From Microcaldota archaeon (GTDB taxonomy: Archaea > Micrarchaeota > Micrarchaeia > Micrarchaeales > Micrarchaeaceae): a stretch of DNA of 64,000 nucleotides. A program made the translations under genes and the position numbers. Positions 1 to 64,000 of the stretch are shown here, piece after piece (position 1 is the stretch's first letter; each line of letters starts with the position of its first letter). The notes beneath the pieces are model-generated. The model did no database searches and had not been told where the DNA came from. It saw only the letters and a list, made by a program, of their open reading frames with translations. The stretch spans positions 186,001 through 250,000 of the forward strand of contig JAJZJM010000001.1 in the NCBI GenBank assembly GCA_021810105.1, read 5' to 3'.

Positions 1-564
1 AGAAAGCCCGAAACCTTCGCCGCTTATCAGGTCCAATATCGAACTTCCTACAGATCCGCTCTGCGAAACAAAGCTCACTCCGCCGATCTTAGGCCTGTCT
101 ATCTTTGCTGTAGGAAGAAAAAGCGTATCATTCCTAGAGCGGGTGTCCATAACTCCCAGGCAATTCGGTCCTATGACAGGCATTTTATATGCTTCAGATA
201 TGCGAATTATCTCGGCTTGAAGGTCGTTTCTTCCCACCTCAGAAAATCCGCTTGTAACTATCACTGTGCCTTTGACTTTAGCTCTGCCTGCTTCATTCAA
301 GACTTTCGGAGTTGCATCAGCAGGAACGCATATGACTGCCAGGTCTATAGGCTCTCTCACATCTAATATGCTCTTGTAGGCTTTGTGCCCCATAATGGAC
401 GGCTGGCCAGAAATGTTTACTGGATATAATTTTCCCTGGAAACCAACGTCGATATAGTTTTGCATTATGGCCGTTCCGACTTTGCCAGGTTTATCGGAAG
501 CGCCTATCACCGCCACAGAACCGGGTTTCATGATCTTTTCAATATTGTTTATTTTGACTTGCAC
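1..564 (-). CDS. acdA: ADP-forming acyl-CoA synthetase alpha subunit, CoA-binding part (partial)
   Basis: The gene runs off the left edge, so only about 188 N-terminal residues are visible. They form a CoA-binding Rossmann domain (SVAVIGASDKPGKVG near residue 15, then GPNCLGVMD and SFVSQSGSVGSSI), typical of ADP-forming acetyl/acyl-CoA synthetases, which turn acyl-CoA, ADP and phosphate into acid, CoA and ATP in the cytoplasm. The phospho-histidine segment would lie outside the window. Start chosen: GTG at 564, just after the beta-subunit stop; a later ATG would cut into the conserved N-terminus. It is co-transcribed downstream of the ATP-grasp beta subunit with a 4-base gap. Acyl substrate cannot be told from sequence. 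Confidence 0.88.
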   Translation of the reverse strand, partial: MQVKINNIEKIMKPGSVAVIGASDKPGKVGTAIMQNYIDVGFQGKLYPVNISGQPSIMGHKAYKSILDVREPIDLAVICVPADATPKVLNEAGRAKVKGTVIVTSGFSEVGRNDLQAEIIRISEAYKMPVIGPNCLGVMDTRSRNDTLFLPTAKIDRPKIGGVSFVSQSGSVGSSILDLISGEGFGLS

Positions 565-568
565 TTTA

Positions 569-1198
569 TTACCTCTCGTTAGACAGAAGCCTCAGGTCAA
601 CAGCATCATAAGTCCCATCATGCAATATTATCGGGTTTAAATCCATCTCTGTGAAATCGTTTTCTGCAAAAAGTTTCGATGCCTTTAACAAGAGCGACGC
701 GATCATCTCTCTGGATTTTGTATCGTGCGCTATAACATTGGAGGACTTGAGTTGATCTATCATGGAAAATGCCGTATCCTTATTTATCGGGCATATCCTC
801 AATGCGAAATCCTTGAACGCCTCTACGTATATTCCGCCAAGGCCAAGGAGCACCATCTTTCCAAATTGTGAGTCTGTATTCCCACCTACTATTATTTCGG
901 TCCCTCCAAGAATCATTCTTTGCGCCACTACCTTATATTTACCTAGCTTAAGTTTTGATGCTCGCTTTGTCAACAGAGAAAAAGCATCCCGTATCTGCTT
1001 AGGGTTGGCCAAATATAGAGCAACCAGACCGCTTTTGGATTTGTGCAGCGCCTTATCTGAGATGACTTTCATAACTATCATCCCACGGCTGCCCCAGAAT
1101 TTTACCGCATCGTCTCCGCTTGCAATTGTGGCAGTTTCCACATTTCTTATTTTATACCTATCTAGAGTTTTCCTGGCAACATCATAAGGCAATAACAA
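569..1198 (-). CDS. acdB: ADP-forming acyl-CoA synthetase beta subunit (ATP-grasp)
   Basis: This 209-residue protein matches the separate ATP-grasp subunit of archaeal ADP-forming acetyl-CoA synthetase. Near residue 45 it has VISDKALHKSKSGLV, the family's lysine/histidine segment, then a glycine-rich GLGGIYVEAFKD stretch and EMDLNPIILHDG near the end, where ATP-grasp enzymes bind metal-ATP. Together with the alpha subunit immediately downstream it should make ATP from acyl-CoA, a common last step of sugar or amino-acid fermentation in archaea. The frame opens with TTG at 1198; another in-frame TTG lies two codons later, so the exact start is uncertain. Length is slightly short for the family (about 230). 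Confidence 0.87.
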   Translation of the reverse strand: MLLPYDVARKTLDRYKIRNVETATIASGDDAVKFWGSRGMIVMKVISDKALHKSKSGLVALYLANPKQIRDAFSLLTKRASKLKLGKYKVVAQRMILGGTEIIVGGNTDSQFGKMVLLGLGGIYVEAFKDFALRICPINKDTAFSMIDQLKSSNVIAHDTKSREMIASLLLKASKLFAENDFTEMDLNPIILHDGTYDAVDLRLLSNER

Positions 1199-1231
1199 CT
1201 ACCCACCAACCGAATGCTGCATGGAGCGTAA

Positions 1232-1951
1232 TCAGATTACACGCGCAAGCAACAAAAGTATCACTATTATTATGATTATTCCTATTACTACTATAAGATT
1301 TGCCTTTCTTCTTTTTTTGCTCGAAGATATTTTGTTTTCTATATCTGCAAGCGCTTGCCCTTCTTGAACATTATTTGTTTCATTTGATTTTGGCAGCATC
1401 TGCGATACTGCTGGCTGGTTCTGTTGGGTTCCTGTTGAAGGCGTAGCCATCTGTTGCGCCTGGCCAGAGGTAACAGGCTGTGCTTGAGGCTGCTGGAAAC
1501 CCGCCTTAGCCTGCAGCAATCCTTTTTCTGTAAGCATAATGTCTATGCTTCCATTCTTTATGTCATAGACTATGTACTGCTGCTTCCCCATTCTGTAAAG
1601 ATGCATTGCTAAATCTCTTGGTCTTAAATTTACCGCTCCTCCCACATCAACGTAAGAACGCTTTCCGCCCTGCAGTTGGGCCACTATTGCAAAATCTACA
1701 GCATCAAACGGGGCCTTTGCCCTTTCTTCGGCTTCGGCAATAATGCTTTTTCCGGATTCTGTTAGCGATATAATGCTTTGCCCTGGAAAATTAGCAGTAA
1801 AGTCTACCAACCCTTTGATCCTCAATGTGCCAAGTATGTTTGATCCATCAAAAAACGAGGAATTTATTTTACCTCCAAATTTCTCCACTACAAGGCCGGG
1901 AGTTATGTTAGAAAGCGCGACTAAATCAAGAAAGTTAAGCTCATCTGCCAT
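1232..1951 (-). CDS. Tail-anchored membrane protein with winged-helix-like repeats
   Basis: I do not recognise a named family. The 239-residue protein has two winged-helix-like stretches (about residues 5-75 and 80-150, each ending in a beta-rich segment followed by LTESGKSII or LTEKGLLQA), then a Gln/Pro/Ser-rich linker of about 60 residues, a basic patch SSKKRRKA, and one hydrophobic segment of about 20 residues at the extreme C-terminus. This order predicts a cytosolic N-terminus with a tail anchor. The repeats could bind DNA or protein at the membrane; that is inference. It is divergent from the beta-CASP RNase at 2021, the two starts sharing a 69-base AT-rich region. Confidence 0.6.
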   Translation of the reverse strand: MADELNFLDLVALSNITPGLVVEKFGGKINSSFFDGSNILGTLRIKGLVDFTANFPGQSIISLTESGKSIIAEAEERAKAPFDAVDFAIVAQLQGGKRSYVDVGGAVNLRPRDLAMHLYRMGKQQYIVYDIKNGSIDIMLTEKGLLQAKAGFQQPQAQPVTSGQAQQMATPSTGTQQNQPAVSQMLPKSNETNNVQEGQALADIENKISSSKKRRKANLIVVIGIIIIIVILLLLARVI

Positions 1952-2020
1952 AGTATCACATTAATATGTATGCCAATATTTAAATAGATTCAGAGCATTC
2001 CCTCATCATAACTAGTCCTG

Positions 2021-3283
2021 ATGGTATTCGTGGAACTGAAATTTTTTGGAGGCGCACAGGAAGTCGGTAGGTCTGCTATATTATTAAAGGATGATAGGAA
2101 CATAATGCTGGATTTCGGAATAAAACTAGATCATAAGACAGAATATCCAACAGCTATTCCAAAAATAGATGCTCTTGTCATAAGCCATGCGCACCTTGAC
2201 CATAGCGGTTTCTCCCCTGGCATATACAATGAGGTAAATATACCCACATTCGGAACAATGCCAACACTCAGCCTTTCAAAACTGCTTTTGGATGACTCAT
2301 TAAGCATAGCAAAGAAGCAGCATACGCAGCCGAAGTTCCATAAGAGGCAGATAAATGCACTTTCGAACAAATATACGAGTTTAGAATATGGGTCTACAGC
2401 AGGCTTCGGAAAATTCGATATAACGCTTTACGATGCTGGCCATATTACAGGCAGTGCCATAACCCTTGTAGAAAAACCACACGCAAAAGGAAACAAACGT
2501 GTATTATATACTGGAGATTTCAAGCTTTCGGAGCAGACCTTGCACAAAGGAGCACATATTGTGGAGAGTGATGTGATGATAACAGAATCCACGTATGCGC
2601 TCAGGAAGCACCCAGATAGAAGCTCTGTTATAGCGAATTTGGTTGCGGGAATAAAGGAAACCCTGCAGGAAGGCGGAACCGCACTCCTGCCTGTTTTTGC
2701 AGTTGGAAGAAGCCAGGAGATATTGTCCATTCTGTACAAAAATGGATTAACCGGATCTACTTTTGTTGATGGAATGGCGAGAAAGGCAACCACAATAACC
2801 CTTAACTATCCAAGATTTATTTCAGATCCAGGCCTTCTCGAAAATGCGATAAAGGAAACTACATGGATAGGCGAAAGAAGCGAGAGAAGACACGCATTGG
2901 ACGGTCCTTCAATAATTGTTACAACAGCTGGAATGCTTAACGGAGGCCCGGTATTAGATTACATAACAAAGCTGAATAAGAATTCAAAAATATTCCTTAC
3001 AGGATACCAGGTAGAAGGGACAAACGGCAGGACGCTTGTAGAGAAAGGCTACATAACAATCGATGGAGAAAAAAGAAAGATAGATACACCTGTAAGCACC
3101 CATGACCTCTCGGCGCACGCGGATATAGATGACATACTTAATTATGTGAAAAAGAGCTCCCCGAACAAAGTGGTATGCGTACATGGCGATTCAAGCAGCG
3201 CAACTACCCTTGCAGATAAACTCGCTGCAGAAGGGTTTGAAGCTTTTGCACCAAAAATTGGAGATACAATAAACATAGATTGA
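2021..3283 (+). CDS. Beta-CASP metallo-beta-lactamase ribonuclease, aCPSF2-like
   Basis: This 420-residue protein begins with GGAQEVGRSAI and carries the metallo-beta-lactamase motif SHAHLDHSG near residue 54, GHITGSA, YTGDF, then the beta-CASP signatures TESTYA, GMLNGGPV and a late THDLSAHAD and VHGDSS. Length and lack of N-terminal KH domains fit the archaeal aCPSF2 group rather than aCPSF1 (about 630 residues) or aRNase J. Such enzymes are zinc-dependent RNA endo- or exonucleases acting in RNA decay or 3-prime end formation. All metal ligands appear present. A paralogue lies at 15594. The stop is followed after 3 bases by the 3-prime end of a convergent tRNA-Asp gene. Confidence 0.88.
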   Translation: MVFVELKFFGGAQEVGRSAILLKDDRNIMLDFGIKLDHKTEYPTAIPKIDALVISHAHLDHSGFSPGIYNEVNIPTFGTMPTLSLSKLLLDDSLSIAKKQHTQPKFHKRQINALSNKYTSLEYGSTAGFGKFDITLYDAGHITGSAITLVEKPHAKGNKRVLYTGDFKLSEQTLHKGAHIVESDVMITESTYALRKHPDRSSVIANLVAGIKETLQEGGTALLPVFAVGRSQEILSILYKNGLTGSTFVDGMARKATTITLNYPRFISDPGLLENAIKETTWIGERSERRHALDGPSIIVTTAGMLNGGPVLDYITKLNKNSKIFLTGYQVEGTNGRTLVEKGYITIDGEKRKIDTPVSTHDLSAHADIDDILNYVKKSSPNKVVCVHGDSSSATTLADKLAAEGFEAFAPKIGDTINID

Positions 3284-3286
3284 GGA

Positions 3287-3359
3287 CGCCTTGGCCGGGA
3301 TTCGAACCCGGGTCGCAACCGTGACAGGGTCGCATGCTGGTCCACTACACTACCAAGGC
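3287..3359 (-). tRNA. tRNA-Asp (GTC)
   Basis: A full cloverleaf is read on the minus strand: 7-bp acceptor GCCTTGG/CCAAGGC, D-arm, anticodon stem CGACC/GGTTG with loop CTGTCAC (anticodon GTC), and a T-arm with TTCGAAT. The discriminator is G. No CCA is encoded and no intron is seen. It is 73 nt long. Confidence 0.95.
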
Positions 3360-3394
3360 ACATGAAATGTATATTGGAATGTCTGTCAAGCTAT

Positions 3395-3814
3395 TTATTT
3401 GCTCTTATTCTTTGATACGATTCTATTGTAAATTTTCTCGAGTTCCATGCCATCAACATGATGCCCGGGAGGTGTAACGTATTCTCCATTAGATCCGTGT
3501 TTAGGCTTCTGCATTGGATAAAGCTTGGAATGGAGATGCGACACCCCTTTACCTTCAAACACCAAACAAACGCGCTCTGGATTGAGCGCCTTTTCTAGCA
3601 TCTTTGCAACCTTCTTCGATGCCATGGTTATTCCTTTTATCTCTGCATCACTATTCTCGAATATTCTGCTGTCCAGATGCTTCTTGCGCACCACAACCGT
3701 CTGTCCTTCTGCATATGGAAGTATGTCCAATATGGCAAGATAATTCTTGTCTTCGAATATTTTGTAAGCTTTAGCTTCGCCATTCACTATACTGCAGAAT
3801 ATGCATTTATCCAT
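3395..3814 (-). CDS. HIT family hydrolase/transferase with altered triad
   Basis: The 139-residue protein opens with CIFCSIVNGE (a CxxC pair at residues 4 and 7 typical of zinc-binding HIT proteins) and has the fold's alpha/phosphate-binding region ending VSHLHSKLYP at residues 91-100. HIT proteins normally read H-x-H-x-H; here positions 93 and 95 are histidine but the third is lysine 97. The middle histidine, the nucleophile in Hint-type enzymes, is kept, so nucleotidyl hydrolysis is still possible. The C-terminus is rich in Lys/Gly. It lies between two tRNA genes on the same strand, starting 10 bases downstream of tRNA-Tyr. Substrate unknown. Confidence 0.85.
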   Translation of the reverse strand: MDKCIFCSIVNGEAKAYKIFEDKNYLAILDILPYAEGQTVVVRKKHLDSRIFENSDAEIKGITMASKKVAKMLEKALNPERVCLVFEGKGVSHLHSKLYPMQKPKHGSNGEYVTPPGHHVDGMELEKIYNRIVSKNKSK

Positions 3815-3824
3815 AAAATCACTA

Positions 3825-3922
3825 TCCCGTTGGAGCGAGTCGAACGCCCAACCTGTCGGTATCTAACAGCAATGCTGTAATGCAGACTACAGCCGACCGC
3901 TCTGCCATTGAGCTACAACGGG
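3825..3922 (-). tRNA. tRNA-Tyr (GTA) with 26-nt intron
   Basis: The acceptor CCCGTTG/CAACGGG gives the C1-G72 pair that marks archaeal tRNA-Tyr, with discriminator A. Anticodon stem is GTCGG/CCGAC; the loop reads C-T-G-T-A-G and then a 26-nt insert (3861-3886) before the last loop base, which is the canonical archaeal intron site after position 37. The insert contains a small hairpin (CAGC/GCTG), as expected for a bulge-helix-bulge intron cut by the tRNA splicing endonuclease. Mature length is 72 nt; no CCA is encoded. Confidence 0.93.
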
Positions 3923-4037
3923 CTATTTGTATTAAACATCAAAATATTAATATAGTTGTCTGAGTTTATAGAGTAGCTTCCCTATAATTTAAATAGGCTT
4001 TAGGATAAATTATTGTGAAGCCAGGCAGACTGGTAAA

Positions 4038-6797
4038 ATGGTAGAACTTAATAAAGATAAATTAAAGTCTAAGGAAACGAGAAGGCTACGAGAGCTGATA
4101 AAAAGAGAACGGAGGACGCCCATCTTTCTTTATTGGCTCAATGAAAGGCTCACCAGAATATCAAGGTCTCCCAATTTCATAGACAGCATACTTGTCCTGA
4201 TAGCATTTTTTAGTGCGGCGGTAGGACTGCCGTTTTATCCCATTACAATAATTGCACTTATCGCATTGTTGCTTTTTTTCTCTACATTAAGAAAGCCATT
4301 CATAGGTCTAATCTTCATGATTATTTTAATAATGCCGATGATACTTTATCAGATGCCTGCACTCTCTTGGATTTACCTTATGATAATGGCCGCATCTCTG
4401 ATTTACGGATACATGTACTATAGAACAATATTTTTTATCTATGCAATCATATCAGTTGCATTCTCCCCCTCTGGCTATATTTTTGCGATACCCCTGTTCA
4501 TGCTCGCAGTACTCATGGTAGGGTATAAGAGGGCACTGACGGTCGCCGTTGTCTTCGTGTTTGCGGTTGCTTTGCTTTCTGGAGTATCAGGGGTGCAGAA
4601 TACTGCGTATATAATATACAATGCAAAGGCGGGCTATGCTTCTGCAGTGCCCTCCCAACTTGCTCCTTTTGTTACTCCGTCAAAGCCAGGGCTTTATTTG
4701 TTAAATTTCCGCTCGGGTTTTGATTCGATAGCTGCGAGCTTCACAAGCCAGAACATAATAAACCAATCAAACGCTGCCATATATGCTCTTATCACGGCTT
4801 CGGGAACAGACACAGAATACTATATCGCAGAGATGATTGTCTTTGTGCTTATGGTATTTGGAATAGACGCTGTGGCTTCAGGCAGCAGATCTAAATACCG
4901 TGGCACATACGCAGCAATGATAGGCATAGCGTATCCTTTGTTCGCCTACTCGCTCTCTTTTATATCAGGAATATCTATACAAATCGTCCCTATGGCGATT
5001 GGAACCCTCATTGCGTTAGGAATAATATTCTTAATGGAATTTTTTAACATTAAGATAGTTTACGCACTTGACATTAAAAAGCAAGACCTAAGGATGAAGT
5101 TCGGAGAGGCATTCGAAGATTTGGAGGAAGGAAATGTGGCTGAAAATTTCAATGATATAGGCAATTATGAATCGGTAAAAAAAGAGCTTACTGATGCAGT
5201 ACTGGCCCCTATAGAGGAGAAGGGAATATCAAAGGCGTATAATGTCAGACCAGCCAAAGGCATACTCCTTTTCGGACCTCCCGGAACTGGGAAAACCGTA
5301 ATGATGAGAGCATTGGCTAATGAGGTAAGGGCAGGATTCTTCTATGTAAAAGCATCAAACTTGATATCCGCATTCCCGGGAGAGACAGAGAAAGCCATAT
5401 CAAATATATTCAAGATTGCGAAGAAGCATGCTCCATGCGTCCTGTTCTTTGATGAAGTAGATTCGGTTGCAGAGTCAAGGCAGAGTGCCACAATTAACGA
5501 ATCCAGCAGACAGGCAATATCGCAGCTGCTTACAGAGATGGATGGATTCCAGCAGATAAACAATGTAATAATAGTAGGGGCAACAAATGCCCCGAATGTC
5601 ATGGACCCGGCAATATTGAGGCCTGGAAGATTTGATAAAATAATATATATGCCACCTCCGGATTTTAACGGAAGGAAGAAGATATTTGAGATATACCTGA
5701 AAAAACTCCCAATATCTTCGGAGATAAACTATGACGAACTTGCAGAAAAAACAGACAGGTATACTGGTGCAGATATAAAAGCGGTTTGTGAAAGCGTAGC
5801 TCAAAAAGTTGCACAGGACGCAGCTAGCAAGCATAAAGTCCTTGAGATAACGCAGGACGATCTACTTGGCAGAATAAAATCCACCAGGCCTTCGGTTTCT
5901 CTTTCAAAAATAGAGAATTATCAGAAGTTTAGGATGGATTTCGAAAGGAGCGTATACGGGCAGTCGGGAGAAGAGCAAATAGATGAAGTTTCTCTGAATG
6001 ATGTGATAGGACTTGAAGACGCCAAGAAGGTAATTGTTGATGCAATAGAGGTGCCGCTTACCCATCCAGAACTTGTAAAGAAATACAAGATTAAAAACAT
6101 AAATGGTGTGCTTCTTTTCGGGCCTCCCGGAACAGGAAAAACCATGCTTATGCGCGCGATAAAAAGCGAGCTGGGTGGGGTAACAATGCTGGAGCTAAAT
6201 TGCGCTGAGATAAGCCAAGAGGGACCGGAAAAAGCAATAAGCGAGATAAAAGACACCTTTGATAGGGCTAGAGACAGCACCCCTGCAATAATATTGCTTG
6301 ATGAAGTTGAGGAGATGCTTTTGAAGAGAGGAGAGGCATCAGAGTATTCCTCGCAGATAACTAGCGAGATGCTCAGGAACATTGATGGAATTAGCAAGCT
6401 GGAAAGCGTAGTGTTGATAGGCACAACCAACAGGCCTGATGCGATAGACCCTGCCGCACTGAGGCCTGGAAGATTTGATAAGCTGATTTTCATAAAACCT
6501 CCAGGAAAGGCGCAGCGTTTAGAGATGTTTAAATCGGATCTAGAAGCAGTGCCTTTATCCGAAGATGTCTCATTTGCAAAATTGGCAGACATGACACAGA
6601 ACTTTACAGGAGCGGACATATCCCACATATGCAGGGAGGCTAAATCTGCCGCGTTAGAAGCATCAATTAAGAAAGATGAGGAAATAAAAATAACAATGGA
6701 GATGCTGAATGGCATAATAGAAAAGACAAAGCCATCAGCCAAAGAGGATGTGCTTGCAAGTTACCTCTCTTTCTATTCAAAGTACGGCGAACGTTGA
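4038..6797 (+). CDS. Membrane-anchored tandem AAA+ ATPase (Cdc48-like D1-D2)
   Basis: The 919-residue protein joins a polytopic N-terminal domain (hydrophobic helices between about residues 45 and 335) to two AAA+ modules. Module 1 has Walker A GPPGTGKT near residue 413, Walker B VLFFDEVDS and RPGRFDK; module 2 has GPPGTGKT near residue 694, IILLDEVEE and another RPGRFDK. The AAA modules resemble Cdc48/VAT, but the usual N-terminal substrate-adaptor barrel is missing and replaced by membrane helices. A likely role is ATP-driven extraction or unfolding of membrane or membrane-proximal proteins, perhaps feeding LonB or the proteasome; this is inference. It starts with ATG at 4038 and ends 4 bases from the convergent protease gene. 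Confidence 0.88.
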   Translation: MVELNKDKLKSKETRRLRELIKRERRTPIFLYWLNERLTRISRSPNFIDSILVLIAFFSAAVGLPFYPITIIALIALLLFFSTLRKPFIGLIFMIILIMPMILYQMPALSWIYLMIMAASLIYGYMYYRTIFFIYAIISVAFSPSGYIFAIPLFMLAVLMVGYKRALTVAVVFVFAVALLSGVSGVQNTAYIIYNAKAGYASAVPSQLAPFVTPSKPGLYLLNFRSGFDSIAASFTSQNIINQSNAAIYALITASGTDTEYYIAEMIVFVLMVFGIDAVASGSRSKYRGTYAAMIGIAYPLFAYSLSFISGISIQIVPMAIGTLIALGIIFLMEFFNIKIVYALDIKKQDLRMKFGEAFEDLEEGNVAENFNDIGNYESVKKELTDAVLAPIEEKGISKAYNVRPAKGILLFGPPGTGKTVMMRALANEVRAGFFYVKASNLISAFPGETEKAISNIFKIAKKHAPCVLFFDEVDSVAESRQSATINESSRQAISQLLTEMDGFQQINNVIIVGATNAPNVMDPAILRPGRFDKIIYMPPPDFNGRKKIFEIYLKKLPISSEINYDELAEKTDRYTGADIKAVCESVAQKVAQDAASKHKVLEITQDDLLGRIKSTRPSVSLSKIENYQKFRMDFERSVYGQSGEEQIDEVSLNDVIGLEDAKKVIVDAIEVPLTHPELVKKYKIKNINGVLLFGPPGTGKTMLMRAIKSELGGVTMLELNCAEISQEGPEKAISEIKDTFDRARDSTPAIILLDEVEEMLLKRGEASEYSSQITSEMLRNIDGISKLESVVLIGTTNRPDAIDPAALRPGRFDKLIFIKPPGKAQRLEMFKSDLEAVPLSEDVSFAKLADMTQNFTGADISHICREAKSAALEASIKKDEEIKITMEMLNGIIEKTKPSAKEDVLASYLSFYSKYGER

Positions 6798-6801
6798 GGG
6801 A

Positions 6802-7101
6802 TCAGCCCTTGCGGATTATGCGCAGCACCTTTCCAAAGATGGCAGCCCTGCTTATATATCCAAAACTCCTGCTATCCTCACTCTCCTTTGCATTATCACC
6901 TGTGACATAGAACATGCCGTTTCTTTCATGTGCGATTCTTTTAACAATAAGCATGCCGTTTAATGGGTGCTTAAGGACTATTATTTCGCTCGGCTTCGGG
7001 GAATTGAATAAATAAGAGACTCTGCTAACTATGATATAATCCCCATCATTGAGCGAGGGCTGCATGCTTTTGTCTTTGACCTTGAATATCGCTATAGGCA
7101 T
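6802..7101 (-). CDS. sodX: S26-family peptidase, probable NiSOD maturation protease
   Basis: This 99-residue protein has the signal-peptidase-like catalytic core: KSMQPSLNDGD with the nucleophilic serine at residue 12, and IVKRIAHERNG with the general-base lysine at residue 54, then VTGDNAKESEDSR. It has no transmembrane anchor, unlike ordinary signal peptidase I. It lies 11 bases downstream of the nickel superoxide dismutase gene on the same strand. In bacteria such a small peptidase (SodX) removes the NiSOD leader so that the new N-terminal histidine can bind nickel; the pairing here makes that role very likely. The assignment rests on catalytic motifs plus context. Confidence 0.85.
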   Translation of the reverse strand: MPIAIFKVKDKSMQPSLNDGDYIIVSRVSYLFNSPKPSEIIVLKHPLNGMLIVKRIAHERNGMFYVTGDNAKESEDSRSFGYISRAAIFGKVLRIIRKG

Positions 7102-7112
7102 CGATCTCTACG

Positions 7113-7610
7113 CTATTGCAGCTTTGGCAAAACTATTTCCTTCTCTGTAGGATATGGGGCCTTTACTCTGATAGTTTGAACGTTCTTTGTCTTCCAAAAT
7201 ATCTCTGCAAATTTGTTTACTTTCTCGAGGAGCGCATCTCCATCAGCAATATTAGTGCTCTGCTTCGCTTTTGATGCAGCCTTCATTATATCCCACACAA
7301 GCGCGTGCATCTCCGGGTTTGCCTGAGCGTGCTCTGGCTTGAAATAGTCACCCCATATTACACGGATCTCATGCTTGCATATCTCTGCATGCTGTTCCTT
7401 AACTGCAGTGTACCTTATCATTTTGTTCCTGCCTTCAGGAGTCATATCATTGCTTTTCACAAGGTCTGCGATCAGCATGTCCATACGTATTACAGTATGG
7501 GCAGCAACTAAAGCAAGATGCGGGTCGTATATTCCACAAGGTATGTCGCAGTGCGCGCTCACTGTCTTGAAATGCGCAACTTTATCTATCGCTTCAAATA
7601 ATCTGTACAT
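7113..7610 (-). CDS. sodN: Nickel superoxide dismutase precursor
   Basis: The 165-residue protein carries the diagnostic nickel hook HCDIPCGIYDP at residues 20-30, preceded by a 19-residue leader that must be cut before His20. His1 and Cys2/Cys6 of the mature protein bind nickel in this family, which dismutates superoxide to oxygen and peroxide as a homohexameric four-helix bundle. The rest is helical, with conserved-looking HTVIRMDMLIADL and an acidic/aromatic C-terminal part. The protein has no secretion signal and should be cytosolic. The next gene downstream encodes the S26 peptidase. A TATA box at 7640-7648 and GGTGGTG just before the ATG support this start. NiSOD is mainly known from bacteria, so an archaeal copy is notable. 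Confidence 0.95.
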   Translation of the reverse strand: MYRLFEAIDKVAHFKTVSAHCDIPCGIYDPHLALVAAHTVIRMDMLIADLVKSNDMTPEGRNKMIRYTAVKEQHAEICKHEIRVIWGDYFKPEHAQANPEMHALVWDIMKAASKAKQSTNIADGDALLEKVNKFAEIFWKTKNVQTIRVKAPYPTEKEIVLPKLQ

Positions 7611-7639
7611 TGCACCACCAACAAAGATACATTGTTTTT

Positions 7640-7648
7640 ATTTATAAG
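7640..7648 (-). promoter_or_regulatory. TATA box of sodN-sodX
   Basis: Read on the minus strand the site is CTTATAAAT. Its centre is about 26 bases upstream of position 7618 and 34 bases upstream of the sodN ATG, the right spacing for archaeal TBP/TFB promoters with a short leader containing GGTGGTG. Confidence 0.6.
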
Positions 7649-7672
7649 CTTTTGTGGCAGAAACGTGTAGTT

Positions 7673-7735
7673 ATTGTGACGTCCTCGCAAGACTGAAAGT
7701 TGTCGGTTTACCATGGCGGATTTTTGATTGATAAT
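7673..7735 (+). repeat. Degenerate copy of IS605-type end hairpin element
   Basis: This 63-base stretch aligns without gaps to 63078-63140 (50 of 63 bases identical by eye). The conserved outer parts are ATTGTGAC at the left and TTTTTGATTGATAA at the right; the central palindrome is partly decayed. The core TCCTC...CTGAA resembles the right end of the IS200/IS605 element at 49653-51475. No transposase remains, so it looks like a solo end or a small non-autonomous element. It lies between sodN and tRNA-Val. Confidence 0.65.
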
Positions 7736-7808
7736 CTTGAAACACCGAAGATAGTTCTTGATCCATTGACGACTGTCTACTGTGGATTTTCCCGCTCACA
7801 TTAATAAT

Positions 7809-7880
7809 TGGGCCTGCGGAGAGTCGAACTCCGGTCTCAAGCGTGTAAGGCTAGCGTCTTAACCGTTGGACTACAGGCCC
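7809..7880 (-). tRNA. tRNA-Val (TAC)
   Basis: Minus-strand cloverleaf with acceptor GGGCCTG/CAGGCCC, D-arm GTCC/AGAC, anticodon loop CTTACAC (anticodon TAC) and T-arm CGGAG/CTCCG around TTCGACT. The discriminator is A. The anticodon stem CTAGC/GCTTG has one T-T mismatch. No intron, no encoded CCA, 72 nt. Confidence 0.92.
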
Positions 7881-7884
7881 GCAT

Positions 7885-9114
7885 TCATCTTTTTGCAGCG
7901 CGCTCCTTGCAGAACGCATTTATCTTATTTATAGCATAGTCTAATATCTCTTTTGGAGCAAGAGAAACAATCCTGAAATGGCCAGGACTGCCGAATGCGC
8001 TTCCGCTTCTTGTCTGCACAAGCTTAGATTTAAGCAGATCTAATACAAAATCGTTATCTGTTTTGAAATGAAGTGCTTTCAAATCTATTCTCGGAAATAT
8101 ATAAAATGCGCCGTTCGGGTCTACAGCTTCCATATATGGAGACTCGTTGACCAGCTTGGTTGCATGCTTTACCCTATCTGCTATCTCCTTTACCATAAAC
8201 TTAATCGCTCTGTTATGCGCGGCCGTATCATTAATGCCTACAGCTACGGCATGCTCTGCGGGAGTGTTTACAGAAAGCCTGGCTAGAGCAAAATCGGAAA
8301 GTGCACTTTTGAGTGATGCAGATCTCCTGTCGGCTTCAGGTATTATCATAAAGCCTATTCTAAATCCAGTGGCATCAAAATTCTTAGACGCGCCATTCCA
8401 GATCATATGGGGCATTCCCTTAGCGAGCTCCCCTATGCTTGTAAATTTGGCATCGCCAAATGTTATCTCATCGTAAATCTCATCGCTCACTAAAAATATT
8501 CCATTATCATTGGCAATGTCTACCAGCTCTCTCAATGCATTTTTGTTTAAAACCGTACCTGTAGGATTGTTTGGATTTGTCACAAGCATGTACTTTATTC
8601 TTTTTGTATTCTTGCGTATCGTGGCCTTAAGGTTGTCTATGTCAATCTGCCAACCTTCAGATTCGTCATACCTTCCCGCAATCTCGCTTCCTTCACAAAG
8701 TTTAAGGTATGTGTAGTATGGAGGATAATAAGGTCTGAAAAGTATTGCGGCATCATTTCTGTTTATGAGCGCATTATTAAGAAATAGAAAAGCTTCAGAA
8801 AGGCCTGCTGTTATTATTACATCATCATTCGAAATTGACATGCCATATAAACGTCTGTATCTTCTGGCAACAGCAGATTTTAGCTCTTCTGATCCTTCCG
8901 ATTTAGAGTAATTTGTATTCCCGGCAGAAAGAGCTTCTTTATAAGCATTCAACATGTATTCCGGAGTCTTGAAATAAACAGCCGGGTCTCCAGTATCTAA
9001 CCTAAATACTTTTTTACCAGACTTTGAGAGGGTGTTAGCAAGATTGTGCACCTCGGCTATGGGATTTGCTACAAACTTCCTCCTATTTGCTATGAAGTTC
9101 TCCATTTTACCCAA
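7885..9114 (-). CDS. PLP-dependent class I/II aminotransferase
   Basis: The 409-residue protein has the fold-type I aminotransferase landmarks: FRLDTGDPAVYFKTP in the N-terminal arm, TNPNNPTGTVLN near residue 190, SDEIYDEITF, GASKNFDATGFRIGFM with the PLP-binding lysine near residue 245, and an arginine-containing GSAFGSPGHFRIVS near the end that binds the substrate carboxylate. It transfers amino groups between an amino acid (aspartate- or alanine-like) and 2-oxoglutarate in the cytosol. Exact specificity cannot be read. Start ATG at 9114 or the internal ATG three codons later. It is followed 4 bases upstream of tRNA-Val on the same strand. Confidence 0.9.
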   Translation of the reverse strand: MGKMENFIANRRKFVANPIAEVHNLANTLSKSGKKVFRLDTGDPAVYFKTPEYMLNAYKEALSAGNTNYSKSEGSEELKSAVARRYRRLYGMSISNDDVIITAGLSEAFLFLNNALINRNDAAILFRPYYPPYYTYLKLCEGSEIAGRYDESEGWQIDIDNLKATIRKNTKRIKYMLVTNPNNPTGTVLNKNALRELVDIANDNGIFLVSDEIYDEITFGDAKFTSIGELAKGMPHMIWNGASKNFDATGFRIGFMIIPEADRRSASLKSALSDFALARLSVNTPAEHAVAVGINDTAAHNRAIKFMVKEIADRVKHATKLVNESPYMEAVDPNGAFYIFPRIDLKALHFKTDNDFVLDLLKSKLVQTRSGSAFGSPGHFRIVSLAPKEILDYAINKINAFCKERAAKR

Positions 9115-9155
9115 TTTATTTTTGCTATTAAAGTTTATTATAACGTATTAATTTC

Positions 9156-9821
9156 CTATTTATCAACAAGCTCTGCATCATCAATTATGTAGTCTCCAGA
9201 ATCACCATTCCACACTATATGCGATTTATTTATCCGTATTCTATTTTTGAACAAAGGCGCATCTAATACGAAGGACTCCGCCTCTCCTCCTTCAAAGGAT
9301 ATATTTATCTTGTTCTTTTCCTTAATCCTCAATAGCTTTTCTATAATGTCTGGAGCTATGCGTTTTCCGAGAAAACTTTCGTCGAGGCCTGCTGCGGATA
9401 CACGTGTTATTATTGCATCGAATTTACCCGACACATGTTTGAGTTCCTCCAGCGCATCGCACCCCCATAAAGGCGAATGATGAACGATACCGAGCTTTTT
9501 GCATATGCCGTCTATCCTCTCTTTTTGATAGGAGCTCGCGACCGCACCTGTAACCAGGTCCGTTACCATATTCTCTTTTAAAGCCGCTTCTATATCGTTC
9601 AATTCCTTCTCTTTCTCCCCATCAGTTTTCCAGAAAACGTGCCTTATCCCCATAGCCTCAGCCTGAAGCTTAGTCCATTCAACATTTACTTTTTGCAACA
9701 TATAGCTAAAGCTATTGATAGGTAGCATCGAGATCAGCAATTCGACTCTAGAACCTGCCTCTTCCATCCTATGTACTGCTAGCGTTGAATCCTTTCCACC
9801 GCTATATAAACAGGCAATCAA
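9156..9821 (-). CDS. dph6: Diphthine--ammonia ligase (ATP-pyrophosphatase)
   Basis: The 221-residue protein begins with the PP-loop motif SGGKDSTLA at residues 7-15 and continues with VEWTKLQAEAMGI and TGAVASSYQKERID, the signature of the MJ0570/Dph6 family. The enzyme uses ATP and ammonia to amidate diphthine on elongation factor 2, the last step of diphthamide synthesis. It starts with TTG at 9821, 4 bases after the stop of the endonuclease III gene, so the two are co-transcribed. No ammonia-generating domain is fused. Function is assigned by family; archaeal members are largely untested. Confidence 0.88.
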   Translation of the reverse strand: MIACLYSGGKDSTLAVHRMEEAGSRVELLISMLPINSFSYMLQKVNVEWTKLQAEAMGIRHVFWKTDGEKEKELNDIEAALKENMVTDLVTGAVASSYQKERIDGICKKLGIVHHSPLWGCDALEELKHVSGKFDAIITRVSAAGLDESFLGKRIAPDIIEKLLRIKEKNKINISFEGGEAESFVLDAPLFKNRIRINKSHIVWNGDSGDYIIDDAELVDK

Positions 9822-9825
9822 ATAA

Positions 9826-10467
9826 TCACTCTACGCTGCTTGAGGGGCAGATACGATTGAGCACACATCTTTCGCAATGTGCCCGCCTTGAAGTACATGT
9901 GTCCCTTCCAAGCGCTATGAATAGATGAGTAGCGTTGCCCCACTCTTTCTTCGGAATTATCTTCATAAGTTTCTCCTCTAATTTTGACGGGTTTTGGGTC
10001 TTATAGAGAAAGAGCCTGTTTGCAACAGTTATGCAGTGGGTGTCTATGGCAATGCCTTCGTTCTTTGCAAATGCATTTGCCATCACCACATTTGCGGTTT
10101 TTCTTCCTACCCCTGGCAATTTTATAAGCTCCTCTACTCTGTCTGGGACCTTGCCACCAAACTCAGCCTCTATCATTCGAGCCGAGTTGATAATGTTCTT
10201 TGACTTGTTCCTATAGATATTGATGCTCTTGGTGTATGGATAGAGCTGCGATGGTCTTAAGTTAACAAAGCTGCTGGGGTTCGGATATTTTTTGAACAGT
10301 TTTGGTGTTGCCTTGTCAACCTGGGCATCTGTTGTCTGCGCAGACAGTATTGTTGCAACGAGAAGTTCCCATGGAGTTGAATAACTAAGAGAGGTTTTCA
10401 TCTCTTCAGGATACCTTCTCTTAAGTTTGCTAAGTATCAAAGTAATCTCTTTCTCTGCCCCGCTCAT
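9826..10467 (-). CDS. nth: Endonuclease III, DNA glycosylase/AP lyase
   Basis: The 213-residue protein has the helix-hairpin-helix LPGVGRKTANVV with the catalytic lysine near residue 122, the catalytic aspartate in AIDTHCITVANRL about 18 residues later, and a C-terminal [4Fe-4S] motif C-x6-C-x2-C-x5-C in CTSRRAHCERCVLNRIC. It removes oxidised pyrimidines and cuts the abasic site. Length is normal for the family. It is the first gene of a minus-strand pair with dph6 and is divergent from the Nudix gene; the 79-base gap holds AT-rich promoter sequence for both. Confidence 0.95.
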   Translation of the reverse strand: MSGAEKEITLILSKLKRRYPEEMKTSLSYSTPWELLVATILSAQTTDAQVDKATPKLFKKYPNPSSFVNLRPSQLYPYTKSINIYRNKSKNIINSARMIEAEFGGKVPDRVEELIKLPGVGRKTANVVMANAFAKNEGIAIDTHCITVANRLFLYKTQNPSKLEEKLMKIIPKKEWGNATHLFIALGRDTCTSRRAHCERCVLNRICPSSSVE

Positions 10468-10546
10468 TTTATCGCTAGGTAAGGTATTGCTAAATATTTA
10501 TAGCCATTTATACTTACGTGATTATTATTCAGTGAGGAGTGTATAG

Positions 10547-11005
10547 ATGGAAAAACGATGCATGGTTGCTGGATGCTTTGTGATAGAAAAGGGAAAGGTG
10601 TTACTTCTACACCATACCAAAATAGGACTATGGCTTCCACCTGGAGGGCATTTGGAGGAAAACGAGTTTCCAAACGAAGCCGCAATAAGGGAAACCAAAG
10701 AGGAAACTGGTCTTGATGTTGAGCTGCTTTGCAATGATGCGATAATGCACACAGATACCCAATCGCATACGCTAGAAGTTCCGTTCACAATAATTTACGA
10801 ACATGTGCCGTATAAGACCGAACCTCCGCATATACATTTTGATATGTCATATGTTGCAAAAGTAAGAGGCGGGATATTGAACTCTAACAAAGAAAGCGAT
10901 GACATTGGCTGGTTTGATTCCAAAGAGCTGGAACGCCTCGAAACATTACCAAGCGTGCGTAACATTGCACTAGAAGTTTTAAGACAATATGGAAATAAAC
11001 TTTAG
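10547..11005 (+). CDS. Nudix hydrolase
   Basis: This 152-residue protein has a full Nudix box G-x5-E-x7-REx2EExG (GGHLEENEFPNEAAIRET then KEETGL) at residues about 37-59, so the metal-binding glutamates are intact. It should cleave a nucleoside diphosphate linked to another moiety. A TATA-like AATATTTATA at 10490-10502 and GTGAGGAGTG before the ATG mark its promoter and start. It is followed 7 bases later by the EndoQ gene, and the divergent neighbour is endonuclease III, so a role in cleaning damaged nucleotides is plausible but not shown by the sequence. Confidence 0.88.
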   Translation: MEKRCMVAGCFVIEKGKVLLLHHTKIGLWLPPGGHLEENEFPNEAAIRETKEETGLDVELLCNDAIMHTDTQSHTLEVPFTIIYEHVPYKTEPPHIHFDMSYVAKVRGGILNSNKESDDIGWFDSKELERLETLPSVRNIALEVLRQYGNKL

Positions 11006-11012
11006 TGATTAG

Positions 11013-12269
11013 ATGAAAGTGATATCTGATTTGCACATACATTCTCCATATGCTATGGCATGCAGCCCATCAATAAGCCTGGAAGGCATAGAGCAAACTT
11101 GCATAGAAAAAGGCATTAACCTTGTAGGAACTGGAGATTTTACCCATCCGAAATGGCTTGCGGAAATTAAATCAAAATTGGAGCCAGCAGATCCGGGATT
11201 ATTTAAGATTAATGGATCTAGTTCGAATGTAAGATTTGTACTAAGTTCGGAAGCATGCACCATATTCGAAGATAAAAACAAAAAAATCAGAAAAATACAT
11301 AACTGCATGCTAATGCCAGACATAGATTCTGTAGAGGCACTCAACCAAGCATTAAGCAAGTATGGAGAGCTTTCTTCTGATGGGCGCGTCATATTATCGA
11401 TGAGCGCGGCGCATTTGGTAGAGGAGATTTTTAAAGTCCAAAAAAATGCGTTTGTTTTCCCTGCGCACGCATGGACTCCTTATTTCGGAGTATTTGGAGC
11501 GATTTCAGGAGTAGACTCGATGAAAGAGGCGTATGAAGACCAGGAAAAGCACATATATGCACTAGAAAGCGGGCTCAGCTCTGACCCTTCAATGAACTGG
11601 AGAATATCCAAACTCGATAAATACGCTATCATATCAACGAGCGACATGCATTCTTTACCTAAGATAGGCAGGGAGATGACGCTTTTGGATGTGGATTCCC
11701 TTTCATACAAGAACATAACAAATGCAATAAAGGACAAGGATGCAAAGCGGCTAAGCGGAACTCTGGAATTCTTTCCTGAAGAGGGCAAATACCATTTTGA
11801 CGGGCACAGGCAATGCAACGTATCTGTAGATCCAGATAAAGAGAGCAAGCTGGAAAAGTGCCCTGTATGCGGCAGGAAATTGGTAATAGGCGTGCTGCAT
11901 AGGATTAACCAACTAGCTGACAGAGAGCCGGGCTACGTGCCAAAAAATCGCCCCCCTTTTGTAAAGGCCGTGCCTTTAAGGGAGATAATCGCATATGTGT
12001 TAAGAAAGCCATATGCTTCGCCACATGTAACACGAATGTATGAAGAGATGATAAAAGAGCTAGGCTCTGAGTATGATCTGCTTACAAAGACAGATACAAC
12101 AGTGATATCGGAGAAATTCAACCCTGAGATAGGAGATGCGATACAAAACATGCGGAACGGAAATATTACCATAAAACCAGGCTACTCTGGCGTATTTGGA
12201 GAGGTAGACCTGCTCAATAGAGATAGTGGAAAGAAATCTACCTACTTTGAAAGGCAGAAGAGACTTTAA
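11013..12269 (+). CDS. Endonuclease Q, PHP-family DNA repair nuclease
   Basis: The 418-residue protein starts MKVISDLHIHSPY, the PHP metal motif, followed by GTGDFTHPKW, VFPAHAWTPYFG and ISTSDMHS, all metal-ligand regions of the TIGR00375/EndoQ family. A C-terminal zinc-ribbon region includes GHRQC and KCPVCGRK, then GVLHRINQLADR. EndoQ nicks DNA 5-prime to uracil, hypoxanthine or abasic sites and occurs in some archaea and a few bacteria. The ATG lies 7 bases after the Nudix stop, so the two form an operon. Its last codons overlap the convergent gene at 12266 by 4 bases. Confidence 0.92.
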   Translation: MKVISDLHIHSPYAMACSPSISLEGIEQTCIEKGINLVGTGDFTHPKWLAEIKSKLEPADPGLFKINGSSSNVRFVLSSEACTIFEDKNKKIRKIHNCMLMPDIDSVEALNQALSKYGELSSDGRVILSMSAAHLVEEIFKVQKNAFVFPAHAWTPYFGVFGAISGVDSMKEAYEDQEKHIYALESGLSSDPSMNWRISKLDKYAIISTSDMHSLPKIGREMTLLDVDSLSYKNITNAIKDKDAKRLSGTLEFFPEEGKYHFDGHRQCNVSVDPDKESKLEKCPVCGRKLVIGVLHRINQLADREPGYVPKNRPPFVKAVPLREIIAYVLRKPYASPHVTRMYEEMIKELGSEYDLLTKTDTTVISEKFNPEIGDAIQNMRNGNITIKPGYSGVFGEVDLLNRDSGKKSTYFERQKRL

Positions 12270-12619
12270 ATCGAGGAGCTGCTTTTTTGGAATAAGGATG
12301 CCTTTACAAATATGGCTTTTGTTTTTTTACCAAAATGTTTTCTTATCTGCCTTTGCCTGAAAGCGAGCAAAGCAAAACTTTGCATTATTCTTCCATAATG
12401 CTTGAGGGAAAAGATGGTTACAAATACAGCACCGATTACCACCATCTCAACTAATATCAATTGGCTCCCTATAGTTAGCATAAATTTAGAATACGGGGCG
12501 TCTTTTATGGCAAGAAAGGAGGCAAATGCCACTAAGAAATCCAAGCCTACTGAGATGTAAGCAAGTTTCTCGAAGAGATTTTCCATTTTTTTTATCTTCT
12601 TATAGTCATTATAATACAA
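12266..12619 (-). CDS. Small two-helix membrane protein of unknown function
   Basis: The 117-residue product has two strong hydrophobic segments (about residues 18-40 and 48-70) flanked by basic, helical ends, and a C-terminal tail with RQRQIRKHFGKKTK. I recognise no family. The start may be the ATG at 12619 or the in-frame ATG of MENLFEKL twelve residues in (12586). It is monocistronic, convergent with EndoQ, and its coding nature rests on length, hydrophobic pattern and base composition like its neighbours. Confidence 0.55.
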   Translation of the reverse strand: MYYNDYKKIKKMENLFEKLAYISVGLDFLVAFASFLAIKDAPYSKFMLTIGSQLILVEMVVIGAVFVTIFSLKHYGRIMQSFALLAFRQRQIRKHFGKKTKAIFVKASLFQKSSSSI

Positions 12620-12655
12620 TCTATCAACCGGTCGCAGAATTAATCCAACAGCACT

Positions 12656-12664
12656 ATTTATAAA
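12656..12664 (+). promoter_or_regulatory. TATA box ahead of a leader hairpin
   Basis: The sequence TTTATAAAT sits well upstream of rpl30; a second TATA-like stretch (TAATATAAAT, about 12758-12767) lies nearer to that gene. A start about 26 bases downstream (near 12686) would give a transcript whose first structured part is the hairpin at 12699-12735. Confidence 0.4.
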
Positions 12665-12683
12665 TCATCTAGAAGTGAATGGC

Positions 12684-12740
12684 TACTGGAAGTTTCGGTT
12701 ATTGCGTGGGGATGTGGCAATGTCTCCCATGCAATACATT
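12684..12740 (+). ncRNA. Candidate small RNA or leader hairpin (possible H/ACA-like)
   Basis: A perfect 11-bp stem with one G-T pair (TATTGCGTGGG at 12700-12710 and CCCATGCAATA at 12726-12736) closes a 15-nt loop and is followed directly by CATT, giving an ACA triplet right at the stem base. It has its own TATA box upstream and ends before a second promoter-like site of the uL30 gene. This could be a small H/ACA-type RNA, a leader regulating ribosomal protein uL30, or an operator. The loop does not show a clear kink-turn, so the H/ACA idea is weak. Confidence 0.3.
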
Positions 12741-12796
12741 TAAAATGCTTCTTCAGCTAATATAAATCAAGAAAAGCAAAGCATTGGCGCATTCTT

Positions 12797-13216
12797 ATGA
12801 AAGATACTGAAAACAAAATAATAGCTGCAGTTAGAGTACGCGGTCGTGTTAACGTGAGATCTGACATAAACGAGACTTTAGACAGATTAAGGCTCAGAAG
12901 AGTGAATAATTGCGTGATAATAAAGATGAATGACTCTTATTCTGGAATGATAAATGCCTGCCACGACTATATTGCATTCGGAGAGCCTAATGAGGAAACC
13001 GTGAAGAGGCTTGTAAAAAAGGCGGGCATAAGCATAAGCCCTTCAGATATAATGCAGGGCAAATATGACCCGAAAACCCTTAAGGCTGCTCTGCCTATAA
13101 GGCTGCACCCGCCAAGGCATGGATACAAAAGCACAAAGCTTAGCGTGAAGAGAGGAGGAAGCCTTGGTTATATGGGAGAGGGAATCAACAAACTGATACA
13201 GAGAATGGTGAAGTAA
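12797..13216 (+). CDS. rpl30: Large-subunit ribosomal protein uL30
   Basis: The 139-residue protein begins with IIAAVRVRGRVNVRSDI followed by ETLDRLRLRRVNNCVII, the uL30 core, and has the longer archaeal form with a C-terminal KLSVKRGGSLGYMGE segment. It binds 23S rRNA in the 50S subunit. Its stop codon TAA overlaps the ATG of the uL15 gene by one base, so the two are translated as a pair, as at the end of the usual archaeal spc operon. The leader holds the hairpin at 12700-12736. Confidence 0.94.
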   Translation: MKDTENKIIAAVRVRGRVNVRSDINETLDRLRLRRVNNCVIIKMNDSYSGMINACHDYIAFGEPNEETVKRLVKKAGISISPSDIMQGKYDPKTLKAALPIRLHPPRHGYKSTKLSVKRGGSLGYMGEGINKLIQRMVK

Positions 13217-13620
13217 TGGTGGTTAGAAAGCAGAAGAAGGCAAGGAAATACCTAGGTACAAGGAGATGGGGCGTTGGCAACATAAAGAATGCCAGAGGCG
13301 CGGGAGATAGAGGAGGAGTAGGCAGGGCGGGTGTCAGGAAGCATAATTTCACATACATGACATCCAAAGCCAGGGAGGAGATGCATAAAAAAGGATTTAC
13401 TCCGTGGAACAGAAAAAAACTTGATGAGATTACGCTTGGAAAGATAAATTCCATGGCTGCTTTAATGGAGAAGCCTGAAGAGGAAATAGAGCTTCGGAAT
13501 TTCAAAGTGCTAAGCAATGGCGTTCTAAACAAGCCGCTAAAGATAAAGGCGAGCAGTTTCTCTAAAGCGGCATTGGACAAGATAAAAAACGCAGGCGGAG
13601 AGGCCATAGAGCTAAAGTAA
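13216..13620 (+). CDS. rpl15: Large-subunit ribosomal protein uL15
   Basis: The 134-residue protein has a basic N-terminus (KKARKYLGTRRWGVGN) and the glycine-rich RGAGDRGGVGRAG loop characteristic of uL15, with a short C-terminal domain. It is an early-assembling 50S protein. In most archaea uL15 is followed by secY; here the next gene, 18 bases on, is a glycosyltransferase, so the spc operon tail is rearranged. Confidence 0.93.
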   Translation: MVVRKQKKARKYLGTRRWGVGNIKNARGAGDRGGVGRAGVRKHNFTYMTSKAREEMHKKGFTPWNRKKLDEITLGKINSMAALMEKPEEEIELRNFKVLSNGVLNKPLKIKASSFSKAALDKIKNAGGEAIELK

Positions 13621-13638
13621 CTAAATCAAGGCTTAGAT

Positions 13639-14802
13639 ATGGGAAAATCTCTCAAAATCGTATTTTTTACCGACACATACACTCCAAGCGTGGATGGAGT
13701 GGTAACATCTATAATAAACGCGAAAAAAGAGCTTGAGCGCAGAGGGCATAAAGTCTATATCTTCACGAGCGGCAATATAGGAGTAAGACCAATCGCAGAA
13801 ATATCAAAGAACGTATTCGCGATTCATGGAATAAAATTCCCAAAATATCCGCAGTATAGAGTTGCGCTCTTCACCCTTCCTCTTTCTGCAAAATTTAATT
13901 CCATAAAGCCAGACATAGTGCACATTCATACCCCATTCACAGTGGGGCTCTCAGGCCTTGCAATGGCTAAAATAAATAAACTTCCAACAGTATCTACATT
14001 CCATACTTTTTTCACTAGCAGAAAGGTAATGAAAGAATATGGAATATCAGGTAAGATGGGCCAGAGGTTAATGACAAAATATTCTTGGCCATATGCAAGA
14101 TTCTTCTTCAATAAATGTGATGCAGTAATAGCACCCACATATGCGGCTGAGGCTATTTTAAGGAGGAATGGGATAAATAACCTCAGAGTTGTCCCAAATG
14201 CCGTAGATACAAAAAGATTCAGACCAAAGAAAGCCTCATTGAAGCTCAGGAGATCGTTGCAACATAAGCCTAAAGACAAGATTGTGCTTTATGTGGGTCG
14301 CTTAAGCAAGGAGAAGAGATTGGATGTGCTGATAAAAGCAGCAGATGAGCTTAGAGATGAAGATATTACTTTTGTAATAGGAGGGACAGGGCCGTATCAA
14401 CAGGCCCTACGAAAGATGGTTTATTCTAAAAGATTGCACAATGTAAAATTCGTAGGCTTCATAAACGACAAAGACCTTCCAGGCTATTATTCTGCGGCTG
14501 ACTTATTCTGCACACCCTCCACATTCGAAACCCAGGGCATAACCGTATTGGAGGCGCTAGCTTCGGGAAAACCAGTAGTAGGGGCAGCTTATCCGATAAT
14601 GGAGGAGATAATAAAACCTGGAAAAAATGGCGAAATATTCAAAGCTGGAAATCATATATCGTGTGCGCATAAAATAGAGAAGGTTATAAATAACCTAAAG
14701 TCTTACAAGTATGCGGCTGATAGCATACAAAACTATTCTGCTAATGCGATTATAGATACTTTATTAAATGTGTATAGAGAGGTTATCGCAAGTAAAAGCT
14801 AA
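13639..14802 (+). CDS. GT4-family glycosyltransferase
   Basis: The 387-residue protein has the GT-B architecture: an N-terminal domain beginning KIVFFTDTYTPSVDGVV, then VPNAVDTKRF, VLYVGRLSKEKRLDVLI at the start of the nucleotide-sugar domain, and the E-x7-E motif in TFETQGITVLEALASGKP near residue 300. It transfers an activated sugar with retention, probably onto a lipid or surface polymer at the cytosolic face of the membrane. Overall it resembles diacylglycerol/phosphatidylinositol-type glycosyltransferases, which is suggestive only. It is probably co-transcribed with the ribosomal genes (18-base gap). Confidence 0.88.
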   Translation: MGKSLKIVFFTDTYTPSVDGVVTSIINAKKELERRGHKVYIFTSGNIGVRPIAEISKNVFAIHGIKFPKYPQYRVALFTLPLSAKFNSIKPDIVHIHTPFTVGLSGLAMAKINKLPTVSTFHTFFTSRKVMKEYGISGKMGQRLMTKYSWPYARFFFNKCDAVIAPTYAAEAILRRNGINNLRVVPNAVDTKRFRPKKASLKLRRSLQHKPKDKIVLYVGRLSKEKRLDVLIKAADELRDEDITFVIGGTGPYQQALRKMVYSKRLHNVKFVGFINDKDLPGYYSAADLFCTPSTFETQGITVLEALASGKPVVGAAYPIMEEIIKPGKNGEIFKAGNHISCAHKIEKVINNLKSYKYAADSIQNYSANAIIDTLLNVYREVIASKS

Positions 14803-14925
14803 TTAAAACAAATTACAATACGCTAATTATACAAAGGCGATTCACTGCCAGAAGAAAAGGATGAGAGATTAGGTTCAAATAAAGTTCAAGATGAAGGTAC
14901 CTCTGCTGAAAGAGAACACGGCAAA

Positions 14926-15570
14926 GTGCAGCCTACGAATACGCTAGGCAGCATGATTAAAAACTCTGCAGATCCGAAAGTTCAAGAACTAAGGATTCAG
15001 ATTGATGCGCTTAATAAGAAGAGGAGGGAGGCATTCGGAAAAATGAAGGATGTACAAAGAAGGCTTAATTATAAGATGTCAGAGCTTGACGCGCTTTCCA
15101 GGCTTTCCGAAATGGAAAAGGCGCAGCCCAAAGCCATGCCAGACATATCCAAACTCAAAAGGCAAAGGCAGATGCTGGAATTTAAAGTGTCTACAGAGGC
15201 GCATTCGCTACCACAGGAAAAATTACTTATAAGAAGAATCAACGAGATAAATTCGCAAATAGAGGAGGCCCTAAAGTCCGTAAGGAAAGAGAGGAAGATG
15301 CTTCTTGTTAAAAAAGATATTGCAGACCTCCAGACTGCTCTTAACTCAATTGTTGCGGAGCTTGCTGGTTTTGACAGAAATCTGGATGATTTGTATCATT
15401 CGATAAGAAAGATATTAGGAGTTGAAAAGAGAAGATCTAATGTTCAGCAGCAGAAGCAAAAACCGGTAGTGCATAGGCAGCAGGAGATCAATCTTGAAGA
15501 TATTGTGGTAATAAAGAAGAAGGATGGAAAGAAGCCTCAACCAGATGCAAATTCTGATAATGTTGGCTAA
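14926..15570 (+). CDS. Long coiled-coil protein of unknown function
   Basis: The 214 residues from GTG at 14926 are almost wholly charged alpha-helix with heptad patterning between about residues 18 and 165, then a Gln/Lys-rich, probably disordered tail. I cannot name a family with certainty; archaeal proteins of this kind are often annotated only as coiled-coil proteins linked to the ribosome or phosphoserine phosphatases. The open frame continues upstream to a TAA at 14824 with no ATG (LPEEKDERLG... encoded from CTG at 14845), so the true start may be an unusual codon up to 27 codons earlier. Confidence 0.65.
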   Translation: MQPTNTLGSMIKNSADPKVQELRIQIDALNKKRREAFGKMKDVQRRLNYKMSELDALSRLSEMEKAQPKAMPDISKLKRQRQMLEFKVSTEAHSLPQEKLLIRRINEINSQIEEALKSVRKERKMLLVKKDIADLQTALNSIVAELAGFDRNLDDLYHSIRKILGVEKRRSNVQQQKQKPVVHRQQEINLEDIVVIKKKDGKKPQPDANSDNVG

Positions 15571-15593
15571 ATAAGTTTATAAAAAGTGTTAAT

Positions 15594-16904
15594 ATGAAAA
15601 TTTCTTTTTTTGGAGCAGCAGGAGAAGTAGGAAGAAGCTGCATAATGGTGAGCACAGACAATACAAATGTGCTTCTGGATACAGGCATAAAGCTGGGTGC
15701 ACAGATAGAGTACCCGCAAATAAGCAACAGCCAGCTGGAATCGGTAGATGGCATATTTATAAGCCACGCGCACCTTGACCATATAGGATTCCTGCCCCAC
15801 ATATACTCGTCAGGATACAAAGGCAATTATTTCGCTACGAAACCAACGGTTGAGCTCGGCAACGTCCTGATAAGCGATTATCTCAGGATATCCAACCCTG
15901 TAGGGGTTAGCAAAAAGGGCATGGAAGAGATGATTAAGCACGCCAAAATGGTGGATTACGGAAAGGAATTCAAGTTTAGGGATCTATCCATAAAGTTCAT
16001 ACCTGCAGGCCACATTCTAGGCAGCGCTCTGATAGAGATAAGGGATCAGAAAAACGGAATAGTATATACTGGGGATATAAACTTGTCTAGAACAAGGCTG
16101 CTTGAAGGCGCAGAGATAAGGAACTTAAAAGGCGATACTCTCATAACTGAAAGCACTTATGCTTCAACTGCTGACGTTTTTCCTGGAGAGAAAAAGGTAA
16201 GTCCAGAAATGATGAAGAGCATAAAGAGCACAATAACTGCTGGAGGGAAGGTGATAGTTCCAAGCTTTGCAGTAGGAAGAGCGCAAGAGGTGTTGTTCCT
16301 TCTAGATGACTATATGAACTCAGGCGTACTTCCGAAGGTACCGATCTACGTTGACGGCATGATAAGCAAGGCAATGAGAATATACAGACACAACGTTATA
16401 TACTGCAGGAAGGAGCTGCAGAGCAAAATACTGATGAGCGACTATGACCCATTTAAGAGCAAGAATTTCATAGTTGTGGATAGAAAATCTATGCGAAACA
16501 GGATAGTAAATGACACGGATAGCAGCATAATAGTCACCACTAGCGGAATGCTTTCTGGAGGGCCGGTTATGTTCTATCTGTCTAAACTTGCATCAAATTC
16601 TTCAAACAAGATGCTAATGGTAGGATACCAAGCGATAGGCACACTTGGAAGGACCCTTCAAGAGGGAGCTAAACACATAAATTTAAACGGTTCTGAGATA
16701 AAAGTCGAGATGCATGTAGAAACGCATCATCTTTCGGCACACGCTGACAGACCGCAGCTTGAAACCCTTGTAAGCAAGGTGAAGGATCTCAGAAACATAT
16801 TCATAGTGCATGGGGAGATAACAAAATCTAATGATTTCAAGGAATTTGCCGCTAAAAAATACAATGCAAAAGTTCCAGGACTCAAAGAAGAGCACTTCAT
16901 ATGA
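15594..16904 (+). CDS. Second beta-CASP metallo-beta-lactamase ribonuclease
   Basis: The 436-residue protein is a paralogue of the one at 2021. It has GAAGEVGRSCIMV at the N-terminus, SHAHLDHIGFLP near residue 60, GHILGSALIE, YTGDINLSRT, TESTYAS, FAVGRAQE, TSGMLSGGPVM, YQAIGTLGRTL and ETHHLSAHADR. All metal-binding motifs of the metallo-beta-lactamase and beta-CASP parts look intact. It lacks KH domains. It should cut or trim RNA; whether the two copies split functions is unknown. It begins 23 bases after the coiled-coil gene and has its own AT-rich stretch in front. Confidence 0.87.
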   Translation: MKISFFGAAGEVGRSCIMVSTDNTNVLLDTGIKLGAQIEYPQISNSQLESVDGIFISHAHLDHIGFLPHIYSSGYKGNYFATKPTVELGNVLISDYLRISNPVGVSKKGMEEMIKHAKMVDYGKEFKFRDLSIKFIPAGHILGSALIEIRDQKNGIVYTGDINLSRTRLLEGAEIRNLKGDTLITESTYASTADVFPGEKKVSPEMMKSIKSTITAGGKVIVPSFAVGRAQEVLFLLDDYMNSGVLPKVPIYVDGMISKAMRIYRHNVIYCRKELQSKILMSDYDPFKSKNFIVVDRKSMRNRIVNDTDSSIIVTTSGMLSGGPVMFYLSKLASNSSNKMLMVGYQAIGTLGRTLQEGAKHINLNGSEIKVEMHVETHHLSAHADRPQLETLVSKVKDLRNIFIVHGEITKSNDFKEFAAKKYNAKVPGLKEEHFI

Positions 16905-16985
16905 AAATTAGACAGCTATCAATCGGCACAGAAGTAATAAATAGCTTCATTTGTAAGAGAACGTCCTATATTGCGGAATGATAAA

Positions 16986-17321
16986 ATGGCTAAGAAAAAT
17001 CAGAAGTATGCAGACGAGCTTGAGAAAATAAGGCTTTTGAAATCGATAAATTCTATGCTCAAGACGAGCGACATAGAAAATGTTCTTCTTTCTAATGCTT
17101 CAAAGGATTCTGAGATAGTTAGCGAAAGCACCATAGACACTTTGCTTAATAACGTTTCTTCGAATAACCAGAGTAAAGATATAAACATATTCGAACATGA
17201 TGCCGCAAACGAAGCCCGTACACCTTTAAGGCGTAGAAAGAAAGTAAGAGGCATGCCACAGAAAAAGACAAAACACAAAAAAACGGTAAAAAAGAGGAAA
17301 CTTAGCGGCAGAAAAAAGTAA
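16986..17321 (+). CDS. Small protein with strongly basic C-terminus, unknown
   Basis: From the ATG at 16986 the product has about 111 residues: a helical N-terminal half with alternating charged and leucine residues, a Ser/Asn-rich middle, and a C-terminal 35-residue tail dominated by Lys/Arg (RRRKKVRG, KKTKHKKTVKKRK). Such a tail suggests nucleic-acid or ribosome binding. A TTG five codons upstream (16971) is possible. I recognise no family. A TATA-like AATAAATAG lies near 16936, so it has its own promoter. Confidence 0.55.
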   Translation: MAKKNQKYADELEKIRLLKSINSMLKTSDIENVLLSNASKDSEIVSESTIDTLLNNVSSNNQSKDINIFEHDAANEARTPLRRRKKVRGMPQKKTKHKKTVKKRKLSGRKK

Positions 17322-17374
17322 ATGCGTTGAGAGAATAAAGTAATAATAATCTATTTCTTTAAATCATCATATAC

Positions 17375-17446
17375 GGGCTCTTGGCTCAATGGTAGAGCGT
17401 CCGCTTTGCAAGCGGAAGGTTGCGGGTTCAATTCCCGCAGAGTCCA
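17375..17446 (+). tRNA. tRNA-Ala (TGC)
   Basis: Acceptor GGGCTCT/AGAGTCC contains the G3-T70 pair that marks alanine tRNAs. Anticodon stem CCGCT/AGCGG surrounds TTTGCAA (anticodon TGC); the T-arm GCGGG/CCCGC holds TTCAATT. Discriminator A, no intron, no CCA, 72 nt. Confidence 0.95.
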
Positions 17447-17727
17447 TTTTGCTTTAAATGTGTTCTTTTCATAGGAATAGGGGAGCTTAGCTAAGGTTTT
17501 GAGGACGATAGTCATTGCATGACTAAAAAGATGTTTCCAACAAAATTCAACAACAATAAAGTATAAACATCTGCTAAAGCACTCTGTTATTGTGATTATA
17601 TACCAAAATCAAGCTACAAGGGCAGCATCAGTCCAAAATGCTGGGGGAACCGTGGCAATAGTACCAAAACAATTTCTTACGCTAATTAGAGATGCGTGTA
17701 AACATTAGCATTAAATTATAGGGCAGT
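17447..17727. other. Gene-poor stretch with a mini-ORF
   Basis: This 281-base stretch between tRNA-Ala and the convergent Ntn-hydrolase gene has no convincing gene. It contains a small palindrome AGTCATTGCATGACT near 17510 and a 38-codon frame (GTG 17592 to TAG 17708) encoding a short peptide with GGTVAIVPKQFLTLI. The peptide may be a gene remnant; nothing else supports translation. Confidence 0.4.
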
Positions 17728-18534
17728 TTATTTACTTCTATTCTTCCGGAGATCTGGTTCCTTTCTTAACAATTCATTTTTGCCATTTTCATGCCTAATT
17801 AGTTCAAATGCTTTCTTTTCAAACGCCCTCCATTCCTCTACTCTGTCTCTAATTAAATCGAGTTCTTTTTTTTCTAGATTCACTGCCCCATTTTCTTTTG
17901 ACAGCGTCCAGATGTCTAAGCCCTCTCCAACTCCGTTCACCCATTTGGATGCTTCCATAACTGCTCTGCATGCAATAATTTTCATGTCCTGAATAGGCAT
18001 TTTGTCCAATTCGACTTTTTCCAAAGCCGATCTTAGGAAGGGATGAATGGCATTGTAAGCGTTTCCTATGCATGTAAATCCAGAATCATACTCCAAATCC
18101 GGCGTACAGTCGCTATCCATGGTTAATAATCCAGGTTCACCATATCTATTTATAGTTGTAATAATCATGTCAACACCTGAAAAACTGTTTTGCCTCCCTA
18201 AATTTTTTCTCAGCTCCTTCTCGTCCTTGATTTTTGCTGCTATTACCCTTGCAAGGCGCTCTGCTGAAAATTGATTAAATCCTTCGTCAAACTCTTTTTT
18301 GAAATCGTTTTTTAGTAATGCAAGTATCCTTTTCCCAAACCAGACATCTCCTGCGAAGCCTGCGAGGCCACTGTCGTTTACGCGAAAGATTTTATGCGCT
18401 TCGTATTTCAGATCATTTCCATCTGTAATTTGCATGTCAGAAGCAAATACGATTCCATTTTTTGATTTTATTGCTATTATGAAAGTCAAATAACAACCCA
18501 CACTACTAAGATATATGTAAAGAAATGAATTCAA
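17728..18534 (-). CDS. Solitary Ntn-hydrolase related to proteasome beta/HslV
   Basis: The 268-residue frame contains LTFIIAIKSKNGIVFASDM, which aligns to the proteasome beta/HslV N-terminus with threonine as residue 1, aspartate at 17 (FASD) and lysine near 33 (AHKIFRV); LAGFAGDVWFGKRI is more like HslV. The catalytic threonine is residue 17 of the long frame; alternatively translation begins at TTG 18489, placing Thr right after the initiator Met so that methionine removal exposes it. A C-terminal helical extension of about 60 charged residues is extra. It is the last gene of a minus-strand operon (8 bases after the MFS gene). Substrate is unknown; it is not the standard proteasome beta subunit. 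Confidence 0.72.
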   Translation of the reverse strand: MNSFLYIYLSSVGCYLTFIIAIKSKNGIVFASDMQITDGNDLKYEAHKIFRVNDSGLAGFAGDVWFGKRILALLKNDFKKEFDEGFNQFSAERLARVIAAKIKDEKELRKNLGRQNSFSGVDMIITTINRYGEPGLLTMDSDCTPDLEYDSGFTCIGNAYNAIHPFLRSALEKVELDKMPIQDMKIIACRAVMEASKWVNGVGEGLDIWTLSKENGAVNLEKKELDLIRDRVEEWRAFEKKAFELIRHENGKNELLRKEPDLRKNRSK

Positions 18535-18542
18535 TCAGATAT

Positions 18543-19985
18543 TTATGTTTTAAGATTGTCGCGCCTGCGGGTTTCACTGCCTCTTAGAGCCGATAGTATT
18601 GCAGCAATGATCAATATTATGGCGGATATAATGAAAACAGCATGCATACCTGTTACAAAAGCTGCAGACACTTTTCCTGTGAGGTCTGAAGTGCCTACAA
18701 AAATCTGAAATGCGACAGACCTTGATACAGCAAGTGATGCAACAGAAACAGTTATTATAAAGCTGCCAAGAGTTCCTATATTTGACATTGTTCTAAGCAA
18801 TCCTGCCGTAGACCCATAATCTCCCCCTTCAGCGTTGGCCATCACCGCACTGCTGTTGGCTGGATAAAACATAGAAGACCCAACTCCCGATATAACAGTT
18901 ATTACGATTATGTAGTAATACGGAGAGGTAGCAGTAAGATTCAGATAGAGAAGCACAGCGGCAAGCATAATGAGCAAACCTACAGTGGATAGTATTCTTG
19001 AGCCAATTTTATCTGACAGTCTACCCATTTTGGGCCCTAATAATCCGCTAAGCACATAGCCGGGGACGAGTAGCACAGCAGCATCAAAAGGGCTTAAGCC
19101 CCTAACTCCTTGCAGATACATTATTATGATAAATGCGACTGCCAAGTAACCTAAACTTTGTAAGAATGCTGCGAGTATGGAGTGGGAGAGTATCTTCTTT
19201 TTGAAAATATTGAAGTTTATTGTAGGGAATTTGGACCTTTTTTCTATAAAGACAAACAATGGTAGAAGCATTGCTCCGATTACAAGCATCAATATATCAA
19301 AAGTTGCAATGCCGAATGAGGCTATGCTGATTCCGCCAAGGGTTATAAGCAAGAGAGATGCGCCAAGTACAGCCATGCCCGGAATGTCGAGGTATTCCTT
19401 CTTTCTATCTGCGTTCTTTATGTATTTAAATCCAAAATATGCGGCTATAATACCTATTGGTACGTTTATGTAGAATATATAAGGCCATCCTGCAAAGGTG
19501 ACTAGAATCCCTCCGAGTACAATTCCAAGCATAGACCCTACGCTCCAGCCCAATGAAGTATATCCAAAGGCCTTTCCTCTCTTATCCCTTGCAAATGTGT
19601 CAGCTATTATTGCGCCGCTATTTGCCTGTATGAATGCACCGCCCATACCTTGCAGAATCCTAAAAAATATCAGCATGTAAATGCTGAAAGATAATCCACA
19701 TAAGAAAGAGGAGACTGTAAAAACAAGAAACCCTAAATTGAACATCTTTCCTCGTCCAAAAATGTCTCCGATTCTGCCCAATTGGGTGGTTAATATTGCA
19801 ACAACAAGCAAGTAGGCTATTATCACCCATATGCTTGTTGCAAGATTAGTATGTAATGTGGCGGTGATTTGCGGTATAGCAAGCAATACTATTGTTACAT
19901 CAACCGCACTCATAAGAGTGCCCATGATTATTACTGTAAGAACTCGTTTCTGGGCAGGTGTCATCTTGTCATTTACTGATGTCAT
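18543..19985 (-). CDS. MFS transporter, DHA2-type drug/proton antiporter
   Basis: The 480-residue protein shows about 14 hydrophobic helices and the MFS motif A variant GRIGDIFGRGKMF after helix 2, with an acidic membrane residue in SAVDVTIVLLAIPQI in helix 1, as in EmrB/QacA-type exporters. It should expel hydrophobic compounds or amino-acid-like solutes across the cell membrane using the proton gradient. It starts 20 bases after the proline dehydrogenase stop and overlaps nothing, so the HAD-ProDH-MFS-Ntn genes probably share one transcript. The substrate is not readable. Confidence 0.9.
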   Translation of the reverse strand: MTSVNDKMTPAQKRVLTVIIMGTLMSAVDVTIVLLAIPQITATLHTNLATSIWVIIAYLLVVAILTTQLGRIGDIFGRGKMFNLGFLVFTVSSFLCGLSFSIYMLIFFRILQGMGGAFIQANSGAIIADTFARDKRGKAFGYTSLGWSVGSMLGIVLGGILVTFAGWPYIFYINVPIGIIAAYFGFKYIKNADRKKEYLDIPGMAVLGASLLLITLGGISIASFGIATFDILMLVIGAMLLPLFVFIEKRSKFPTINFNIFKKKILSHSILAAFLQSLGYLAVAFIIIMYLQGVRGLSPFDAAVLLVPGYVLSGLLGPKMGRLSDKIGSRILSTVGLLIMLAAVLLYLNLTATSPYYYIIVITVISGVGSSMFYPANSSAVMANAEGGDYGSTAGLLRTMSNIGTLGSFIITVSVASLAVSRSVAFQIFVGTSDLTGKVSAAFVTGMHAVFIISAIILIIAAILSALRGSETRRRDNLKT

Positions 19986-20005
19986 GCAGTATCATCATGA
20001 TATCT

Positions 20006-20845
20006 TTAATTCTGTCTAAAATTTGCTAAAATTGAAACAAACCTCCTTGCTCCCCCTTCCTCCCTTAGCCTTCTGAATGCATATTTGAACCAAGCAGTCC
20101 CAAACGGAACATATATCGAGACCTTGTTGCCTTCTGCAGCTAAACGATATGCATATTTGTTCCTTATCCCGTTAAGCATGGCATATGTGACCTCTTTCTT
20201 GTATTTCTCATTAAGACCAAGAGCCTTCTCTATAAGGGAATTATCATGCGTTGCTATTGTAAATTTACTGAAATTCTTGAAAAGGTATTCCATGAGACTG
20301 GAATAATTAGCAGTCACGTCCGCCCACGAGGGGAATGCGATCTTGGGAGATTCGGAGTATGCGCCTTTAACAAGCCTTACAGTAGAATTAAGTTTCGAAA
20401 GGTACCTAAGATCGGAGAGGCTTCTCCTAAGATATGCCTGTATGCATATCCCGACGTTTTTATATGGCAGGCCAATTTTGTACAGCGCTATGGTATCATC
20501 AACAAAGGGGGCTTGCTCCATATCTAGCCATACAAATATTCCTTTTTTCTTCGCATACTTTACTATCTTTACGTAATTTTGTTTCATTACCTCTTTATCT
20601 ATTTCGAGGCCCAGTTCTGTTGGCTTAAGAGAGATATCTGCATTAATTTTCATGCTTTTTATACTATCAATAAGTTTCAGATAGAGGTTTACAGTGGCAT
20701 TTACATCATTCATGTCATTTATGTCCTCTCCCAAGTAATTTAGTATGGCAGATGCCATGTTCGCATTTACCTTTTTAGCAATTTTAATGCCGTCCTGTAT
20801 ACTGGGCCCCGCAATCCAGCGTCCAGCCAAAAGTTTTTCAAACAA
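20006..20845 (-). CDS. Proline dehydrogenase
   Basis: The 279-residue protein is the single-domain FAD-dependent proline dehydrogenase (PutB type). It has a TIM-barrel pattern with ADISLKPTELGL, WLDMEQAPFVDDT, QAYLRRSLSDL, RLVKGAYSES and IATHDNSLI, and ends in the substrate-binding YAFRRLREEGG. It oxidises proline to pyrroline-5-carboxylate and passes electrons to the membrane quinone pool. It starts at TTG 20845, 20 bases after the HAD gene. No pyrroline-5-carboxylate dehydrogenase lies nearby; glutamate dehydrogenase is at 52 kb. Confidence 0.9.
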   Translation of the reverse strand: MFEKLLAGRWIAGPSIQDGIKIAKKVNANMASAILNYLGEDINDMNDVNATVNLYLKLIDSIKSMKINADISLKPTELGLEIDKEVMKQNYVKIVKYAKKKGIFVWLDMEQAPFVDDTIALYKIGLPYKNVGICIQAYLRRSLSDLRYLSKLNSTVRLVKGAYSESPKIAFPSWADVTANYSSLMEYLFKNFSKFTIATHDNSLIEKALGLNEKYKKEVTYAMLNGIRNKYAYRLAAEGNKVSIYVPFGTAWFKYAFRRLREEGGARRFVSILANFRQN

Positions 20846-20865
20846 GATATCACTTCTAGAAAGGC

Positions 20866-21549
20866 TTAAGAGAAAATTCTTTTGATTATCTTTGAGCCTT
20901 TCTTAATGCTTTCAACAGAGAGATCTGCACCTGCAGAAAGCATATCTTTAGCGTTATATTTTTCTGTAGCTACTCCGATAGGCACTGCTCCGACCATTTT
21001 TGCAGCCTTAATCGTGTCTGGCGAGCCGGATATTACATAAACAGTCCCGCTTTGCTGGAATCCGAATTCTGAAGTTGCTCGTGAAACTGAATTTCTTATT
21101 ATCTGTGATAGGTCCTCTTCGCTATTGCCGTAAGATCCGAACTTGAAGAAAGAGGTTAATCCAGCTCTGCCGATCTTGTTTTTTATAATATCTTCAATAT
21201 CTCCAGTTGCTATCCCTACTAGAGCACCTCTCCTACCCAATTCCTCTAGGAATTGCGCAGATCCGTCCATAGTCTTAATGCCGTCCCTTCCGGTTACGTT
21301 ATAATAAGTGTATCCTAGCTCTTCGGCGCATCCATCTATCCTTGAATTTATGTCTTCTTCTGGAATTCCGTTTTTTCTTAATATTGCCCTTAGCATCGCC
21401 TTTGAGCTAATCCCCTCGTACTCTTTAATGTCAAATTCTGCCTCAAATCCATACCTGCTCCTTATGGCTTCAAAGATATATTCGGATACGTCCTTCAAGT
21501 CATTTACCATTATTCCATTTATGTCTACCAACACTAACTTATCGTACAT
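20866..21549 (-). CDS. HAD-superfamily protein with altered catalytic motifs
   Basis: The 227-residue protein has the HAD phosphatase layout: a core beta strand LVLVDINGIMVND, a helical cap, IATGD (motif II), and VISGSPDTIKAAKMVGAVPIGVAT at the motif IV position. In motif I the second aspartate of DxD is asparagine (DIN), and motif IV lacks the first acidic residue of GDxxxD, so phosphatase activity may be lost or changed. It resembles phosphoglycolate phosphatase-like proteins. It leads the operon with proline dehydrogenase, an MFS exporter and an Ntn-hydrolase. Confidence 0.78.
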   Translation of the reverse strand: MYDKLVLVDINGIMVNDLKDVSEYIFEAIRSRYGFEAEFDIKEYEGISSKAMLRAILRKNGIPEEDINSRIDGCAEELGYTYYNVTGRDGIKTMDGSAQFLEELGRRGALVGIATGDIEDIIKNKIGRAGLTSFFKFGSYGNSEEDLSQIIRNSVSRATSEFGFQQSGTVYVISGSPDTIKAAKMVGAVPIGVATEKYNAKDMLSAGADLSVESIKKGSKIIKRIFS

Positions 21550-21649
21550 ACAATCATCTAGTTTTCAGAGATTATGGCATCTACATTTTTATTAATGATA
21601 CTATTAAAACAATGATTATTTATATTAATTTAGTAAAGCCGATGATACA

Positions 21650-22003
21650 ATGATGCCGAACATAGATCCAAGGACAATGAAGAACATGATGGCCAAGATG
21701 GGTATAAAATCTACCGAGATTGATGCAACAAGGGTAATAATAGAATCAAACAGCACCGACATTATAATAGATAATCCCCAAGTTACGAAAATAGAAATGC
21801 AAGGCGTAACAAGTTTCCAAATAACAGGCAACATATCCGAGAAGGAAAAAGTAGTAGAAGTAAGCATAAGCGAGGAAGACATAAAACTAGTGCAGGAGCA
21901 AACAGGAATAGAAAACCGCGAAAAGGTGGTTAAAGCGCTGCATGATGCAAATGGGGACATAGCAAAAGCAATAATCACTCTAAAAGAAAACAATCAGACA
22001 TGA
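21650..22003 (+). CDS. nac: Nascent polypeptide-associated complex protein
   Basis: The 117-residue protein starts MMPNIDPRTMKNMMAKMGIK, the archaeal NAC opening, continues with a beta-rich NAC domain (VIIESNSTDIIIDNPQVTKI) and ends in a UBA domain (VQEQTGIENREKVVKALHD). Archaeal NAC is a homodimer that binds nascent chains at the ribosome exit. Its 3-prime end overlaps the convergent DUF424 gene by 10 bases. AT-rich promoter sequence lies at 21600-21645, shared with the divergent HAD gene. Confidence 0.95.
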   Translation: MMPNIDPRTMKNMMAKMGIKSTEIDATRVIIESNSTDIIIDNPQVTKIEMQGVTSFQITGNISEKEKVVEVSISEEDIKLVQEQTGIENREKVVKALHDANGDIAKAIITLKENNQT

Positions 22004-22305
22004 TATGCGTGCGCATATGGTATCCCTTTAATCTGCTTTATATTTTCACTTTCTATTATCATATTGTCTATGGCGGTTGCAACAGCTTCCTTTCCTATTA
22101 TGTTGGCAGAGATTATTTTGGCGTTTCCTTTGATATATCCTTTCGGCTGCATTAATGCCCCTTTATAGAATTCTGCGTATGTGTCAAGATCTATGATTAC
22201 CTTGCCTTCTTCCAAAACTTTTCCTATCAGCATCTCATCGCACATTGCTATGATGACTCCCTCTTCTGTAACATGCTCCTTTACATATATCATTAAATCA
22301 TCCAT
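21994..22305 (-). CDS. DUF424 family protein
   Basis: From the ATG at 22305 the product has about 103 residues and matches the archaeal DUF424 pattern: MIYVKEHVTEEG, IIAMCDEMLIGKVLEEGK and a FYKG motif (AEFYKGALM) after a short beta strand. The function of this widespread archaeal family is unknown; a link to translation is often suggested. The frame can be extended upstream to 22353, but that would overlap the glycosyltransferase gene deeply; with the start used here the overlap is 8 bases, pointing to coupled translation. Confidence 0.82.
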   Translation of the reverse strand: MDDLMIYVKEHVTEEGVIIAMCDEMLIGKVLEEGKVIIDLDTYAEFYKGALMQPKGYIKGNAKIISANIIGKEAVATAIDNMIIESENIKQIKGIPYAHAYHV

Positions 22306-23848
22306 ATTTGTACAGGAATATTGTTGATGATAAATACAAAATACCGTATGCACTCAGCCATACAAAACCAGCCACATTGCTCAAGAGGTATGCAATATAT
22401 CCCAACGACACGAGCAACGCAGATAACCCCAGCTCAAACTTGGTGTTTACTATAGCCGTAAGTATATTGCGCTTTGGCTTTCCACTTACTCTAGTCCAAT
22501 TGGCCAATGGGTCTTTCTTGAGTATTGCTGATATAGCGGCTTTCGCCCTGATGATCGCAAGGGCAAAATTAAGCGCGAATACCATAAATCCTTTCTTGTA
22601 TGACCCAAAATAAATGCGCGTTAGCACTACAGGTGCAATAAAGGATAGCACAAATGCGATCCCGCCGAATATCTCCAGGTCTCTTGTTATGTATGTTTTC
22701 TCCAATAAATTTGAAAGAGTTAAGTGTGTAAGTGGAAGAGCAGAAAACGAAATAAATATCGACAATCCTGTAAAAAGAAGTAGCATTATAGAAAGGTAAT
22801 TCAATCCAAAACCATGGCTCCAGTAGTCAAGGTTCGACATGAATGGGATTTTCTTTTCTTTCATAGACCTCTTAAAGTAGTAGCTTATGAATTGGGTGTC
22901 TCCGTAATTATATCTCCACTGCTGCCTTACAAGTGCGCTATATGTCACTATAGGGATTCCGAGGGCGTAAACTTTCGGTATGTATAGGCTCTTGTAGTTG
23001 TGAAGGTCTGACTCTAGACTGAAAAATGTATCCTCTATCACGTATTCCGGGAATCCTTTCAGCTTCTTCAAATAAGATGTGCGTATTATTCCGCACGATC
23101 CTGCGAAGATTGCGGTGTTGTTCAATGCGCGGTGCGGTTGTATGAATTTGAAAAAGAATGCATCAAAAAGGTCTACCGCTTCTGAAAAGAGGTTCCCTTT
23201 GGAATATCTTTTTTCGGTCTGTATATAAGATAACGATTTATCTCCGAAGTAAGGAAGAAGATCTTTAACAAAATTCTTGTCAATAAGCGATTCATCTGCG
23301 TCAAATATTGCAATGAATTCTTCATTGCACACTTTAAGCGCATAGTTCAATGCTCCAGCCTTGCATCCGCTTCTGTTTTCCCTATGGATGAAGGTTATGC
23401 CGCTTTTCTTGCAGAACTCTCTCAGGTTCTTGGTTATCTCTTTTTTTGTAGAGTCATCCAGAAGATAATAAGAGATTTTATCCTTAGGGTAATTCATCTC
23501 AATAAGTTTTGAGAGGTTCTTTTTTACCATCTGGGGCTCCTCGTTGTAAACAGGCATCATTACAGCAACTGTAGGGAATTTTGTAAGAGGCTTGAGGCCC
23601 GCAGTTATCTTGTCTATGTATTGGTCGTAGAAATATGACCGGAAGTAGCACAAAGAGGCATATACATTGAAAAAACCTGCAAATGCCGCTAAGATTAGAA
23701 AAGCGCATGCAAGGGCAAATATGTATGTTGAATTTGCTTCAATAAAAAGGTATCCTGCAAAGACAAAGCTTGCAATTGATAGTAGCAGGAAGATGGCCAC
23801 AGTTGCTAGTCTTACTATTATGCCTCTTGTGATTTTTATTCTGTACAT
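22298..23848 (-). CDS. Membrane GT2 glycosyltransferase, cellulose-synthase-like
   Basis: The 516-residue protein has two N-terminal membrane helices, a cytosolic GT-A domain with MMPVYNEEP, LLDDSTKKE, FDADESLID (metal-binding DxD), YVIEDTFFS and the QQWRY motif near residue 310, then about six C-terminal helices. This is the layout of processive inverting polysaccharide synthases and of flagellin/lipid glycosyltransferases. It probably uses a nucleotide sugar to build a surface glycan. It lies upstream of, and overlaps, DUF424. The extended AT-rich region behind it leads to tRNA-Ser. Confidence 0.88.
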   Translation of the reverse strand: MYRIKITRGIIVRLATVAIFLLLSIASFVFAGYLFIEANSTYIFALACAFLILAAFAGFFNVYASLCYFRSYFYDQYIDKITAGLKPLTKFPTVAVMMPVYNEEPQMVKKNLSKLIEMNYPKDKISYYLLDDSTKKEITKNLREFCKKSGITFIHRENRSGCKAGALNYALKVCNEEFIAIFDADESLIDKNFVKDLLPYFGDKSLSYIQTEKRYSKGNLFSEAVDLFDAFFFKFIQPHRALNNTAIFAGSCGIIRTSYLKKLKGFPEYVIEDTFFSLESDLHNYKSLYIPKVYALGIPIVTYSALVRQQWRYNYGDTQFISYYFKRSMKEKKIPFMSNLDYWSHGFGLNYLSIMLLLFTGLSIFISFSALPLTHLTLSNLLEKTYITRDLEIFGGIAFVLSFIAPVVLTRIYFGSYKKGFMVFALNFALAIIRAKAAISAILKKDPLANWTRVSGKPKRNILTAIVNTKFELGLSALLVSLGYIAYLLSNVAGFVWLSAYGILYLSSTIFLYKYG

Positions 23849-23949
23849 TATATCAAGGAATTAAGAGTCTATTCTTATAATGAAGGATATTAAATAGCTA
23901 ATTCTTAAATAGATATTGCCTTTAATTCAGAGGTTCACTGAAAATTCGT

Positions 23950-24076
23950 GCCAGGGTGGCAGAATCTGGTAACGCGCCGGTCTCGAGCTTTTAAAGCATC
24001 GAGAGCTGATTGGTGATGCAAAAACAAGAAAACCGGTGCCCTTCGGGGCTTTAGGGTTCAAATCCCTACCCTGGCG
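23950..24076 (+). tRNA. tRNA-Ser (CGA) with 43-nt intron
   Basis: Acceptor GCCAGGG/CCCTGGC with discriminator G, plus a long variable arm (GCCCTTCGGGGC), fit a type II serine tRNA. Anticodon stem CCGGT/ACCGG; the loop begins C-T-C-G-A-G, giving anticodon CGA, and a 43-nt insert (23988-24030) sits at the canonical position after base 37. CTCGA of the anticodon loop can pair with TCGAG inside the insert, as expected for a pre-tRNA bulge-helix-bulge substrate. Mature length 84 nt. Leucine is excluded by the anticodon and by the G discriminator. Confidence 0.9.
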
Positions 24077-24125
24077 AATATCTTAATTATAGCAAACGGA
24101 TTCTATTATAGCGGGTTCGTTTTTG

Positions 24126-25238
24126 TCAAGGAAGAAAATCCTTTTCCGCAATCTTCTTTTTTATATAGTCTCCTACAAAAGTAAGCTTTGGCCCCTGCAG
24201 CGTGTCCTGCTCAAGCTTTGTCCTTGTCTTGATTACCTTCTTCAGCTCCTCAACCCATTCTTTGTGCTTGTTTATCCAGCCGTATTCGAGCATATCCTGA
24301 GCTTTCTTTATATCGACGTCGGTAGCCTTCATGACCATCTTCTTCAGGAAATCATAGTTCTCTATGTCAGCCATGGTGACTCCCAGGAACCTTGCCTCTG
24401 GAGTTGCTATCTCATTGCCTATGTATGCGAGGTTTATGCTTCCTGTCTTTATTGTCCAGTATATGTACCAGCCCCACGCATCGCAGTCATTGAATACATA
24501 TATCGGAAGCCCGTGATCAGCAAGCTTTCGTATAAGCCTTCTTGTGCCCCTGGCAGCCTGCCCTTGCGGAGATATTAGTATGCAGTTCTCCTTTTTCCAG
24601 AATCTGTCCTCGTTCAGCCTCTGCCACAATGCGTCCTTTTCCACTACAATGACGTATTTGGCGTTTACGTCTACAAACTCTATGTCATTGTCCACGTCGC
24701 TAGGTATTGCCCACCCGCTCCTTCCCTGCTTTGTGCCATCTATCTCTATCTTTTCCCCGCCGAACCTATCCACCACCCTTATGCTTCCAGCAAGTATTCC
24801 TTTCCTGGTGGCATTGAGGTTTAGGTCCTCCCTCTTTAGTTGGAGCGCCACCTCCAGGTCTTCTATAAGGGGATTGGATTCTGACTGCTCATTGAATATA
24901 TTTTCATCAACATCATCTCCCAGAGAGTATTTCAGCTGATAGAAAAGCCCCCTTATAGTAGTGTGGAGATTCTCTTCTAGAAACTTGTGGCACTTGGCTG
25001 CTATTGCAACCGTCTGCATAAACCTTTTTGCCTGCCCCACATTTACGAAGTCCCTCTCCTCGCTATTCCTGCCGAGTGATAGTATGCCTTTTTTTTCATC
25101 ATATTTTATGTTGGACCTTGATCTGGAGAGGGTTACAAATTTGGGCCCTTTGCCTTTTTCTATCTGTGCGAGCATCTCTTTCCCAAAGCCTTCCAGCTTC
25201 GCTTTAGCATCCGTTACTTCCTCTTTTGCCATAGTCAT
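24126..25238 (-). CDS. top6A: DNA topoisomerase VI subunit A
   Basis: The 370-residue protein has the Spo11/Top6A winged-helix domain with the active-site tyrosine region [14 protein letters not shown] near residue 100 and a Toprim domain with [11 protein letters not shown] and [11 protein letters not shown] (metal-binding acidic residues). Topo VI is a type IIB enzyme that relaxes and decatenates DNA with ATP supplied by subunit B. The top6B gene, usually adjacent, is not in this window. Its ATG overlaps the LonB stop by 4 bases (ATGA), showing translational coupling with the protease. Confidence 0.95.
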
Positions 25239-27181
25239 TCCTTCTTGTGGCTGTATTTGTTAAGCTCTGATATTATCTCGTCGCGCCTTTTGCTCTTCTT
25301 GATGGAGTATTTTATTACCTCTGCAAAAGTCCTTACAGGGATTATCTTTATTTTCTTCAGCTCCTGCTTGTTTATGTATACATCATCACGGTTGCTCTGC
25401 GGTATTATCACCTTGCGTATCCCTGCGGCAATGGCGCCTTCTATCTTGCTGGTTACCCCACCAACAGGAAGGACCTCTCCCCTTACGGAGAGAGAGCCGG
25501 TCATAGCTAAAGACTGGTCTACTGGAATGCTTTCCATAGCTGATATTATGCTAACTGCTATTGATATGCTTGCGCTGTCGCCTTCCACTCCCTCATACGA
25601 TTGCAGGAACTGAACGTGCATGTCGAAGTTGGATACGTCCTTGCCCATGTGCTTCTTTATTATTGCGCTTACGTTCTTTACCGCCTCTGTGGCTATTTTG
25701 CCGAGTTTGCCCGTAGGTATGAACCTGCCCTCCGACCTTGAGCTTGCAGGAGTCACCTCAGCAACTATCGGAAGCACTATGCCTGCCGAAGTTATTGCTG
25801 ATGCTCCCATAACTGCCAATCCATTCACCTTTCCTATGCTGTATCCAGTGTTGGCGAATACCTTGTAGTCCTTTCTGTAGTCTATCTGCTGATTGACCAC
25901 TTGCGCCTCTATCGAGTTGGCCAATGATCTTGCTGAAAGCACGTCATCTTTTGTGACGAATTTGTGCTTTTTCTCTACGGCAAGGTCGCCAGCTGCCCTC
26001 ACAAGCCCACCAAGGTCCCTGAGTATAAGAGTGAGCCTCTTCTTCCTTCCTGACCTCCTTCTGGCCTCTTCGAGTATCTCCTCTACTGCGCTTTTATCGA
26101 AATGAGGTATCTTACCGTCTTTTTTTACCTCCTGCGCTATAAACTGGATTAATGCCTCCCTGTTCTTGTCATTGTCCTCCATTGTAGACTCCATATAAAT
26201 TTCATATCCATACCCTCTAATCCTGGATCTTAGCGCAGGATGCATCGTTCCCATGTCCTGCAGATTGCCTGCGGCAACAAGTATGAAATCTGATGGAACC
26301 GGCTCAGTTCTGACCAGTGCTCCAGAGCTCATTTCGCTCTGCCCTGTTATAGAATATTTTTTTTCTTGCATTGCTGTGAGAAGATCTTGCTGGGATTTTG
26401 GTTCAAGCCTAGAAACCTCGTCTATGAAAAGTATTCCCTTGTTGGCTTTGTGTATTGCCCCGCTTTCCACCCTAAGATGCGCAGGCGTACCAAGTCCTCC
26501 GCTCTGAAGCGGATCGTGTTTCACGTCGCCAAATATGGCACCGGCCCTAGATCCGGTTGCATCTATGAATGGCGCGTGCTTCATGCCAGTATTATCAACA
26601 ATCAGCTTTGGCTCATTGTAGTCTGTCATTCCTGGCAGGCCCACCCTTCTAGTTAGGCCACTTACAAACATTGCCATTGCGCCGAATATCATTATACCGA
26701 GCATTAGAGCTGCAAGCACTATTATCTCATAGCCTGTTATCAGACCGCTCAGAGAGACAGCAAATAGGGCAATGACTATAATCATTATTATAGGAGTTAT
26801 GAAGCCTCCGGCTTTTGACATAGTCATCCTGTTCTTCATCCTTTCCTTTTGTAGAGTCTGCCTTCCCTGGCCGTCTTCGCCCTTCTCCATAGCCTCTTTG
26901 CTGAGATATGTCTTAACAGTTTTTACTATGGGCACATTCTCGTCGTTAACATTCTTGTATACAAGCACGTCCTCCAGCTCAGCTGATGGAAGAAGCTCAG
27001 CCATGGCCTGTGCTAGCATTGTCTTTCCAGTTCCTGGAGAGCCTATCAAAAGAACATTCCTTCTCTGCTTTGCTGCCTTTTTTATTATCTCTACTCCGAT
27101 TTTTTGCCCTATTACCTGGTCTATAAGCTTGTCAGGAACCTTTATGTCAGCCGTTGTATTGAATTTCTGCATGCCCGCCAC
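25235..27181 (-). CDS. lonB: Archaeal membrane-bound Lon protease (LonB)
   Basis: The 648-residue protein has an AAA+ domain (Walker A GSPGTGKT near residue 55) interrupted by two membrane helices at about residues 128-170, Walker B ILFIDEV, and a C-terminal Lon peptidase domain with the catalytic serine in VEGDSASIS and lysine in [10 protein letters not shown]. This is the standard archaeal LonB, which degrades membrane and misfolded proteins at the cytosolic side. The start is GTG at 27181 or the ATG three codons on. It is co-transcribed with top6A. Confidence 0.95.
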
Positions 27182-27312
27182 TCTGATAATAAATAGTCAT
27201 AATATTATTCATAAAGCTATTAATATACCACTCAATTTGATGGCACCGCATGATGCCAAAATAGAGCATAACCTTTTAATATCTGTTCCTTCTTTAATCA
27301 TTTATTACTTAG

Positions 27313-27519
27313 GTGTCTTATATAAAAGCTAAAGAATTGAGGTCTCTGCCTGAAAATGCGCTTAAAAGCAAGCTAGCGGAGCTTGAGCTAGACCTTGGAA
27401 TAGAGAAAAGGAAGGTAGCATCCACAGGAGTGGCAAGCAAAGTAATGAAAGCGAGAGAACTCAGGAAGACTATTGCTAGGATAAACACAATCCTCACAGA
27501 GAGGGGTGCCAAAAAATAA
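27313..27519 (+). CDS. rpl29: Large-subunit ribosomal protein uL29
   Basis: The 68-residue protein has the all-helical uL29 pattern: KAKELRSLPENALKSKLAEL, then a conserved VMKARELRKTIARINTIL. It sits near the exit tunnel of the 50S subunit. GTG at 27313 is the start. Its TAA stop shares one base with the ATG of aIF1, a coupling also seen in other archaea where rpl29 precedes sui1. A TATA-like AACCTTTTAATAT lies about 40 bases upstream. Confidence 0.93.
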   Translation: MSYIKAKELRSLPENALKSKLAELELDLGIEKRKVASTGVASKVMKARELRKTIARINTILTERGAKK

Positions 27520-27824
27520 TGGCTGACATCTGCCCTAAATGCGGTTTGCCGAAGGATATTTGCGTTTGTTCCGTACTGGATAGGGAAACCGAGAGCAAGA
27601 TAAAAGTATATACTAAAAAGGCCAAGTTCAATAGGATAGTCACTTTGGTTGAAGGGATAAATTCTGATGAAATTGAGAAGACGGAAAAAAACCTTAAGCG
27701 AATTCTCGCTTGCGGAGGAACCACAAAAGACAGCATTATAGAGCTACAGGGCGATCACAAGAACAATGCCAAGAAGGCGCTTATGGGCATGGGTTATAAT
27801 GAGGATATAATAGACGTAGTCTAA
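27519..27824 (+). CDS. Translation initiation factor aIF1 (SUI1)
   Basis: The 101-residue protein starts with a zinc-binding CPKCGLPKDICVC, the archaeal N-terminal extension, followed by the SUI1 core (KKAKFNRIVTLVEGI, ILACGGTTKDSIIELQGDH). aIF1 binds the 30S P-site region and controls start-codon choice. It lies between uL29 and Kae1; in many euryarchaea the RNase P subunit rnp1 follows, but here Kae1 follows after 22 bases. Confidence 0.95.
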   Translation: MADICPKCGLPKDICVCSVLDRETESKIKVYTKKAKFNRIVTLVEGINSDEIEKTEKNLKRILACGGTTKDSIIELQGDHKNNAKKALMGMGYNEDIIDVV

Positions 27825-27846
27825 TCTCTTTCGTAAAGCGGTTTTT

Positions 27847-28824
27847 ATGGCGGTTATAGGCATAGAGAGCACAGCCCACACTTTTGGAGTCGGCATATGC
27901 GAAGACGGGAAGATAATAGCCAACCAGAAAAGCATGTACCAGATAAAAGACAAGGGAATGGTGCCAATAAAAGTTGCAGCGCATCACTCTGAAAAATCCT
28001 CTTCTGTTATAAAAGCAGCACTTGATGAAGCGGGCTTGAATATCGAGGAGATAGATGCAATAGGCTACAGTATGGGACCTGGACTTGGACCCTGCCTTGC
28101 TGTCGGGCTTCGCTCTGCAAAAAGATTGGCATTGGACAATAAAATCCCACTTTTCCCTGTAAATCATGCTGTGGCTCATATAGAGGTCACAAAACAGCGT
28201 TTCGGAGTGGCAGATCCATTGATAGTTTATGTGAGCGGAGGCAATTCGCAGATACTTGGAATTGAAAAATCCCCATTCAAACATTATCACGTGTATGGGG
28301 AGACTTTCGACATAGGTATAGGGAATATGCTGGATAGCTTCGCAAGAGAGGCTGGCATAGTGCCGTCTTGGGGGTCAGAGGTCGCTAAGGTGGCTGCGGG
28401 AGGCAGTTATTTTGAGATGCCATATACTGTCAAGGGAATGGATTTCACATTTACGGGCTTGCTCACTTTTGCTGTCAAATCCTTAGCTTTGCATCCTATA
28501 AAAGACGTGGCATATTCTTTGCAGGAAACCTCTTTTTCTATGCTATGCGAGGCATCTGAACGAGCCATGCTCCTTACAGGCAAAAAGAACCTGATAGTAT
28601 GTGGAGGAGTTGCGCAAAGCTCTAGGCTTAAAGAGATGTTGGAGAAGATGGCAAAGCCTCACAGAAGGCGCGTCTACGTATCGCCGAACGAACTGAATGC
28701 TGATAACGGGGCGATGATTGCTGTTGTCGCTGAAAGCATGTTTAAGAGCGGGCAGTCGTTCGATATAGAAAAATTGGACATAAAACAGCGCTACAGGGCA
28801 GATTCTGTAGAGATAAGATGGTAG
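27847..28824 (+). CDS. kae1: KEOPS subunit Kae1, tRNA threonylcarbamoyladenosine synthase
   Basis: The 325-residue protein begins VIGIESTAHTFGVG, and has the metal-binding HAVAH motif in FPVNHAVAHIE near residue 105, VSGGNSQIL, DIGIGNMLDSFAREAG and CGGVAQSSRL, all of the Kae1/TsaD family. With Bud32 it forms the core of KEOPS, which puts t6A on position 37 of ANN-decoding tRNAs. The Bud32 kinase gene starts one base after its stop. Kae1 and Bud32 are often fused in archaea; here they are separate. Confidence 0.96.
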   Translation: MAVIGIESTAHTFGVGICEDGKIIANQKSMYQIKDKGMVPIKVAAHHSEKSSSVIKAALDEAGLNIEEIDAIGYSMGPGLGPCLAVGLRSAKRLALDNKIPLFPVNHAVAHIEVTKQRFGVADPLIVYVSGGNSQILGIEKSPFKHYHVYGETFDIGIGNMLDSFAREAGIVPSWGSEVAKVAAGGSYFEMPYTVKGMDFTFTGLLTFAVKSLALHPIKDVAYSLQETSFSMLCEASERAMLLTGKKNLIVCGGVAQSSRLKEMLEKMAKPHRRRVYVSPNELNADNGAMIAVVAESMFKSGQSFDIEKLDIKQRYRADSVEIRW

Positions 28825-28825
28825 A

Positions 28826-29443
28826 ATGAATAGGAAGATATCAGAAGGCGCCGAAGCTGTGATAACCTCTTTCGATTTTGGAGGAGTGGTGTCTGTAGCT
28901 AAGATCAGAGAAAGAAAAGGCTATAGAAATAAGGAGATGGATGAGAAGATAAGGATGTCAAGAACCAGAAGGGAGGCCAAGATAATGAGGCAGGCCTCCA
29001 TTAAAGGGATATCTTCGCCGGAATTGTTTTTTTACGGAGGGAATATGCTGGTAATGGAAAGACTTGATGGAACCCGTCTTTCTGAAATTTTGAAGGTCAA
29101 AGACAATGAGTATGCTGCAAAAATATTGCCAGAGGTTGGCGCTCTTCTTGGAAAGCTGCATTCTGCAGCAATAACTCATGGCGATTTTACTCCTGCGAAT
29201 ATACTTGTAGACGATTCTGGCAAGCCCTGGGTCATAGACTTTGGGCTTTCCGATATAACAGAATCTGACGAGGAGCGCGGTTTGGACCTACTCTTAATGA
29301 AAAGGTATGTAGGAAACCCTATTTTCCGGCATTTTTTGAAAGGATATAAGAAAGCGTTCAGCGGCAGCGGTAGCGTTGAGAAGAGGCTTTCAGAGATAGA
29401 GAAGAGAGGAAGATACCAGACAAGAACATTACTAGCGGACTAA
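28826..29443 (+). CDS. bud32: KEOPS subunit Bud32 kinase/ATPase
   Basis: The 205-residue small kinase has the Bud32 pattern: GAEAVITSFDF, RTRREAKIMRQA, the catalytic loop HGDFTPANILVDD near residue 120 and the metal-binding VIDFGLS. It is a P-loop-less ATPase that switches Kae1 activity. It starts one base after the Kae1 stop. Its end overlaps the convergent gene at 29440 by 4 bases. Confidence 0.95.
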   Translation: MNRKISEGAEAVITSFDFGGVVSVAKIRERKGYRNKEMDEKIRMSRTRREAKIMRQASIKGISSPELFFYGGNMLVMERLDGTRLSEILKVKDNEYAAKILPEVGALLGKLHSAAITHGDFTPANILVDDSGKPWVIDFGLSDITESDEERGLDLLLMKRYVGNPIFRHFLKGYKKAFSGSGSVEKRLSEIEKRGRYQTRTLLAD

Positions 29444-30426
29444 AACCTGCCGATGTTCGGCCATCCGTATTGAATAGCTTCCACAGGTGCGACTGATTTG
29501 CTTTCCTGCTGCTCCGTCAGAGTTGCGTTCTTAGAGTATGCGAGCAGAAGCATTCCTATAAAAGAGATCCCGGCTATTGCTGCAGCATATATCTCTGAGT
29601 TCAGCAAATATGAATAACTGAACAATACGGTTGATAAGAAACCCGAGATTAATCCCAAAGCATAGCCTTTGTTAGATTGCCCAAAGATCAGTATGCCTGA
29701 AGCAAACTCTAAGATTCCGAGCACGAATCCACCTAGGAGAAGAAGGTATCCATAATTGATCTGTGATATGAAATTACTGTATACAAAACTCTGTATGCCT
29801 TCCTTTAGCATTTCGGAGAGAAGGTATGACATTGAACCGCTTGCGAAGTACACGAGTACCGGCAATGCAATTATTAGCATTGCAGCGGAAACGTCGCCAA
29901 TCCTGTTGTAAACGAATATTGACGATCTTGCGGCATTTGTTGCAGAATCTATGTCTTCAAGGCAGTAATACCTTCCGTTATATTCACTTATGTCCTCATA
30001 GCAGTAGGGCTTGTGGCATTTATCGCATATCGCATATGCGGCTCTCCAGGGGTGCCATTCGCACCTCTGTCCTAAAGCAGCATCTCTGCTTTTCATTTCT
30101 AATTTACCGCCAGAATTTCCGGTCATGACTTCTGCCTCATTTACAGCATACTGCGAAGTCGTAGGTATCATAAAAATAGGTTCTCCTTTCTGTTGCTTCT
30201 GCTGGGACTGCTGATTCTGTTGACCCTGCTGATTCTCATACACTTCTTTTTGCTGCTTGGAAACAGTTTTCTCTCTAGATGGCTTTTTTGCCTTGCTATT
30301 CTCTTTTTGAATTTCCTTATTTAAGACCTGGACGGGAGAGGGATGCTCTATCGCAGGCTGGGCTTGCCTTTTCTGTTCCCTTAGCCTGAATATAAGCATA
30401 TCCTCTTTTTCAACCATAGAAGTCAA
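29440..30426 (-). CDS. Membrane protein with B-box-like zinc finger
   Basis: The 328-residue protein has a charged N-terminus, a Gln-rich low-complexity stretch (about residues 60-85), then a zinc-finger-like segment CEWHPWRAAYAICDKCHK with a second cluster PYCYEDIS and YYCLEDID at about residues 112-150, followed by four hydrophobic helices (residues 170-310). The finger resembles B-box/DUF-type fingers fused to membrane domains in other prokaryotes. It probably senses or binds a partner at the membrane; unproven. Start is TTG at 30426, overlapping the stop of the eS26-like gene (TTGA), or ATG at 30417. Confidence 0.65.
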   Translation of the reverse strand: MTSMVEKEDMLIFRLREQKRQAQPAIEHPSPVQVLNKEIQKENSKAKKPSREKTVSKQQKEVYENQQGQQNQQSQQKQQKGEPIFMIPTTSQYAVNEAEVMTGNSGGKLEMKSRDAALGQRCEWHPWRAAYAICDKCHKPYCYEDISEYNGRYYCLEDIDSATNAARSSIFVYNRIGDVSAAMLIIALPVLVYFASGSMSYLLSEMLKEGIQSFVYSNFISQINYGYLLLLGGFVLGILEFASGILIFGQSNKGYALGLISGFLSTVLFSYSYLLNSEIYAAAIAGISFIGMLLLAYSKNATLTEQQESKSVAPVEAIQYGWPNIGRF

Positions 30427-30689
30427 AACCTTTTGGACCTCTCTATTGCCTGGCGTTTCTTCTTTTCGAATATTCCTCTGTGCTTAGCACAGCTTATGCA
30501 GTAGAGTATCTTCCTCCTCTCAAAGAACCTTACATCGTTTGCGGTCTTCAGGTCCGTACTGAACTTTATAGCTTTCTCGTCTATTACAGCTTTGTTCCTT
30601 GGAACCTTTCTTCCGCAAGATTCGCATACTACCAGGGTATCTCTTCCTCTCAAAACAGCACCTTTGCTTGTGATAATGCTTGGCAGCAA
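30423..30689 (-). CDS. Ribosomal protein eS26-like zinc-ribbon protein
   Basis: The 88-residue protein has VVCESCGRKVPRNKAV and later YCISCAKHRGIF, matching the C-x2-C...C-x2-C layout and the CGxxVPRxKAI and YCxxCAxxxGI patterns of eS26, a small-subunit protein at the mRNA exit. eS26 occurs in eukaryotes and some archaeal groups, not in all. The basic C-terminal tail (KKKRQAIERSKR) fits RNA binding. It is coupled to the following membrane-protein gene by a 4-base overlap. Confidence in a true ribosomal role is moderate. Confidence 0.7.
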   Translation of the reverse strand: MLPSIITSKGAVLRGRDTLVVCESCGRKVPRNKAVIDEKAIKFSTDLKTANDVRFFERRKILYCISCAKHRGIFEKKKRQAIERSKRF

Positions 30690-30730
30690 AGCTTAATTAA
30701 CTATTCGGAGAAAAAAGTACAGGTAGTATT

Positions 30731-31414
30731 GTGAAAGTATATCTTGCAGCTGAGAACAAGGAGCTTGGCATAAGGCTGGCCAACATAATAAACAGAGGTA
30801 GCGGGACCTGTATAATAAGTGACATGGAGAGCAGCGACTATAAGGCACTTTTAAAAGACATAAGGAACTCTATGGAAGACTTTGACCTTTCCATACTTAT
30901 ATCCGGCTCGCCGCAGGAGGCAAGCATGGATGCTAACAGAATAGGAGGCGTCAGGGCAGTAGTGTGCAAGGACCTTGAAGACGTATCTGAAGCGATATCT
31001 GCAAAAGCGAACCTGATAGTGCTTGACTCTGAAAAACTTTCGCGGATAGATGGCAGGGCCATGGTAGAGATATTCAAAAACGGCTTTGGTGTTAGGGAAA
31101 GTCAACCCCAAAAGACCACTTATACGCCGCAGCCACAGGCATACAAGCAGGCGCCTGTACAGCAGCCGCAGAAGAAACCTCAACAGAGCCAGGCTGTGCA
31201 GCAGGACATACTGAGCACAGGCTCGAACGTTATAGGAGGTTTGAAAGGAATTTTAAGCATGGGAAAATCCGGAGGCAAAGAGACAGCCGCAGCTAAGCCC
31301 AGTATAAAGAAGCCAGAGATTAAGGTTAAACAGTCGCAGGATGATCGCCAGAAACAGCAGAAGAAGAAAGGGGGCCTATTTGGATCATTGAAGGACACAT
31401 TTGGAGTAGAATGA
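30731..31414 (+). CDS. RpiB-like domain with long Gln/Pro-rich tail
   Basis: The first ~120 of 227 residues read like the RpiB/LacAB sugar-phosphate isomerase fold (MKVYLAAENKELGIRLANII, then NRIGGVRAVVCKDLEDVSEA and ANLIVLDSEKLSR), but the usual catalytic cysteine and short loop residues of true isomerases are not evident. The rest is low complexity, rich in Gln, Pro and Lys, with two short conserved-looking Gly/Leu motifs (NVIGGLKGILSMG and GGLFGSLKDTFG). An isomerase activity is doubtful; a scaffold role is possible. Start is GTG at 30731. Confidence 0.55.
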   Translation: MKVYLAAENKELGIRLANIINRGSGTCIISDMESSDYKALLKDIRNSMEDFDLSILISGSPQEASMDANRIGGVRAVVCKDLEDVSEAISAKANLIVLDSEKLSRIDGRAMVEIFKNGFGVRESQPQKTTYTPQPQAYKQAPVQQPQKKPQQSQAVQQDILSTGSNVIGGLKGILSMGKSGGKETAAAKPSIKKPEIKVKQSQDDRQKQQKKKGGLFGSLKDTFGVE

Positions 31415-31421
31415 TGATTCG

Positions 31422-31742
31422 TTGGTATCCGATTGCGAGAAGATAATAAAAGCGACTTTGCCTTCGATAAAAATTGCTGTAGCAAAAGCCCTTGCCAGAG
31501 ACAACATCAAGCAGGAAAGGATAGCCGCTTGCCTTGGAATAAGCCAGGCTGCAGTGAACAAATACATAAAAGGAAAATACTCCGCAACTCTGAAGGAGAT
31601 AGTCACCCAAATCAAGGACAGTCCTGAGATAGATGAATTGGCACATTCTGTGGAAACCGGAAAGGGAGCCCGCTATATCTCGAAAAAGATAGATCTTTTT
31701 GCGTCTAAACGAATACGGTTTGCTATAACTTCTTTGAAGTAA
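31422..31742 (+). CDS. Helix-turn-helix transcription regulator
   Basis: The 106-residue protein has a clear HTH: DNIKQERIAACLGISQAAVNKY at about residues 27-48, followed by IKGKYSATLKEIVTQI. It resembles the N-terminal DNA-binding part of archaeal COG2522-type regulators. The C-terminal part is helical and basic. It starts at TTG 31422, 7 bases after the RpiB-like gene, and its last 20 bases overlap the convergent translin gene. The regulated genes are not known; autoregulation of the pair is possible. Confidence 0.75.
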   Translation: MVSDCEKIIKATLPSIKIAVAKALARDNIKQERIAACLGISQAAVNKYIKGKYSATLKEIVTQIKDSPEIDELAHSVETGKGARYISKKIDLFASKRIRFAITSLK

Positions 31743-32313
31743 CCTCCCTGCTCTTGAACATCAAGATTTCGCTTCCGGCATTCTCTATCTGAATCCTTGC
31801 GGTGTCCTGCTTTTTCCTAAAGCCGTTAAGTACAGCCTCCGCAAACCTTATTGTCCTTGTGGAATCATATATCTGTTCCATGAACTCAAAGTACATATCC
31901 GCATCCTTGATTCTTCCGCTGCGCAGCGATTCAAGAACCTCTCTTTTTAACTCTCCTACAGAGTCCATGAGCCCCATTAGGTAGGCTTCAACGTCAACAC
32001 CCACCTCTTTAATTGAGGGGATCCTGCCATGCTTTTTTATAGAAAGCGAAACAGCAGCCTCAGCATATTCCTGGTATGCCTGAAAAGAGTTGTATTTGAA
32101 CTGCGTATCGAATCTGCTGAGCTCTTCTACTCTCGCCTTAATGTCAGAAATCATTTTTTCCGCTTGCTCCGCATTTCCGTTATGCAGTATTGTAATGGCC
32201 TGCCCAGCCATCCTTATTATGTCCCTAGAAGATTGCATAACCCTATCGAATTCTGACTGCTTTTTAGACAAATGCTCAGATATCTTTTCTATTTCTTTCT
32301 CCATTTTTTCCAT
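31723..32313 (-). CDS. Translin-family RNA/DNA-binding protein
   Basis: From ATG 32313 the product has about 196 residues and is all alpha-helical. It has the translin features FNxxQAYQEYAEA-like FKYNSFQAYQEYAEA, GVDVEAYLMGLMDSVGELKR and the late TRTIRFAEAVLNGFRKKQDTAR. Archaeal translin-like proteins form octamers that bind and can cut single-stranded RNA. The frame opens at 32364, but the upstream part overlaps the glycosylase gene; using 32313 leaves a 4-base gap to its stop. Its partner Trax is not seen. Confidence 0.85.
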   Translation of the reverse strand: MEKMEKEIEKISEHLSKKQSEFDRVMQSSRDIIRMAGQAITILHNGNAEQAEKMISDIKARVEELSRFDTQFKYNSFQAYQEYAEAAVSLSIKKHGRIPSIKEVGVDVEAYLMGLMDSVGELKREVLESLRSGRIKDADMYFEFMEQIYDSTRTIRFAEAVLNGFRKKQDTARIQIENAGSEILMFKSREVTSKKL

Positions 32314-32317
32314 GATG

Positions 32318-33196
32318 TCACCTGCTGCCTGTTCTTGCGTTGTGAAACAGGTATTGCTGGGCATATCCTCGGTATTTTCCCCATTCTTCCTCTGCGAATT
32401 CCTGGATCTCTCTTAATTTCTTTTTCTTACCTTTGAAATATAGCCTTTCCATTGTGCGCTTTACATGAACATCTATTGGAAATGCTTCAAGATTTCCGTA
32501 TCCCATCAAGATTATGCAATCAGCAACCTTCTCTCCCACTCCTTTTATTGACATTAGATTATCCTTTAGCTTCTGGTAATTTGATCCTGAAAGTTTGTAG
32601 AGATTCATGTTATATGTGCAGTATTCTGCAGCCTCTTTTATATATTTTGACCTAAAGCCAGCTCCAAGAGCCATAAAATCCTTCTCGCTGGCAGCAAGAA
32701 GAGATCCGCTTTGCGGGAATTCCTTGCCTATAATCTCTCCTTTGGCGTTAAAGACTGGGGTACCGAACTTATCTATTATGTTCTTAGTTATTAGCCTGAT
32801 TCGTTTGACGTTATTAAACTGTGAGATTATGAATGTAAGTGTGGTTTCCCATGGGTCGTTAATTGTGAGCCGCATTCCTTTATAGAGAGATACTGCATTA
32901 GATATATGCTCATCTGTAGATATCTTCTTGTATATGTAAGGCATCCTGTCTTCCAGCCTAAACCTTGTAAAGATCCCTGATGCTGAATTATTGTGCCTGC
33001 TAAGTATGCTTAGTACTCCTTTTTCATCTGTGCCGTTGTACATTATGTTAATTATTTCGCCATGCACAGGATATGCTAGAGTATTGCTCGTCTCATTGTA
33101 ATCCGCGTAGAAAGTGAGAGGCTGAGCGCTTTGGAAAGTATGCTTGAGGCTGAACAAGGAGACATCAATGCGCTGCAAGCTGGCATCTTTTTGCAA
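32318..33196 (-). CDS. 8-oxoguanine DNA glycosylase (HhH-GPD, Ogg1-like)
   Basis: The 292-residue protein has a degenerate N-terminal beta domain, then the HhH-GPD fold: DPWETTLTFIISQ, LMSIKGVGEKVADCIILMGYG with the catalytic lysine near residue 230 (GVGEKVAD) and the catalytic aspartate in AFPIDVHVKR. This is the Ogg1-type bifunctional glycosylase/lyase that removes 8-oxoguanine. It has no Fe-S cluster. It starts at TTG 33196, 12 bases after the GlyRS stop, so glyS-ogg-translin form a unit. Confidence 0.87.
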   Translation of the reverse strand: MQKDASLQRIDVSLFSLKHTFQSAQPLTFYADYNETSNTLAYPVHGEIINIMYNGTDEKGVLSILSRHNNSASGIFTRFRLEDRMPYIYKKISTDEHISNAVSLYKGMRLTINDPWETTLTFIISQFNNVKRIRLITKNIIDKFGTPVFNAKGEIIGKEFPQSGSLLAASEKDFMALGAGFRSKYIKEAAEYCTYNMNLYKLSGSNYQKLKDNLMSIKGVGEKVADCIILMGYGNLEAFPIDVHVKRTMERLYFKGKKKKLREIQEFAEEEWGKYRGYAQQYLFHNARTGSR

Positions 33197-33208
33197 TTTG
33201 TCACATCT

Positions 33209-34696
33209 TTATTCTGTTGAATCATATTTTGGAGTAAACGCCTTCATAAGTATGTTTTGGAGCTCACTTATTGTAACGCGCTTCTGGGATTTATCGTCCC
33301 TGTCCCTTATTGTTACGGTATTGTACCCTTCCGAAGAGTTTTCTACGCTATCGAAATCTATTGTGACGCAGTATGGAGTCCCTATATCATCCATTCTGGC
33401 ATACCTCCTGCCTATTGACCCAGCAGAGTCAGAAACTATTTTGAAATTCTTGGCAAGCTCCTTCCTTATCGATTCCGACATCGCTTGCAGTTTTTCGTCT
33501 TTCTGGAGCGGAAACACAGCAGCGTGGTAAGGCGCAAGAGGTTTAGGTATTTTCAAGATTGTCCTTTCGCCTTCGTTTGTGTAAAATACATCTAGCAGCA
33601 TCCATATGTTCCTGTCTACGCCGAAACTTAATTCCAGCACATTTGGCGTTATTCTGCTCCCGTCTTGCGGCACAGATAGGTCCTTCCCTGAACCTTTGGA
33701 ATGTGATGTAAGATCATAGTCTCCTCTGTAATGAAGCCCTCCAACTTCCTTGAAACCTCCCCAGCTCTCAACTTTGACTTCCAGGTCCATATGAACTTTG
33801 TTGTAGAATGCCTTTTCTTCTCCTCCTTTTTCAAAAAACCTAAACCTCTCCCTGGGCACTCCGAGCACATCTATATAGAACCTATCTATCAAAGCCATGT
33901 GGTAAGCATAAAAGTCAGGAATTCCGTATGAAGCCGAGAGCTCTTTTGCAGATATCTTCTGCTCTTTTTTGTCTTTGTATGTAACAACATTAAGCACCCT
34001 GCCTGACAGCCCTTCCTGCGGAAGTTTCCATCCGTTCGGGTCAAAAAATATCTGAAGCTCCGCCTGTATAAGCTCCCTCATTCTATACAACCCTTGCCTG
34101 GGAGATATTTCGTTCCTGTATGCCCTGCCTATTATTGCCAGACCAAAAGGCAGAGTCTTCCTTAATGCATTATATTCTTGGAAGAAATTCAGGTATGTCG
34201 ATTGCGCGGTCTCTGGTCTTAAATATCCCTTGTCCAACTTTTCCGGGCCTAGCCCTACCTCTATCATCATATTGAATGCTTTTGGCTCGCCTAGCTCTCC
34301 ACCGCACTTTTGGCATTTTATTTTGTTGTCTTTGAGAATTTTTCCCATTTCCGAGGCTCCAGCACCTTCGGATACGCTTATGCCTTTCTCAGATATCAAA
34401 ACATCCGCCCTGTAATATGAATGGCATTTTGTGCACCCTACAAGAACGTCGTTGAACCTCGATGCATGACCGGATGCCACCAGAGGTTTTTCCGGAAGCA
34501 GTGTTGACCCGTCTATCAGATGGTAATTCTCGTTCTGGTCTAGGAAGTAAGAGAGCCATAGATTCTCGAATCTCCTTTTCATTAAAGCCCCTAGATGGCC
34601 GTAATCGAACAGGCCGGAAGCACCGCCGTATATCTCAGCGCTCGGCCAAAAGAAACCTTTGCTTTTAGCGTATGATAGAAGCTCTTCAATCTTCAT
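33209..34696 (-). CDS. glyS: Glycyl-tRNA synthetase
   Basis: The 495-residue class II synthetase has the eukaryotic/archaeal-type alpha2 GlyRS features: FFWPSAEIYGGASGLFDYGH, a zinc-like CTKCHSYYRAD and KCQKCGGEL, motif 2 FRNEISPRQGLYRMREL-like YRNEISPRQGLYR, and the C-terminal anticodon-binding domain (DSAGSIGRRYARMDDIGTP). It charges tRNA-Gly. It is the first gene of a minus-strand unit with Ogg and translin. Confidence 0.95.
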   Translation of the reverse strand: MKIEELLSYAKSKGFFWPSAEIYGGASGLFDYGHLGALMKRRFENLWLSYFLDQNENYHLIDGSTLLPEKPLVASGHASRFNDVLVGCTKCHSYYRADVLISEKGISVSEGAGASEMGKILKDNKIKCQKCGGELGEPKAFNMMIEVGLGPEKLDKGYLRPETAQSTYLNFFQEYNALRKTLPFGLAIIGRAYRNEISPRQGLYRMRELIQAELQIFFDPNGWKLPQEGLSGRVLNVVTYKDKKEQKISAKELSASYGIPDFYAYHMALIDRFYIDVLGVPRERFRFFEKGGEEKAFYNKVHMDLEVKVESWGGFKEVGGLHYRGDYDLTSHSKGSGKDLSVPQDGSRITPNVLELSFGVDRNIWMLLDVFYTNEGERTILKIPKPLAPYHAAVFPLQKDEKLQAMSESIRKELAKNFKIVSDSAGSIGRRYARMDDIGTPYCVTIDFDSVENSSEGYNTVTIRDRDDKSQKRVTISELQNILMKAFTPKYDSTE

Positions 34697-34740
34697 TTTA
34701 CCATCTGTTTAACATTAGCAATAGCCATTATAAAATGTAG

Positions 34741-35970
34741 TTATTTTGGCTTTAATATAAACATGCTGTATTTGTCAACATCTATGTACTTGGAATAATA
34801 TGCGCGTAGATCATCGAGAGTGACACTGGCAAGCATTTTTGGAAGCATTATGGGGAGTTCCGGATTGTTGTATACGAGAGAGGACATTGCCGCACCTATT
34901 GACATATCAAGGCTCCTTTCCTTAATTGTAGTATACTCTATTATCGCTCCTGTTTTTATGCGGAGGAAATCTTTCTGCTCAATCTCCCCATTCTGTGCCT
35001 TTTCAAATTCTTTCAGGATTATTTCTTTTGTACGTTCTAGATTGCTAGCTTTTACTCCAGCATCCGCGCCTATGAATCCGAAAGTAGACCTGTTAGTAAC
35101 ACTGCATGATGATTCGTATGAAAGACCACGCTTCTCCCTCAATTCCTGAAAAAGCCTGTAATCGAGCAGCTCGCCTGCAATTATTGATGCTGTTGTCTCT
35201 TCTTGCCTCCCCCTTACAACATTGGACGTCTTGAACCCTATCCCTATCCTTGTCTGCTTTATTCCCTTTCTTGAGGTCACAATGTCAGACCTTTCTTGCT
35301 TTTCTGAGCAGATTTCCCTTGAAGGAGATGCTCCCTCTTTATGAAAACCTTCAAAATATTTTTTGGCTTCCGATATCATTTTCTTTTCCTGCAGGCCACC
35401 ATACATTGAAAGAACCATGTTGCCTGGGAAGTAGTATTTACCGTAAATTCTATTTACATCATTCCTATTTATCGCATTTATCGCCTTCTCGTCAGAATAT
35501 GCCATGTTCCTCGCAGGGTGCTTCTTGAAGAGGACTTTTAGCAGATAATCTTTTGACAGCTCCATAGGCATGTCGTGTTCTATCATTACCTCATTTAAGA
35601 TCGGGCCGCGTTCTGTAATGAACTCTTTTTGCAAGAGAGTGGAATTCCTTACCATGTCGGATAGCAGCTCCATACATCTTCCGAACATGCTCTTGTGCAC
35701 CTGCGCTATGTATACAGTCATTTCATACTCTGTGAATGCGTTGTGTACAGCGCCAAGCCTCTTGAAAGTCCCGTCTATCTCTTTCCAAGTCCTCTTCTTT
35801 GTGCCCCTGAACATCATATGCTCGAGATAATGTGAGATTCCCTCCTTTCCTTTTGGATCGTCAACAAAGCCGTATTTTACACCGATAGATATGCCCACTG
35901 TTTCGAGTGCAGGAAGAGACGCCGCCACAACTCTCAATCCGTTGTCTAGGATCTCGGTTTTTGTATGCAT
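34741..35970 (-). CDS. M16-family zinc peptidase
   Basis: The 409-residue protein has the inverted zinc motif HYLEH (His47, Glu50, His51) followed by MFRGTKKRTW, and the distal zinc ligand in the ERGPILNEVMIEHD segment, as in pitrilysin/processing peptidases. The second half (ARxG-like FKTSNVVRG, GLSYESSC) is the non-catalytic M16 domain that forms the closed chamber. It has no signal peptide, so it acts in the cytosol on short peptides. M16 proteins are uncommon in archaea. Start ATG at 35970; monocistronic. Confidence 0.9.
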   Translation of the reverse strand: MHTKTEILDNGLRVVAASLPALETVGISIGVKYGFVDDPKGKEGISHYLEHMMFRGTKKRTWKEIDGTFKRLGAVHNAFTEYEMTVYIAQVHKSMFGRCMELLSDMVRNSTLLQKEFITERGPILNEVMIEHDMPMELSKDYLLKVLFKKHPARNMAYSDEKAINAINRNDVNRIYGKYYFPGNMVLSMYGGLQEKKMISEAKKYFEGFHKEGASPSREICSEKQERSDIVTSRKGIKQTRIGIGFKTSNVVRGRQEETTASIIAGELLDYRLFQELREKRGLSYESSCSVTNRSTFGFIGADAGVKASNLERTKEIILKEFEKAQNGEIEQKDFLRIKTGAIIEYTTIKERSLDMSIGAAMSSLVYNNPELPIMLPKMLASVTLDDLRAYYSKYIDVDKYSMFILKPK

Positions 35971-36077
35971 AGTATTTTTATGCAGCGAAATTATTTATAT
36001 TCTATTGGGAAGCAAATTTCAAGAAGAGTTAAAACGCTTGCCTTCCATGTATTCATATTATTCGTATAGGTGCTATT

Positions 36078-37004
36078 TTGGCAGAGAGAGGATTTGAGGA
36101 ACTAAGAGAGAAGATGCTTAAGAGCGCCAAGGCAGGCATAAGCAAAGCATACCAGAGCGAGGAGTATGCGCTTATGCAGGCGGTGAATGCGCAGATAGAG
36201 ACATCCAGATCTTATAATCTGGCGTTTGAAAGGCTAAGCGAATGGCAAGGACTATACCTTCCTGAGATAAAGATGGGAAATCCGAAATCTCTTGCAAAGC
36301 TCGTAATAGAATTGTGCTCTGGAAGAATAGACAGAGAGGCTATAAGCGAGGCTTTGGGTGAAGGAGGAAAGCCTGATGAAGTGATAAGCAGCATATCATC
36401 GACCATGGGAAGGAAGATGGAGGAAGAGGAGGCGGCTGTTGTTGCGGGATTCGCAAAGCAGATCCTGTCCATGGCAGACTCTCTTGACATGCTAGATAAG
36501 TACATAAAAGCTGCTGCAAACAGGATACTTCCAAACACCACATATCTTACAGACCATATGATAGCGGCAGAGCTTCTGAGCAGGGCAGGATCGCTTGAAA
36601 GGCTTGCCACAATGCCTGCCGGAACTGTGCAGCTGCTTGGCGCAGAAAAGGCATTGTTCAAACATATTAAATTCGGAAGCAGGCCACCTAAATATGGCAT
36701 ACTCTTCAAGCTGTCAGATGTAACAAATGCACAGAAGGAGATAAAGGGCAAGATAGCCAGGGCATACGCTACAAAAATATGCATTGCTCTAAAAGCGGAT
36801 TGTTTCTCTAAGAACTTCATTGCTGAAGGATTGAAAAAGAGCTTGAATGAAAGCATAAAAAGGATAAGAGAGAAGCCCATTACCCATAAGAAAGAGGATA
36901 ATAGGAATAGTTTCAGCCGTGAGAGAAATAGGAATAGTAGGGGCTTTCGCGGGAGGGGCGACAGGGATAATGGCTTTAGGAAGCAAAGGAGACAGAGATA
37001 CTAA
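36078..37004 (+). CDS. nop5: Nop5-like C/D box RNP core protein, N-domain missing
   Basis: The 308-residue protein begins at the coiled-coil of Nop5 (AERGFEELREKMLKSAKAG) and contains the Nop domain signature AGSLERLATMPAGTVQLLGAEKALFKH near residues 173-199 and GSRPPKYGILFK, which bind L7Ae-bound C/D box guide RNA. Archaeal Nop5 is normally about 400 residues with an extra N-terminal fibrillarin-binding domain; here there is no room upstream for it (107 bases to the M16 start). The C-terminal tail is Arg/Gly rich (RNSRGFRGRGDRD). Start TTG 36078. This would mount 2-prime-O-methylation RNPs, possibly with altered fibrillarin contact. Confidence 0.85.
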   Translation: MAERGFEELREKMLKSAKAGISKAYQSEEYALMQAVNAQIETSRSYNLAFERLSEWQGLYLPEIKMGNPKSLAKLVIELCSGRIDREAISEALGEGGKPDEVISSISSTMGRKMEEEEAAVVAGFAKQILSMADSLDMLDKYIKAAANRILPNTTYLTDHMIAAELLSRAGSLERLATMPAGTVQLLGAEKALFKHIKFGSRPPKYGILFKLSDVTNAQKEIKGKIARAYATKICIALKADCFSKNFIAEGLKKSLNESIKRIREKPITHKKEDNRNSFSRERNRNSRGFRGRGDRDNGFRKQRRQRY

Positions 37005-37081
37005 AACACTCTTGGAAAGTGTGGTTGACAATTTTTGAAAGAAGGTAAAATCATAAACGGAAAGGCTTTAAATACTTTCGA

Positions 37082-39139
37082 ATGCCCTTTCTACTTATTA
37101 ATGGTGAATATATGCCAAATCAAGGTAACCCAGGTGCTCCAAAACCTTCAGAGGTTGAGGTTCAGATAGAGCAGAACATAGTAAACAACATAAACAACAA
37201 GAGACCGGAAGCAAAGTTTGACGCGCAGAAGGACAGCTTGAATCCAGTGCTTGCAGTATATCATAGGACAATGGAGGAAATAGAAAAGATGCCTGTGATA
37301 GATAAGACCATGACAGTCTGCCCTGAATGCAAACTGATAATAAACGGAACTCTGTACAGGGACGGCGATAATGTAATGATAAGGAAATACTGCCCAGAGC
37401 ACAAGTGGACGGTTGAGAAATACTGGGAAGACTATGATATGTACATGAAGATGAAGAGATACAATTACTATGGAAGGGGATTCGACAATCCTAACTACAT
37501 AAGCGATACAAAAGGGGCAAACTGCCCATTCGATTGCGGAATGTGTGAAAGGCACAAGTCCCACACAGGCCTTGCTAATGTGGTAGTTACAAACAGGTGC
37601 CACCTCTCATGCTGGTACTGCTTCTTCTATGCAAAGGAGGGAGAGGCCATTTATGAGCCAAGCGTTGCTGAATTGGATAAAATATTCAGGAATCTTAGGG
37701 CACAGAAACCGATACCTGCAAACGCATTGCAGATAACTGGTGGAGAGCCGACAATGGCGCCTGAGATAATAAAGATTGTGGAGAAGGCAAAGGAATCTGG
37801 CTTTGACCAGATACAGCTCAACACAACAGGAATAAACCTTGGGCTAAATCCTGATTTGGCAATAAAGCTAAGGCATGCCGGAGTGAGCACGCTATATATG
37901 AGCTTTGACGGAGTGAGCGCCAGAGCGAACCCAAAGAACCACTGGGAAACCCCAATGGCTCTCGATGCCGCAAGAAAAGCCGGCATAGGGGTAGTGCTTG
38001 TGCCAACAGTCATAAGGACGATAAACGATCATGAGCTTGGAGCGATAATAAACTTCGCTATGAACAACTCAGACATAGTTAGAGCTGTAAACTTCCAGCC
38101 AGTCTCTCTGGTAGGAAGGATGCCTTCAAAGCTAAGGGAGAAACAGAGGATCACTATACCAGGAGCCATAAAGCTTATAGAGGAGCAGACAAATGGAGTG
38201 ATAGGAAAGGATGCATGGTTCTCTGTGCCTTATGTAGGAGGAATAAACAAGTTCATAGAGGCGCTGACAGGAGAATACAAGTATGACCTGTCCATACACT
38301 TTGCATGCGGAGCTGGCGCATATCTGTTCATAGACAGCGACAATAAAGTAATACCACTGACAAAATTCGTAGACGCGCAAGGTCTTTTGGAGCACCTCCA
38401 GAAAACAGTAGATAAGATGCAGGGCAAATCTAAGCTGCAGAGAAGGCTAATAGCGCTAAGGGCATTGACGCAGATAGGCAGGTTCATAAACAAGAAGAAC
38501 CAGCCGAAGTCTGTCAACTTCAGCAAGATGCTGCTTTCTCTGTTCCTGAAGCACGACTTTGCATCTATGGGCAAGCTCCAGATGAAGACATTGTTCATAG
38601 GAATGATGCACTTCCAGGATGAATACACATATGACATACACAGAGTGGAGAAGTGCGACATACACTACGCGCAGCCTAACGGAGAGGTATTACCATTCTG
38701 CTCATTCAACGTATTCCCTGAAATGTACAGGGACAAGGTGCAGAGGCAGTATAGCATGCCTGCAATGGAATGGGAAAAGACCCATCCAGGCTGGAACTAT
38801 TCAAAGGACAAGTATACAAGAAACATAAAAGAGATAGAGGCAAGCCCTGCATACATAAGGACTTACAGCAGCATGAAAGATTACTTTGCCCTTCCTGTAA
38901 ACAGCGGAAAAGGCCTGGCAAACTTTGCTAATATAAAGCCAAAGGTTGCAATGCAGCAGGTAGTAGTACAGAACGCCAGCGGAAAGACCTCAGACGTTCC
39001 TAAAAGCATGGAGATTGTGGAATCAAAAGGCGAAGATTCCTGCGGATGCGGAAATGGCGGCTCTTGCGGGTGTGGAGATGATGAATCATCCGCATCTGAA
39101 GGCGAGGGCTGCGGTTGTGGCGGAAAGTGCGATTGCTGA
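37082..39139 (+). CDS. tes: Radical SAM enzyme, probable tetraether lipid synthase
   Basis: The 685-residue protein has the radical SAM motif CHLSCWYC near residue 173, an upstream CPFDCGMC cluster, and an N-terminal rubredoxin-like CPECK...CPEH pair near residues 80-105, then TGGEPTMAP. This order matches the MJ0619-type Tes family, which joins phytanyl tails of two archaeol molecules to make tetraether lipids. The C-terminal ~40 residues add a Gly/Cys-rich tail with eight cysteines in CGCG pairs, not expected in Tes. The start may be ATG 37082 or ATG 37112. A partner gene follows 17 bases later. The tetraether assignment is by family pattern only. Confidence 0.75.
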   Translation: MPFLLINGEYMPNQGNPGAPKPSEVEVQIEQNIVNNINNKRPEAKFDAQKDSLNPVLAVYHRTMEEIEKMPVIDKTMTVCPECKLIINGTLYRDGDNVMIRKYCPEHKWTVEKYWEDYDMYMKMKRYNYYGRGFDNPNYISDTKGANCPFDCGMCERHKSHTGLANVVVTNRCHLSCWYCFFYAKEGEAIYEPSVAELDKIFRNLRAQKPIPANALQITGGEPTMAPEIIKIVEKAKESGFDQIQLNTTGINLGLNPDLAIKLRHAGVSTLYMSFDGVSARANPKNHWETPMALDAARKAGIGVVLVPTVIRTINDHELGAIINFAMNNSDIVRAVNFQPVSLVGRMPSKLREKQRITIPGAIKLIEEQTNGVIGKDAWFSVPYVGGINKFIEALTGEYKYDLSIHFACGAGAYLFIDSDNKVIPLTKFVDAQGLLEHLQKTVDKMQGKSKLQRRLIALRALTQIGRFINKKNQPKSVNFSKMLLSLFLKHDFASMGKLQMKTLFIGMMHFQDEYTYDIHRVEKCDIHYAQPNGEVLPFCSFNVFPEMYRDKVQRQYSMPAMEWEKTHPGWNYSKDKYTRNIKEIEASPAYIRTYSSMKDYFALPVNSGKGLANFANIKPKVAMQQVVVQNASGKTSDVPKSMEIVESKGEDSCGCGNGGSCGCGDDESSASEGEGCGCGGKCDC

Positions 39140-39156
39140 ATCCCTAGGTTTTTAAA

Positions 39157-39855
39157 ATGGATAGACGAGACACAGGACCTTCGTTGAGCAAATATAAGGA
39201 AGACCTGCAGAGAGAGCTGCAGCAAGGTCATGTTGAGGATGATTGGCTTACTGATGAACAGGGCAACAGATACAGGATGCCATACAGGATAATAAAGTGT
39301 GTGGTATTCAGGAACATAAGCCAGAAGGAGATGATTGACCCGCAGCATGCTGCGCGACTCCAGTATAGGTTGTCTCTGCTCGAACCCATAATAAAAGTCA
39401 GTGTTAATTTTGCCAAATCAAGAATAACAATGATATACAACCCAAAAGGCGCAAAAAACAGGAGAGAGCAGATAAGCCAGCAGGAGATAATGGACTTCCT
39501 CGCAAAGGAGGGTGTTCATGTAGATACATCGCAGATTGACGAGAGAGATTATGATTATGTAAAGGAGTTCTACAACTATGCATACTTCTCACCAACCATA
39601 AGAGAACACCCGCCATATGGATACACAAAAGAGGAGTGGGCAGATATGAGAGAGGGCTGGGAGGAAAAAATGCAGAAGGTGAACTCTGAGAAGCTGAATA
39701 AATTCAGAGAATGGCAGAAGGAATACATGGAGAGCATACAGGGAGATGCTTCACAGGCTCCAAATACAAAATTCACAATAAAGGAAAGACTCCTTGGAAG
39801 AAAAGGACCGAAAGCTAAGAAAGGCGAGAAAGGATTCTGGTTCCACGGAATCTAA
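39157..39855 (+). CDS. Conserved-looking partner of the radical SAM enzyme, unknown
   Basis: The 232-residue product is soluble and charged. An N-terminal segment (IIKVSVNFAKSRITMIYNPKGA, quoted in part at about residues 76-90) has the beta-alpha-beta rhythm of an HMA/ferredoxin-like fold but no CxxC. The C-terminal half is helical with WADMREGWEEKMQKV and a basic tail. I recognise no family. It is translated 17 bases after the radical SAM gene, so it may be an accessory factor for substrate binding or lipid presentation. Its end faces the convergent pilin genes 8 bases away. Confidence 0.6.
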   Translation: MDRRDTGPSLSKYKEDLQRELQQGHVEDDWLTDEQGNRYRMPYRIIKCVVFRNISQKEMIDPQHAARLQYRLSLLEPIIKVSVNFAKSRITMIYNPKGAKNRREQISQQEIMDFLAKEGVHVDTSQIDERDYDYVKEFYNYAYFSPTIREHPPYGYTKEEWADMREGWEEKMQKVNSEKLNKFREWQKEYMESIQGDASQAPNTKFTIKERLLGRKGPKAKKGEKGFWFHGI

Positions 39856-39862
39856 TTATTAA

Positions 39863-40777
39863 TCAAGGCGCACTGTATCCAGAAGTCCATGCGCTTGTGT
39901 AGATAACGTTTGTGGCAGTGCCATCGTTGCCGTTGCCTGAGTAGTCATTTGCATTGCCATTGAGAGGCCACCATCCTACAAGATTGTCAACATTGATAGG
40001 CGCTCCACCTATTCCTTCTTGATAAAGGGCAGTTATCTCTGATGGCGATAGAGAGGTATTGTAGATTTGGAAGTTAGATTCATACCCGTTAATTGTATTT
40101 TCACCGTATCCGGTGTTATCTGAACCTCCAATGTTAAATTGTCCTTCCGGTGCAGTGTTGACAACTATTGGAGATACATCATAACCGCTAGTCGAAACTA
40201 GCATCTTTTTATTATTATAATAAAATGTCACAGTTCCTGTAGTGCTATTATAAACTACAGCTGCAAAACCCCAGCCAGAGCTTGGGTTAAATCCAGGCGA
40301 ATATGTATCTCCAGACTCTAGGCAAGTATGTAAAAAGTAGCCCGCATAGGCACGGATCGCTAAGTTAAAAGGGCCGCATACACCTAAGGCATTTGTTTGC
40401 GTAAATAAAGTTGTAAATGAACTCGTTATAGTGCCGCTAAACCAAAATGTCATGGTCCTACTTGCAGTAGCACTATAAGGTATGTATTGATCATTTGTGA
40501 TAGAGATATATGCGGGGGAAGTTTCAAACTCTGCCACATACTCTGGAAGTTCGCCGTTACATTGCCCTACCAAGGAGGTCTGCACCGAGTTTCTGAGCAC
40601 TTCACAAGAACCTGGCTGCGCACGTGGAGAGAAGTTTGCGCTGTTGAAGATTCCCAATGAGAAAAGCGCAACAAGAACGATTGCTATAATGAGTATTGCC
40701 CATCCGTATGTCATCAGGTACTCCATTGCAGATTGGGACTTTTGACTTTTAAATTTAGAATAATCAAACTTTTTCAT
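39863..40777 (-). CDS. Class III signal-peptide pilin with LamG domain (copy 1)
   Basis: The 304-residue protein has the archaeal pilin leader: a short basic N-terminus, then QSAMEYLMTYGWAILII, with cleavage expected before the glutamine and the hydrophobic stretch forming the pilus core. The rest is a LamG/concanavalin-like jelly roll (GWWPLNGNANDYSGNGNDG near the C-terminus), predicted to sit outside the cell and bind glycans. The first ~70 and last ~65 residues are nearly identical to the protein at 40845, while the middle differs. It is monocistronic on the minus strand. Confidence 0.85.
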   Translation of the reverse strand: MKKFDYSKFKSQKSQSAMEYLMTYGWAILIIAIVLVALFSLGIFNSANFSPRAQPGSCEVLRNSVQTSLVGQCNGELPEYVAEFETSPAYISITNDQYIPYSATASRTMTFWFSGTITSSFTTLFTQTNALGVCGPFNLAIRAYAGYFLHTCLESGDTYSPGFNPSSGWGFAAVVYNSTTGTVTFYYNNKKMLVSTSGYDVSPIVVNTAPEGQFNIGGSDNTGYGENTINGYESNFQIYNTSLSPSEITALYQEGIGGAPINVDNLVGWWPLNGNANDYSGNGNDGTATNVIYTSAWTSGYSAP

Positions 40778-40844
40778 TCTCTCTATAGAAGTAAGTTAAA
40801 AAAGTATAAAAACCTGTTAGGCATGGGATTTTGAAATAATCAGA

Positions 40845-41759
40845 TTAAGGTGTACTGTACCCAGATGTCCACGCGCTTGTGTAGATTACATTTGTGGTAG
40901 TGCCATCATTGCCGTTACCTGAGTAGTCGTTCGCATTGCCATTGAGAGGCCACCAACCAACAAGGTTGTTGACATTAATGGGTGCACCTCCTATTCCCTC
41001 TTGGTAGAGTGCCTGAATATCATTTGATGAGAGCGTGGTGTTGTACATTTGAATATTAGAAGATAATATTACACCAGAATCAGATATACTATTAATTGAA
41101 GTAGGGCCCAATGAACTACTTGGATCTATAGCAAATTGAAGATTACCATTTCTATATACCTTAACGCTATTGCTTGTAAAATTGATAGCCATCACAAGAT
41201 TTTGCCAAGAGGCAAAGCTTGTAAGTGCATTTTGGCCCAGATTTTGATCTGAAGGATTTTGAGTATAGATAGTTAGAGACCCAGGACCGTTGCCATAGCA
41301 TTGAGGTATATAAGTGCTTATGCTAAAATCGTTTGAAAATACTATGCCAAATGTACTTGAACACGAGCTACTTTGAGTATTATTAATAAACCAAAGACTT
41401 ACTGTATAACCATTTGCAACTTGTGGGTTAGAAATAAAAAATTTGAAATCTCCATTAGCCGTATCTGCTACATATTCCGGCAGCATTCCATTGCACTGCC
41501 CAGCAAGAGAGGTCTGTGCAGAGGTTTTGATTACCTGGCAAGATCCAGGCTGCGCCCTAGGAGCAAAGTTTGCACTGTTGAAGATTCCCAATGAGAAAAG
41601 CGCAACAAGAACAATCGCAATTATGAGGATTGCCCAGCCGTATGTCATCAAGTACTCCATTGCTGACTGTGATTTAAGTCTTTTTGCGGGTATGAAATAG
41701 GATATAGGCTTTTGGATACTTCTGTTTCCATGTCGCAGGTACTTTGTGCTTTGTGTCAT
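40845..41759 (-). CDS. Class III signal-peptide pilin with LamG domain (copy 2)
   Basis: From ATG 41759 the product has about 304 residues with SQSAMEYLMTYGWAILII near residue 30 and the same LamG end (ALYQEGIGGAPINVNNLVG, then GWWPLNGNANDYSGNG). The frame is open to 41822, but 41759 has a TATA-like AATATTAAATT about 30 bases upstream and gives a normal leader length. The central 150 residues differ strongly from copy 1, with different cysteine and asparagine patterns. It should be an extracellular pilus subunit or adhesin. Tandem same-strand arrangement with copy 1. Confidence 0.82.
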   Translation of the reverse strand: MTQSTKYLRHGNRSIQKPISYFIPAKRLKSQSAMEYLMTYGWAILIIAIVLVALFSLGIFNSANFAPRAQPGSCQVIKTSAQTSLAGQCNGMLPEYVADTANGDFKFFISNPQVANGYTVSLWFINNTQSSSCSSTFGIVFSNDFSISTYIPQCYGNGPGSLTIYTQNPSDQNLGQNALTSFASWQNLVMAINFTSNSVKVYRNGNLQFAIDPSSSLGPTSINSISDSGVILSSNIQMYNTTLSSNDIQALYQEGIGGAPINVNNLVGWWPLNGNANDYSGNGNDGTTTNVIYTSAWTSGYSTP

Positions 41760-41799
41760 TCTACCGTTACTTAATACAAATTTAATATTAAAAACCTTT

Positions 41800-43428
41800 T
41801 CAGATTTCAATCTCTGCTGCAATTACAGGCTCTTCTATATGCATGTTGCTCAGTACTTGCGGGTGCATCTCACCGAATACTCCAATCCTTTTACCACCTG
41901 CCAGTATGGCAGCGGTTCTTCCCTTGATGAATGCACCGTCTTCTGCATCCTCTATTTTAGCTTTTATATTCATGTATGTCATGATCGCCTCTACTGTCGA
42001 TTTTATTTCTGAGAAATTAGCTTTTGAATGCTCTGCTGCAAACGCAAGCCTTGTTGATGTTTTTGGTTCCTCTCCATCAACGCGGAATACCTCCCCTATT
42101 TCAAAAATCCTTTGCGGCATTGGCTCGCTGGAAGATTCTAAAAGATTTTGCAATAGCTGGGGGAGAAGATCCGTCCTAAGCATGGTTATTGATTCTGTTT
42201 TTGACTCTGCTATTGTTACAATCGATTTCTTATCGTACTTCCTCTCCATCATATCGAAGTTGGCCTTCTCATTTGTAAGCTTTGAGTTTACGGCCTCCAT
42301 AAAACCTAGCCCAACCATAGCCAATGCGAGCCTGTTTTGATGCTCTATGCTGCCATCAAAACTGCCATCGATCAGGCTTGGTACTTTTTCCTGCTTTATT
42401 CTATCATATCCATATGCAATTCCGATATCCTCTATCACATCTTGCGCATTGAATATGTCTGTCCTGTATGGAGGCGGTTCTACAACTATTCCTTTGCCTT
42501 GCTTGGAGGCAGAATATCCCATTCTAATAGACAATTTTGCTGCATCGTCCGGAAGGATCTTTACTCCGAGCGTCCTCTCTATTGCGCCGCAGCCTATTTT
42601 TATCTTTTCCTTTGAGAAATTTGGAGTAGTTTCTTCCTTGCCATTGCGTCTTATCCTGCACGAATAAACTTTTGCCCCCATATCTATGAAGGAGCATGCC
42701 AGCATATTTATCGCGTCTGAAACTGCAGCTCTTGATGTTCCTGTTGCATCTATCAGTAGGGAGGTGGTCTTCTCGGTGACCCTTGTTGCTTCGGAGTTTA
42801 TTATAGGAATCATTGATAGTATTTTTTTCCTGTCAGACAAAAAAGGTATGCCTTTGCTGCCCGAGTCAGGTACAGCGCTCACGAACTCGATCCCTTTACT
42901 GCTTGCTTTCAGCGCTTCCTGAAGAGTCATCTCTCGCTCATGCCCAAGGGGTATGAACTTTTGATCTTTGCCTGCATCATAAGTCAAACCTCCCTCCTCG
43001 ACTTTGTTTAGATCGTGCATGCCTATTGCAAGTTTTTTCCTCTTTCTTCCGTAAGTGGAGCTTAGCTTTTCTGAAAAGTTTATTATCGATGTAAGTTTTT
43101 GGTCATTAAGGCTAATTTCCTTGATCGCTACGCAGCCTATGAAAGGCCTGATCTTTCTTGCTTTCGCTGTTACTTCTATAACCACTTTGCTTTCTCCGCT
43201 TATTTTATAATCATCTTCAGGTAACTTTTCGTTGGAAAAAAACTGCAATGCCCTTATCACCCCCTGCTGGTCAAGTAGATCAGGCCTATTAGGGGTTATC
43301 TCGACGTTTATTTGGTCTTTGGTAATATTTTCTACTTCTACGCCGATTTTAGGGAGGGTATCTTTCAAGAAGTTAATATCGAAACCGTTATGTTCGAATT
43401 CCTTTAAGTAGAAAGTTATTGATGCCAT
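41800..43428 (-). CDS. pheT: Phenylalanyl-tRNA synthetase beta subunit
   Basis: The 542-residue protein is the short archaeal/eukaryotic-type PheT: a B1-like opening (TLPKIGVEVENITKDQINVEITPNRPD, positions 24-50), B5 (PPYRTDIFNAQDVIEDIGIAYGYDRI) and the class II-like C-terminal module with TMLRTDLLPQLLQNL and RIFEIGEVF. With PheS it forms the alpha2-beta2 enzyme. It starts 7 bases after the pheS stop. Confidence 0.95.
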   Translation of the reverse strand: MASITFYLKEFEHNGFDINFLKDTLPKIGVEVENITKDQINVEITPNRPDLLDQQGVIRALQFFSNEKLPEDDYKISGESKVVIEVTAKARKIRPFIGCVAIKEISLNDQKLTSIINFSEKLSSTYGRKRKKLAIGMHDLNKVEEGGLTYDAGKDQKFIPLGHEREMTLQEALKASSKGIEFVSAVPDSGSKGIPFLSDRKKILSMIPIINSEATRVTEKTTSLLIDATGTSRAAVSDAINMLACSFIDMGAKVYSCRIRRNGKEETTPNFSKEKIKIGCGAIERTLGVKILPDDAAKLSIRMGYSASKQGKGIVVEPPPYRTDIFNAQDVIEDIGIAYGYDRIKQEKVPSLIDGSFDGSIEHQNRLALAMVGLGFMEAVNSKLTNEKANFDMMERKYDKKSIVTIAESKTESITMLRTDLLPQLLQNLLESSSEPMPQRIFEIGEVFRVDGEEPKTSTRLAFAAEHSKANFSEIKSTVEAIMTYMNIKAKIEDAEDGAFIKGRTAAILAGGKRIGVFGEMHPQVLSNMHIEEPVIAAEIEI

Positions 43429-43435
43429 AATAACA

Positions 43436-44914
43436 CTATATTTTGATTTCTCCGCGGTTTCTCAGCCACCCAATGTTATTCTTGTATAGGGAGAGAAGAG
43501 AATCCATTCCGAATACTCTTTTGTTAAGCAGCAACCTGTCAATGCCGCCGCCCCACGCTAGAACCGTCTTATCCTTGTCAAGGCCCATAGCCTTTGTTAT
43601 CTCTTTCCTTATTATGCCCCCTCCGGTAAGTTCTATTGTGTCTCCGTGCTCTTCATCGTAGTAAAGAGCCTGCAGACTTGGCTCTGTAAATGGAAAATAT
43701 GACGGCATTATCTTTACATTTTCAAGCCCGATTTTCGCGTAAAACCTTTTGAGGGTATCTATAAGGTTGGCGAAGGTTAGCTTATCCCCTATTATTATAC
43801 CGTCATATTGGTGCAGTTCTGCCATGTGCTTGTAATCAACGCTCTCGTTCCTGAATACAGAGCCAGTTGAGAAGAGCTTTACAGGCATCTCTTTTTCTTG
43901 TGTTTTTGCCACATTTCTTATCCATCTGGCAGATACGCTTGTATTATGGGTTCTTAGTATCGCCCTGCCGGCTGCCTCCTCGCTCCATCTCTCCCTCCAT
44001 CCTTTTACATGCATCTTTTTTACAGAGTCAAGCGCTTCCATGTCTTTTATCTTTAATGTAGAGGGATTAGACAAGAAAAAGGTATCCTGCATTTCTCTTG
44101 TGGGGTGGTCCTGCGGAGAGAATAGTGCATCGAAATTCCAGAATGCGGATTCTATTATTGGACCGCTTACCTCTCTGAAGCCCATCTCTACCCATGCTTT
44201 CCTTATAGTGTCGGTAATTTCGTGAAGCGGATGAAGTCTTGATATATAGGCTTTTTCAGAAGGTGCTTTTATGTCGTATTGCTGCAGGCCGAAAGATTCC
44301 CATTTCCTGCTCTTTATAACCTCCCTGCTTAGCTGCCCCAATCCGGCTTTCTCTCCTTTTTCAAGCGCCCCTTTCCCCTCTTTTGTTATGGATATCTCGC
44401 TTATTAGATTGTGCTGTTTTAGAGTAACAAGACCTCGTTTGGAAAGTTCGGATATTTCTGCGCTTATTGGTTTGACATCGCCGGCAGCCATATTTTTGGA
44501 CTCGCCTATTATTTTTAATGCATCTTTTTGAGGGTACCTTCCGCTTGAAAGTTGCTTCTTTCCAGCATCCGTTAACGTTACAACGCCGTTGCTTATGCTT
44601 ATCCATCCATTCCTCTTTGCCCAGGTAATCCCTATGCTGTTTTTTATTTCTGATGCTGGAATTTTGCCTTTCTGGCCGATTTCATGTATGAGCTTTTCTT
44701 CTGGAAATCCTTTTAAATATCCATTCGCCTCATCGCTAAGAGTTGCCGCGTACCTTTCCTCTTTTTTTACAGAGATCTCCTTCCTTGCTGAGAGGGATTC
44801 TATAGCCCACATAAGGCTGTCCTTATGCATCGCTATGGCTTCCTCCAGCTCTTCCATAGTTGCCATTCCATTCCTTGATAGGAACTCAAGGACCTTCCTC
44901 TCATATTCGTGCAC
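43436..44914 (-). CDS. pheS: Phenylalanyl-tRNA synthetase alpha subunit
   Basis: The 492-residue protein has the archaeal N-terminal winged-helix repeats (about residues 1-180) and the class II catalytic core: HPLHEITDTIRKAWVEMGF, QDHPTREMQDTFFL, FSTGSVFRNESVD (motif 2) and the motif 3 stretch LAWGGGIDRLLL. It charges tRNA-Phe with PheT. Start is GTG at 44914. The gene upstream on the same strand (44919) ends 4 bases earlier, so the three may be co-transcribed. Confidence 0.95.
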   Translation of the reverse strand: MHEYERKVLEFLSRNGMATMEELEEAIAMHKDSLMWAIESLSARKEISVKKEERYAATLSDEANGYLKGFPEEKLIHEIGQKGKIPASEIKNSIGITWAKRNGWISISNGVVTLTDAGKKQLSSGRYPQKDALKIIGESKNMAAGDVKPISAEISELSKRGLVTLKQHNLISEISITKEGKGALEKGEKAGLGQLSREVIKSRKWESFGLQQYDIKAPSEKAYISRLHPLHEITDTIRKAWVEMGFREVSGPIIESAFWNFDALFSPQDHPTREMQDTFFLSNPSTLKIKDMEALDSVKKMHVKGWRERWSEEAAGRAILRTHNTSVSARWIRNVAKTQEKEMPVKLFSTGSVFRNESVDYKHMAELHQYDGIIIGDKLTFANLIDTLKRFYAKIGLENVKIMPSYFPFTEPSLQALYYDEEHGDTIELTGGGIIRKEITKAMGLDKDKTVLAWGGGIDRLLLNKRVFGMDSLLSLYKNNIGWLRNRGEIKI

Positions 44915-44918
44915 TATC

Positions 44919-45683
44919 TCACTTATCTACTTTTAAGTACGTATAGAGTATGAAAATCAGCACTACCAGACCGATTATGATATATGTGAATACCCCTAAT
45001 GCATTGTAAACTCCAGAGAAGAATTGAAGCACTTCTGCCTGCAGGCTCTGTCTTATAGTAAACGAGAGCGCAAATTTTGACAATGGCTCCTGGTTAAACC
45101 ATGACAGTGAAGTTGAATTGGTATAGTTGCTTATGACAAGATTTGCAGGGCTGTCTGGTATAGGAAATATTGATGTTATCTTCGCTCCGTGGGGCAGATT
45201 TATAGTAAGTTGGGTATTAGGAGGGAGCGCCTCTCCGCTCAGCTCGTGCTGGAAATTGAATACGCTGTCATTAAACGTGTAAAAGAAAACCCTTGGCGCC
45301 GTCTCGACCACATCTGTGACATTATACACAGAATAAAGCATTATTATCTGTGCTATGTGCCCACCAGTTATGGTTGTTGTAACAGGCCCAGGTAGCAGTT
45401 CGAATTTATGCACGCCACTTTTCGGGTTTATGATGTGCTGCGTTAACGTAGGGCCTATTATTGCTTGCCAGTTGCTAAGCGTAAGGTTTAACGCAGACCT
45501 GTCTGTTATGTAACTATTTATTGATGAATTGGTCAGCCCTATGGTGACTATTTCCCTTACAGAAGCGCTAGTATTCTGATTTAATGTTACCTGCGTACTG
45601 ACATTGGTTACACTATAAGATGCAAAACTAAGCTGCGACATGGCAAAAAATGCGATTATAAGAAAAGGTATCCAAAGACGCAT
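44919..45683 (-). CDS. Secreted, C-terminally anchored surface protein, unknown
   Basis: The 254-residue protein has an N-terminal signal peptide (RLWIPFLIIAFFAMSQLSFA), about 200 extracellular residues rich in Ser/Thr/Asn with several N-x-S/T sites, and one C-terminal helix (FTYIIIGLVVLIFILYTYL) ending in a short cytosolic KVDK. The ectodomain looks all-beta. I recognise no family. It precedes pheS on the same strand, 4 bases apart. A role in the cell envelope is inferred from topology only. Confidence 0.6.
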   Translation of the reverse strand: MRLWIPFLIIAFFAMSQLSFASYSVTNVSTQVTLNQNTSASVREIVTIGLTNSSINSYITDRSALNLTLSNWQAIIGPTLTQHIINPKSGVHKFELLPGPVTTTITGGHIAQIIMLYSVYNVTDVVETAPRVFFYTFNDSVFNFQHELSGEALPPNTQLTINLPHGAKITSIFPIPDSPANLVISNYTNSTSLSWFNQEPLSKFALSFTIRQSLQAEVLQFFSGVYNALGVFTYIIIGLVVLIFILYTYLKVDK

Positions 45684-45802
45684 ATATTCACATTTTTATT
45701 TTCCTTTGAAGGTTATTTAGCTTTATTGTTGTGCGGTTTTAATAAACGGCACCCTGTTTTTAAGCTTTATTTTTTGCCGTGTTTTGAAGAATCCACCCAC
45801 CC

Positions 45803-45811
45803 TTATAAATA
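45803..45811 (+). promoter_or_regulatory. TATA box of the 45843 gene
   Basis: TTATAAATA is centred about 27 bases before position 45834, and GGTGATTT immediately precedes the ATG. This supports the start at 45843 and a leader of roughly 10 bases. Confidence 0.6.
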
Positions 45812-45842
45812 CCTTTATGAGAAAACGATTTTGGTGATTTGA

Positions 45843-46265
45843 ATGATGACACTGGCTGGATTTGCGATATCCAAGACTGAAGGGACTATCTCTTCGCCTG
45901 ACGCGTTGCTCAAGCAGAGATATCCAAGATTGAACTATAATTTTGCAACTGTAGAGGCATCTAGCGATGTATTGAAAGTGGGATATGAATTTTCCGCTAC
46001 ATATTTTGACGGAGATGCGGAAAGCTCAAAGAAGGTCGGGGAGCTTAAGCTTTCAGGCAGTGTAGAACTTAAGGACTCAAAGGATTCTGTAGCGTCTATT
46101 GCAAAGAAGTGGAAGGAGGATAAAACTCTGCCTCCAGAAGTTGCAGAGATTGTGCTGGACAACCTTAACTTTAGGTGCGGTGCAGCTGCCACATTAATGG
46201 CTTACTCGCTGGGTCTTATACCTCCTCTCGTAATAAGTAAGACTAAAATAGAGGAAAAGAAATAG
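45843..46265 (+). CDS. Hypothetical protein, possible small soluble alpha/beta protein
   Basis: The 140-residue product begins MMTLAGFAISKTEGTIS and ends in NFRCGAAATLMAYSLGLIPPLVISKTKI. The middle has alternating beta strands (FEFSATYF-like YEFSATYFDGDAE, GELKLSGSVELKD) followed by a helix, a pattern reminiscent of SecB-like or other small beta-sheet proteins, but I cannot assign a family. It is 41 bases before the PolB gene, so co-transcription is likely. A strong TATA box and leader suggest high expression. Confidence 0.6.
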   Translation: MMTLAGFAISKTEGTISSPDALLKQRYPRLNYNFATVEASSDVLKVGYEFSATYFDGDAESSKKVGELKLSGSVELKDSKDSVASIAKKWKEDKTLPPEVAEIVLDNLNFRCGAAATLMAYSLGLIPPLVISKTKIEEKK

Positions 46266-46306
46266 TTCCACTCAAACTATGCCTTTCCTGCCTATTGGGT
46301 GCTTGA

Positions 46307-48724
46307 TTGCAGATAGAAGGCATTATACTGGATATTGACTATTTGATTAGAGACGCGGCGGGAATAATACGATTGACTGTGAAGAGTAGCGACGGAAATG
46401 CTTATGAGCTCTTCGACCGAGGATTCAGGCCTTATTTTTACCTTGAGAAAGAAAGCAGTCTCAAGGACGAGTTTATATTATCCAAGATATCCGGAGGGCA
46501 GCAGGGATCACAGGGAGTGATTGTAGAAAACGTTAAGAAAAGAGTCGCCGGTGTTGAGAAGGACCTTATGAAGATAATAACGGGCAATCCGCTCGACATA
46601 CCTAGATTAAGCTCATCGGCGTCAGCATATGGAAAAACTTACGAGTATGACATACCTTTTGCAAAAAGATACGCCATAGACAACGACCTTGCACCAATAA
46701 CAAATTACCTTTTTGAGGTATATGAGGAAAATGGCAAAACCCTTATCAAATCAATAAAGCCATCTGAACTAAAAAAAATACCCGAACTGAATACTATGTG
46801 GTTTGACATTGAAGTATACAACCCACTTGGAATCCCAAGAGCTTCATCCGACCCTGTAATAATGATAAGTTTTTCATACAAATCGCACGGGAGGGAGGGA
46901 AGCTCTGTAATGACTTATAAAAAAATTGCGGAAGATTTTGTAATCACGCTTAAGAACGAGTCTGAACTCATCTCTATGTTCATGAAGAAGATAGAGGAAC
47001 TTGACATTGACATAATATCAGGCTACAACTCCGCCAACTTTGACATAAAGTATTTGATAGATAGGTCAAAGGTGCTGGGTGTGAGGTTTTCAATAGGGCG
47101 GTTCGAGGGCGAAACAAGGCTGGAAAAGCACGGGCTTTTAGAGCGCGTAAAGATACCTGGACGAGTGCACGTCGACATGTACAATGTGGTGAAATTCGTA
47201 TCCATAGTTGGCGCATCTGAAAGCATATTGAAACTGAGCAGCCACACGCTAAAAAACGTGTATGAGGCCATAACAGGAGATGTAAAGACCAATGTGGACA
47301 AGGTAAGCATATTCAAGCTTTGGGATGGGACAGCAGAGGAACTTGACAAACTTGCGGTGTACAATCTTAGCGATTCAAAAGCGTTGCAGAAGGTATACGA
47401 GACCTTCGCTCCAATAACGATAGAGCTCTCTAGAGTCACGGGTGACATGCTGAGCGATACCGCAGTGTCGACTACCGGCCAGCTTGTAGATTACCTGCTT
47501 ATGAGAAATGCCCATAATGCGGGTGAGATCGTCCCAAACAAGCCTGATGAAAAAGAGATAGAGAGAAGAATCAAAGTCCCAATAGAAGGAGCATATGTAA
47601 AAACACCAGACCCAGGGGTATATGACAGGCTTGTTATATTCGATTTTAGGGGTTTGTACCCGTCGATAATAATTTCGTACAACATAGATACTGCAACCGT
47701 ATGCACTGATTGCCCTGATTATTACGAATCTCCGATAGGAACGCGCTTCGACAAGAACAGAAGGGGAATAATGCCATTAATCCTGAAGTACCTAGTTGAA
47801 CAGAGGAAGGAGATAAAAAAACAGTATAAGAAGAACATGGACGACGTTTTCCTTGGTGCAAGGTCTTCTGCGTTGAAGATATTGTCGAATTCATTTTATG
47901 GCTATTTGGGATATGCAAGATCGCGCTGGTATTCTAGAGAATGCGCAAGTAGCGTAACAGCCTATGGCAGGCAGTACATAAAGGACACCATATTGGCAGC
48001 TGAGAGGGAGGGCTTCCGTGTGCTCTATGGTGATACCGACTCAGTAGTACTGCTTCTTGGAGATAAAACAAAGGAGGAAACGCTCCGTTTCCTTAAAGGC
48101 TTCAATGAAAAGCTGCCCGAAGATATGGAGCTTGAACTGGAAGATTTCTATACAAGAGGGGTATTCGTAGGCAAAAAGGTCAAGGGCGGAGAGACTGGAG
48201 CGAAAAAGAAGTATGCGCTTATATCAGAATCTGGAAGGATAAAGATAAGAGGGTTCGAGCTCGTAAGGAGAGACTGGTCGAAAGTTGCAAGGGAGACTCA
48301 GAGAAAGGTGCTGGAGACGATACTGAAGGAGGGAAGCCCTAAACTTGCCGCAGATATAGTAAAAAACGTAATAAAGGAGCTCAGAGAGGGAAAGATGAAG
48401 CTGAGCGAACTGGCAATAAGCACTCAGCTCAGGAAGAGCATTGGCAATTATGACTCAACATCCCCTGAGCTTGAGGCTGCAAAAAAGGCGGTTAAGATGG
48501 GGTTAAAAAGGAAGGATGAGGTTGAGCATGCGGTAATAAGCTATGTAATAACAAAACACGGGTCCTCAATATCAGATAAGGCGGAGCTTGAGGAATTTGC
48601 AAAAGACTATGATCCCGATTACTATATAAACAACCAAGTGATACCAGCTACAATGAAGATATTGCGGGAGCTTAATTTTGATGAAGAAGAGCTCAAAGGC
48701 ATAGGCTCCCAGAAAAAACTGTGA
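46307..48724 (+). CDS. polB: Family B DNA polymerase
   Basis: The 805-residue protein has the 3-5-prime exonuclease motifs FDIE (near residue 165), YNSANFD (near 239) and YNLSD (Y-x3-D), and the polymerase motifs DFRGLYPSII (near 445), KILSNSFYGYLG and YGDTDS (near 574). All catalytic carboxylates are present, so it is a proofreading replicative-type polymerase. The start is TTG at 46307. Uracil-recognition pocket residues cannot be judged by eye. The methionine aminopeptidase gene follows after 4 bases. Confidence 0.96.
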   Translation: MQIEGIILDIDYLIRDAAGIIRLTVKSSDGNAYELFDRGFRPYFYLEKESSLKDEFILSKISGGQQGSQGVIVENVKKRVAGVEKDLMKIITGNPLDIPRLSSSASAYGKTYEYDIPFAKRYAIDNDLAPITNYLFEVYEENGKTLIKSIKPSELKKIPELNTMWFDIEVYNPLGIPRASSDPVIMISFSYKSHGREGSSVMTYKKIAEDFVITLKNESELISMFMKKIEELDIDIISGYNSANFDIKYLIDRSKVLGVRFSIGRFEGETRLEKHGLLERVKIPGRVHVDMYNVVKFVSIVGASESILKLSSHTLKNVYEAITGDVKTNVDKVSIFKLWDGTAEELDKLAVYNLSDSKALQKVYETFAPITIELSRVTGDMLSDTAVSTTGQLVDYLLMRNAHNAGEIVPNKPDEKEIERRIKVPIEGAYVKTPDPGVYDRLVIFDFRGLYPSIIISYNIDTATVCTDCPDYYESPIGTRFDKNRRGIMPLILKYLVEQRKEIKKQYKKNMDDVFLGARSSALKILSNSFYGYLGYARSRWYSRECASSVTAYGRQYIKDTILAAEREGFRVLYGDTDSVVLLLGDKTKEETLRFLKGFNEKLPEDMELELEDFYTRGVFVGKKVKGGETGAKKKYALISESGRIKIRGFELVRRDWSKVARETQRKVLETILKEGSPKLAADIVKNVIKELREGKMKLSELAISTQLRKSIGNYDSTSPELEAAKKAVKMGLKRKDEVEHAVISYVITKHGSSISDKAELEEFAKDYDPDYYINNQVIPATMKILRELNFDEEELKGIGSQKKL

Positions 48725-48728
48725 TGAT

Positions 48729-49652
48729 ATGGAAACAAGAGACGGAAACGAGAGGGGAGAATTCCCAGGCATGGATGCTGCGAAGGAGATAGGGCAGATT
48801 TCGTATAAAGCCCTGCAGAAAGCAAAAGCGATGATAAAGCCAGGGGTTAAGCTTATAGATGTTGCAGAATCTGTTGAGTCTTATGTAAAAGAGAGCAAAT
48901 ATGGGATCGCCTTCCCCCTTAATCTTTCAATAAATAATGAGGCTGCGCATTACACCCCATCCATAGATGATGCCAAAGTCTTCTCAGAGAAGGACGTAGT
49001 GAAGGTAGACTTTGGAGCTGCAAAGGATGGCGCATTGGGGGACTGCGCTCTTACGGTTGACCTATCAGGAAATATGCAGGGCCTTTTGGAGGCTTCTGAA
49101 GAGGCGCTTAAGGCAGCCATATCTGTAGCAAAGGCAGGGGTGGAGGTCAGAGACATAGGAAAGGAGATAGAGAAGGCCATAATTGCAAAGGGCTATCAGC
49201 CTATACGCAACCTTGGAGGCCATACTGTAGGGCTGCACGAGCTTCATTCGAGCATCTTTGTGCCGAATTACGATAATGGTGATGAGACAGTGCTTGAAGA
49301 GGGAATGCTGGTAGCCATAGAGCCTTTTGCAACAACTGGCAAAGGGATGGTTACCGAGAGCGATGTTTGCGAGATATACTCATACGATGCCGGGGTGCAG
49401 GTGAGAACTAAGGAGGCGAGAACCCTGCTAGGCCTTATACAGAAAAATCACCCTACCGAGCCATTTGCGGTAAGGTGGTTGGCAAGCGCATTGGGATCTA
49501 CTTTTTCAACATATGCAGGGATATCAGAGCTATCAAGAAATGGGGCTCTGATGCCCTACCCTACGCTAGTTGAAATAAGCGGCGGCTCTGTATCACAAGC
49601 TGAGGCGGAAGTGATTATAGAAAAGGATGGCTGCGAAGTTGTCACTAAATAG
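48729..49652 (+). CDS. map: Methionine aminopeptidase, type II
   Basis: The 307-residue protein has the pita-bread features: AFPLNLSINNEAAHYTP, VKVDFGAAKDGALGDCALTVDL with two metal-binding aspartates, GGHTVGLHELH with the metal-binding histidine, and the late IEPFATTGKG and TLVEISGG. The insert between the two halves marks type II (archaeal/eukaryotic). It removes the first methionine from nascent proteins. Its stop codon is the last base before the right end of the IS element, so the gene is just intact. Confidence 0.95.
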   Translation: METRDGNERGEFPGMDAAKEIGQISYKALQKAKAMIKPGVKLIDVAESVESYVKESKYGIAFPLNLSINNEAAHYTPSIDDAKVFSEKDVVKVDFGAAKDGALGDCALTVDLSGNMQGLLEASEEALKAAISVAKAGVEVRDIGKEIEKAIIAKGYQPIRNLGGHTVGLHELHSSIFVPNYDNGDETVLEEGMLVAIEPFATTGKGMVTESDVCEIYSYDAGVQVRTKEARTLLGLIQKNHPTEPFAVRWLASALGSTFSTYAGISELSRNGALMPYPTLVEISGGSVSQAEAEVIIEKDGCEVVTK

Positions 49653-49667
49653 TGTATCTGACATCCT

Positions 49668-49688
49668 CCCACCACTGAAGGTGATGGG
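49668..49688 (-). repeat. IS605 right-end hairpin, likely tail of the guide RNA scaffold
   Basis: A 21-base imperfect palindrome (CCCACCAC/GTGATGGG arms around TGAAG, plus-strand sense) lies just inside the right end. In IS605 elements this hairpin is the TnpA recognition structure and, for TnpB, the end of the omega/reRNA scaffold, with the guide taken from the flanking DNA. Here that flank is the 3-prime end of map. Confidence 0.7.
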
Positions 49689-49716
49689 GTTCCTTTTGGT
49701 TCGGTGTCTCTACCGT

Positions 49717-50736
49717 TCATAGAGTTGCACCTCTGGGGATATCAGTGTTCCCCTTGAACACATCCCTGTCTGTGTTCAATTGACCTACGTTAGATTCTAA
49801 TGGTTGACGCAAAGCGATATTGAACGATGCATTTGCATCTGCGTGGTCAACGTGTCCACAACTGTGGCACACGAATTTCTTTGAATCCCTAATTCCTATG
49901 TTTCCACACCTTGAACACTCTTTCGATGTGTTTTTAGGCTCTACATAGGTTAGCGGCACTCCATATAATTCTGCCTTGTATTCGATGAAAGTCTGCAACT
50001 GGTAGAACGACCAACTGTGCAGACTGTAGTTGAATTTCCTTGAATGTTTTCTGTTTCCCCTTATCCCTTGAAGCTGTTCAAGTTTGATTCCTGCATTCTG
50101 GTCTTTTGCAATCTCAACAATTTCCTTTGAAATTTTATGATTGAGGTCTCTTACTATCCTTGATTCCCTGTTTTTTATCTTTTTGACCAAGCCATACTTT
50201 CCATGTCTCTGCAAATTCTTCCTGATACTTTTGTATTTGGTGTGGATGTGCAATGCCTCCTTTCCAAGCTTCCATACCTTTCCTGTATCGGCATTGCCGA
50301 CAACAGCAACATGTCCCGTTGTATTTCTATCAATACCGAGCCATGTCTTTGGTTCTATTATTGGTTGAGATTTAATATCTGCTGAAATATAAGCATACTC
50401 ATTGTCAAGTTCTATTTGATTGATTTTGTCAAAGTCGTTTCTGAAAGAATATTGTGTATAAAATTTCAAACAAGGAATCTCTATTTTTCTCTCTTCTTTA
50501 TTAAATTTTATGGATTGTGAAGGAACTGTTAATTTGATTCTGTTCACCGATTTTATGGTTTTATTATTCCCGTATTTCCTTAAAATCTGATTTGCAATTG
50601 CAGATTTTAGACCGAATTGTTTTACGTCCTTTGAAGACCTTGTTTTGTGGGTGAGAACAAATTCAGCAATTCTTTTTGCCTTATCGAGTTCTGGCGAGAA
50701 GTTCCTGTTATGCTTGATTTTGTATGTTAGAATCAT
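49717..50736 (-). CDS. tnpB: TnpB RNA-guided nuclease of IS605
   Basis: The 339-residue protein has the RuvC nuclease residues Asp136 (LGIDRNTTG), Glu220 (IKLEQLQG) and Asp300 (HADANASFNI), and a zinc ribbon with C274/C277 and C290/C293 (CSRCG...CHSCG). TnpB uses an RNA from the element's right end as a guide to cut empty donor sites, helping the element persist. It is shorter than many TnpB proteins (about 400) but keeps all catalytic parts. It starts at ATG 50736, 4 bases after the membrane ORF stop. Confidence 0.93.
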   Translation of the reverse strand: MILTYKIKHNRNFSPELDKAKRIAEFVLTHKTRSSKDVKQFGLKSAIANQILRKYGNNKTIKSVNRIKLTVPSQSIKFNKEERKIEIPCLKFYTQYSFRNDFDKINQIELDNEYAYISADIKSQPIIEPKTWLGIDRNTTGHVAVVGNADTGKVWKLGKEALHIHTKYKSIRKNLQRHGKYGLVKKIKNRESRIVRDLNHKISKEIVEIAKDQNAGIKLEQLQGIRGNRKHSRKFNYSLHSWSFYQLQTFIEYKAELYGVPLTYVEPKNTSKECSRCGNIGIRDSKKFVCHSCGHVDHADANASFNIALRQPLESNVGQLNTDRDVFKGNTDIPRGATL

Positions 50737-50740
50737 TGTG

Positions 50741-50980
50741 TCACTTTTTATAAAACAGTTTTACCATTAATAAAATTAGACCAATTGCTACAAGAACTAT
50801 GCCAAGATATATGTTATAGATTGCAGATAAATCTGTGCAACAAGGTATTATCGGTTGCCCTACAGTTTGTGCAGGACAACTGCACGCTCTGTTAAGGTAG
50901 GAAATTGCACTACCAATAGAGATTACAAACCCAAAAAGTATTGCAATTACACCGAAGATAATTAGCATATTTTGTTTCAT
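50741..50980 (-). CDS. Two-helix membrane protein carried inside IS605
   Basis: The 79-residue product has two hydrophobic helices (about residues 5-28 and 54-76) joined by a loop of ~25 residues with four cysteines (C33, C35, C47, C48). Its ATG overlaps the tnpA stop codon (ATGA) and its stop is 4 bases from the tnpB ATG, so all three are translated in one unit. IS605 elements normally carry only tnpA and tnpB. I recognise no family; it may be a passenger affecting the host membrane, or a regulator of the element. Confidence 0.75.
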   Translation of the reverse strand: MKQNMLIIFGVIAILFGFVISIGSAISYLNRACSCPAQTVGQPIIPCCTDLSAIYNIYLGIVLVAIGLILLMVKLFYKK

Positions 50981-51369
50981 ACATTATCCCATTGTTGTTC
51001 TATATATTTCTTTATCACTGTTGCAGAAACATTTCCTGCAGTTGAAATGAAATATGACCTTGTCCACAATGTTGGCATCTTCAAAAGCTCCCTAAACTCC
51101 TTTCGCAGGTATCTCGAAGTTCTGCCCTTAAACCTTTTTGCTACTATCTCTGGTCGTGTTCTTGTGTCGGCAGAAACAAAAAGATGCACGTGGTTTGGCA
51201 TAATCTCTTTTGCGATTATTTTCCAGCCATTTTCCATAGCCACATTTTCCATAATCTCATCTGCCCTTGTTTTTATAGCACCAACTAGAATTGACCTTCT
51301 GTATTTTGGACAGAAAACAATGTGGTAGTTTATCATCGCCACACTTGTTCTGTTGTGTTCGTATTCCAC
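50977..51369 (-). CDS. tnpA: TnpA Y1 transposase of IS605
   Basis: The 130-residue protein is the single-strand DNA transposase: the HUH pair H60-V-H62 in PNHVHLFVS binds the metal, and Tyr122 in IKKYIEQQ is the nucleophile. It excises and inserts the element as a single-stranded circle during replication. It starts with GTG at 51369 and overlaps the membrane ORF by 3 bases at its stop. Length is normal for the family, so it is probably functional. Confidence 0.95.
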   Translation of the reverse strand: MEYEHNRTSVAMINYHIVFCPKYRRSILVGAIKTRADEIMENVAMENGWKIIAKEIMPNHVHLFVSADTRTRPEIVAKRFKGRTSRYLRKEFRELLKMPTLWTRSYFISTAGNVSATVIKKYIEQQWDNV

Positions 51370-51438
51370 TTAATCCCTTTGATATGCGATACACCATCAA
51401 CATTTATATACATATACATCTGTCTAATCCGCATTCAT

Positions 51439-51459
51439 CCCACGATTGAAAGTCGTGGG
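51439..51459 (-). repeat. IS605 left-end hairpin
   Basis: Perfect 7-base arms CCCACGA and TCGTGGG around TTGAAAG (plus-strand sense), about 70 bases upstream of the tnpA start. It matches the right-end hairpin in loop and orientation, which is expected for the paired ends of this family. Confidence 0.75.
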
Positions 51460-51555
51460 CTTTCTGCTAATCATTCTGTAAAACAAAGAAAAAGAGAAGA
51501 TGCCAAGGCAAAAAATGCCTTGGCTTAAACCGCTATTGCTACTGTGCTAGGCTTA

Positions 51556-52071
51556 TCAAGTTACCTTCAGGTTTGCTGTTGCTACCTCTGTGTAGAGTGT
51601 TGATCCACCAGAGCTTGTTGTGTATGCAACCCATAGCTGCCCAGATAAGGTTTGACCAACTGTTGATGGCATTGCTGTAACTCCACCCGCTGAAGTAGAT
51701 ATGTAGTTACCTATAGTTATTGTTGCAGTCTGGCCTGTTGTCAATCCTCCAGATATGGAGCTTTCGGCTACGCTATTTACAGTGCTTGGAGGAGATGTAA
51801 CCCCTGGACCTAAGAAGAATACATTTGCTGTAGTCCAAGTTGCTCCAGTTGCCTGTCCAACCGTGGCTGTCAATCCGCTAGCAGTCAGGGATACCGAAGT
51901 GCACTCAAATCCCGATGTTGCAATGCATGTTGTGTTTGTGAATGATCCGCTGTTGAATATTCCCAAAGCGAATAACGCTACCAAGACTATTGCTATGATT
52001 AGTATTGCCCAACCGTACGTCATAAGATATTCCATGGCGCTTTGCGCTTTTCTATTTCCTTTATATACCAT
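51556..52071 (-). CDS. Class III signal-peptide pilin, short form
   Basis: The 171-residue protein has a short leader (MVYKGNRKA) followed by QSAMEYLMTYGWAILII and a 120-residue Ser/Thr/Gly-rich beta domain with two cysteines (C55 and C63) and no LamG part. It is the simplest of the three pilins and could be the major pilus subunit, with the LamG proteins as tips or minor subunits. An AT-rich promoter with TATA-like TTTTTATAC lies about 40 bases upstream of the ATG. It is next to the left end of the IS element. Confidence 0.85.
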   Translation of the reverse strand: MVYKGNRKAQSAMEYLMTYGWAILIIAIVLVALFALGIFNSGSFTNTTCIATSGFECTSVSLTASGLTATVGQATGATWTTANVFFLGPGVTSPPSTVNSVAESSISGGLTTGQTATITIGNYISTSAGGVTAMPSTVGQTLSGQLWVAYTTSSGGSTLYTEVATANLKVT

Positions 52072-52193
52072 ACTTTCACCTTGATTAAGTAATTATACGC
52101 AAGTATAAAAACCTTATTGATTGGAAATGATTTGTTTTGCTACTTAATAAATACTTTTTCTGCATATTAATTTTATCTAATTGTGGTGGAAAC

Positions 52194-53465
52194 ATGGCAG
52201 AAGAACTAAACCCATTCAAGATAGCACAACATCAACTAGAGGAAGCGGCCGGGATAATGAAGCTTGACAGGCAGGCACTTGACATACTTAAGGAGCCGAA
52301 GCGTACACTCATAATGAACATTCCTGTAAAGATGTCGAACGGCAAAACCCAGACTTTCACAGCGTTTAGAGTGAGATACAACGATGCCCTTGGTCCGGCT
52401 AAGGGAGGGATACGCTTTCACCCTCAAGAGAGCGTTGATACAGTAAAGGCGCTATCCGCATGGATGACCTGGAAATGCTCGCTTGCAGAAATCCCTTTCG
52501 GGGGAGGCAAGGGGGGAGTTATCTGCGACACTAAGAAGATGAATGATAAAGACCTTGAAGCGCTTTCCAGAGCATACGCCAGAGCGGTATTCAAAGACAT
52601 AGGACCGGATGTTGATATACCAGCTCCCGACGTATATACTACGCCGCAGATAATGGCGTGGATAATGGATGAGTATGCAAATATGGTTGGGCATAACGAA
52701 TTCGGAGTCATAACAGGAAAGCCTGTAGAGATATGGGGAAGCGAGGGTAGGATGGATTCTACAGCACTTGGGGGAATGTTTGTAATGCGTGAGGCTGCAA
52801 AAATGCTGAAACTTAATCCAAAAAAAGCGACCATAGCAGTACAAGGGTTTGGCAACGCAGGCAAATTCGCATATACTCTATCAAAGAAAGTCCTTGGTTC
52901 TAAAGTAGTTGCCATAAGCGACTCTGAAGGCGGAGTATACGACCCAACAGGCCTTGATCTTGACAAGCTAGAAGAGGCAAAGCAAAAGACCGGCAGCGTG
53001 CAGGGTTATAAGAGCAAAACTGCCAGGAAGATAACAAACGAGGAACTTCTTGAACTGAAAGTGGATATACTGATACCAGCAGCCATAGAGAACCAGGTTA
53101 AAGAGGACAATGCAGACAGGATAAACTGCAAGCTCTTGCTGGAGCTTGCTAACGGCCCTGTTACACCAGAAGCAACTAACATACTTTTCGAGAGGAAGAT
53201 ACTGGATCTTCCAGACTTCCTTGTAAACTCCGGAGGGGTTATCGGTTCGTACTTTGAATGGGTACAGAACAGGACAGGCTACTATTGGGAGACGGAGAGG
53301 TTTGACGCTGAGCTCGACAAGAAGATAACAACCTCATTCAAAGAGACCATGGCCATGCAGAAAGCATATGCAGACAAAGGAGAGAAGATAAACCCAAGGA
53401 TGGCTGCTTATATAATAGCCATAGACAGGGTAGCCAAGGCCATGAAAGTAAGAGGATGGTATTGA
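52194..53465 (+). CDS. gdhA: Glutamate dehydrogenase
   Basis: From ATG 52194 the product has 423 residues with the family's catalytic region PFGGGKGGVICD and the lysine in RYNDALGPAKGGIRFHP, then the Rossmann part (VQGFGNAGKFAY) and GGVIGSYFEW. It converts glutamate and NAD(P) to 2-oxoglutarate and ammonia. The frame is open further upstream, but GGTGGAAAC before 52194 and family alignment support this start. Cofactor preference is not clear. It links amino-acid use (aminotransferase, proline dehydrogenase) to the 2-oxoglutarate pool. Confidence 0.95.
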   Translation: MAEELNPFKIAQHQLEEAAGIMKLDRQALDILKEPKRTLIMNIPVKMSNGKTQTFTAFRVRYNDALGPAKGGIRFHPQESVDTVKALSAWMTWKCSLAEIPFGGGKGGVICDTKKMNDKDLEALSRAYARAVFKDIGPDVDIPAPDVYTTPQIMAWIMDEYANMVGHNEFGVITGKPVEIWGSEGRMDSTALGGMFVMREAAKMLKLNPKKATIAVQGFGNAGKFAYTLSKKVLGSKVVAISDSEGGVYDPTGLDLDKLEEAKQKTGSVQGYKSKTARKITNEELLELKVDILIPAAIENQVKEDNADRINCKLLLELANGPVTPEATNILFERKILDLPDFLVNSGGVIGSYFEWVQNRTGYYWETERFDAELDKKITTSFKETMAMQKAYADKGEKINPRMAAYIIAIDRVAKAMKVRGWY

Positions 53466-53486
53466 AACATGATTATGGCGTAGGCA

Positions 53487-53951
53487 ATGGCGAAAGCAAA
53501 TGAAGGCACGCTTGTTGAGATAATTGACGGGAAGAATCTGCTCCTGAAGAAGGCCACGCGCGGAATAAGCAAAGGAAAATGGAACGGGCTTGGAGGGAAG
53601 CTTGATCCTGGAGAGACTCCTGAAGAATGCGCAAATAGGGAGGTTTTTGAGGAGAGTGGGCTTTCTCTCAAGGAGATTTTTTACCATGGAATAATAAATT
53701 TCTATGATTTTGGCAGTGGAGAGGCCACATGGAAAGGGCATATATTCTCTTCTAGGTCATTTTCAGGAAGCCTTAAAGAAAGTGACGAGGGGCCTTTGAA
53801 ATGGTTTGATATTGAGGACCTTCCTTGGAGCGAGATGTGGGAAGACGATAGGAAATGGCTGCCTTATCTACTCAGCGGTAAAAGGTTTAATGCTGAGGTG
53901 TATTTTGACAAGAAAGGAGATCTGTCAAGGTGTGACATCATCGTACATTAA
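53487..53951 (+). CDS. Nudix hydrolase, 8-oxo-dGTPase-like
   Basis: The 154-residue protein has the Nudix box GGKLDPGETPEECANREV followed by FEESGL, with all catalytic glutamates, after WNGLGGK. The overall pattern (LLLKKATRGISKGKWNGLGG, KGHIFSSRSF, LKWFDIEDLPW) resembles MTH1/MutT-type enzymes that clean oxidised nucleotides. It starts 21 bases after gdhA and probably shares its transcript. Its end overlaps the convergent nuclease gene by 27 bases. Confidence 0.88.
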   Translation: MAKANEGTLVEIIDGKNLLLKKATRGISKGKWNGLGGKLDPGETPEECANREVFEESGLSLKEIFYHGIINFYDFGSGEATWKGHIFSSRSFSGSLKESDEGPLKWFDIEDLPWSEMWEDDRKWLPYLLSGKRFNAEVYFDKKGDLSRCDIIVH

Positions 53952-54590
53952 TTTGTTTTTGCGGCCCCCTCGTTTCGCATCCAGTCTTAGGAGGTGAATG
54001 TCTGATTTGGCTATTAGCGCTTCTATTTTCACTTTTATAAATGCACTCTCTTCCTGTTTGAAGTTTTCCCAGTTTACGCCTTGATGGATGTGGCTAACAT
54101 CCCATATCTCATCAGCAATTTTCTTATCTCCCGAATACTTTCTTACTCCTTCCAAGATATTCTCTGTTGGCATGTCTGTAATTATTATGAAATAAAATCT
54201 TTTGCCATATTGCTCTAGAAAAAGAGGGTATTTTGTGAATATGTTTTCATCAAAATATTTTCTGCCCTTTGCTTCTATAATCACAGGCTTGCCTTCAATC
54301 CTAATATTCAATAAGAAATCCGGAGTATAAGTATACTCCCATGTACCTATTTTATCCTCCTTAGGAATCCTAAATTTTAATGGTTCATAAAGAAAGGTTA
54401 TACTTTCATCAATAAGCGCATCCCTTACCGTCTTCTCAAAACTAGACTCATAATGTTCGTATTTGTGGCCTTTACCCCTAAGAAGTTTAAATAGAGTGTT
54501 GAGTTCTTTATAGGTGGGAGACGTGGACTGTGTGGGTTCATCCGTAATTTGAAATTTACCACTTTCTATTCTAGTAGCCGTATGTTCCAC
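53925..54590 (-). CDS. PD-(D/E)XK-type nuclease domain protein
   Basis: The 221-residue protein has YTPDFLL followed about 15 residues later by VIIEAKGRKYF, the D...ExK signature of the PD-(D/E)XK nuclease fold; the acidic residue before it (FLYEPLKF) fits the first motif. It resembles TnsA/very-short-patch-type or phage nucleases, but no partner genes are near. The N-terminal 35 residues look disordered. Start is GTG 54590. It is convergent with the Nudix gene and flanked by ordinary metabolic genes, so its role (defence, repair, mobility) cannot be told. Confidence 0.7.
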   Translation of the reverse strand: MEHTATRIESGKFQITDEPTQSTSPTYKELNTLFKLLRGKGHKYEHYESSFEKTVRDALIDESITFLYEPLKFRIPKEDKIGTWEYTYTPDFLLNIRIEGKPVIIEAKGRKYFDENIFTKYPLFLEQYGKRFYFIIITDMPTENILEGVRKYSGDKKIADEIWDVSHIHQGVNWENFKQEESAFIKVKIEALIAKSDIHLLRLDAKRGGRKNKLMYDDVTP

Positions 54591-54734
54591 CCAAAATGAA
54601 TCTTCTGGAAGATATTTATTTCTATGTATAGTGCGCGGGTTGAATATAGGAATTTACTACATGTATTCCTCTGGGTCTTTTGCGCCTATTATTGTATTGG
54701 CATTATTTTACGCAGATCAAATACTGATCTAAGA

Positions 54735-55427
54735 TTATCTCCTGTTCCGCAAGAGTCCGTATTCGCATATAAGCGCAGATATAATTGCTCCCAACACAGG
54801 GCCTATCCAGTAGACATACCAGCTTGTGAAATTACCAGTGGCTATCGCTGGGCCCATGAAAACCGCAGGGTTAGCTGCTGCTCCTGTAAAAGGGCCTGCA
54901 AACAGCACCAATATTGTGAGAGTGAGACCGACTCCCAAACCTCCAATCTTTGAACCTACCTTTGGATTAGCTGCTGTCATGAATACGGAGAATACCAGAA
55001 AGAACGTTATTGCAGCCTCTATTAAAATCCCTTGGACTATGGTTATCGATGATGCAACAGCAGGCAATCCCCACATTGAAGATACGCCTAAAGCGGCTGG
55101 CAGCATGGCCATGAGAAGCAATATTGCTATCGCAGCTCCGGCTATCTGCGCTATTATGTATGCTATCGCATCCATTACGTTTATGCGCCTTGCAACAAGC
55201 ATGCCTATAGTAACTGCAGGATTTATGTGACCTCCAGATATGTAAAGCGCAGCAGTGACAGCTATGCCAAGCGCAAGACCATGTGCAAGCGCAGACATTA
55301 GAAGCCCAATGCCAGTTGAACTGTGTATAAATAGAGAGGATATTATTGCTCCAGTACCTACAAAGAGCAGCAGGAACGTACCAAGCCCTTCTGCAAGCAT
55401 TTTCCGCCAGAGTTTTGCAGTTGCCAT
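54735..55427 (-). CDS. Aquaporin/glyceroporin family channel with altered filter
   Basis: The 230-residue protein has six helices and the two pore motifs: GGHINPAVT (first NPA) and AANPAVFMGPA (second NPA). The residue after the second NPA is valine; nearly all aquaporins have arginine there (NPAR) as part of the selectivity filter, so this channel may pass molecules other than water. Gene length and helix pattern are normal. It is monocistronic, opposite the large surface protein. Confidence 0.9.
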   Translation of the reverse strand: MATAKLWRKMLAEGLGTFLLLFVGTGAIISSLFIHSSTGIGLLMSALAHGLALGIAVTAALYISGGHINPAVTIGMLVARRINVMDAIAYIIAQIAGAAIAILLLMAMLPAALGVSSMWGLPAVASSITIVQGILIEAAITFFLVFSVFMTAANPKVGSKIGGLGVGLTLTILVLFAGPFTGAAANPAVFMGPAIATGNFTSWYVYWIGPVLGAIISALICEYGLLRNRR

Positions 55428-55475
55428 TTAATCAGGTTTTAATACTTAATAGTAAATATTTAAGATATTGCAGGT

Positions 55476-58400
55476 TTATCTCTTTCTTTTTGCTTTTGAT
55501 TTTATTAATAACAGCAGCACTATAATAATAAAGAGTATTGCTGCCGTTATGATTAGATAGGATGTGCTACTTTGCTGCGACACGTTTGTCTGCAAGGATG
55601 TTGTTGTGTGAGCCACTGCAGGAATTGTTGTTGGGAGGACTGTTGTTAGGATTGTTGTGGTAATAATTGAGGTGGTGGAAGAAGATGTCGTAGTTGTATT
55701 GGGTTGTTTGAGTGCTTTAGACGAATATATTATTGAGTAGTTGCCTCCTGAGTATATGGGTATACTGCTGTTGCATGGATATCCTGACCCGAGACCTATA
55801 ACCGTACCCGTATAAGAGTATACGTACGAACCAGCAATAAAACCACACGCGAATGAGATCTGGATGGGCTGCGAATATTGATGTGAGATATGTGCGGGGA
55901 GTTGATCCTGGTTGTAGCTGTATGTTACATTTCCGATATAAGCATCAAGGACGGATTCGTTGGATTTTGTGGCATTTACATTGTCTGATACTGTAACATT
56001 ATAGATAATGTGCGGAGAGCCGCCGCCAGCTGTGGGAGCGGGCAATGCCGTCTTTTGAAAGATTCCAAATACAGGATCCACAGGTATTGAGAATGCAATT
56101 GAACATGAAACAGAATTTACAGTAAAAGGATTTATTGCATTCCAAGTGCCCCCTGTAAATAGGTAGGGGAGCACATTGTTTCCTATGGAGCACGGATAGC
56201 CAATGGTGACATTCTCAGAAGATATGGAATTTGCACCGCTTGTAACTGTGAAATTTAGTATTGCAATCTTTGAAAGGCTGAATCCTGAAAGAGATGGCAT
56301 CGATGCAATGGTTGATGTAACGTTATTCAAGAATAAACCCGCATTCACATTGTTGTGCGGAATCAGAGTCAACACCGTATTTGCATTCTGGTACACTACA
56401 TTTGCAGGTGTATTCGCAGATAGCACAACTATAATATTTCCTGTGCTTCCCGATATTATGCCGTTAACAGTAAGAGAGACTGTGTTTGATGCAATAGCAT
56501 TTACTGCATCCGTAATGGAACCCGTTATGCTAAATGTCCCTATCGAGTTGAAAGTTATTGAGTTTCCGCTTATTGCATAACCCCCAGCAGGCGCATTTGT
56601 GCTTAAACTTAGGGCCGAATATGGCTGTGTGCCGGATCTGATTGAATTGGATATCAAGATTGCACCTCCTACATTTATTGAATTTGCGGATGATGCCAGA
56701 GATAGCACAGGATCGTTGTTGACGATTATGGTGTTAGATATAGAATTGAACATAAATGGCGATGACGTACCGTCATCTACTGCAATAACATTGAATGTAT
56801 CAGGAGTTGTTGCTGTTGTTTTGTATGCAAGGATTACATTTCCTCCTCCAATAGGAATCGTTTTTGTATTTAAGGTATTTCCGGCAGCAATGAGATTTAC
56901 TGTAAAAGGCCCTACTCCTTCATTGGCAGGTATATTTGCTTCAAACGTAGCATATTGCCCCACGTCTATAGTAGTATTTATTGGGGTTATTGTTACAGTG
57001 GGTGCGTTATAGACGTTAAATTCGCTTGAATATGGGCTCCCTCTTGTAATCTGCGTTGAATTAGTTATTGTAACATTCTCTATTAGAGGAGATATGCCGA
57101 CCATATAGTTTTGAACTTCGTTGCAATTGGTTTGCGAGTTTGAAGCCACGTCTGCATAGGAATTCTGCGCTTCGTTTGCAGTATGATCTGCAGCGCGGGT
57201 TATCATAAAGTTATATGTAAATGGGCTTGCACTTCCGGATACATCTGCGGTAAAGCAGGCTAGCTGACCTACATCCAGTGATGCGTTGGAAGGGGCAGAT
57301 ATTGTAACCGTAAAAGGCTTTACAATGCTTCCAAAAGATGCTGATGGCATGACCCCATTTGGAGGCATTTGGCGAACCCTGACCCAGTCCATTTTTTCAA
57401 TCACCGTATTTGCAGAGCCTATGTAGCCTTCAAAATCAGAGTATAGCGCATTTGGTGCAAAAATAAGGTTGTTTCCAGTCAGATCCGTGGTGGTTTTTGT
57501 GTAGTTTATTATCCCTTTTGCAAGGAAATTTGTGCCGCTCTTGTTCAATTCTATGCTCATTAACGAAGGGCTATTGAAATAATCCGGGCTATTTGAGCTA
57601 TATTGATAAACGAGTGCACCGCCAGAGATCCCATTGTAGACTTGAAATACGGACTGCGGGCTCGATTGTATATTTGATTGGAAAATTACAGAATAGGAAT
57701 TATTCACTATTCCAATATACGGATACGCAGTAATGGAATCGCTTAATACTTCTATGCCTCCGTAAAAATCAACCGCTACAGGCGGCAAGAGCGGGTTGCT
57801 TGGTAAACCCATATATTGGCCGCCTATCCCAGCCCTTGTTGAAGAGCTGCTTCCTCCCGTTATAGTCAGCCCATTATCCACAATCACATTTCCAGATGAA
57901 TACCAGCTGGCTGGAAGGGAATTTCCTGCAAAGTTAGTATAATAAGAGAATATGTTTTTGCCGTTGTCATATTCCCCCCAAGAGCTGCTCAGGAAAGGGG
58001 ATTCTCCTGTACTCAAACCATTTATGAGAGTATTTGCAGCGGTTAGCACATTACCGGCCCATCCCAAATAGATACTGTTTGTGGTTGCTGTACCTGTGTT
58101 TGCGGGCAGGAATGTAGAGGGCCAACCATAATTTAGCCAGTATATGATGTTATTTGACATGTAAAGATTGCTGCTTTGTATTTCATTTGATGCATTGCCT
58201 TCAAGCCACGAGTTAATTGTGGTGCCGTTCGAAAAAAATAGTTTTGCATTCTGCAATTCTGGAAGATAGTATTGCTTGTACTGCAGCGCGTTAACTGTTA
58301 AGGATATTGGAGTATTTGCTGCTATCGCGTTACCTTGACTGTTGGATAGAGTAATTGGCAGATAATATGTAATATTTGTTGGCACTGTTAATGCATTTGT

Positions 58401-58499
58401 GGCAACCCACATTGAAGAGGTTAGAACTAAAATCAGATAGAACAACTTTTTAATTGTCATAAATACCATATTATTAAGAAATCTTTTTATTTTATACAT
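55476..58499 (-). CDS. Large cell-surface protein with DUF2341-like domain
   Basis: The 1007-residue protein has an N-terminal signal (KKLFYLILVLTSSMWVATN), a DUF2341-like region at about residues 45-400 (YYLPITLSNSQGNAIA, LPELQNAKLFFSNG, TINSWLEGNA), then several Ig/bacterial-repeat beta domains with repeated VTITPINTTI/TVSISAPSNAS-type openings, a Ser/Thr-rich stalk near residue 960 and a C-terminal helix (TAAILFIIIVLLLLI) with a basic tail. It should be anchored in the membrane with a large outside part, probably an adhesin or surface-layer component. The start may be one of the first three methionines. Confidence 0.8.
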   Translation of the reverse strand: MYKIKRFLNNMVFMTIKKLFYLILVLTSSMWVATNALTVPTNITYYLPITLSNSQGNAIAANTPISLTVNALQYKQYYLPELQNAKLFFSNGTTINSWLEGNASNEIQSSNLYMSNNIIYWLNYGWPSTFLPANTGTATTNSIYLGWAGNVLTAANTLINGLSTGESPFLSSSWGEYDNGKNIFSYYTNFAGNSLPASWYSSGNVIVDNGLTITGGSSSSTRAGIGGQYMGLPSNPLLPPVAVDFYGGIEVLSDSITAYPYIGIVNNSYSVIFQSNIQSSPQSVFQVYNGISGGALVYQYSSNSPDYFNSPSLMSIELNKSGTNFLAKGIINYTKTTTDLTGNNLIFAPNALYSDFEGYIGSANTVIEKMDWVRVRQMPPNGVMPSASFGSIVKPFTVTISAPSNASLDVGQLACFTADVSGSASPFTYNFMITRAADHTANEAQNSYADVASNSQTNCNEVQNYMVGISPLIENVTITNSTQITRGSPYSSEFNVYNAPTVTITPINTTIDVGQYATFEANIPANEGVGPFTVNLIAAGNTLNTKTIPIGGGNVILAYKTTATTPDTFNVIAVDDGTSSPFMFNSISNTIIVNNDPVLSLASSANSINVGGAILISNSIRSGTQPYSALSLSTNAPAGGYAISGNSITFNSIGTFSITGSITDAVNAIASNTVSLTVNGIISGSTGNIIVVLSANTPANVVYQNANTVLTLIPHNNVNAGLFLNNVTSTIASMPSLSGFSLSKIAILNFTVTSGANSISSENVTIGYPCSIGNNVLPYLFTGGTWNAINPFTVNSVSCSIAFSIPVDPVFGIFQKTALPAPTAGGGSPHIIYNVTVSDNVNATKSNESVLDAYIGNVTYSYNQDQLPAHISHQYSQPIQISFACGFIAGSYVYSYTGTVIGLGSGYPCNSSIPIYSGGNYSIIYSSKALKQPNTTTTSSSTTSIITTTILTTVLPTTIPAVAHTTTSLQTNVSQQSSTSYLIITAAILFIIIVLLLLIKSKAKRKR

Positions 58500-58527
58500 T
58501 TGCTTTTGGGGCTTTAATAGAAAAAAA

Positions 58528-58613
58528 CGCCGGGGGCGAGATTCGAACTCGCGAAAGCCATTTCTGACTAAACAGCTTAGCAGGCTGCCGCCCTACCACT
58601 AGGCGACCCCGGC
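58528..58613 (-). tRNA. tRNA-Ser (GCT)
   Basis: Minus-strand type II tRNA: acceptor GCCGGGG/CCCCGGC, discriminator G, anticodon stem GCAGC/GCTGT with loop CTGCTAA (anticodon GCT) and a long variable arm (AGTCAGAAATGGCT). T-arm GCGAG/CTCGC holds TTCGAAT. No intron. 86 nt. Confidence 0.93.
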
Positions 58614-58615
58614 AC

Positions 58616-59155
58616 CTATAAACTAATTATTACATCGTTCTTTTTTATACTTCCCTCTCTCAGCACTCTTCCGTAGAAACCGCTCTTTCCCCACAAAAGG
58701 CTCGTTCTGTCGCCATTCGCAACTCTTGCGTCAAATAATTCATTGCCTATATGTGGACCAAAAACATTGTAAACACCCTTGTATGGCATCATAGGACCCG
58801 TGATCTGCAATCGTACCTCTTCCCCTATCTGATAAACGTTTCCGATTTTCACTCCAGCATAATTCAATTCGGCTGTTGTAATGTTCTCCCCCAAATCTCC
58901 AGGCATAGGTACGTCCCCTATTCTATGGAAAAATTTTGAATTGCTTGTATCACGCCTAATTCTAAAACCTTTTGCTTTAAGCTCGGCATAAGATTCCAGT
59001 GAGAATAAAGAGACATTTTTTGAGGCAGTTCTGCTGCTTTGCTTATCTTTCTTTAGCTCATTAACTATGCCATCTCTTGCTACGCGCAGACAGCCCACAG
59101 GATACTTAGGAACATCTTCCATACCCTTGTTCAGTTGATATACTCTCGCTTCCAT
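58616..59155 (-). CDS. MOSC-domain protein
   Basis: From ATG 59155 the product has 179 residues and the MOSC core GDLGENITTAELNYAGVKIG, IGEEVRLQITGPMMPY and GVYNVFGPHIG. MOSC proteins transfer or carry sulfur in molybdenum-cofactor chemistry; the conserved cysteine of the active family members is not obvious here, so the activity is uncertain. It is preceded by a palindrome containing its TATA box, between it and the SRP RNA gene. It ends just before tRNA-Ser on the same strand. Confidence 0.85.
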   Translation of the reverse strand: MEARVYQLNKGMEDVPKYPVGCLRVARDGIVNELKKDKQSSRTASKNVSLFSLESYAELKAKGFRIRRDTSNSKFFHRIGDVPMPGDLGENITTAELNYAGVKIGNVYQIGEEVRLQITGPMMPYKGVYNVFGPHIGNELFDARVANGDRTSLLWGKSGFYGRVLREGSIKKNDVIISL

Positions 59156-59168
59156 GCAATCATTACAT

Positions 59169-59222
59169 AGCAGAAGCCGATATTGCACCATGCATATATA
59201 CATGGTTTGCTGCACTTCTGCT
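59169..59222. repeat. Nested palindrome holding a TATA box
   Basis: Outer arms AGCAGAAG (59169-59176) and CTTCTGCT (59215-59222) enclose inner arms CCATG (59188-59192) and CATGG (59101 offset: 59201-59205) with TATATATA between. The centre matches the TATA box of the MOSC gene about 40 bases from its ATG. Regulator binding or an RNA hairpin is possible. Confidence 0.5.
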
Positions 59223-59425
59223 CGGCCCTGTATCCCAAGAGCGTGGTTAACGTATGCTTAAGGTTGCTCCTTCCGGCCTGGCCTGGTTCACACGCGCAAC
59301 CACCAGATGGGGCAGGACGTCTACGCTTCCGTACAGGCCATGCATAAATGCAAAGCACTCTACCGGCATTGGCCCGCCAAAAGGGATTTGCGGATTGAAG
59401 ACCCTTAGCCTCCAGCCTATCTGCC
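59215..59425 (-). ncRNA. ffs: SRP RNA (7S RNA)
   Basis: On the minus strand the region contains GTGAACCAGGCC followed by AGGCCGGAAGGAGCAACC, which is the conserved SRP54-binding helix 8 of signal recognition particle RNA. Upstream, TACGGAAGCGTA forms the helix 6 hairpin that binds SRP19, and AGAGTG/CACGCTCT pairing gives part of helix 5. The Alu-like 5-prime part (GGCTGGAGGCTAAGGG) is near 59415-59400. Ends are approximate: the 5-prime end is placed from the TATA box at 59447-59454 and the 3-prime end from pairing. It guides ribosomes to the membrane. The antisense frame across it is not a gene. Confidence 0.85.
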
Positions 59426-59446
59426 GTTATTATTTGCCAATTGGCT

Positions 59447-59454
59447 GTATAAAT
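59447..59454 (-). promoter_or_regulatory. TATA box of the SRP RNA gene
   Basis: ATTTATAC read on the minus strand, centred about 26 bases before the predicted RNA start at about 59425. Archaeal stable RNA promoters have this spacing. Confidence 0.65.
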
Positions 59455-59547
59455 ATCTTTCTGGAATATGGGCCTAATAGCAATGTAAACAACTGACGTT
59501 CTGCACAAAAATATTATAAATGACTTTTGTTCAGCTCTTATGAGCAA

Positions 59548-60054
59548 ATGTCGTTGACCACAATTTCGCGGGCGAAGCCTCCTGAGGATTGGCCTATTGA
59601 GATAAGAAAGAGAGGAGTCATGCTGCATCATGGGATTCTTAATGAACCTTCGGGTCGGTTCATAGACGTTTATTGCCCTGAAAGAAGGATACAGTGCATT
59701 ATGGATCAAAGTGCATTCGAATCGCTTGCAAACAGTATAGCAAAGCTGTGCGGTGGCGATGGAAAAAATGCGAGCTTCAAGATGGGTCCGCAACACGCCA
59801 CAATAGCTGCAGGAATATCGACTATCGAGATGCATATGGAAAAAAACGGGATATCCGTCAGGGGTGCGAGAGAGTTTGCAGGCATACCTGATAACACTTG
59901 GGGAGATGCTATGCGCTTTGCCATGATAGATGCTTATGCGGTGATAAATATTGCGGCTGCCGCAGAAGTGCTGCTGGAAAAGAGAGGGATTGGAATAAGA
60001 AAATGTGCTTTGCCAGACATGCTTCGTTACGACAGTATGGAAGGCTATCTATGA
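59548..60054 (+). CDS. Hypothetical protein upstream of aIF2-beta
   Basis: From ATG 59548 the product has 168 residues with mixed alpha/beta character: IEIRKRGVMLHHGILNEPSGR, then a beta segment, GPQHATIAAGISTIEMHMEK and a helical C-terminus with FAMIDAYAVINIAAAAEVLLEKR. I recognise no family. A TATA-like AATATTATAAATG at 59507-59519 lies about 28 bases before 59540, so the leader is very short, favouring this start over an earlier frame opening. It precedes the translation factor genes on the same strand but with a 76-base gap. Confidence 0.6.
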   Translation: MSLTTISRAKPPEDWPIEIRKRGVMLHHGILNEPSGRFIDVYCPERRIQCIMDQSAFESLANSIAKLCGGDGKNASFKMGPQHATIAAGISTIEMHMEKNGISVRGAREFAGIPDNTWGDAMRFAMIDAYAVINIAAAAEVLLEKRGIGIRKCALPDMLRYDSMEGYL

Positions 60055-60130
60055 GTTGCGCCCTTCGTATCATTTTAAATATTTGAATGGCTATACAATC
60101 ATTGGTGCTTTCCTGGGAGATGAGGAATAT

Positions 60131-60529
60131 ATGAAGCTTCTTGACAGAGCTATGGCTAGCGTGCATAGCCTTGCAAGCGAAAGCTCTGATTTCACAGTAC
60201 CTAAAGCCGATTCATTCATGCAAGGCAACAAGACGATAATAAGAAACATAGGTACCATCGCTGATAGGGCGAGGCGCTCCCAGCAGGAGTTTGCACGATA
60301 CATCAGCAAAGAGCTCGGAGTTCCTGCAAGCGTAGAGCAGCAGGGCCTTATAATAAACGGAAAGTTTCAGCAGGCAGATCTTGACAAGCGCATACAGAGA
60401 TATTTCGAGATTTATGTAATATGCAGGGAATGCCACAAACCAGACACCCGCCTCGAAGGCGCTGGACGTGGCATGTTCTATTTGATATGCGAGGCGTGCG
60501 GGTCAAGGTACGGAGTGAAAAATTATTAA
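60131..60529 (+). CDS. Translation initiation factor aIF2 beta subunit
   Basis: From ATG 60131 the product has about 132 residues: a short N-terminal helix, the central domain (GNKTIIRNIGTIADRARRSQ) and a C-terminal zinc ribbon (CRECHKPDTRLEG...CEACGSRYG). aIF2 carries initiator tRNA to the 30S subunit with alpha and gamma subunits. The open frame extends back to 60005, but family length, a TATA-like TTTAAATATTT at 60072-60082 and GGGAGATGAGG before the ATG support the start used. aIF1A follows after 11 bases. Confidence 0.93.
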   Translation: MKLLDRAMASVHSLASESSDFTVPKADSFMQGNKTIIRNIGTIADRARRSQQEFARYISKELGVPASVEQQGLIINGKFQQADLDKRIQRYFEIYVICRECHKPDTRLEGAGRGMFYLICEACGSRYGVKNY

Positions 60530-60540
60530 ATAGTGAGTGA

Positions 60541-60852
60541 ATGGCCAGAGGACCGAAAACAGACCAGAGGCGCGGTGCACCTACAGAATACAAGCTTAAG
60601 CTTCCTGGGGAAGGCGAAGTCCTGGGGATTGTTATGAAAGTGGCAGGCGCATCTAAGTTCATTGTAGACTGCAAAGACGGCAATCAGAGGCTGTGCTCTA
60701 TGCCTGGCAGGCTGGGAAGAAGATTCTGGATAAAGGCCAATGACGTAGTCATAGTAGAACCTTGGGACATACAGGGAAATGAGCGGGGTTATATTGTATG
60801 GCGGTACAGCCAGATAGATATGAGCAAGCTTAGGGAGAGAGGGATGATCTAA
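60541..60852 (+). CDS. Translation initiation factor aIF1A
   Basis: The 103-residue protein has the S1-like OB fold of eIF1A: basic N-terminus ARGPKTDQRRGAPTEYK, then GEGEVLGIVMKVAGASKF, VDCKDGNQRLCSMPGRLGRR, FWIKANDVVIVEPWD and the C-terminal VWRYSQIDMSKLR. It binds the 30S A site and promotes initiation complex assembly. It is in an operon with aIF2-beta. Confidence 0.96.
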   Translation: MARGPKTDQRRGAPTEYKLKLPGEGEVLGIVMKVAGASKFIVDCKDGNQRLCSMPGRLGRRFWIKANDVVIVEPWDIQGNERGYIVWRYSQIDMSKLRERGMI

Positions 60853-60944
60853 CTTTCGCTTTGTAGTTGCATCTCACCAAGTCGGCATCAGTATTTTTAA
60901 AGTGCCTATGCAATATTTACTAAAAGCCAACATCTGGGTGAAAC

Positions 60945-62141
60945 ATGCAGACACTTAATGACCTTCTCGGAGAATCAAAGATATTCCTCAACAGAGAGGT
61001 TCTATCGCCGCATTATACACCTAAGAAGCTAGTCTTCCGCGAAAAAGAGATAAACAACATAGAGAAGGCGATTGCTCCGGCACTCAAGGGCATGCGAGGC
61101 AGGAATCTATTTATATATGGAAAAACCGGGACCGGAAAAACATCCTGTGCCAACTACGTGATAGAAGAGATAAAAGGCATACCGAATACAAAAGCGAGGA
61201 TATCATATATGAACTGCAGGCTATACAGCTCGCGGTTCAAGGTTTTGTCAAAGATAATATCCGACCACCTGCCCACATATTCAAAGAGAGGATACGGTGC
61301 TGTAGACCTGTATGAAAGGATACGAAGCTGGATAGAGGAAGACAGCAAGATTTTCGTAGTTGTGCTTGACGAGGTAGACATGGTAAAGGACTTGGACGAC
61401 TTGATATACACCATGACAAGAATAAACAGCGACATAAAGGCCGGAGGCTTATCAATAATAGGAATATCAAACAAGATCTCTTTCAAAGATGAGCTTGACC
61501 CAAGAAGCCTTTCTACACTATATGAAACAGAGCTCGTATTTCCCCCTTATTACGCAACCGAGATATATGCGATAATAAAGGAGAGGGCGAAACAGGGTTT
61601 CGCTGAGGGAGTCATAGATGACGATATACTGCACTTTGTAGCCTCTATAGCAGCAAAAGAGGGTGGAGATGCAAGGCTTGGGCTGAAGATACTTTCGAAA
61701 GTAGGGGAGATAGCTGATGAGAGAGGTCTTACGCAGATAACAATGAAGGAAGCGCAGGATGCTGCAAAATATGCAGAGGATGAGATAGTCTATGAGCTGA
61801 TAGGCACATTGCCAGAGCATCAGAAGCTGGTGCTTTACTCGATAGCACTTATGACCCAAAGCGGAGGCGCGTATAAAAAATTGGTAGATGGAGTCGATAC
61901 ATATCTTTTCAGCGGAGAGATATACAATAGATATAAATCCTTGTCTGAGAGCATGAAGAAAGAGCCGAAAAGCGAAAGATGGTATAGGAAGTATCTTTCG
62001 GAGCTGGAGATGCAAGGGCTTATAGCCTCATTCGAATCAGGCAAGGGAATACGGGGGCATACAAAACTAATAAAATTGCTAAGCCCTGCCAAAAAGACTA
62101 AGGACATAATAGAGAAAGGTATGTTTAATCCCGAAGCATGA
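60945..62141 (+). CDS. cdc6: Orc1/Cdc6 replication initiator
   Basis: The 398-residue protein has the AAA+ core with Walker A YGKTGTGKTSC near residue 62, Walker B VVLDEVDMV near residue 145 and sensor-like motifs, then the C-terminal winged-helix region (RWYRKYLSELEMQGLI) that binds origin DNA. It recognises replication origins and loads MCM. Archaeal origins often lie beside this gene, but I see no clear origin-recognition repeats in the 92 bases upstream. It overlaps the RNase P gene by 4 bases. Confidence 0.95.
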   Translation: MQTLNDLLGESKIFLNREVLSPHYTPKKLVFREKEINNIEKAIAPALKGMRGRNLFIYGKTGTGKTSCANYVIEEIKGIPNTKARISYMNCRLYSSRFKVLSKIISDHLPTYSKRGYGAVDLYERIRSWIEEDSKIFVVVLDEVDMVKDLDDLIYTMTRINSDIKAGGLSIIGISNKISFKDELDPRSLSTLYETELVFPPYYATEIYAIIKERAKQGFAEGVIDDDILHFVASIAAKEGGDARLGLKILSKVGEIADERGLTQITMKEAQDAAKYAEDEIVYELIGTLPEHQKLVLYSIALMTQSGGAYKKLVDGVDTYLFSGEIYNRYKSLSESMKKEPKSERWYRKYLSELEMQGLIASFESGKGIRGHTKLIKLLSPAKKTKDIIEKGMFNPEA

Positions 62142-62677
62142 TTTGGGGTGGCTATTTGGAATATTATGATATTGTCAGAAGCTCTTGCAATTTTGATGAA
62201 AAGCTTTGCATGAAGCTTGGATTCAAGGGAATTGCAAAGGCGCCAGGAGACATATCTATTACGGATGCAGCATCTGGAAGAATTGTGCGGGGAGAGAGGA
62301 ATATAGTTTACGGGTCAGGGAATCTGCTTATTGGGGCTGTGAAAAAAGGGGCAGGTGCTGTCTGGATAACAGATTACTTATTGGATAAGAAGCTTCTAGA
62401 TGTAATTTCTGACAACTCAATCCCTCTTGTATTCCCCCTTTCTGATATAATTTTTGCTAAGGGCCTCCAAAGGCCTAGACTGATGGCAAAGATGTCAGTC
62501 CTTCTAAAATATTCAAAAAAATTGGGCCTCGGGATCTCTTTCATTACGCTTGCGGATTCCCAAAAGAACATGTGTTCATATATGCAACTCATAGAGATTG
62601 CTAAGCTCTTGGGAGCTGATGATGAGCTTGCAAGAACAGGATTGTCTGAGATAAACAAGAGGATACTTTATGATTAG
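62138..62677 (+). CDS. rnp3: RNase P protein subunit Rpp30 (Rnp3)
   Basis: The 179-residue protein matches the Rpp30 subunit of RNase P: YYDIVRSSCNFDEKLC, an alternating beta/alpha barrel, VFPLSDIIFAKGLQRPRLMAKM and SEINKRIL at the end. With Pop5 it supports the RNA subunit in trimming tRNA 5-prime ends. It starts ATGA-overlapped with cdc6 and ends 8 bases into the Pop5 gene, giving tight coupling of the three genes. Confidence 0.85.
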   Translation: MIWGGYLEYYDIVRSSCNFDEKLCMKLGFKGIAKAPGDISITDAASGRIVRGERNIVYGSGNLLIGAVKKGAGAVWITDYLLDKKLLDVISDNSIPLVFPLSDIIFAKGLQRPRLMAKMSVLLKYSKKLGLGISFITLADSQKNMCSYMQLIEIAKLLGADDELARTGLSEINKRILYD

Positions 62678-62975
62678 GGAAAAGCACAGGTATATTTTGG
62701 TGGAATGCGGAGCCAGCATTGATAAGATTGATGCTAGCGCCTTTTCTGATGCTCTGTATAAAGAATTGCTAGATTGCATAGGCTCTCTCTCCTACCACAG
62801 GGTAAGGCCACGGGTAGTCAAGGTACTGAACGCGAACACATTCGTCTTAAGAACTAGCCTCTATGGATGCGGGAATGTTGTTGCGGCTTTGGCTTTGATT
62901 AAGAGGATTGGAGGCATGGATTCTTACTTTTATACCCTGAAGACATCCGGCACGATAAAGGCTTTACTAAAGTAG
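62670..62975 (+). CDS. rnp2: RNase P protein subunit Pop5 (Rnp2)
   Basis: The 101-residue protein has the Pop5 ferredoxin-like fold: REKHRYILVECGASIDKID, then VVKVLNANTFVLRT and CGNVVAALALIKRIGG near the end. It is the partner of Rpp30 and binds the catalytic part of RNase P RNA. It starts 8 bases before the rnp3 stop (overlap), so the two are translated together. The RNase P RNA gene is not seen in this window. Confidence 0.92.
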   Translation: MIREKHRYILVECGASIDKIDASAFSDALYKELLDCIGSLSYHRVRPRVVKVLNANTFVLRTSLYGCGNVVAALALIKRIGGMDSYFYTLKTSGTIKALLK

Positions 62976-63077
62976 CACTCCAGCGCAACTAAAAATGCGA
63001 ACTTTAACAATGCCTGCTGGAAACCATAAAGCACATGCAGGAAATACGCCACATAACTGCCTTTTGTATTTAGTTCC

Positions 63078-63140
63078 ATTGTGACATCCTCCCACCACTG
63101 AAGGTGGTGGGCTTCCAATGGTGGCTTTTTGATTGATAAA
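63078..63140 (+). repeat. Solo IS605-type end hairpin element
   Basis: A 63-base copy of the element also found at 7673-7735. Its palindrome (CCCACCACTG / AGGTGGTGGG around AA) is perfect here and is flanked by CCATTG and CAATGG, giving a longer imperfect inverted repeat. It resembles the right end of the IS605 element at 49.6-51.5 kb but has no transposase. The surrounding 62976-63273 stretch has no gene; it holds only this element and AT-rich promoter sequence of the proteasome gene. Confidence 0.7.
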
Positions 63141-63273
63141 ACCGCAGGACGCAGATACAGAATTCGACTTCCGGGGTTTGCGATTAGCGGAAACCTTATT
63201 AAGCTTATAGATATGAATAATATTACGAATTATACTTAACTTTTTGCTTTAGTATTGGTTCTCGGTGTGATAT

Positions 63274-63972
63274 ATGTATCCAAACATACAAGCATATGAT
63301 AGAGGAGTCATGTTTGCTCCTGATGGACGACTTTTCCAGGTAGAATATGCGAGAGAGGCTGTCAAAAGAGGTGCAACTTCTATAGGAATAACAACCGTAG
63401 ATGGTGTAGTTTTTGTAGCGCATAAGAACATAACCGCCCCGCTTGCAGTTCCTTCAAGCATGCAAAAAGTATTCCGGGTAGATTCATATATAGGAGCAAC
63501 ATACAGCGGAATTGTAGCAGATGGCCTTCACCTGGTAAATGTTATGCGATCAAAGACCCAGACGCATAGGATGGTATATAATGAGACAGAATCTGTTGAG
63601 ACTATAGCAAGGGATATTTCCGAAGAACTACTTATGGCAACCCAATACGGAGGGATACGCCCATACGCGATATCTGTCCTTATAGGGGGAATAGATAACG
63701 AGCCTCGCCTGTTCGAGATAGATCCCGCGGCTACTGTTGCTGGCTTCAAGGCCGATGCAATAGGTTCTGGAAAGAGCTTGGCTGATGAGATGCTTGTGAA
63801 AGATTATAAATACGAGATGGCAGTCGATGATGCCATAGCGCTCGGAGTTAAGATTATCAAAAAGGTAAGCGAAAAGCAAGCGATAGATGAGAAGAACTTG
63901 GATATAGCAACCATAACCAAAGAGGATGGATACTCTATGATGCCTATGGAAAAAGTTGCAAAGTTCATCTGA
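63274..63972 (+). CDS. psmA: 20S proteasome alpha subunit
   Basis: The 232-residue protein opens with the alpha-type N-terminus AYDRGVMFAPDGRLFQVEYAREAVKRG and has the core beta strands with GTAVGI-like TSIGITTVDGVVFVAH and RPYAISVLIGGIDN, and the lysine-rich KKVSEKQ. Alpha subunits form the outer gated rings of the 20S proteasome and lack the catalytic threonine. It ends 28 bases from the right edge. In many archaea it leads the exosome operon; the continuation is not visible. GGTGTGATAT precedes the ATG. Confidence 0.96.
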   Translation: MYPNIQAYDRGVMFAPDGRLFQVEYAREAVKRGATSIGITTVDGVVFVAHKNITAPLAVPSSMQKVFRVDSYIGATYSGIVADGLHLVNVMRSKTQTHRMVYNETESVETIARDISEELLMATQYGGIRPYAISVLIGGIDNEPRLFEIDPAATVAGFKADAIGSGKSLADEMLVKDYKYEMAVDDAIALGVKIIKKVSEKQAIDEKNLDIATITKEDGYSMMPMEKVAKFI

Positions 63973-64000
63973 TCTCATTGCGGTGCGCAATTTTATTTGT

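What the first reader, a model, noticed from the sequence alone, without database searches (positions are those of the whole stretch)
6802..7610. Archaeal nickel superoxide dismutase with its own maturation protease
Seen: a NiSOD nickel hook HCDIPCGIYDP after a 19-residue leader, and 11 bases downstream a 99-residue S26 peptidase with serine 12 and lysine 54 but no membrane anchor. Known: NiSOD (sodN with sodX) is typical of actinobacteria, cyanobacteria and other bacteria; other archaea mainly use Fe/Mn SOD or superoxide reductase. Inference: the pair was acquired from bacteria and gives nickel-based superoxide defence. The neighbouring AAA+ gene and base composition do not look foreign, so the transfer may be old or the genes have adapted.
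Basis: partly seen in the sequence, partly recalled or inferred. Interest (0 to 1): 0.75.

Follow-up and report, generated by a model that had tools for sequence, protein, structure and literature searches.

The report
Archaeal nickel superoxide dismutase with protease
A tiny archaeon (Micrarchaeota) carries a nickel-using enzyme against toxic superoxide together with the small protease that should activate it; the pair is real, belongs to a known enzyme family, has long been resident in this archaeal order, and stands in for the iron enzyme that most of its relatives use.

Summary
Window 7113-7610(-) encodes a nickel superoxide dismutase (SodN) with a 19-residue leader and an intact nickel hook. 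Eleven bases downstream, 6802-7101(-) encodes SodX, a minimal Ser/Lys S26 protease without a membrane anchor. Both pass curated equivalog cut-offs and both model confidently onto the expected folds.

It is a known kind: NiSOD is already published in several archaeal lineages. I found no earlier description for Micrarchaeota. In the phylum sample, 51 of the 52 NiSOD genomes lie in the window's order, where NiSOD and Fe/MnSOD almost exclude each other (1 genome with both, about 29 expected). The window's genome has no Fe/MnSOD and no superoxide reductase.

'Acquired from bacteria' is only partly supported. The nearest relatives are archaeal, Micrarchaeota form essentially one clade, and gene order is conserved in the genus. 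A bacterial origin is plausible only deeper in the tree, where bacterial sampling is thin.

One unreported trait was found. This SodN belongs to a clade (91 of 137 sampled sequences) marked by a ~22-residue C-terminal tail, predicted as a beta-hairpin and absent from solved NiSODs. It also lacks the Glu17-Arg47 pair that supports the axial histidine in Streptomyces.

The parts
7113..7610 (-). sodN, nickel superoxide dismutase precursor, 165 aa
   Evidence: Pfam Sod_Ni 4.4e-44; TIGR02753 162.5 bits, cut-off 90; best solved relative 1q0d 5.7e-27; AlphaFold model pLDDT 91.8 matches solved NiSODs with TM (by target length) 0.89-0.94
7554..7610 (-). 19-residue leader MYRLFEAIDKVAHFKTVSA, predicted to be removed before His20
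   Evidence: sequence; every relative has a leader ending mostly in A before HCD; A19 conserved in at least 90%
7521..7553 (-). nickel hook HCDIPCGIYDP (His1, Cys2, Asp3, Pro5, Cys6, Tyr9 of the mature enzyme)
   Evidence: Cys2, Asp3, Cys6 and Tyr9 are invariant in 137 of 137 sequences; His1 in 136, the other row starting after it
7116..7184 (-). C-terminal tail after Lys142 (NVQTIRVKAPYPTEKEIVLPKLQ), predicted beta-hairpin; marks the archaea-dominated SodN clade
   Evidence: tail of 20 or more residues in 91 of 91 clade members, 0 of 46 others; strands 146-150 and 158-162, pLDDT about 90-96; Y153, P154, V160, P162 conserved in at least 90%
6802..7101 (-). sodX, nickel-SOD maturation protease, 99 aa, S26 Ser12/Lys54 dyad, no membrane anchor
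   Evidence: TIGR02754 75.7 bits, cut-off 63.25; S12 and K54 invariant in 132 of 132 homologues; model pLDDT 93.1 matches type I signal peptidases
7639..7647 (-). archaeal TATA-like box ttataaata, about 37 nt upstream of the sodN start; probable promoter of a sodN-sodX operon
   Evidence: sequence; TATA-like hexamer at -36 to -38 also in L002, L003, L004, L005, L017, L020, L030, L042
4038..6797 (+). neighbouring double AAA+ ATPase gene, convergent with sodX (context only)
   Evidence: Pfam AAA 1.7e-75, two domains; same neighbour in L002, L003, L004, L005, L007, L011, L014
7809..7880 (-). tRNA-Val(TAC) upstream of sodN (context only)
   Evidence: ARAGORN

Best explanation
The two genes form a sodN-sodX operon that gives this Micrarchaeota archaeon its only recognisable superoxide-removing enzyme. 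The precursor SodN is made in the cytoplasm with a 19-residue leader. The soluble S26 protease SodX (Ser12/Lys54) cuts after Ala19 and exposes His1, so that the N-terminal hook (His1, Cys2, Cys6) can bind nickel. The mature enzyme, probably a hexamer of four-helix bundles, dismutes superoxide to oxygen and hydrogen peroxide. The pair has replaced, or been replaced by, Fe/MnSOD in different genera of one family, and has been inherited within this genus at a fixed locus. Shown: gene identities, catalytic and ligand residues, adjacency, conserved promoter-like box, predicted folds, lack of alternative superoxide enzymes in the assembly. Inferred: cleavage, nickel binding, dismutase activity, hexamer, operon transcription.
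For: Curated family hits over cut-off for both genes. Invariant hook, Arg39, Lys44 and Lys64 equivalents in 137 SodN. SodX directly downstream on the same strand in 43 of 45 Micrarchaeota sequences (one of the other two ends at the contig end) and 109 of 136 loci in all. Folds match solved NiSOD and signal peptidases. The window's genome has no Fe/MnSOD, superoxide reductase. NiSOD and Fe/MnSOD exclude each other in 295 genomes of the phylum: 1 with both, 29 expected, Fisher p 1.7e-20. In the window's genus 8 of 9 genomes have NiSOD (the ninth is 57% complete) and none has Fe/MnSOD. Thirteen other NiSOD-bearing genomes or records across several phyla had no Fe/MnSOD match. Syntenic block AAA+ / sodX-sodN / aminotransferase / diphthamide synthase kept down to 63-73% SodN identity.
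Against: No activity, metal or cleavage data exist. No NicO or CbiM nickel importer was found, so the nickel supply is unexplained. The genome is 93.6% complete, so absences are not absolute. The Fisher test treats related genomes as independent. Glu17 and Arg47, which hold the axial histidine in the Streptomyces enzyme (PMC5722923), are replaced by Ala36 and His74, so activity cannot simply be assumed to equal that of the model enzyme.
Confidence: 0.9

Rival explanations
1. Recent horizontal transfer from a bacterium into this archaeon.
For: NiSOD is mainly known from bacteria; SodX has the bacterial-type Ser/Lys dyad; in FeSOD-bearing genera of the family the place next to the AAA+ gene holds other genes, so the cassette was inserted there or lost from there; a tRNA gene lies next to sodN.
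Against: Nearest 22 and 44 sequences in the tree are Micrarchaeota apart from one Parvarchaeota-titled MAG; conserved gene order in the genus; GC 44% against 42% for the window and ordinary GC3.
Confidence: 0.05
2. Old transfer: the tail-bearing SodN clade arose in bacteria (for example Chloroflexota or Patescibacteria relatives) and entered DPANN archaea before or at the origin of this order, then spread among DPANN, Thermoplasmatota and Patescibacteria.
For: Bacterial rows surround the 91-row clade in the Streptomyces-rooted tree and a few (L080, L078, L128) lie near its base; archaea as one clade rejected, AU p = 0.025.
Against: Root and donor unresolved; bacterial phyla such as cyanobacteria and most proteobacteria were not sampled; Patescibacteria rows nest inside archaeal ones, so some transfers may run the other way; without the tail columns support falls.
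Confidence: 0.55
3. Bacterial contamination of the assembly.
For: The family is best known from bacteria.
Against: Interior of a 366 kb contig among archaeal genes; the same gene order in independent MAGs; archaeal TATA-like promoter conserved upstream.
Confidence: 0.005
4. The S26 protein is an ordinary signal peptidase that happens to sit beside sodN.
For: It also hits TIGR02227 (bacterial signal peptidase I) at 70.4 bits, cut-off 47.
Against: Best hit is the NiSOD protease equivalog; no membrane anchor; adjacency kept across phyla; shared GDN...S.DSR.FG box in its C-terminal part.
Confidence: 0.03

Closest known systems
Streptomyces coelicolor NiSOD (SodN; PDB 1q0d, 1t6u)
   Same: Hook HCD-PCG-YDP, invariant Tyr9, Arg39, Lys44, Lys64, Lys115 equivalents, four-helix-bundle fold; short leader ending in A before His1.
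   Different: About 40% identity; Glu17/Arg47 replaced by Ala36/His74, Glu19 by His38; longer loop between helices 1 and 2; 22-residue C-terminal tail predicted as a beta-hairpin.
NiSOD of marine group II archaea (PMC10783094) and of Lutacidiplasmatales (PMC9287336)
   Same: Archaeal NiSOD; NiSOD and Fe/MnSOD are alternatives within one lineage (PMC10783094).
   Different: Thermoplasmatota sequences fall into two groups here: a separate 19-row clade (100/100) without the tail and with Ala/Glu at 17/47, and 7 rows inside the window's clade. Which of the two holds the published sequences was not tested by name.
SodX / TIGR02754 NiSOD maturation protease
   Same: Over the curated cut-off; Ser/Lys dyad; adjacent to sodN.
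   Different: Nothing essential; the lack of a membrane anchor is shared by the archaeal homologues aligned.
Fe/Mn superoxide dismutase of other Micrarchaeota (PMC5864196; PMC8773360)
   Same: Same biochemical role.
   Different: Unrelated fold and metal; found in 166 of 295 genomes of the phylum against 52 with NiSOD, both together in one.

Membership tests
Nickel superoxide dismutase (SodN, PF09055 / TIGR02753) | Score over the curated family cut-off | tested here: met
   150.5 bits (cut-off 25) and 162.5 bits (cut-off 90)
Nickel superoxide dismutase (SodN, PF09055 / TIGR02753) | Nickel hook HCxxPCxxY with leader before His1 | tested here: met
   HCDIPCGIY at residues 20-28 after a 19-residue leader
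Nickel superoxide dismutase (SodN, PF09055 / TIGR02753) | Four-helix-bundle NiSOD fold | tested here: met
   Model pLDDT 91.8; top 16 PDB matches are all NiSOD, TM by target 0.89-0.94
Nickel superoxide dismutase (SodN, PF09055 / TIGR02753) | Placed with NiSOD sequences in a family tree | tested here: met
   Inside the 137-sequence SodN tree, nearest rows Micrarchaeota SodN
Nickel superoxide dismutase (SodN, PF09055 / TIGR02753) | Glu17-Arg47 hydrogen-bond partners of His1 (Streptomyces enzyme) | tested here: not met
   Ala36 and His74 instead; only 11 of 137 sequences have the pair, so it does not define the family
Nickel superoxide dismutase (SodN, PF09055 / TIGR02753) | Nickel content, hexamer and dismutase activity | not testable with these tools
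   Needs purified protein
NiSOD maturation protease (SodX, TIGR02754, S26) | Score over the curated cut-off | tested here: met
   75.7 bits, cut-off 63.25
NiSOD maturation protease (SodX, TIGR02754, S26) | Ser/Lys catalytic dyad in an S26 fold | tested here: met
   Ser12 and Lys54 invariant in 132 homologues; model matches signal peptidases
NiSOD maturation protease (SodX, TIGR02754, S26) | Encoded next to sodN | tested here: met
   11 nt downstream; adjacent in 109 of 136 loci
NiSOD maturation protease (SodX, TIGR02754, S26) | Removes the SodN leader before His1 | not testable with these tools
   Needs co-expression

The most novel reading that the evidence does not exclude
This SodN represents a structurally distinct NiSOD subfamily, mostly of DPANN and other archaea and Patescibacteria, in which a conserved C-terminal beta-hairpin has been added and the Glu17-Arg47 support of the axial His1 is absent, possibly replaced by His74/His38 or by the hairpin of a neighbouring subunit. 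Its active site would then be tuned differently from the only structurally studied NiSOD.
Probability: 0.35. Interest if true: 0.5.

Novelty: new member of a known kind. Interest (0 to 1): 0.35.

Why it matters
It shows that nickel-based superoxide defence is an established alternative to Fe/MnSOD across a whole order of reduced-genome archaea, not an isolated import. It offers a natural test of why lineages switch metals. It also supplies a NiSOD subfamily with an unstudied C-terminal hairpin and without the Glu17-Arg47 pair, useful for testing what that pair does. The claim 'new kind' is not warranted.

Tried and rejected
Viral and phage sources of sodN: no relative in viral contigs or phage records. 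Plasmids: only two distant hits. Foreign composition: GC and GC3 ordinary. Dedicated nickel importers of the NicO and CbiM families: none found in the genome; other nickel transporter families were not searched. All archaeal SodN as a single clade: rejected, AU p = 0.025. All Micrarchaeota SodN as a single clade including L028 and L067: borderline, p = 0.048. Tail as a trait independent of the tree: rebuilding the tree without the tail columns gives 2 changes, with one change in 42% of bootstrap trees, so a single origin is likely but not certain. Centring searches on bacterial plasmid loci was not possible, which limited bacterial sampling.

Full report
What is there. The window is an internal part of a 366 kb contig of an 821 kb, 94% complete archaeal genome. 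Its closest relatives are MAGs named Candidatus Micrarchaeota, a phylum that NCBI now calls Microcaldota. At 7113-7610(-) there is a 165-residue SodN: leader MYRLFEAIDKVAHFKTVSA, then HCDIPCGIYDP. At 6802-7101(-), 11 bases further, lies a 99-residue S26 protein. Both exceed the curated cut-offs of the NCBI equivalog models for NiSOD and its maturation protease.

SodN. Cys2, Asp3, Cys6, Tyr9, Arg39, Lys44 and Lys64 (Streptomyces mature numbering) are invariant in 137 aligned SodN, and His1 is present in all but one row that starts after it. The AlphaFold model (pLDDT 91.8) finds only NiSOD entries in the PDB at E below 0.001, TM by target 0.89-0.94. dN of 0.07-0.22 with high or saturated dS shows purifying selection.

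SodX. Ser12 and Lys54 are invariant in 132 homologues and no stretch is hydrophobic enough for a membrane anchor. The model (pLDDT 93.1) matches type I signal peptidases. From general knowledge, archaeal secretory signal peptidases use Ser-His rather than Ser-Lys, so SodX is of the bacterial type. SodX lies immediately downstream on the same strand in 43 of 45 Micrarchaeota sequences; one of the other two is cut off by the contig end. That SodX-type proteases cleave the NiSOD precursor is taken from the literature (cited in PMC8346466), not shown here.

Promoter. A TATA-like box (7639-7647) lies about 37 nt before the sodN start and recurs at the same distance in several relatives. A single sodN-sodX transcript is inferred.

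Distribution. In 295 genomes of the phylum, 52 have NiSOD and 166 have Fe/MnSOD; one genome has both, against 29 expected (Fisher p 1.7e-20, which ignores relatedness). In the window's genus 8 of 9 genomes have NiSOD (the ninth is 57% complete) and none has Fe/MnSOD. All but one of the 52 NiSOD genomes belong to two families of the window's order. The window's genome has no Fe/MnSOD, no superoxide reductase and no NicO or CbiM nickel importer; it has one weak AhpC-type peroxiredoxin match that could remove the peroxide formed. Thirteen NiSOD-bearing genomes or records from several other phyla also lacked Fe/MnSOD.

Origin. In a tree of 137 SodN rooted on the actinobacterial sequences, Micrarchaeota form one clade of 44 rows (99/98; one member is titled Parvarchaeota), with two further Micrarchaeota rows elsewhere. 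This lies in a 91-row clade (100/99) of mostly archaea: DPANN, one group of Thermoplasmatota and one Thaumarchaeota, plus Patescibacteria and a few Chloroflexota and proteobacterial rows. A second Thermoplasmatota group of 19 rows is separate (100/100). One clade for all archaea is rejected (AU p = 0.025). The syntenic block AAA+ / sodX-sodN / aminotransferase / diphthamide synthase / nth is kept in the genus. In FeSOD-bearing genera of the same family other genes sit next to the AAA+ gene, with the aminotransferase or the diphthamide synthase gene still close by in some of them (read from the translations). So the pair has long been in the lineage. An older exchange with bacteria is likely, but donor and direction are open, because bacterial sampling was limited to phyla reachable through the tools. 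Retrieval by similarity to the window protein also enriches for its own clade.

What is unusual. All 91 members of the clade carry a tail of at least 20 residues after the last helix (consensus KAPYPTxxExVxPK) and none of the 46 others does. It is predicted with high confidence as a beta-hairpin, and the solved NiSOD sequence used as reference ends two residues after Lys115. Rebuilding the tree without the tail columns gives two changes, one in 42% of bootstrap trees. Further, Glu17 and Arg47, which form the hydrogen-bond triad with the axial His1 in Streptomyces (PMC5722923), are here Ala36 and His74. Across 137 sequences Glu17 occurs if and only if Arg47 does (11 sequences); the rest have Ala, Ser or Gly with His, Glu or Tyr. 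The pair is therefore a feature of one bacterial branch in this sample, and its loss is not peculiar to archaea.

Novelty. Archaeal NiSOD is published for marine group II and mentioned for several DPANN groups (PMC10783094) and for Lutacidiplasmatales (PMC9287336). Micrarchaeota were described as having Fe SOD (PMC5864196, PMC8773360). No paper in the library links NiSOD to Micrarchaeota genomes (the single text match is a community metagenome gene list). The finding is a new member of a known kind, with a clade-level structural addition worth testing.

Noticed in passing
L111-L112 and G026, G042 (genus g5): Within one genus of the window's family most genomes have NiSOD, but G026 has Fe/MnSOD instead and G042 matched neither, suggesting a recent switch of SOD type.
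   Followed up: partly
L012 and L033 (same MAG clean1832); L059 and L077 (MAS1.bin30); genomes G111 and G188: Some Micrarchaeota assemblies hold two different sodN copies, which may be true paralogues or mixed strains.
   Followed up: no
L137 and L142 (Patescibacteria): NiSOD hooks without the usual Pro5: HCDLACG and HCDLMCG; both retain Cys2, Cys6 and Tyr9.
   Followed up: no
SodN residues 36 and 74 (window 7503-7505 and 7389-7391): Strict pairing across the family: Glu17 is present only with Arg47; all other NiSODs sampled have a small residue at 17 with His, Glu or Tyr at 47.
   Followed up: partly
window 3825-3922 (-): ARAGORN reports a tRNA-like gene with a four-base anticodon (ctgc) and no assigned amino acid; possibly an intron-bearing or spurious call.
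   Followed up: no
L168, L169, L171, L173, L178, L179 downstream of the AAA+ gene: In related genera the gene convergent with the AAA+ ATPase encodes a 230-310 residue protein with a shared N-terminal motif (GMITRxxA) instead of sodX-sodN.
   Followed up: partly

What the first reader, a model, noticed from the sequence alone, without database searches (positions are those of the whole stretch)
49653..51475. IS200/IS605 element carrying a translationally coupled two-helix membrane ORF
Seen: tnpA, a 79-residue two-helix protein with four loop cysteines, and tnpB, with ATGA overlap on one side and a 4-base gap on the other, flanked by same-orientation hairpins. Known: IS605 elements carry tnpA and tnpB only; passenger genes between them are unusual. 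Inference: the membrane protein belongs to the element and may help its maintenance (for example an addiction or envelope-altering function) or sense the cell state. The tight overlaps argue against chance.
Basis: partly seen in the sequence, partly recalled or inferred. Interest (0 to 1): 0.7.

Follow-up and report, generated by a model that had tools for sequence, protein, structure and literature searches.

The report
Jumping gene with exchangeable passenger slot
A small mobile DNA element of a tiny archaeon carries an extra gene for a membrane protein exactly between its two standard genes, and related elements carry different unrelated genes in the same place, so the element seems to have a slot whose content can be swapped.

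Summary
Window 49658-51477 (minus strand) is a complete IS200/IS605-type element: left-end hairpin, TATA box, tnpA, a 79-codon two-helix ORF with four loop cysteines, tnpB, right-end hairpin. The ORF is real: the same tnpA-ORF-tnpB order occurs in six further elements in five other Micrarchaeota genomes, under purifying selection (dN/dS 0.14-0.57). Standalone relatives occur in other Micrarchaeota.

The larger finding is that the ORF is one of at least five unrelated genes in one slot. Of 23 close tnpA copies found in 301 genomes, 15 carry a passenger (seven this ORF, four a 54-aa protein, two a PH-like protein, one of them decayed, one a secreted and one a tail-anchored protein), seven have none, one is undecided. 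In 20 of 23, tnpA stops in ATGA, the start codon of whatever follows. Passenger type does not follow the tnpA or tnpB trees, and synonymous divergence changes at the passenger borders in both directions: passengers were exchanged between backbones.

What the 79-aa protein does is not shown; I favour a host-derived envelope passenger over an addiction module. Passenger-bearing IS are known in general; an exchangeable, translationally coupled slot inside IS605 appears to be a new variant.

The parts
49658..51477 (-). whole IS200/IS605-type element (about 1820 bases), inserted 6 bases after the stop codon of a peptidase M24 gene (48729-49652, +)
   Evidence: end alignment of related elements; Pfam
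51478..51481 (-). TTAC flanking the left end, presumed target tetranucleotide
   Evidence: TTAC lies within 20 bases before the left-end motif AGCAGAAAGCCC in 17 of 23 close copies; the other six have a variant left end, a contig edge or a truncated tnpA
51439..51459 (-). left-end subterminal hairpin
   Evidence: 2 of 200 shuffles as good; conserved in relatives
51402..51410 (-). TATA-box-like TATATAAAT about 33 bases before the tnpA start; presumed single promoter for the three genes
   Evidence: conserved in nearly all aligned left ends; that it is an archaeal promoter is inference
50977..51369 (-). tnpA, Y1 HUH transposase, 130 aa, GTG start; stop codon inside ATGA
   Evidence: Pfam, NCBIfam
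50741..50980 (-). passenger ORF, 79 aa, two membrane helices with a CxCPA...CC loop
50737..50740 (-). 4-base gap between passenger stop and tnpB start
49717..50736 (-). tnpB, RNA-guided nuclease family, 339 aa
   Evidence: Pfam, NCBIfam
49668..49688 (-). right-end subterminal hairpin; the end itself reads GGAGGATGTCAG
49658..49860 (-). presumed omega-RNA region (3' end of tnpB plus right end)
   Evidence: RNA fold better than all 200 shuffles, z -3.7; sub-threshold Rfam HgcC match in the right-end region in three elements; role is inference from known TnpB biology

Best explanation
The window holds an IS605-type transposon of a Micrarchaeota lineage that has a passenger slot between tnpA and tnpB. 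A single left-end promoter probably transcribes tnpA, passenger and tnpB as one message, and the ATGA overlap couples translation of the passenger to tnpA (inferred). The slot holds one gene at a time, from at least five unrelated families, or none. The 79-aa ORF is a captured member of a Micrarchaeota family of two-helix, cysteine-loop membrane proteins (direction of capture inferred). Passengers move between element backbones, most simply by homologous recombination or gene conversion through the conserved last ~25 bases of tnpA and first ~20 bases of tnpB, both of which contain the ATGA; the exchange is shown by the data, the route is inferred. The passenger is most likely kept because it benefits the host envelope and so the element, not because it helps transposition or works as an addiction gene (inferred).
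For: Same order in seven elements in six genomes. Slot census of 23 close tnpA copies: ORF79 7, 54-aa 4, PH-like 1 plus 1 decayed, 153-aa 1, 76-aa 1, none 7, undecided 1. ATGA at the tnpA stop in 20 of 23. Elements without a passenger read GGGATAATGTATGATTCTAAC, so tnpB starts at the very ATGA where passengers start. Passenger labels on the tnpA tree (20 rows) need 7 changes against a shuffled mean of 7.0, and on the tnpB tree (15 rows) 5 against 4.6. One clade of ORF79 elements is rejected for tnpA (p 2.6e-7) and tnpB (p 1.5e-6), while the ORF79 proteins themselves sit together against 10 standalone rows, weakly. ORF79 of the window differs from L023-L027 by dS 0.29-0.58 where tnpA has 1.7 to saturated and tnpB 1.2-3.1 (0 of 2000 bootstraps the other way); L028 shows the reverse against L024 and L026. 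L023, L069 and L071 have close tnpB genes but three different passengers. dN/dS 0.14-0.57. Passenger outlives transposase genes in L135/L136 and L155.
Against: The ORF79 DNA tree alone does not reject the backbone grouping (p 0.135), because the gene is short. Low synonymous divergence could partly be constraint. Host-to-element direction is not proven: ORF79 relatives were found in 22 of 301 genomes, six of which are the element carriers. All genomes other than the window's are draft assemblies, mostly many contigs, so some slots are cut by contig edges. No function was found in Pfam, NCBIfam, PHROGs, PADLOC or the PDB. Benefit to the host is inferred only. In L135/L136 and L155 it is not shown when the transposase genes were lost relative to the selection seen.
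Confidence: 0.72

Rival explanations
1. The two-helix protein is an addiction or toxin-like gene that keeps the element in the cell.
For: Small two-helix membrane protein, tightly coupled to the transposon genes; many small membrane toxins look similar (recalled).
Against: No partner ORF for an antitoxin; standalone relatives sit singly in host genomes; unrelated soluble and secreted passengers take the same slot and 7 of 23 copies have none; no PADLOC hit.
Confidence: 0.08
2. The passenger is a third transposition or TnpB-regulating protein that belongs to the transposon machinery.
For: Conserved place and coupling between tnpA and tnpB; a distant IS605 lineage carries a similar two-helix cysteine-loop ORF in the same place (hhalign probability 95.6%, E 1.2e-8).
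Against: Related elements with near-identical tnpA or tnpB carry unrelated genes or nothing; TnpA alone suffices for transposition in IS608 and ISDra2 (as stated in passages of PMC9956272).
Confidence: 0.1
3. The slot is a neutral landing place: any ORF that keeps the start-stop coupling of tnpB can sit there, without function for host or element.
For: Diversity of passengers with no common theme; precise ATGA junctions.
Against: dN/dS 0.14-0.57 for ORF79, 0.04-0.17 where measurable for the 54-aa gene, 0.06-0.23 for the PH-like gene; invariant loop cysteines C33, C35, C47, C48 in 13 of 13 aligned rows.
Confidence: 0.07
4. Synonymous sites of ORF79 are constrained (for example by an RNA or an overlapping frame), which mimics recent exchange.
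For: ORF79 has unusually low dS in pairs with diverged backbones.
Against: The same gene is highly diverged between L028 and L024/L026, whose backbones are close, and is saturated against the host copy L029; whole-gene replacement by unrelated passengers in near-identical backbones needs exchange anyway.
Confidence: 0.05

Closest known systems
IS200/IS605 family, IS605 arrangement (tnpA plus tnpB in one element)
   Same: Y1 HUH transposase, TnpB nuclease, subterminal hairpins, no inverted repeats, TTAC-type flank (IS608 uses TTAC: recalled).
   Different: A third, exchangeable gene between tnpA and tnpB; short TnpB (339 aa).
Transporter IS (tIS): IS derivatives that carry passenger genes (described in passages of PMC9330008)
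   Same: A simple IS with passenger gene inside its own ends.
   Different: The passenger is translationally coupled between two transposon genes, and different passengers alternate at one exact position on related backbones.
IS605 elements in bacterial and Sulfolobus plasmids (ISSis2 and others)
   Same: About 48-52% identical TnpA, tnpA next to tnpB in 5 of 6 opened.
   Different: No gene between them.
Integron cassettes and Tn3-family passenger modules (recalled; Tn3 passengers also in passages of PMC9330008)
   Same: One backbone, many alternative cargo genes.
   Different: No attachment sites or integrase seen; one gene at a time; the swap is most simply homologous recombination.

Membership tests
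IS200/IS605 family | Y1 HUH transposase TnpA | tested here: met
   Y1_Tnp E 2.8e-37; NF033573 134.7 bits over cut-off 55; HVH motif and a Tyr in KKYIEQQW seen in the sequence (motif meaning recalled)
IS200/IS605 family | TnpB RNA-guided nuclease in the same element | tested here: met
   NF040570 157.6 bits over cut-off 100
IS200/IS605 family | Subterminal hairpins at both ends, not inverted repeats | tested here: met
   the right hairpin is not stronger than shuffles by energy alone
IS200/IS605 family | Insertion next to a fixed short target, no target duplication | tested here: inconclusive
   TTAC before the left end in 17 of 23 copies; no empty site was compared
IS200/IS605 family | Single-strand excision and insertion activity | not testable with these tools
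   needs experiment
IS605 subgroup as usually drawn (tnpA and tnpB only) | No further gene between tnpA and tnpB | tested here: not met
   79-aa ORF between them, conserved in six further elements
Transporter IS (tIS) | Passenger gene inside the ends of an IS | tested here: met
Toxin-antitoxin module | Two-component toxin plus antitoxin | tested here: not met
   No second small ORF beside the passenger; toxicity itself not testable here
Integron | Tyrosine recombinase and attachment sites | tested here: not met
   Only tnpA, passenger and tnpB lie inside the ends
Micrarchaeota two-helix CxCPA loop family (defined here) | Two hydrophobic helices, loop CxCP plus a second cysteine pair | tested here: met
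   C33, C35, P36, C47, C48 invariant in 13 of 13 aligned rows; profile search

The most novel reading that the evidence does not exclude
Micrarchaeota IS605 elements are minimal gene shuttles: the tnpA-tnpB pair works as a platform whose single, translationally coupled slot is re-loaded by recombination between co-resident or incoming elements, with TnpB cuts at empty sites promoting the very repair that swaps passengers. Small genomes thereby circulate envelope and other small genes, and some passengers are later kept by the host after the transposon decays.
Probability: 0.25. Interest if true: 0.85.

Novelty: new variant of a known kind. Interest (0 to 1): 0.64.

Why it matters
IS605/TnpB elements are generally described as carrying tnpA and tnpB alone or together, and how they persist is an active question. 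A lineage that carries selected, exchangeable passengers would show that these minimal elements also move host genes, in an archaeal phylum with very small genomes. It gives a natural set of near-identical backbones with different passengers, so that effects of the passenger and of TnpB can be separated. It also names a family of two-helix cysteine-loop proteins to test.

Tried and rejected
Chance ORF: rejected by conservation and dN/dS. Known function: nothing convincing for the ORF or the other passengers in Pfam, NCBIfam, PADLOC, PHROGs or PDB sequences; the PH-like passenger hits bPH_5 only below its cut-off (18.1 of 22.5 bits); Foldseek of the ORF model has no match with E <= 0.001. Viral carriers: no relative of tnpA or of the ORF family in viral contigs. 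The search for related loci in genome contigs gave only the G178 copy again (L022, Micrarchaeota archaeon LSA5.bin112). One tree contained rows translated in a wrong frame and is not used; one search replaces it, with 5 of 9 added standalone loci left out because my script did not recover the right frame. Opened and seen only as passages: PMC3627910, PMC9956272, PMC6563490, PMC11870625, PMC9330008. Among those listings and passages I saw no report of a gene between tnpA and tnpB of an IS605 element or of Micrarchaeota IS605 passengers; subscription papers and ISfinder were not searched, so prior mention elsewhere is possible.

Full report
What is there. On the minus strand of 49658-51477 lies a complete IS200/IS605-type element. 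From left end to right end: a TTAC flank, a left hairpin, a TATATAAAT box, tnpA (130 aa), the 79-aa ORF, tnpB (339 aa), and a right hairpin ending in GATGTCAG. It is single-copy in an 821-kb, five-contig genome (one Y1_Tnp match in all). It sits just after a peptidase M24 gene and before a pilin-like ORF (for the former; the latter only by its sequence). The phylum is Micrarchaeota: genome G178, in the same order, has a contig of the same length (14122 bases) as JAJZJB010000018.1, 'Candidatus Micrarchaeota archaeon isolate LSA5.bin112'.

The ORF is real and belongs to the element. A protein search of 301 genomes of the phylum and a tblastn of the fetched loci show the order tnpA-ORF-tnpB in six further elements in five genomes (G178, G237 twice, G139, G175, G171), at 48-85% identity. 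dN/dS over the 21 element-borne pairs is 0.14-0.57. In L027 a frameshift near the start is followed by an in-frame restart at TAATG, so the protein is kept with a shorter N-terminus (the restart is inference).

The slot. I took the 23 tnpA copies of at least 70% identity out of the 45 that one search found at E <= 1e-20 in 301 genomes. Their slots hold: this ORF 7; a 54-aa soluble protein 4 (G215, G242, G161, G132); a 121-aa PH-like protein 1 (G238) plus a decayed copy (G143); a 153-aa N-anchored secreted-type protein 1 (G269); a 76-aa C-terminally anchored protein 1 (G207); none 7 (G202, G148, G130, G141, G250, G052, and G147:C1, the last judged from the first bases after tnpA only); undecided 1 (G268, contig edge). 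In 20 of 23 the tnpA stop lies in ATGA. Where there is no passenger, tnpB starts at that ATGA; where there is one, the passenger does. The PH-like gene is reached through a 12-codon mini-ORF that starts at the ATGA and overlaps its start. At the far end passengers either overlap tnpB as ATGA (54-aa, 76-aa, PH-like, L025) or leave a 4-base gap (the other ORF79 elements, 153-aa).

Exchange. On ML trees the passenger label is no more clustered than shuffled labels: 7 changes against a mean of 7.0 for tnpA (20 rows; 142 of 200 shuffles as low), 5 against 4.6 for tnpB (15 rows; 200 of 200). AU tests reject one clade of ORF79 elements for tnpA (p 2.6e-7) and tnpB (p 1.5e-6). The window's tnpA pairs with G130 (no passenger), its tnpB with G269 (153-aa passenger), and each pairing is rejected by the other gene (p 0.010 and 0.0044), so tnpA and tnpB also reassort. 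L023, L069 and L071 have close tnpB genes and three different passengers; L024, L026-L028, L070 and L072 have close tnpA genes and three. Between the window and L023-L027, ORF79 pS is 0.24-0.40 while tnpA is 0.67-0.78 and tnpB 0.60-0.74; no bootstrap of 2000 reverses this. Between L028 and L024 or L026 the passenger is more diverged (0.65, 0.71) than the backbone (0.38-0.50; 0.011 and 0.0055 of bootstraps reverse), L028-L027 being weaker (0.0585). Sliding identity changes at the passenger borders. Against this, the ORF79 DNA tree by itself does not reject the backbone grouping (p 0.135). G237 carries two diverged ORF79 elements together, so exchange has an opportunity.

Origin and fate of passengers. 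A profile of the ORF finds 24 places in 22 of 301 genomes; seven are the elements. For the ten standalone loci first read by hand no tnpA or tnpB lay nearby, and a tblastn of tnpA and tnpB over 16 ORF79-related standalone loci found only one weak tnpA-like stretch (30% identity, L264). They share the loop pattern CxCPA...C(x)C. In a 17-row protein tree the seven element-borne proteins are on one side of a branch against ten standalone ones, with no real support (37/8). The simplest reading is one capture from the host family followed by spread among backbones; the opposite direction is not excluded. Standalone relatives also exist for the PH-like (27-37% identity in seven genomes, plus 85% in G222) and 153-aa passengers. 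In G246 and G247 an intact PH-like gene (dN/dS 0.21-0.23 to the element copy) is left beside a tnpA tail and a right-end remnant; in G147:C12 an intact 54-aa gene lies between both ends of an element whose tnpA and tnpB are mostly deleted. So passengers can outlive the transposon genes.

A second lineage. Among the remaining 22 more distant tnpA matches (41-52% identity), three (G142, G179, G238:C11) carry an 81-85-aa two-helix protein with a GSCPxQ loop between tnpA and a 403-aa TnpB, with overlapping starts; four have tnpB directly after tnpA; the other 15 could not be scored (contig end, no adjacent tnpB, or another Y1 type). Profile comparison with the ORF79 family gives 95.6% probability, E 1.2e-8; shared hydrophobic composition may inflate this. 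Three further Y1 lineages in the order (G191, G258, G246:C59) have direct tnpA-tnpB overlap.

How it most likely works. Shown: the anatomy, conservation, alternative passengers at one position, and exchange. Inferred: one promoter, translational coupling through ATGA, exchange by homologous recombination through the conserved tnpA end and tnpB start, and retention because the passenger helps the host. Published work seen in passages says that TnpB cuts empty sites and triggers recombination that restores or spreads the element (PMC11870625); the same repair could swap passengers, but I have no evidence for that here. For the 79-aa protein itself, two helices with both basic ends presumably inside and four cysteines outside suggest a small envelope protein with disulfides or a metal site; no database supports a more exact role.

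Known context. Passages of PMC9330008 define transporter IS as IS derivatives with passenger genes. Passages of PMC3627910 and PMC9956272 describe IS605 as tnpA with or without tnpB. Outside Micrarchaeota the nearest plasmid TnpA proteins are under 60% identical (177 records), and five of the six opened have tnpB directly after tnpA, the sixth having none annotated. I therefore file it as an IS605-family element and a transporter IS of a new variety.

Noticed in passing
window 49646-49755 (-); L023 3450-3559 (-); L072 1845-1954 (-): Sub-threshold full-length matches to Rfam HgcC (RF00062; 18.7-21.4 bits, gathering 50) fall in the right-end, presumed omega-RNA region in three of these elements, hinting that HgcC RNAs may be TnpB guide RNAs.
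   Followed up: partly
L191/L155 (G147:C12): A short element with both ends, an intact 54-aa passenger and deleted tnpA and tnpB: a possible passenger-only, non-autonomous element.
   Followed up: partly
L135 2858-3377 and L136 3313-3832 (G246, G247): Intact PH-like passenger gene left beside a tnpA tail and right-end remnant in two related genomes: a candidate for a domesticated passenger.
   Followed up: partly
L077, L079, L075: Close tnpA copies joined to a different TnpB type (about 34% identical to the window's over the C-terminal part where present), so tnpB type is exchanged too.
   Followed up: partly
L069, 12 codons after the tnpA stop: A 12-codon mini-ORF (MNKNSMYIVIIW) starts at the ATGA and overlaps the start of the PH-like passenger, as if to keep translational coupling.
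   Followed up: no
L073 and L074, just upstream of the left ends: A tRNA gene (L074) and a tRNA-like sequence (L073, by eye) lie close to the insertion points.
   Followed up: no
L142 (G165:C3) 1874-3680: Three tandem relatives of the 153-aa passenger in one host genome.
   Followed up: no
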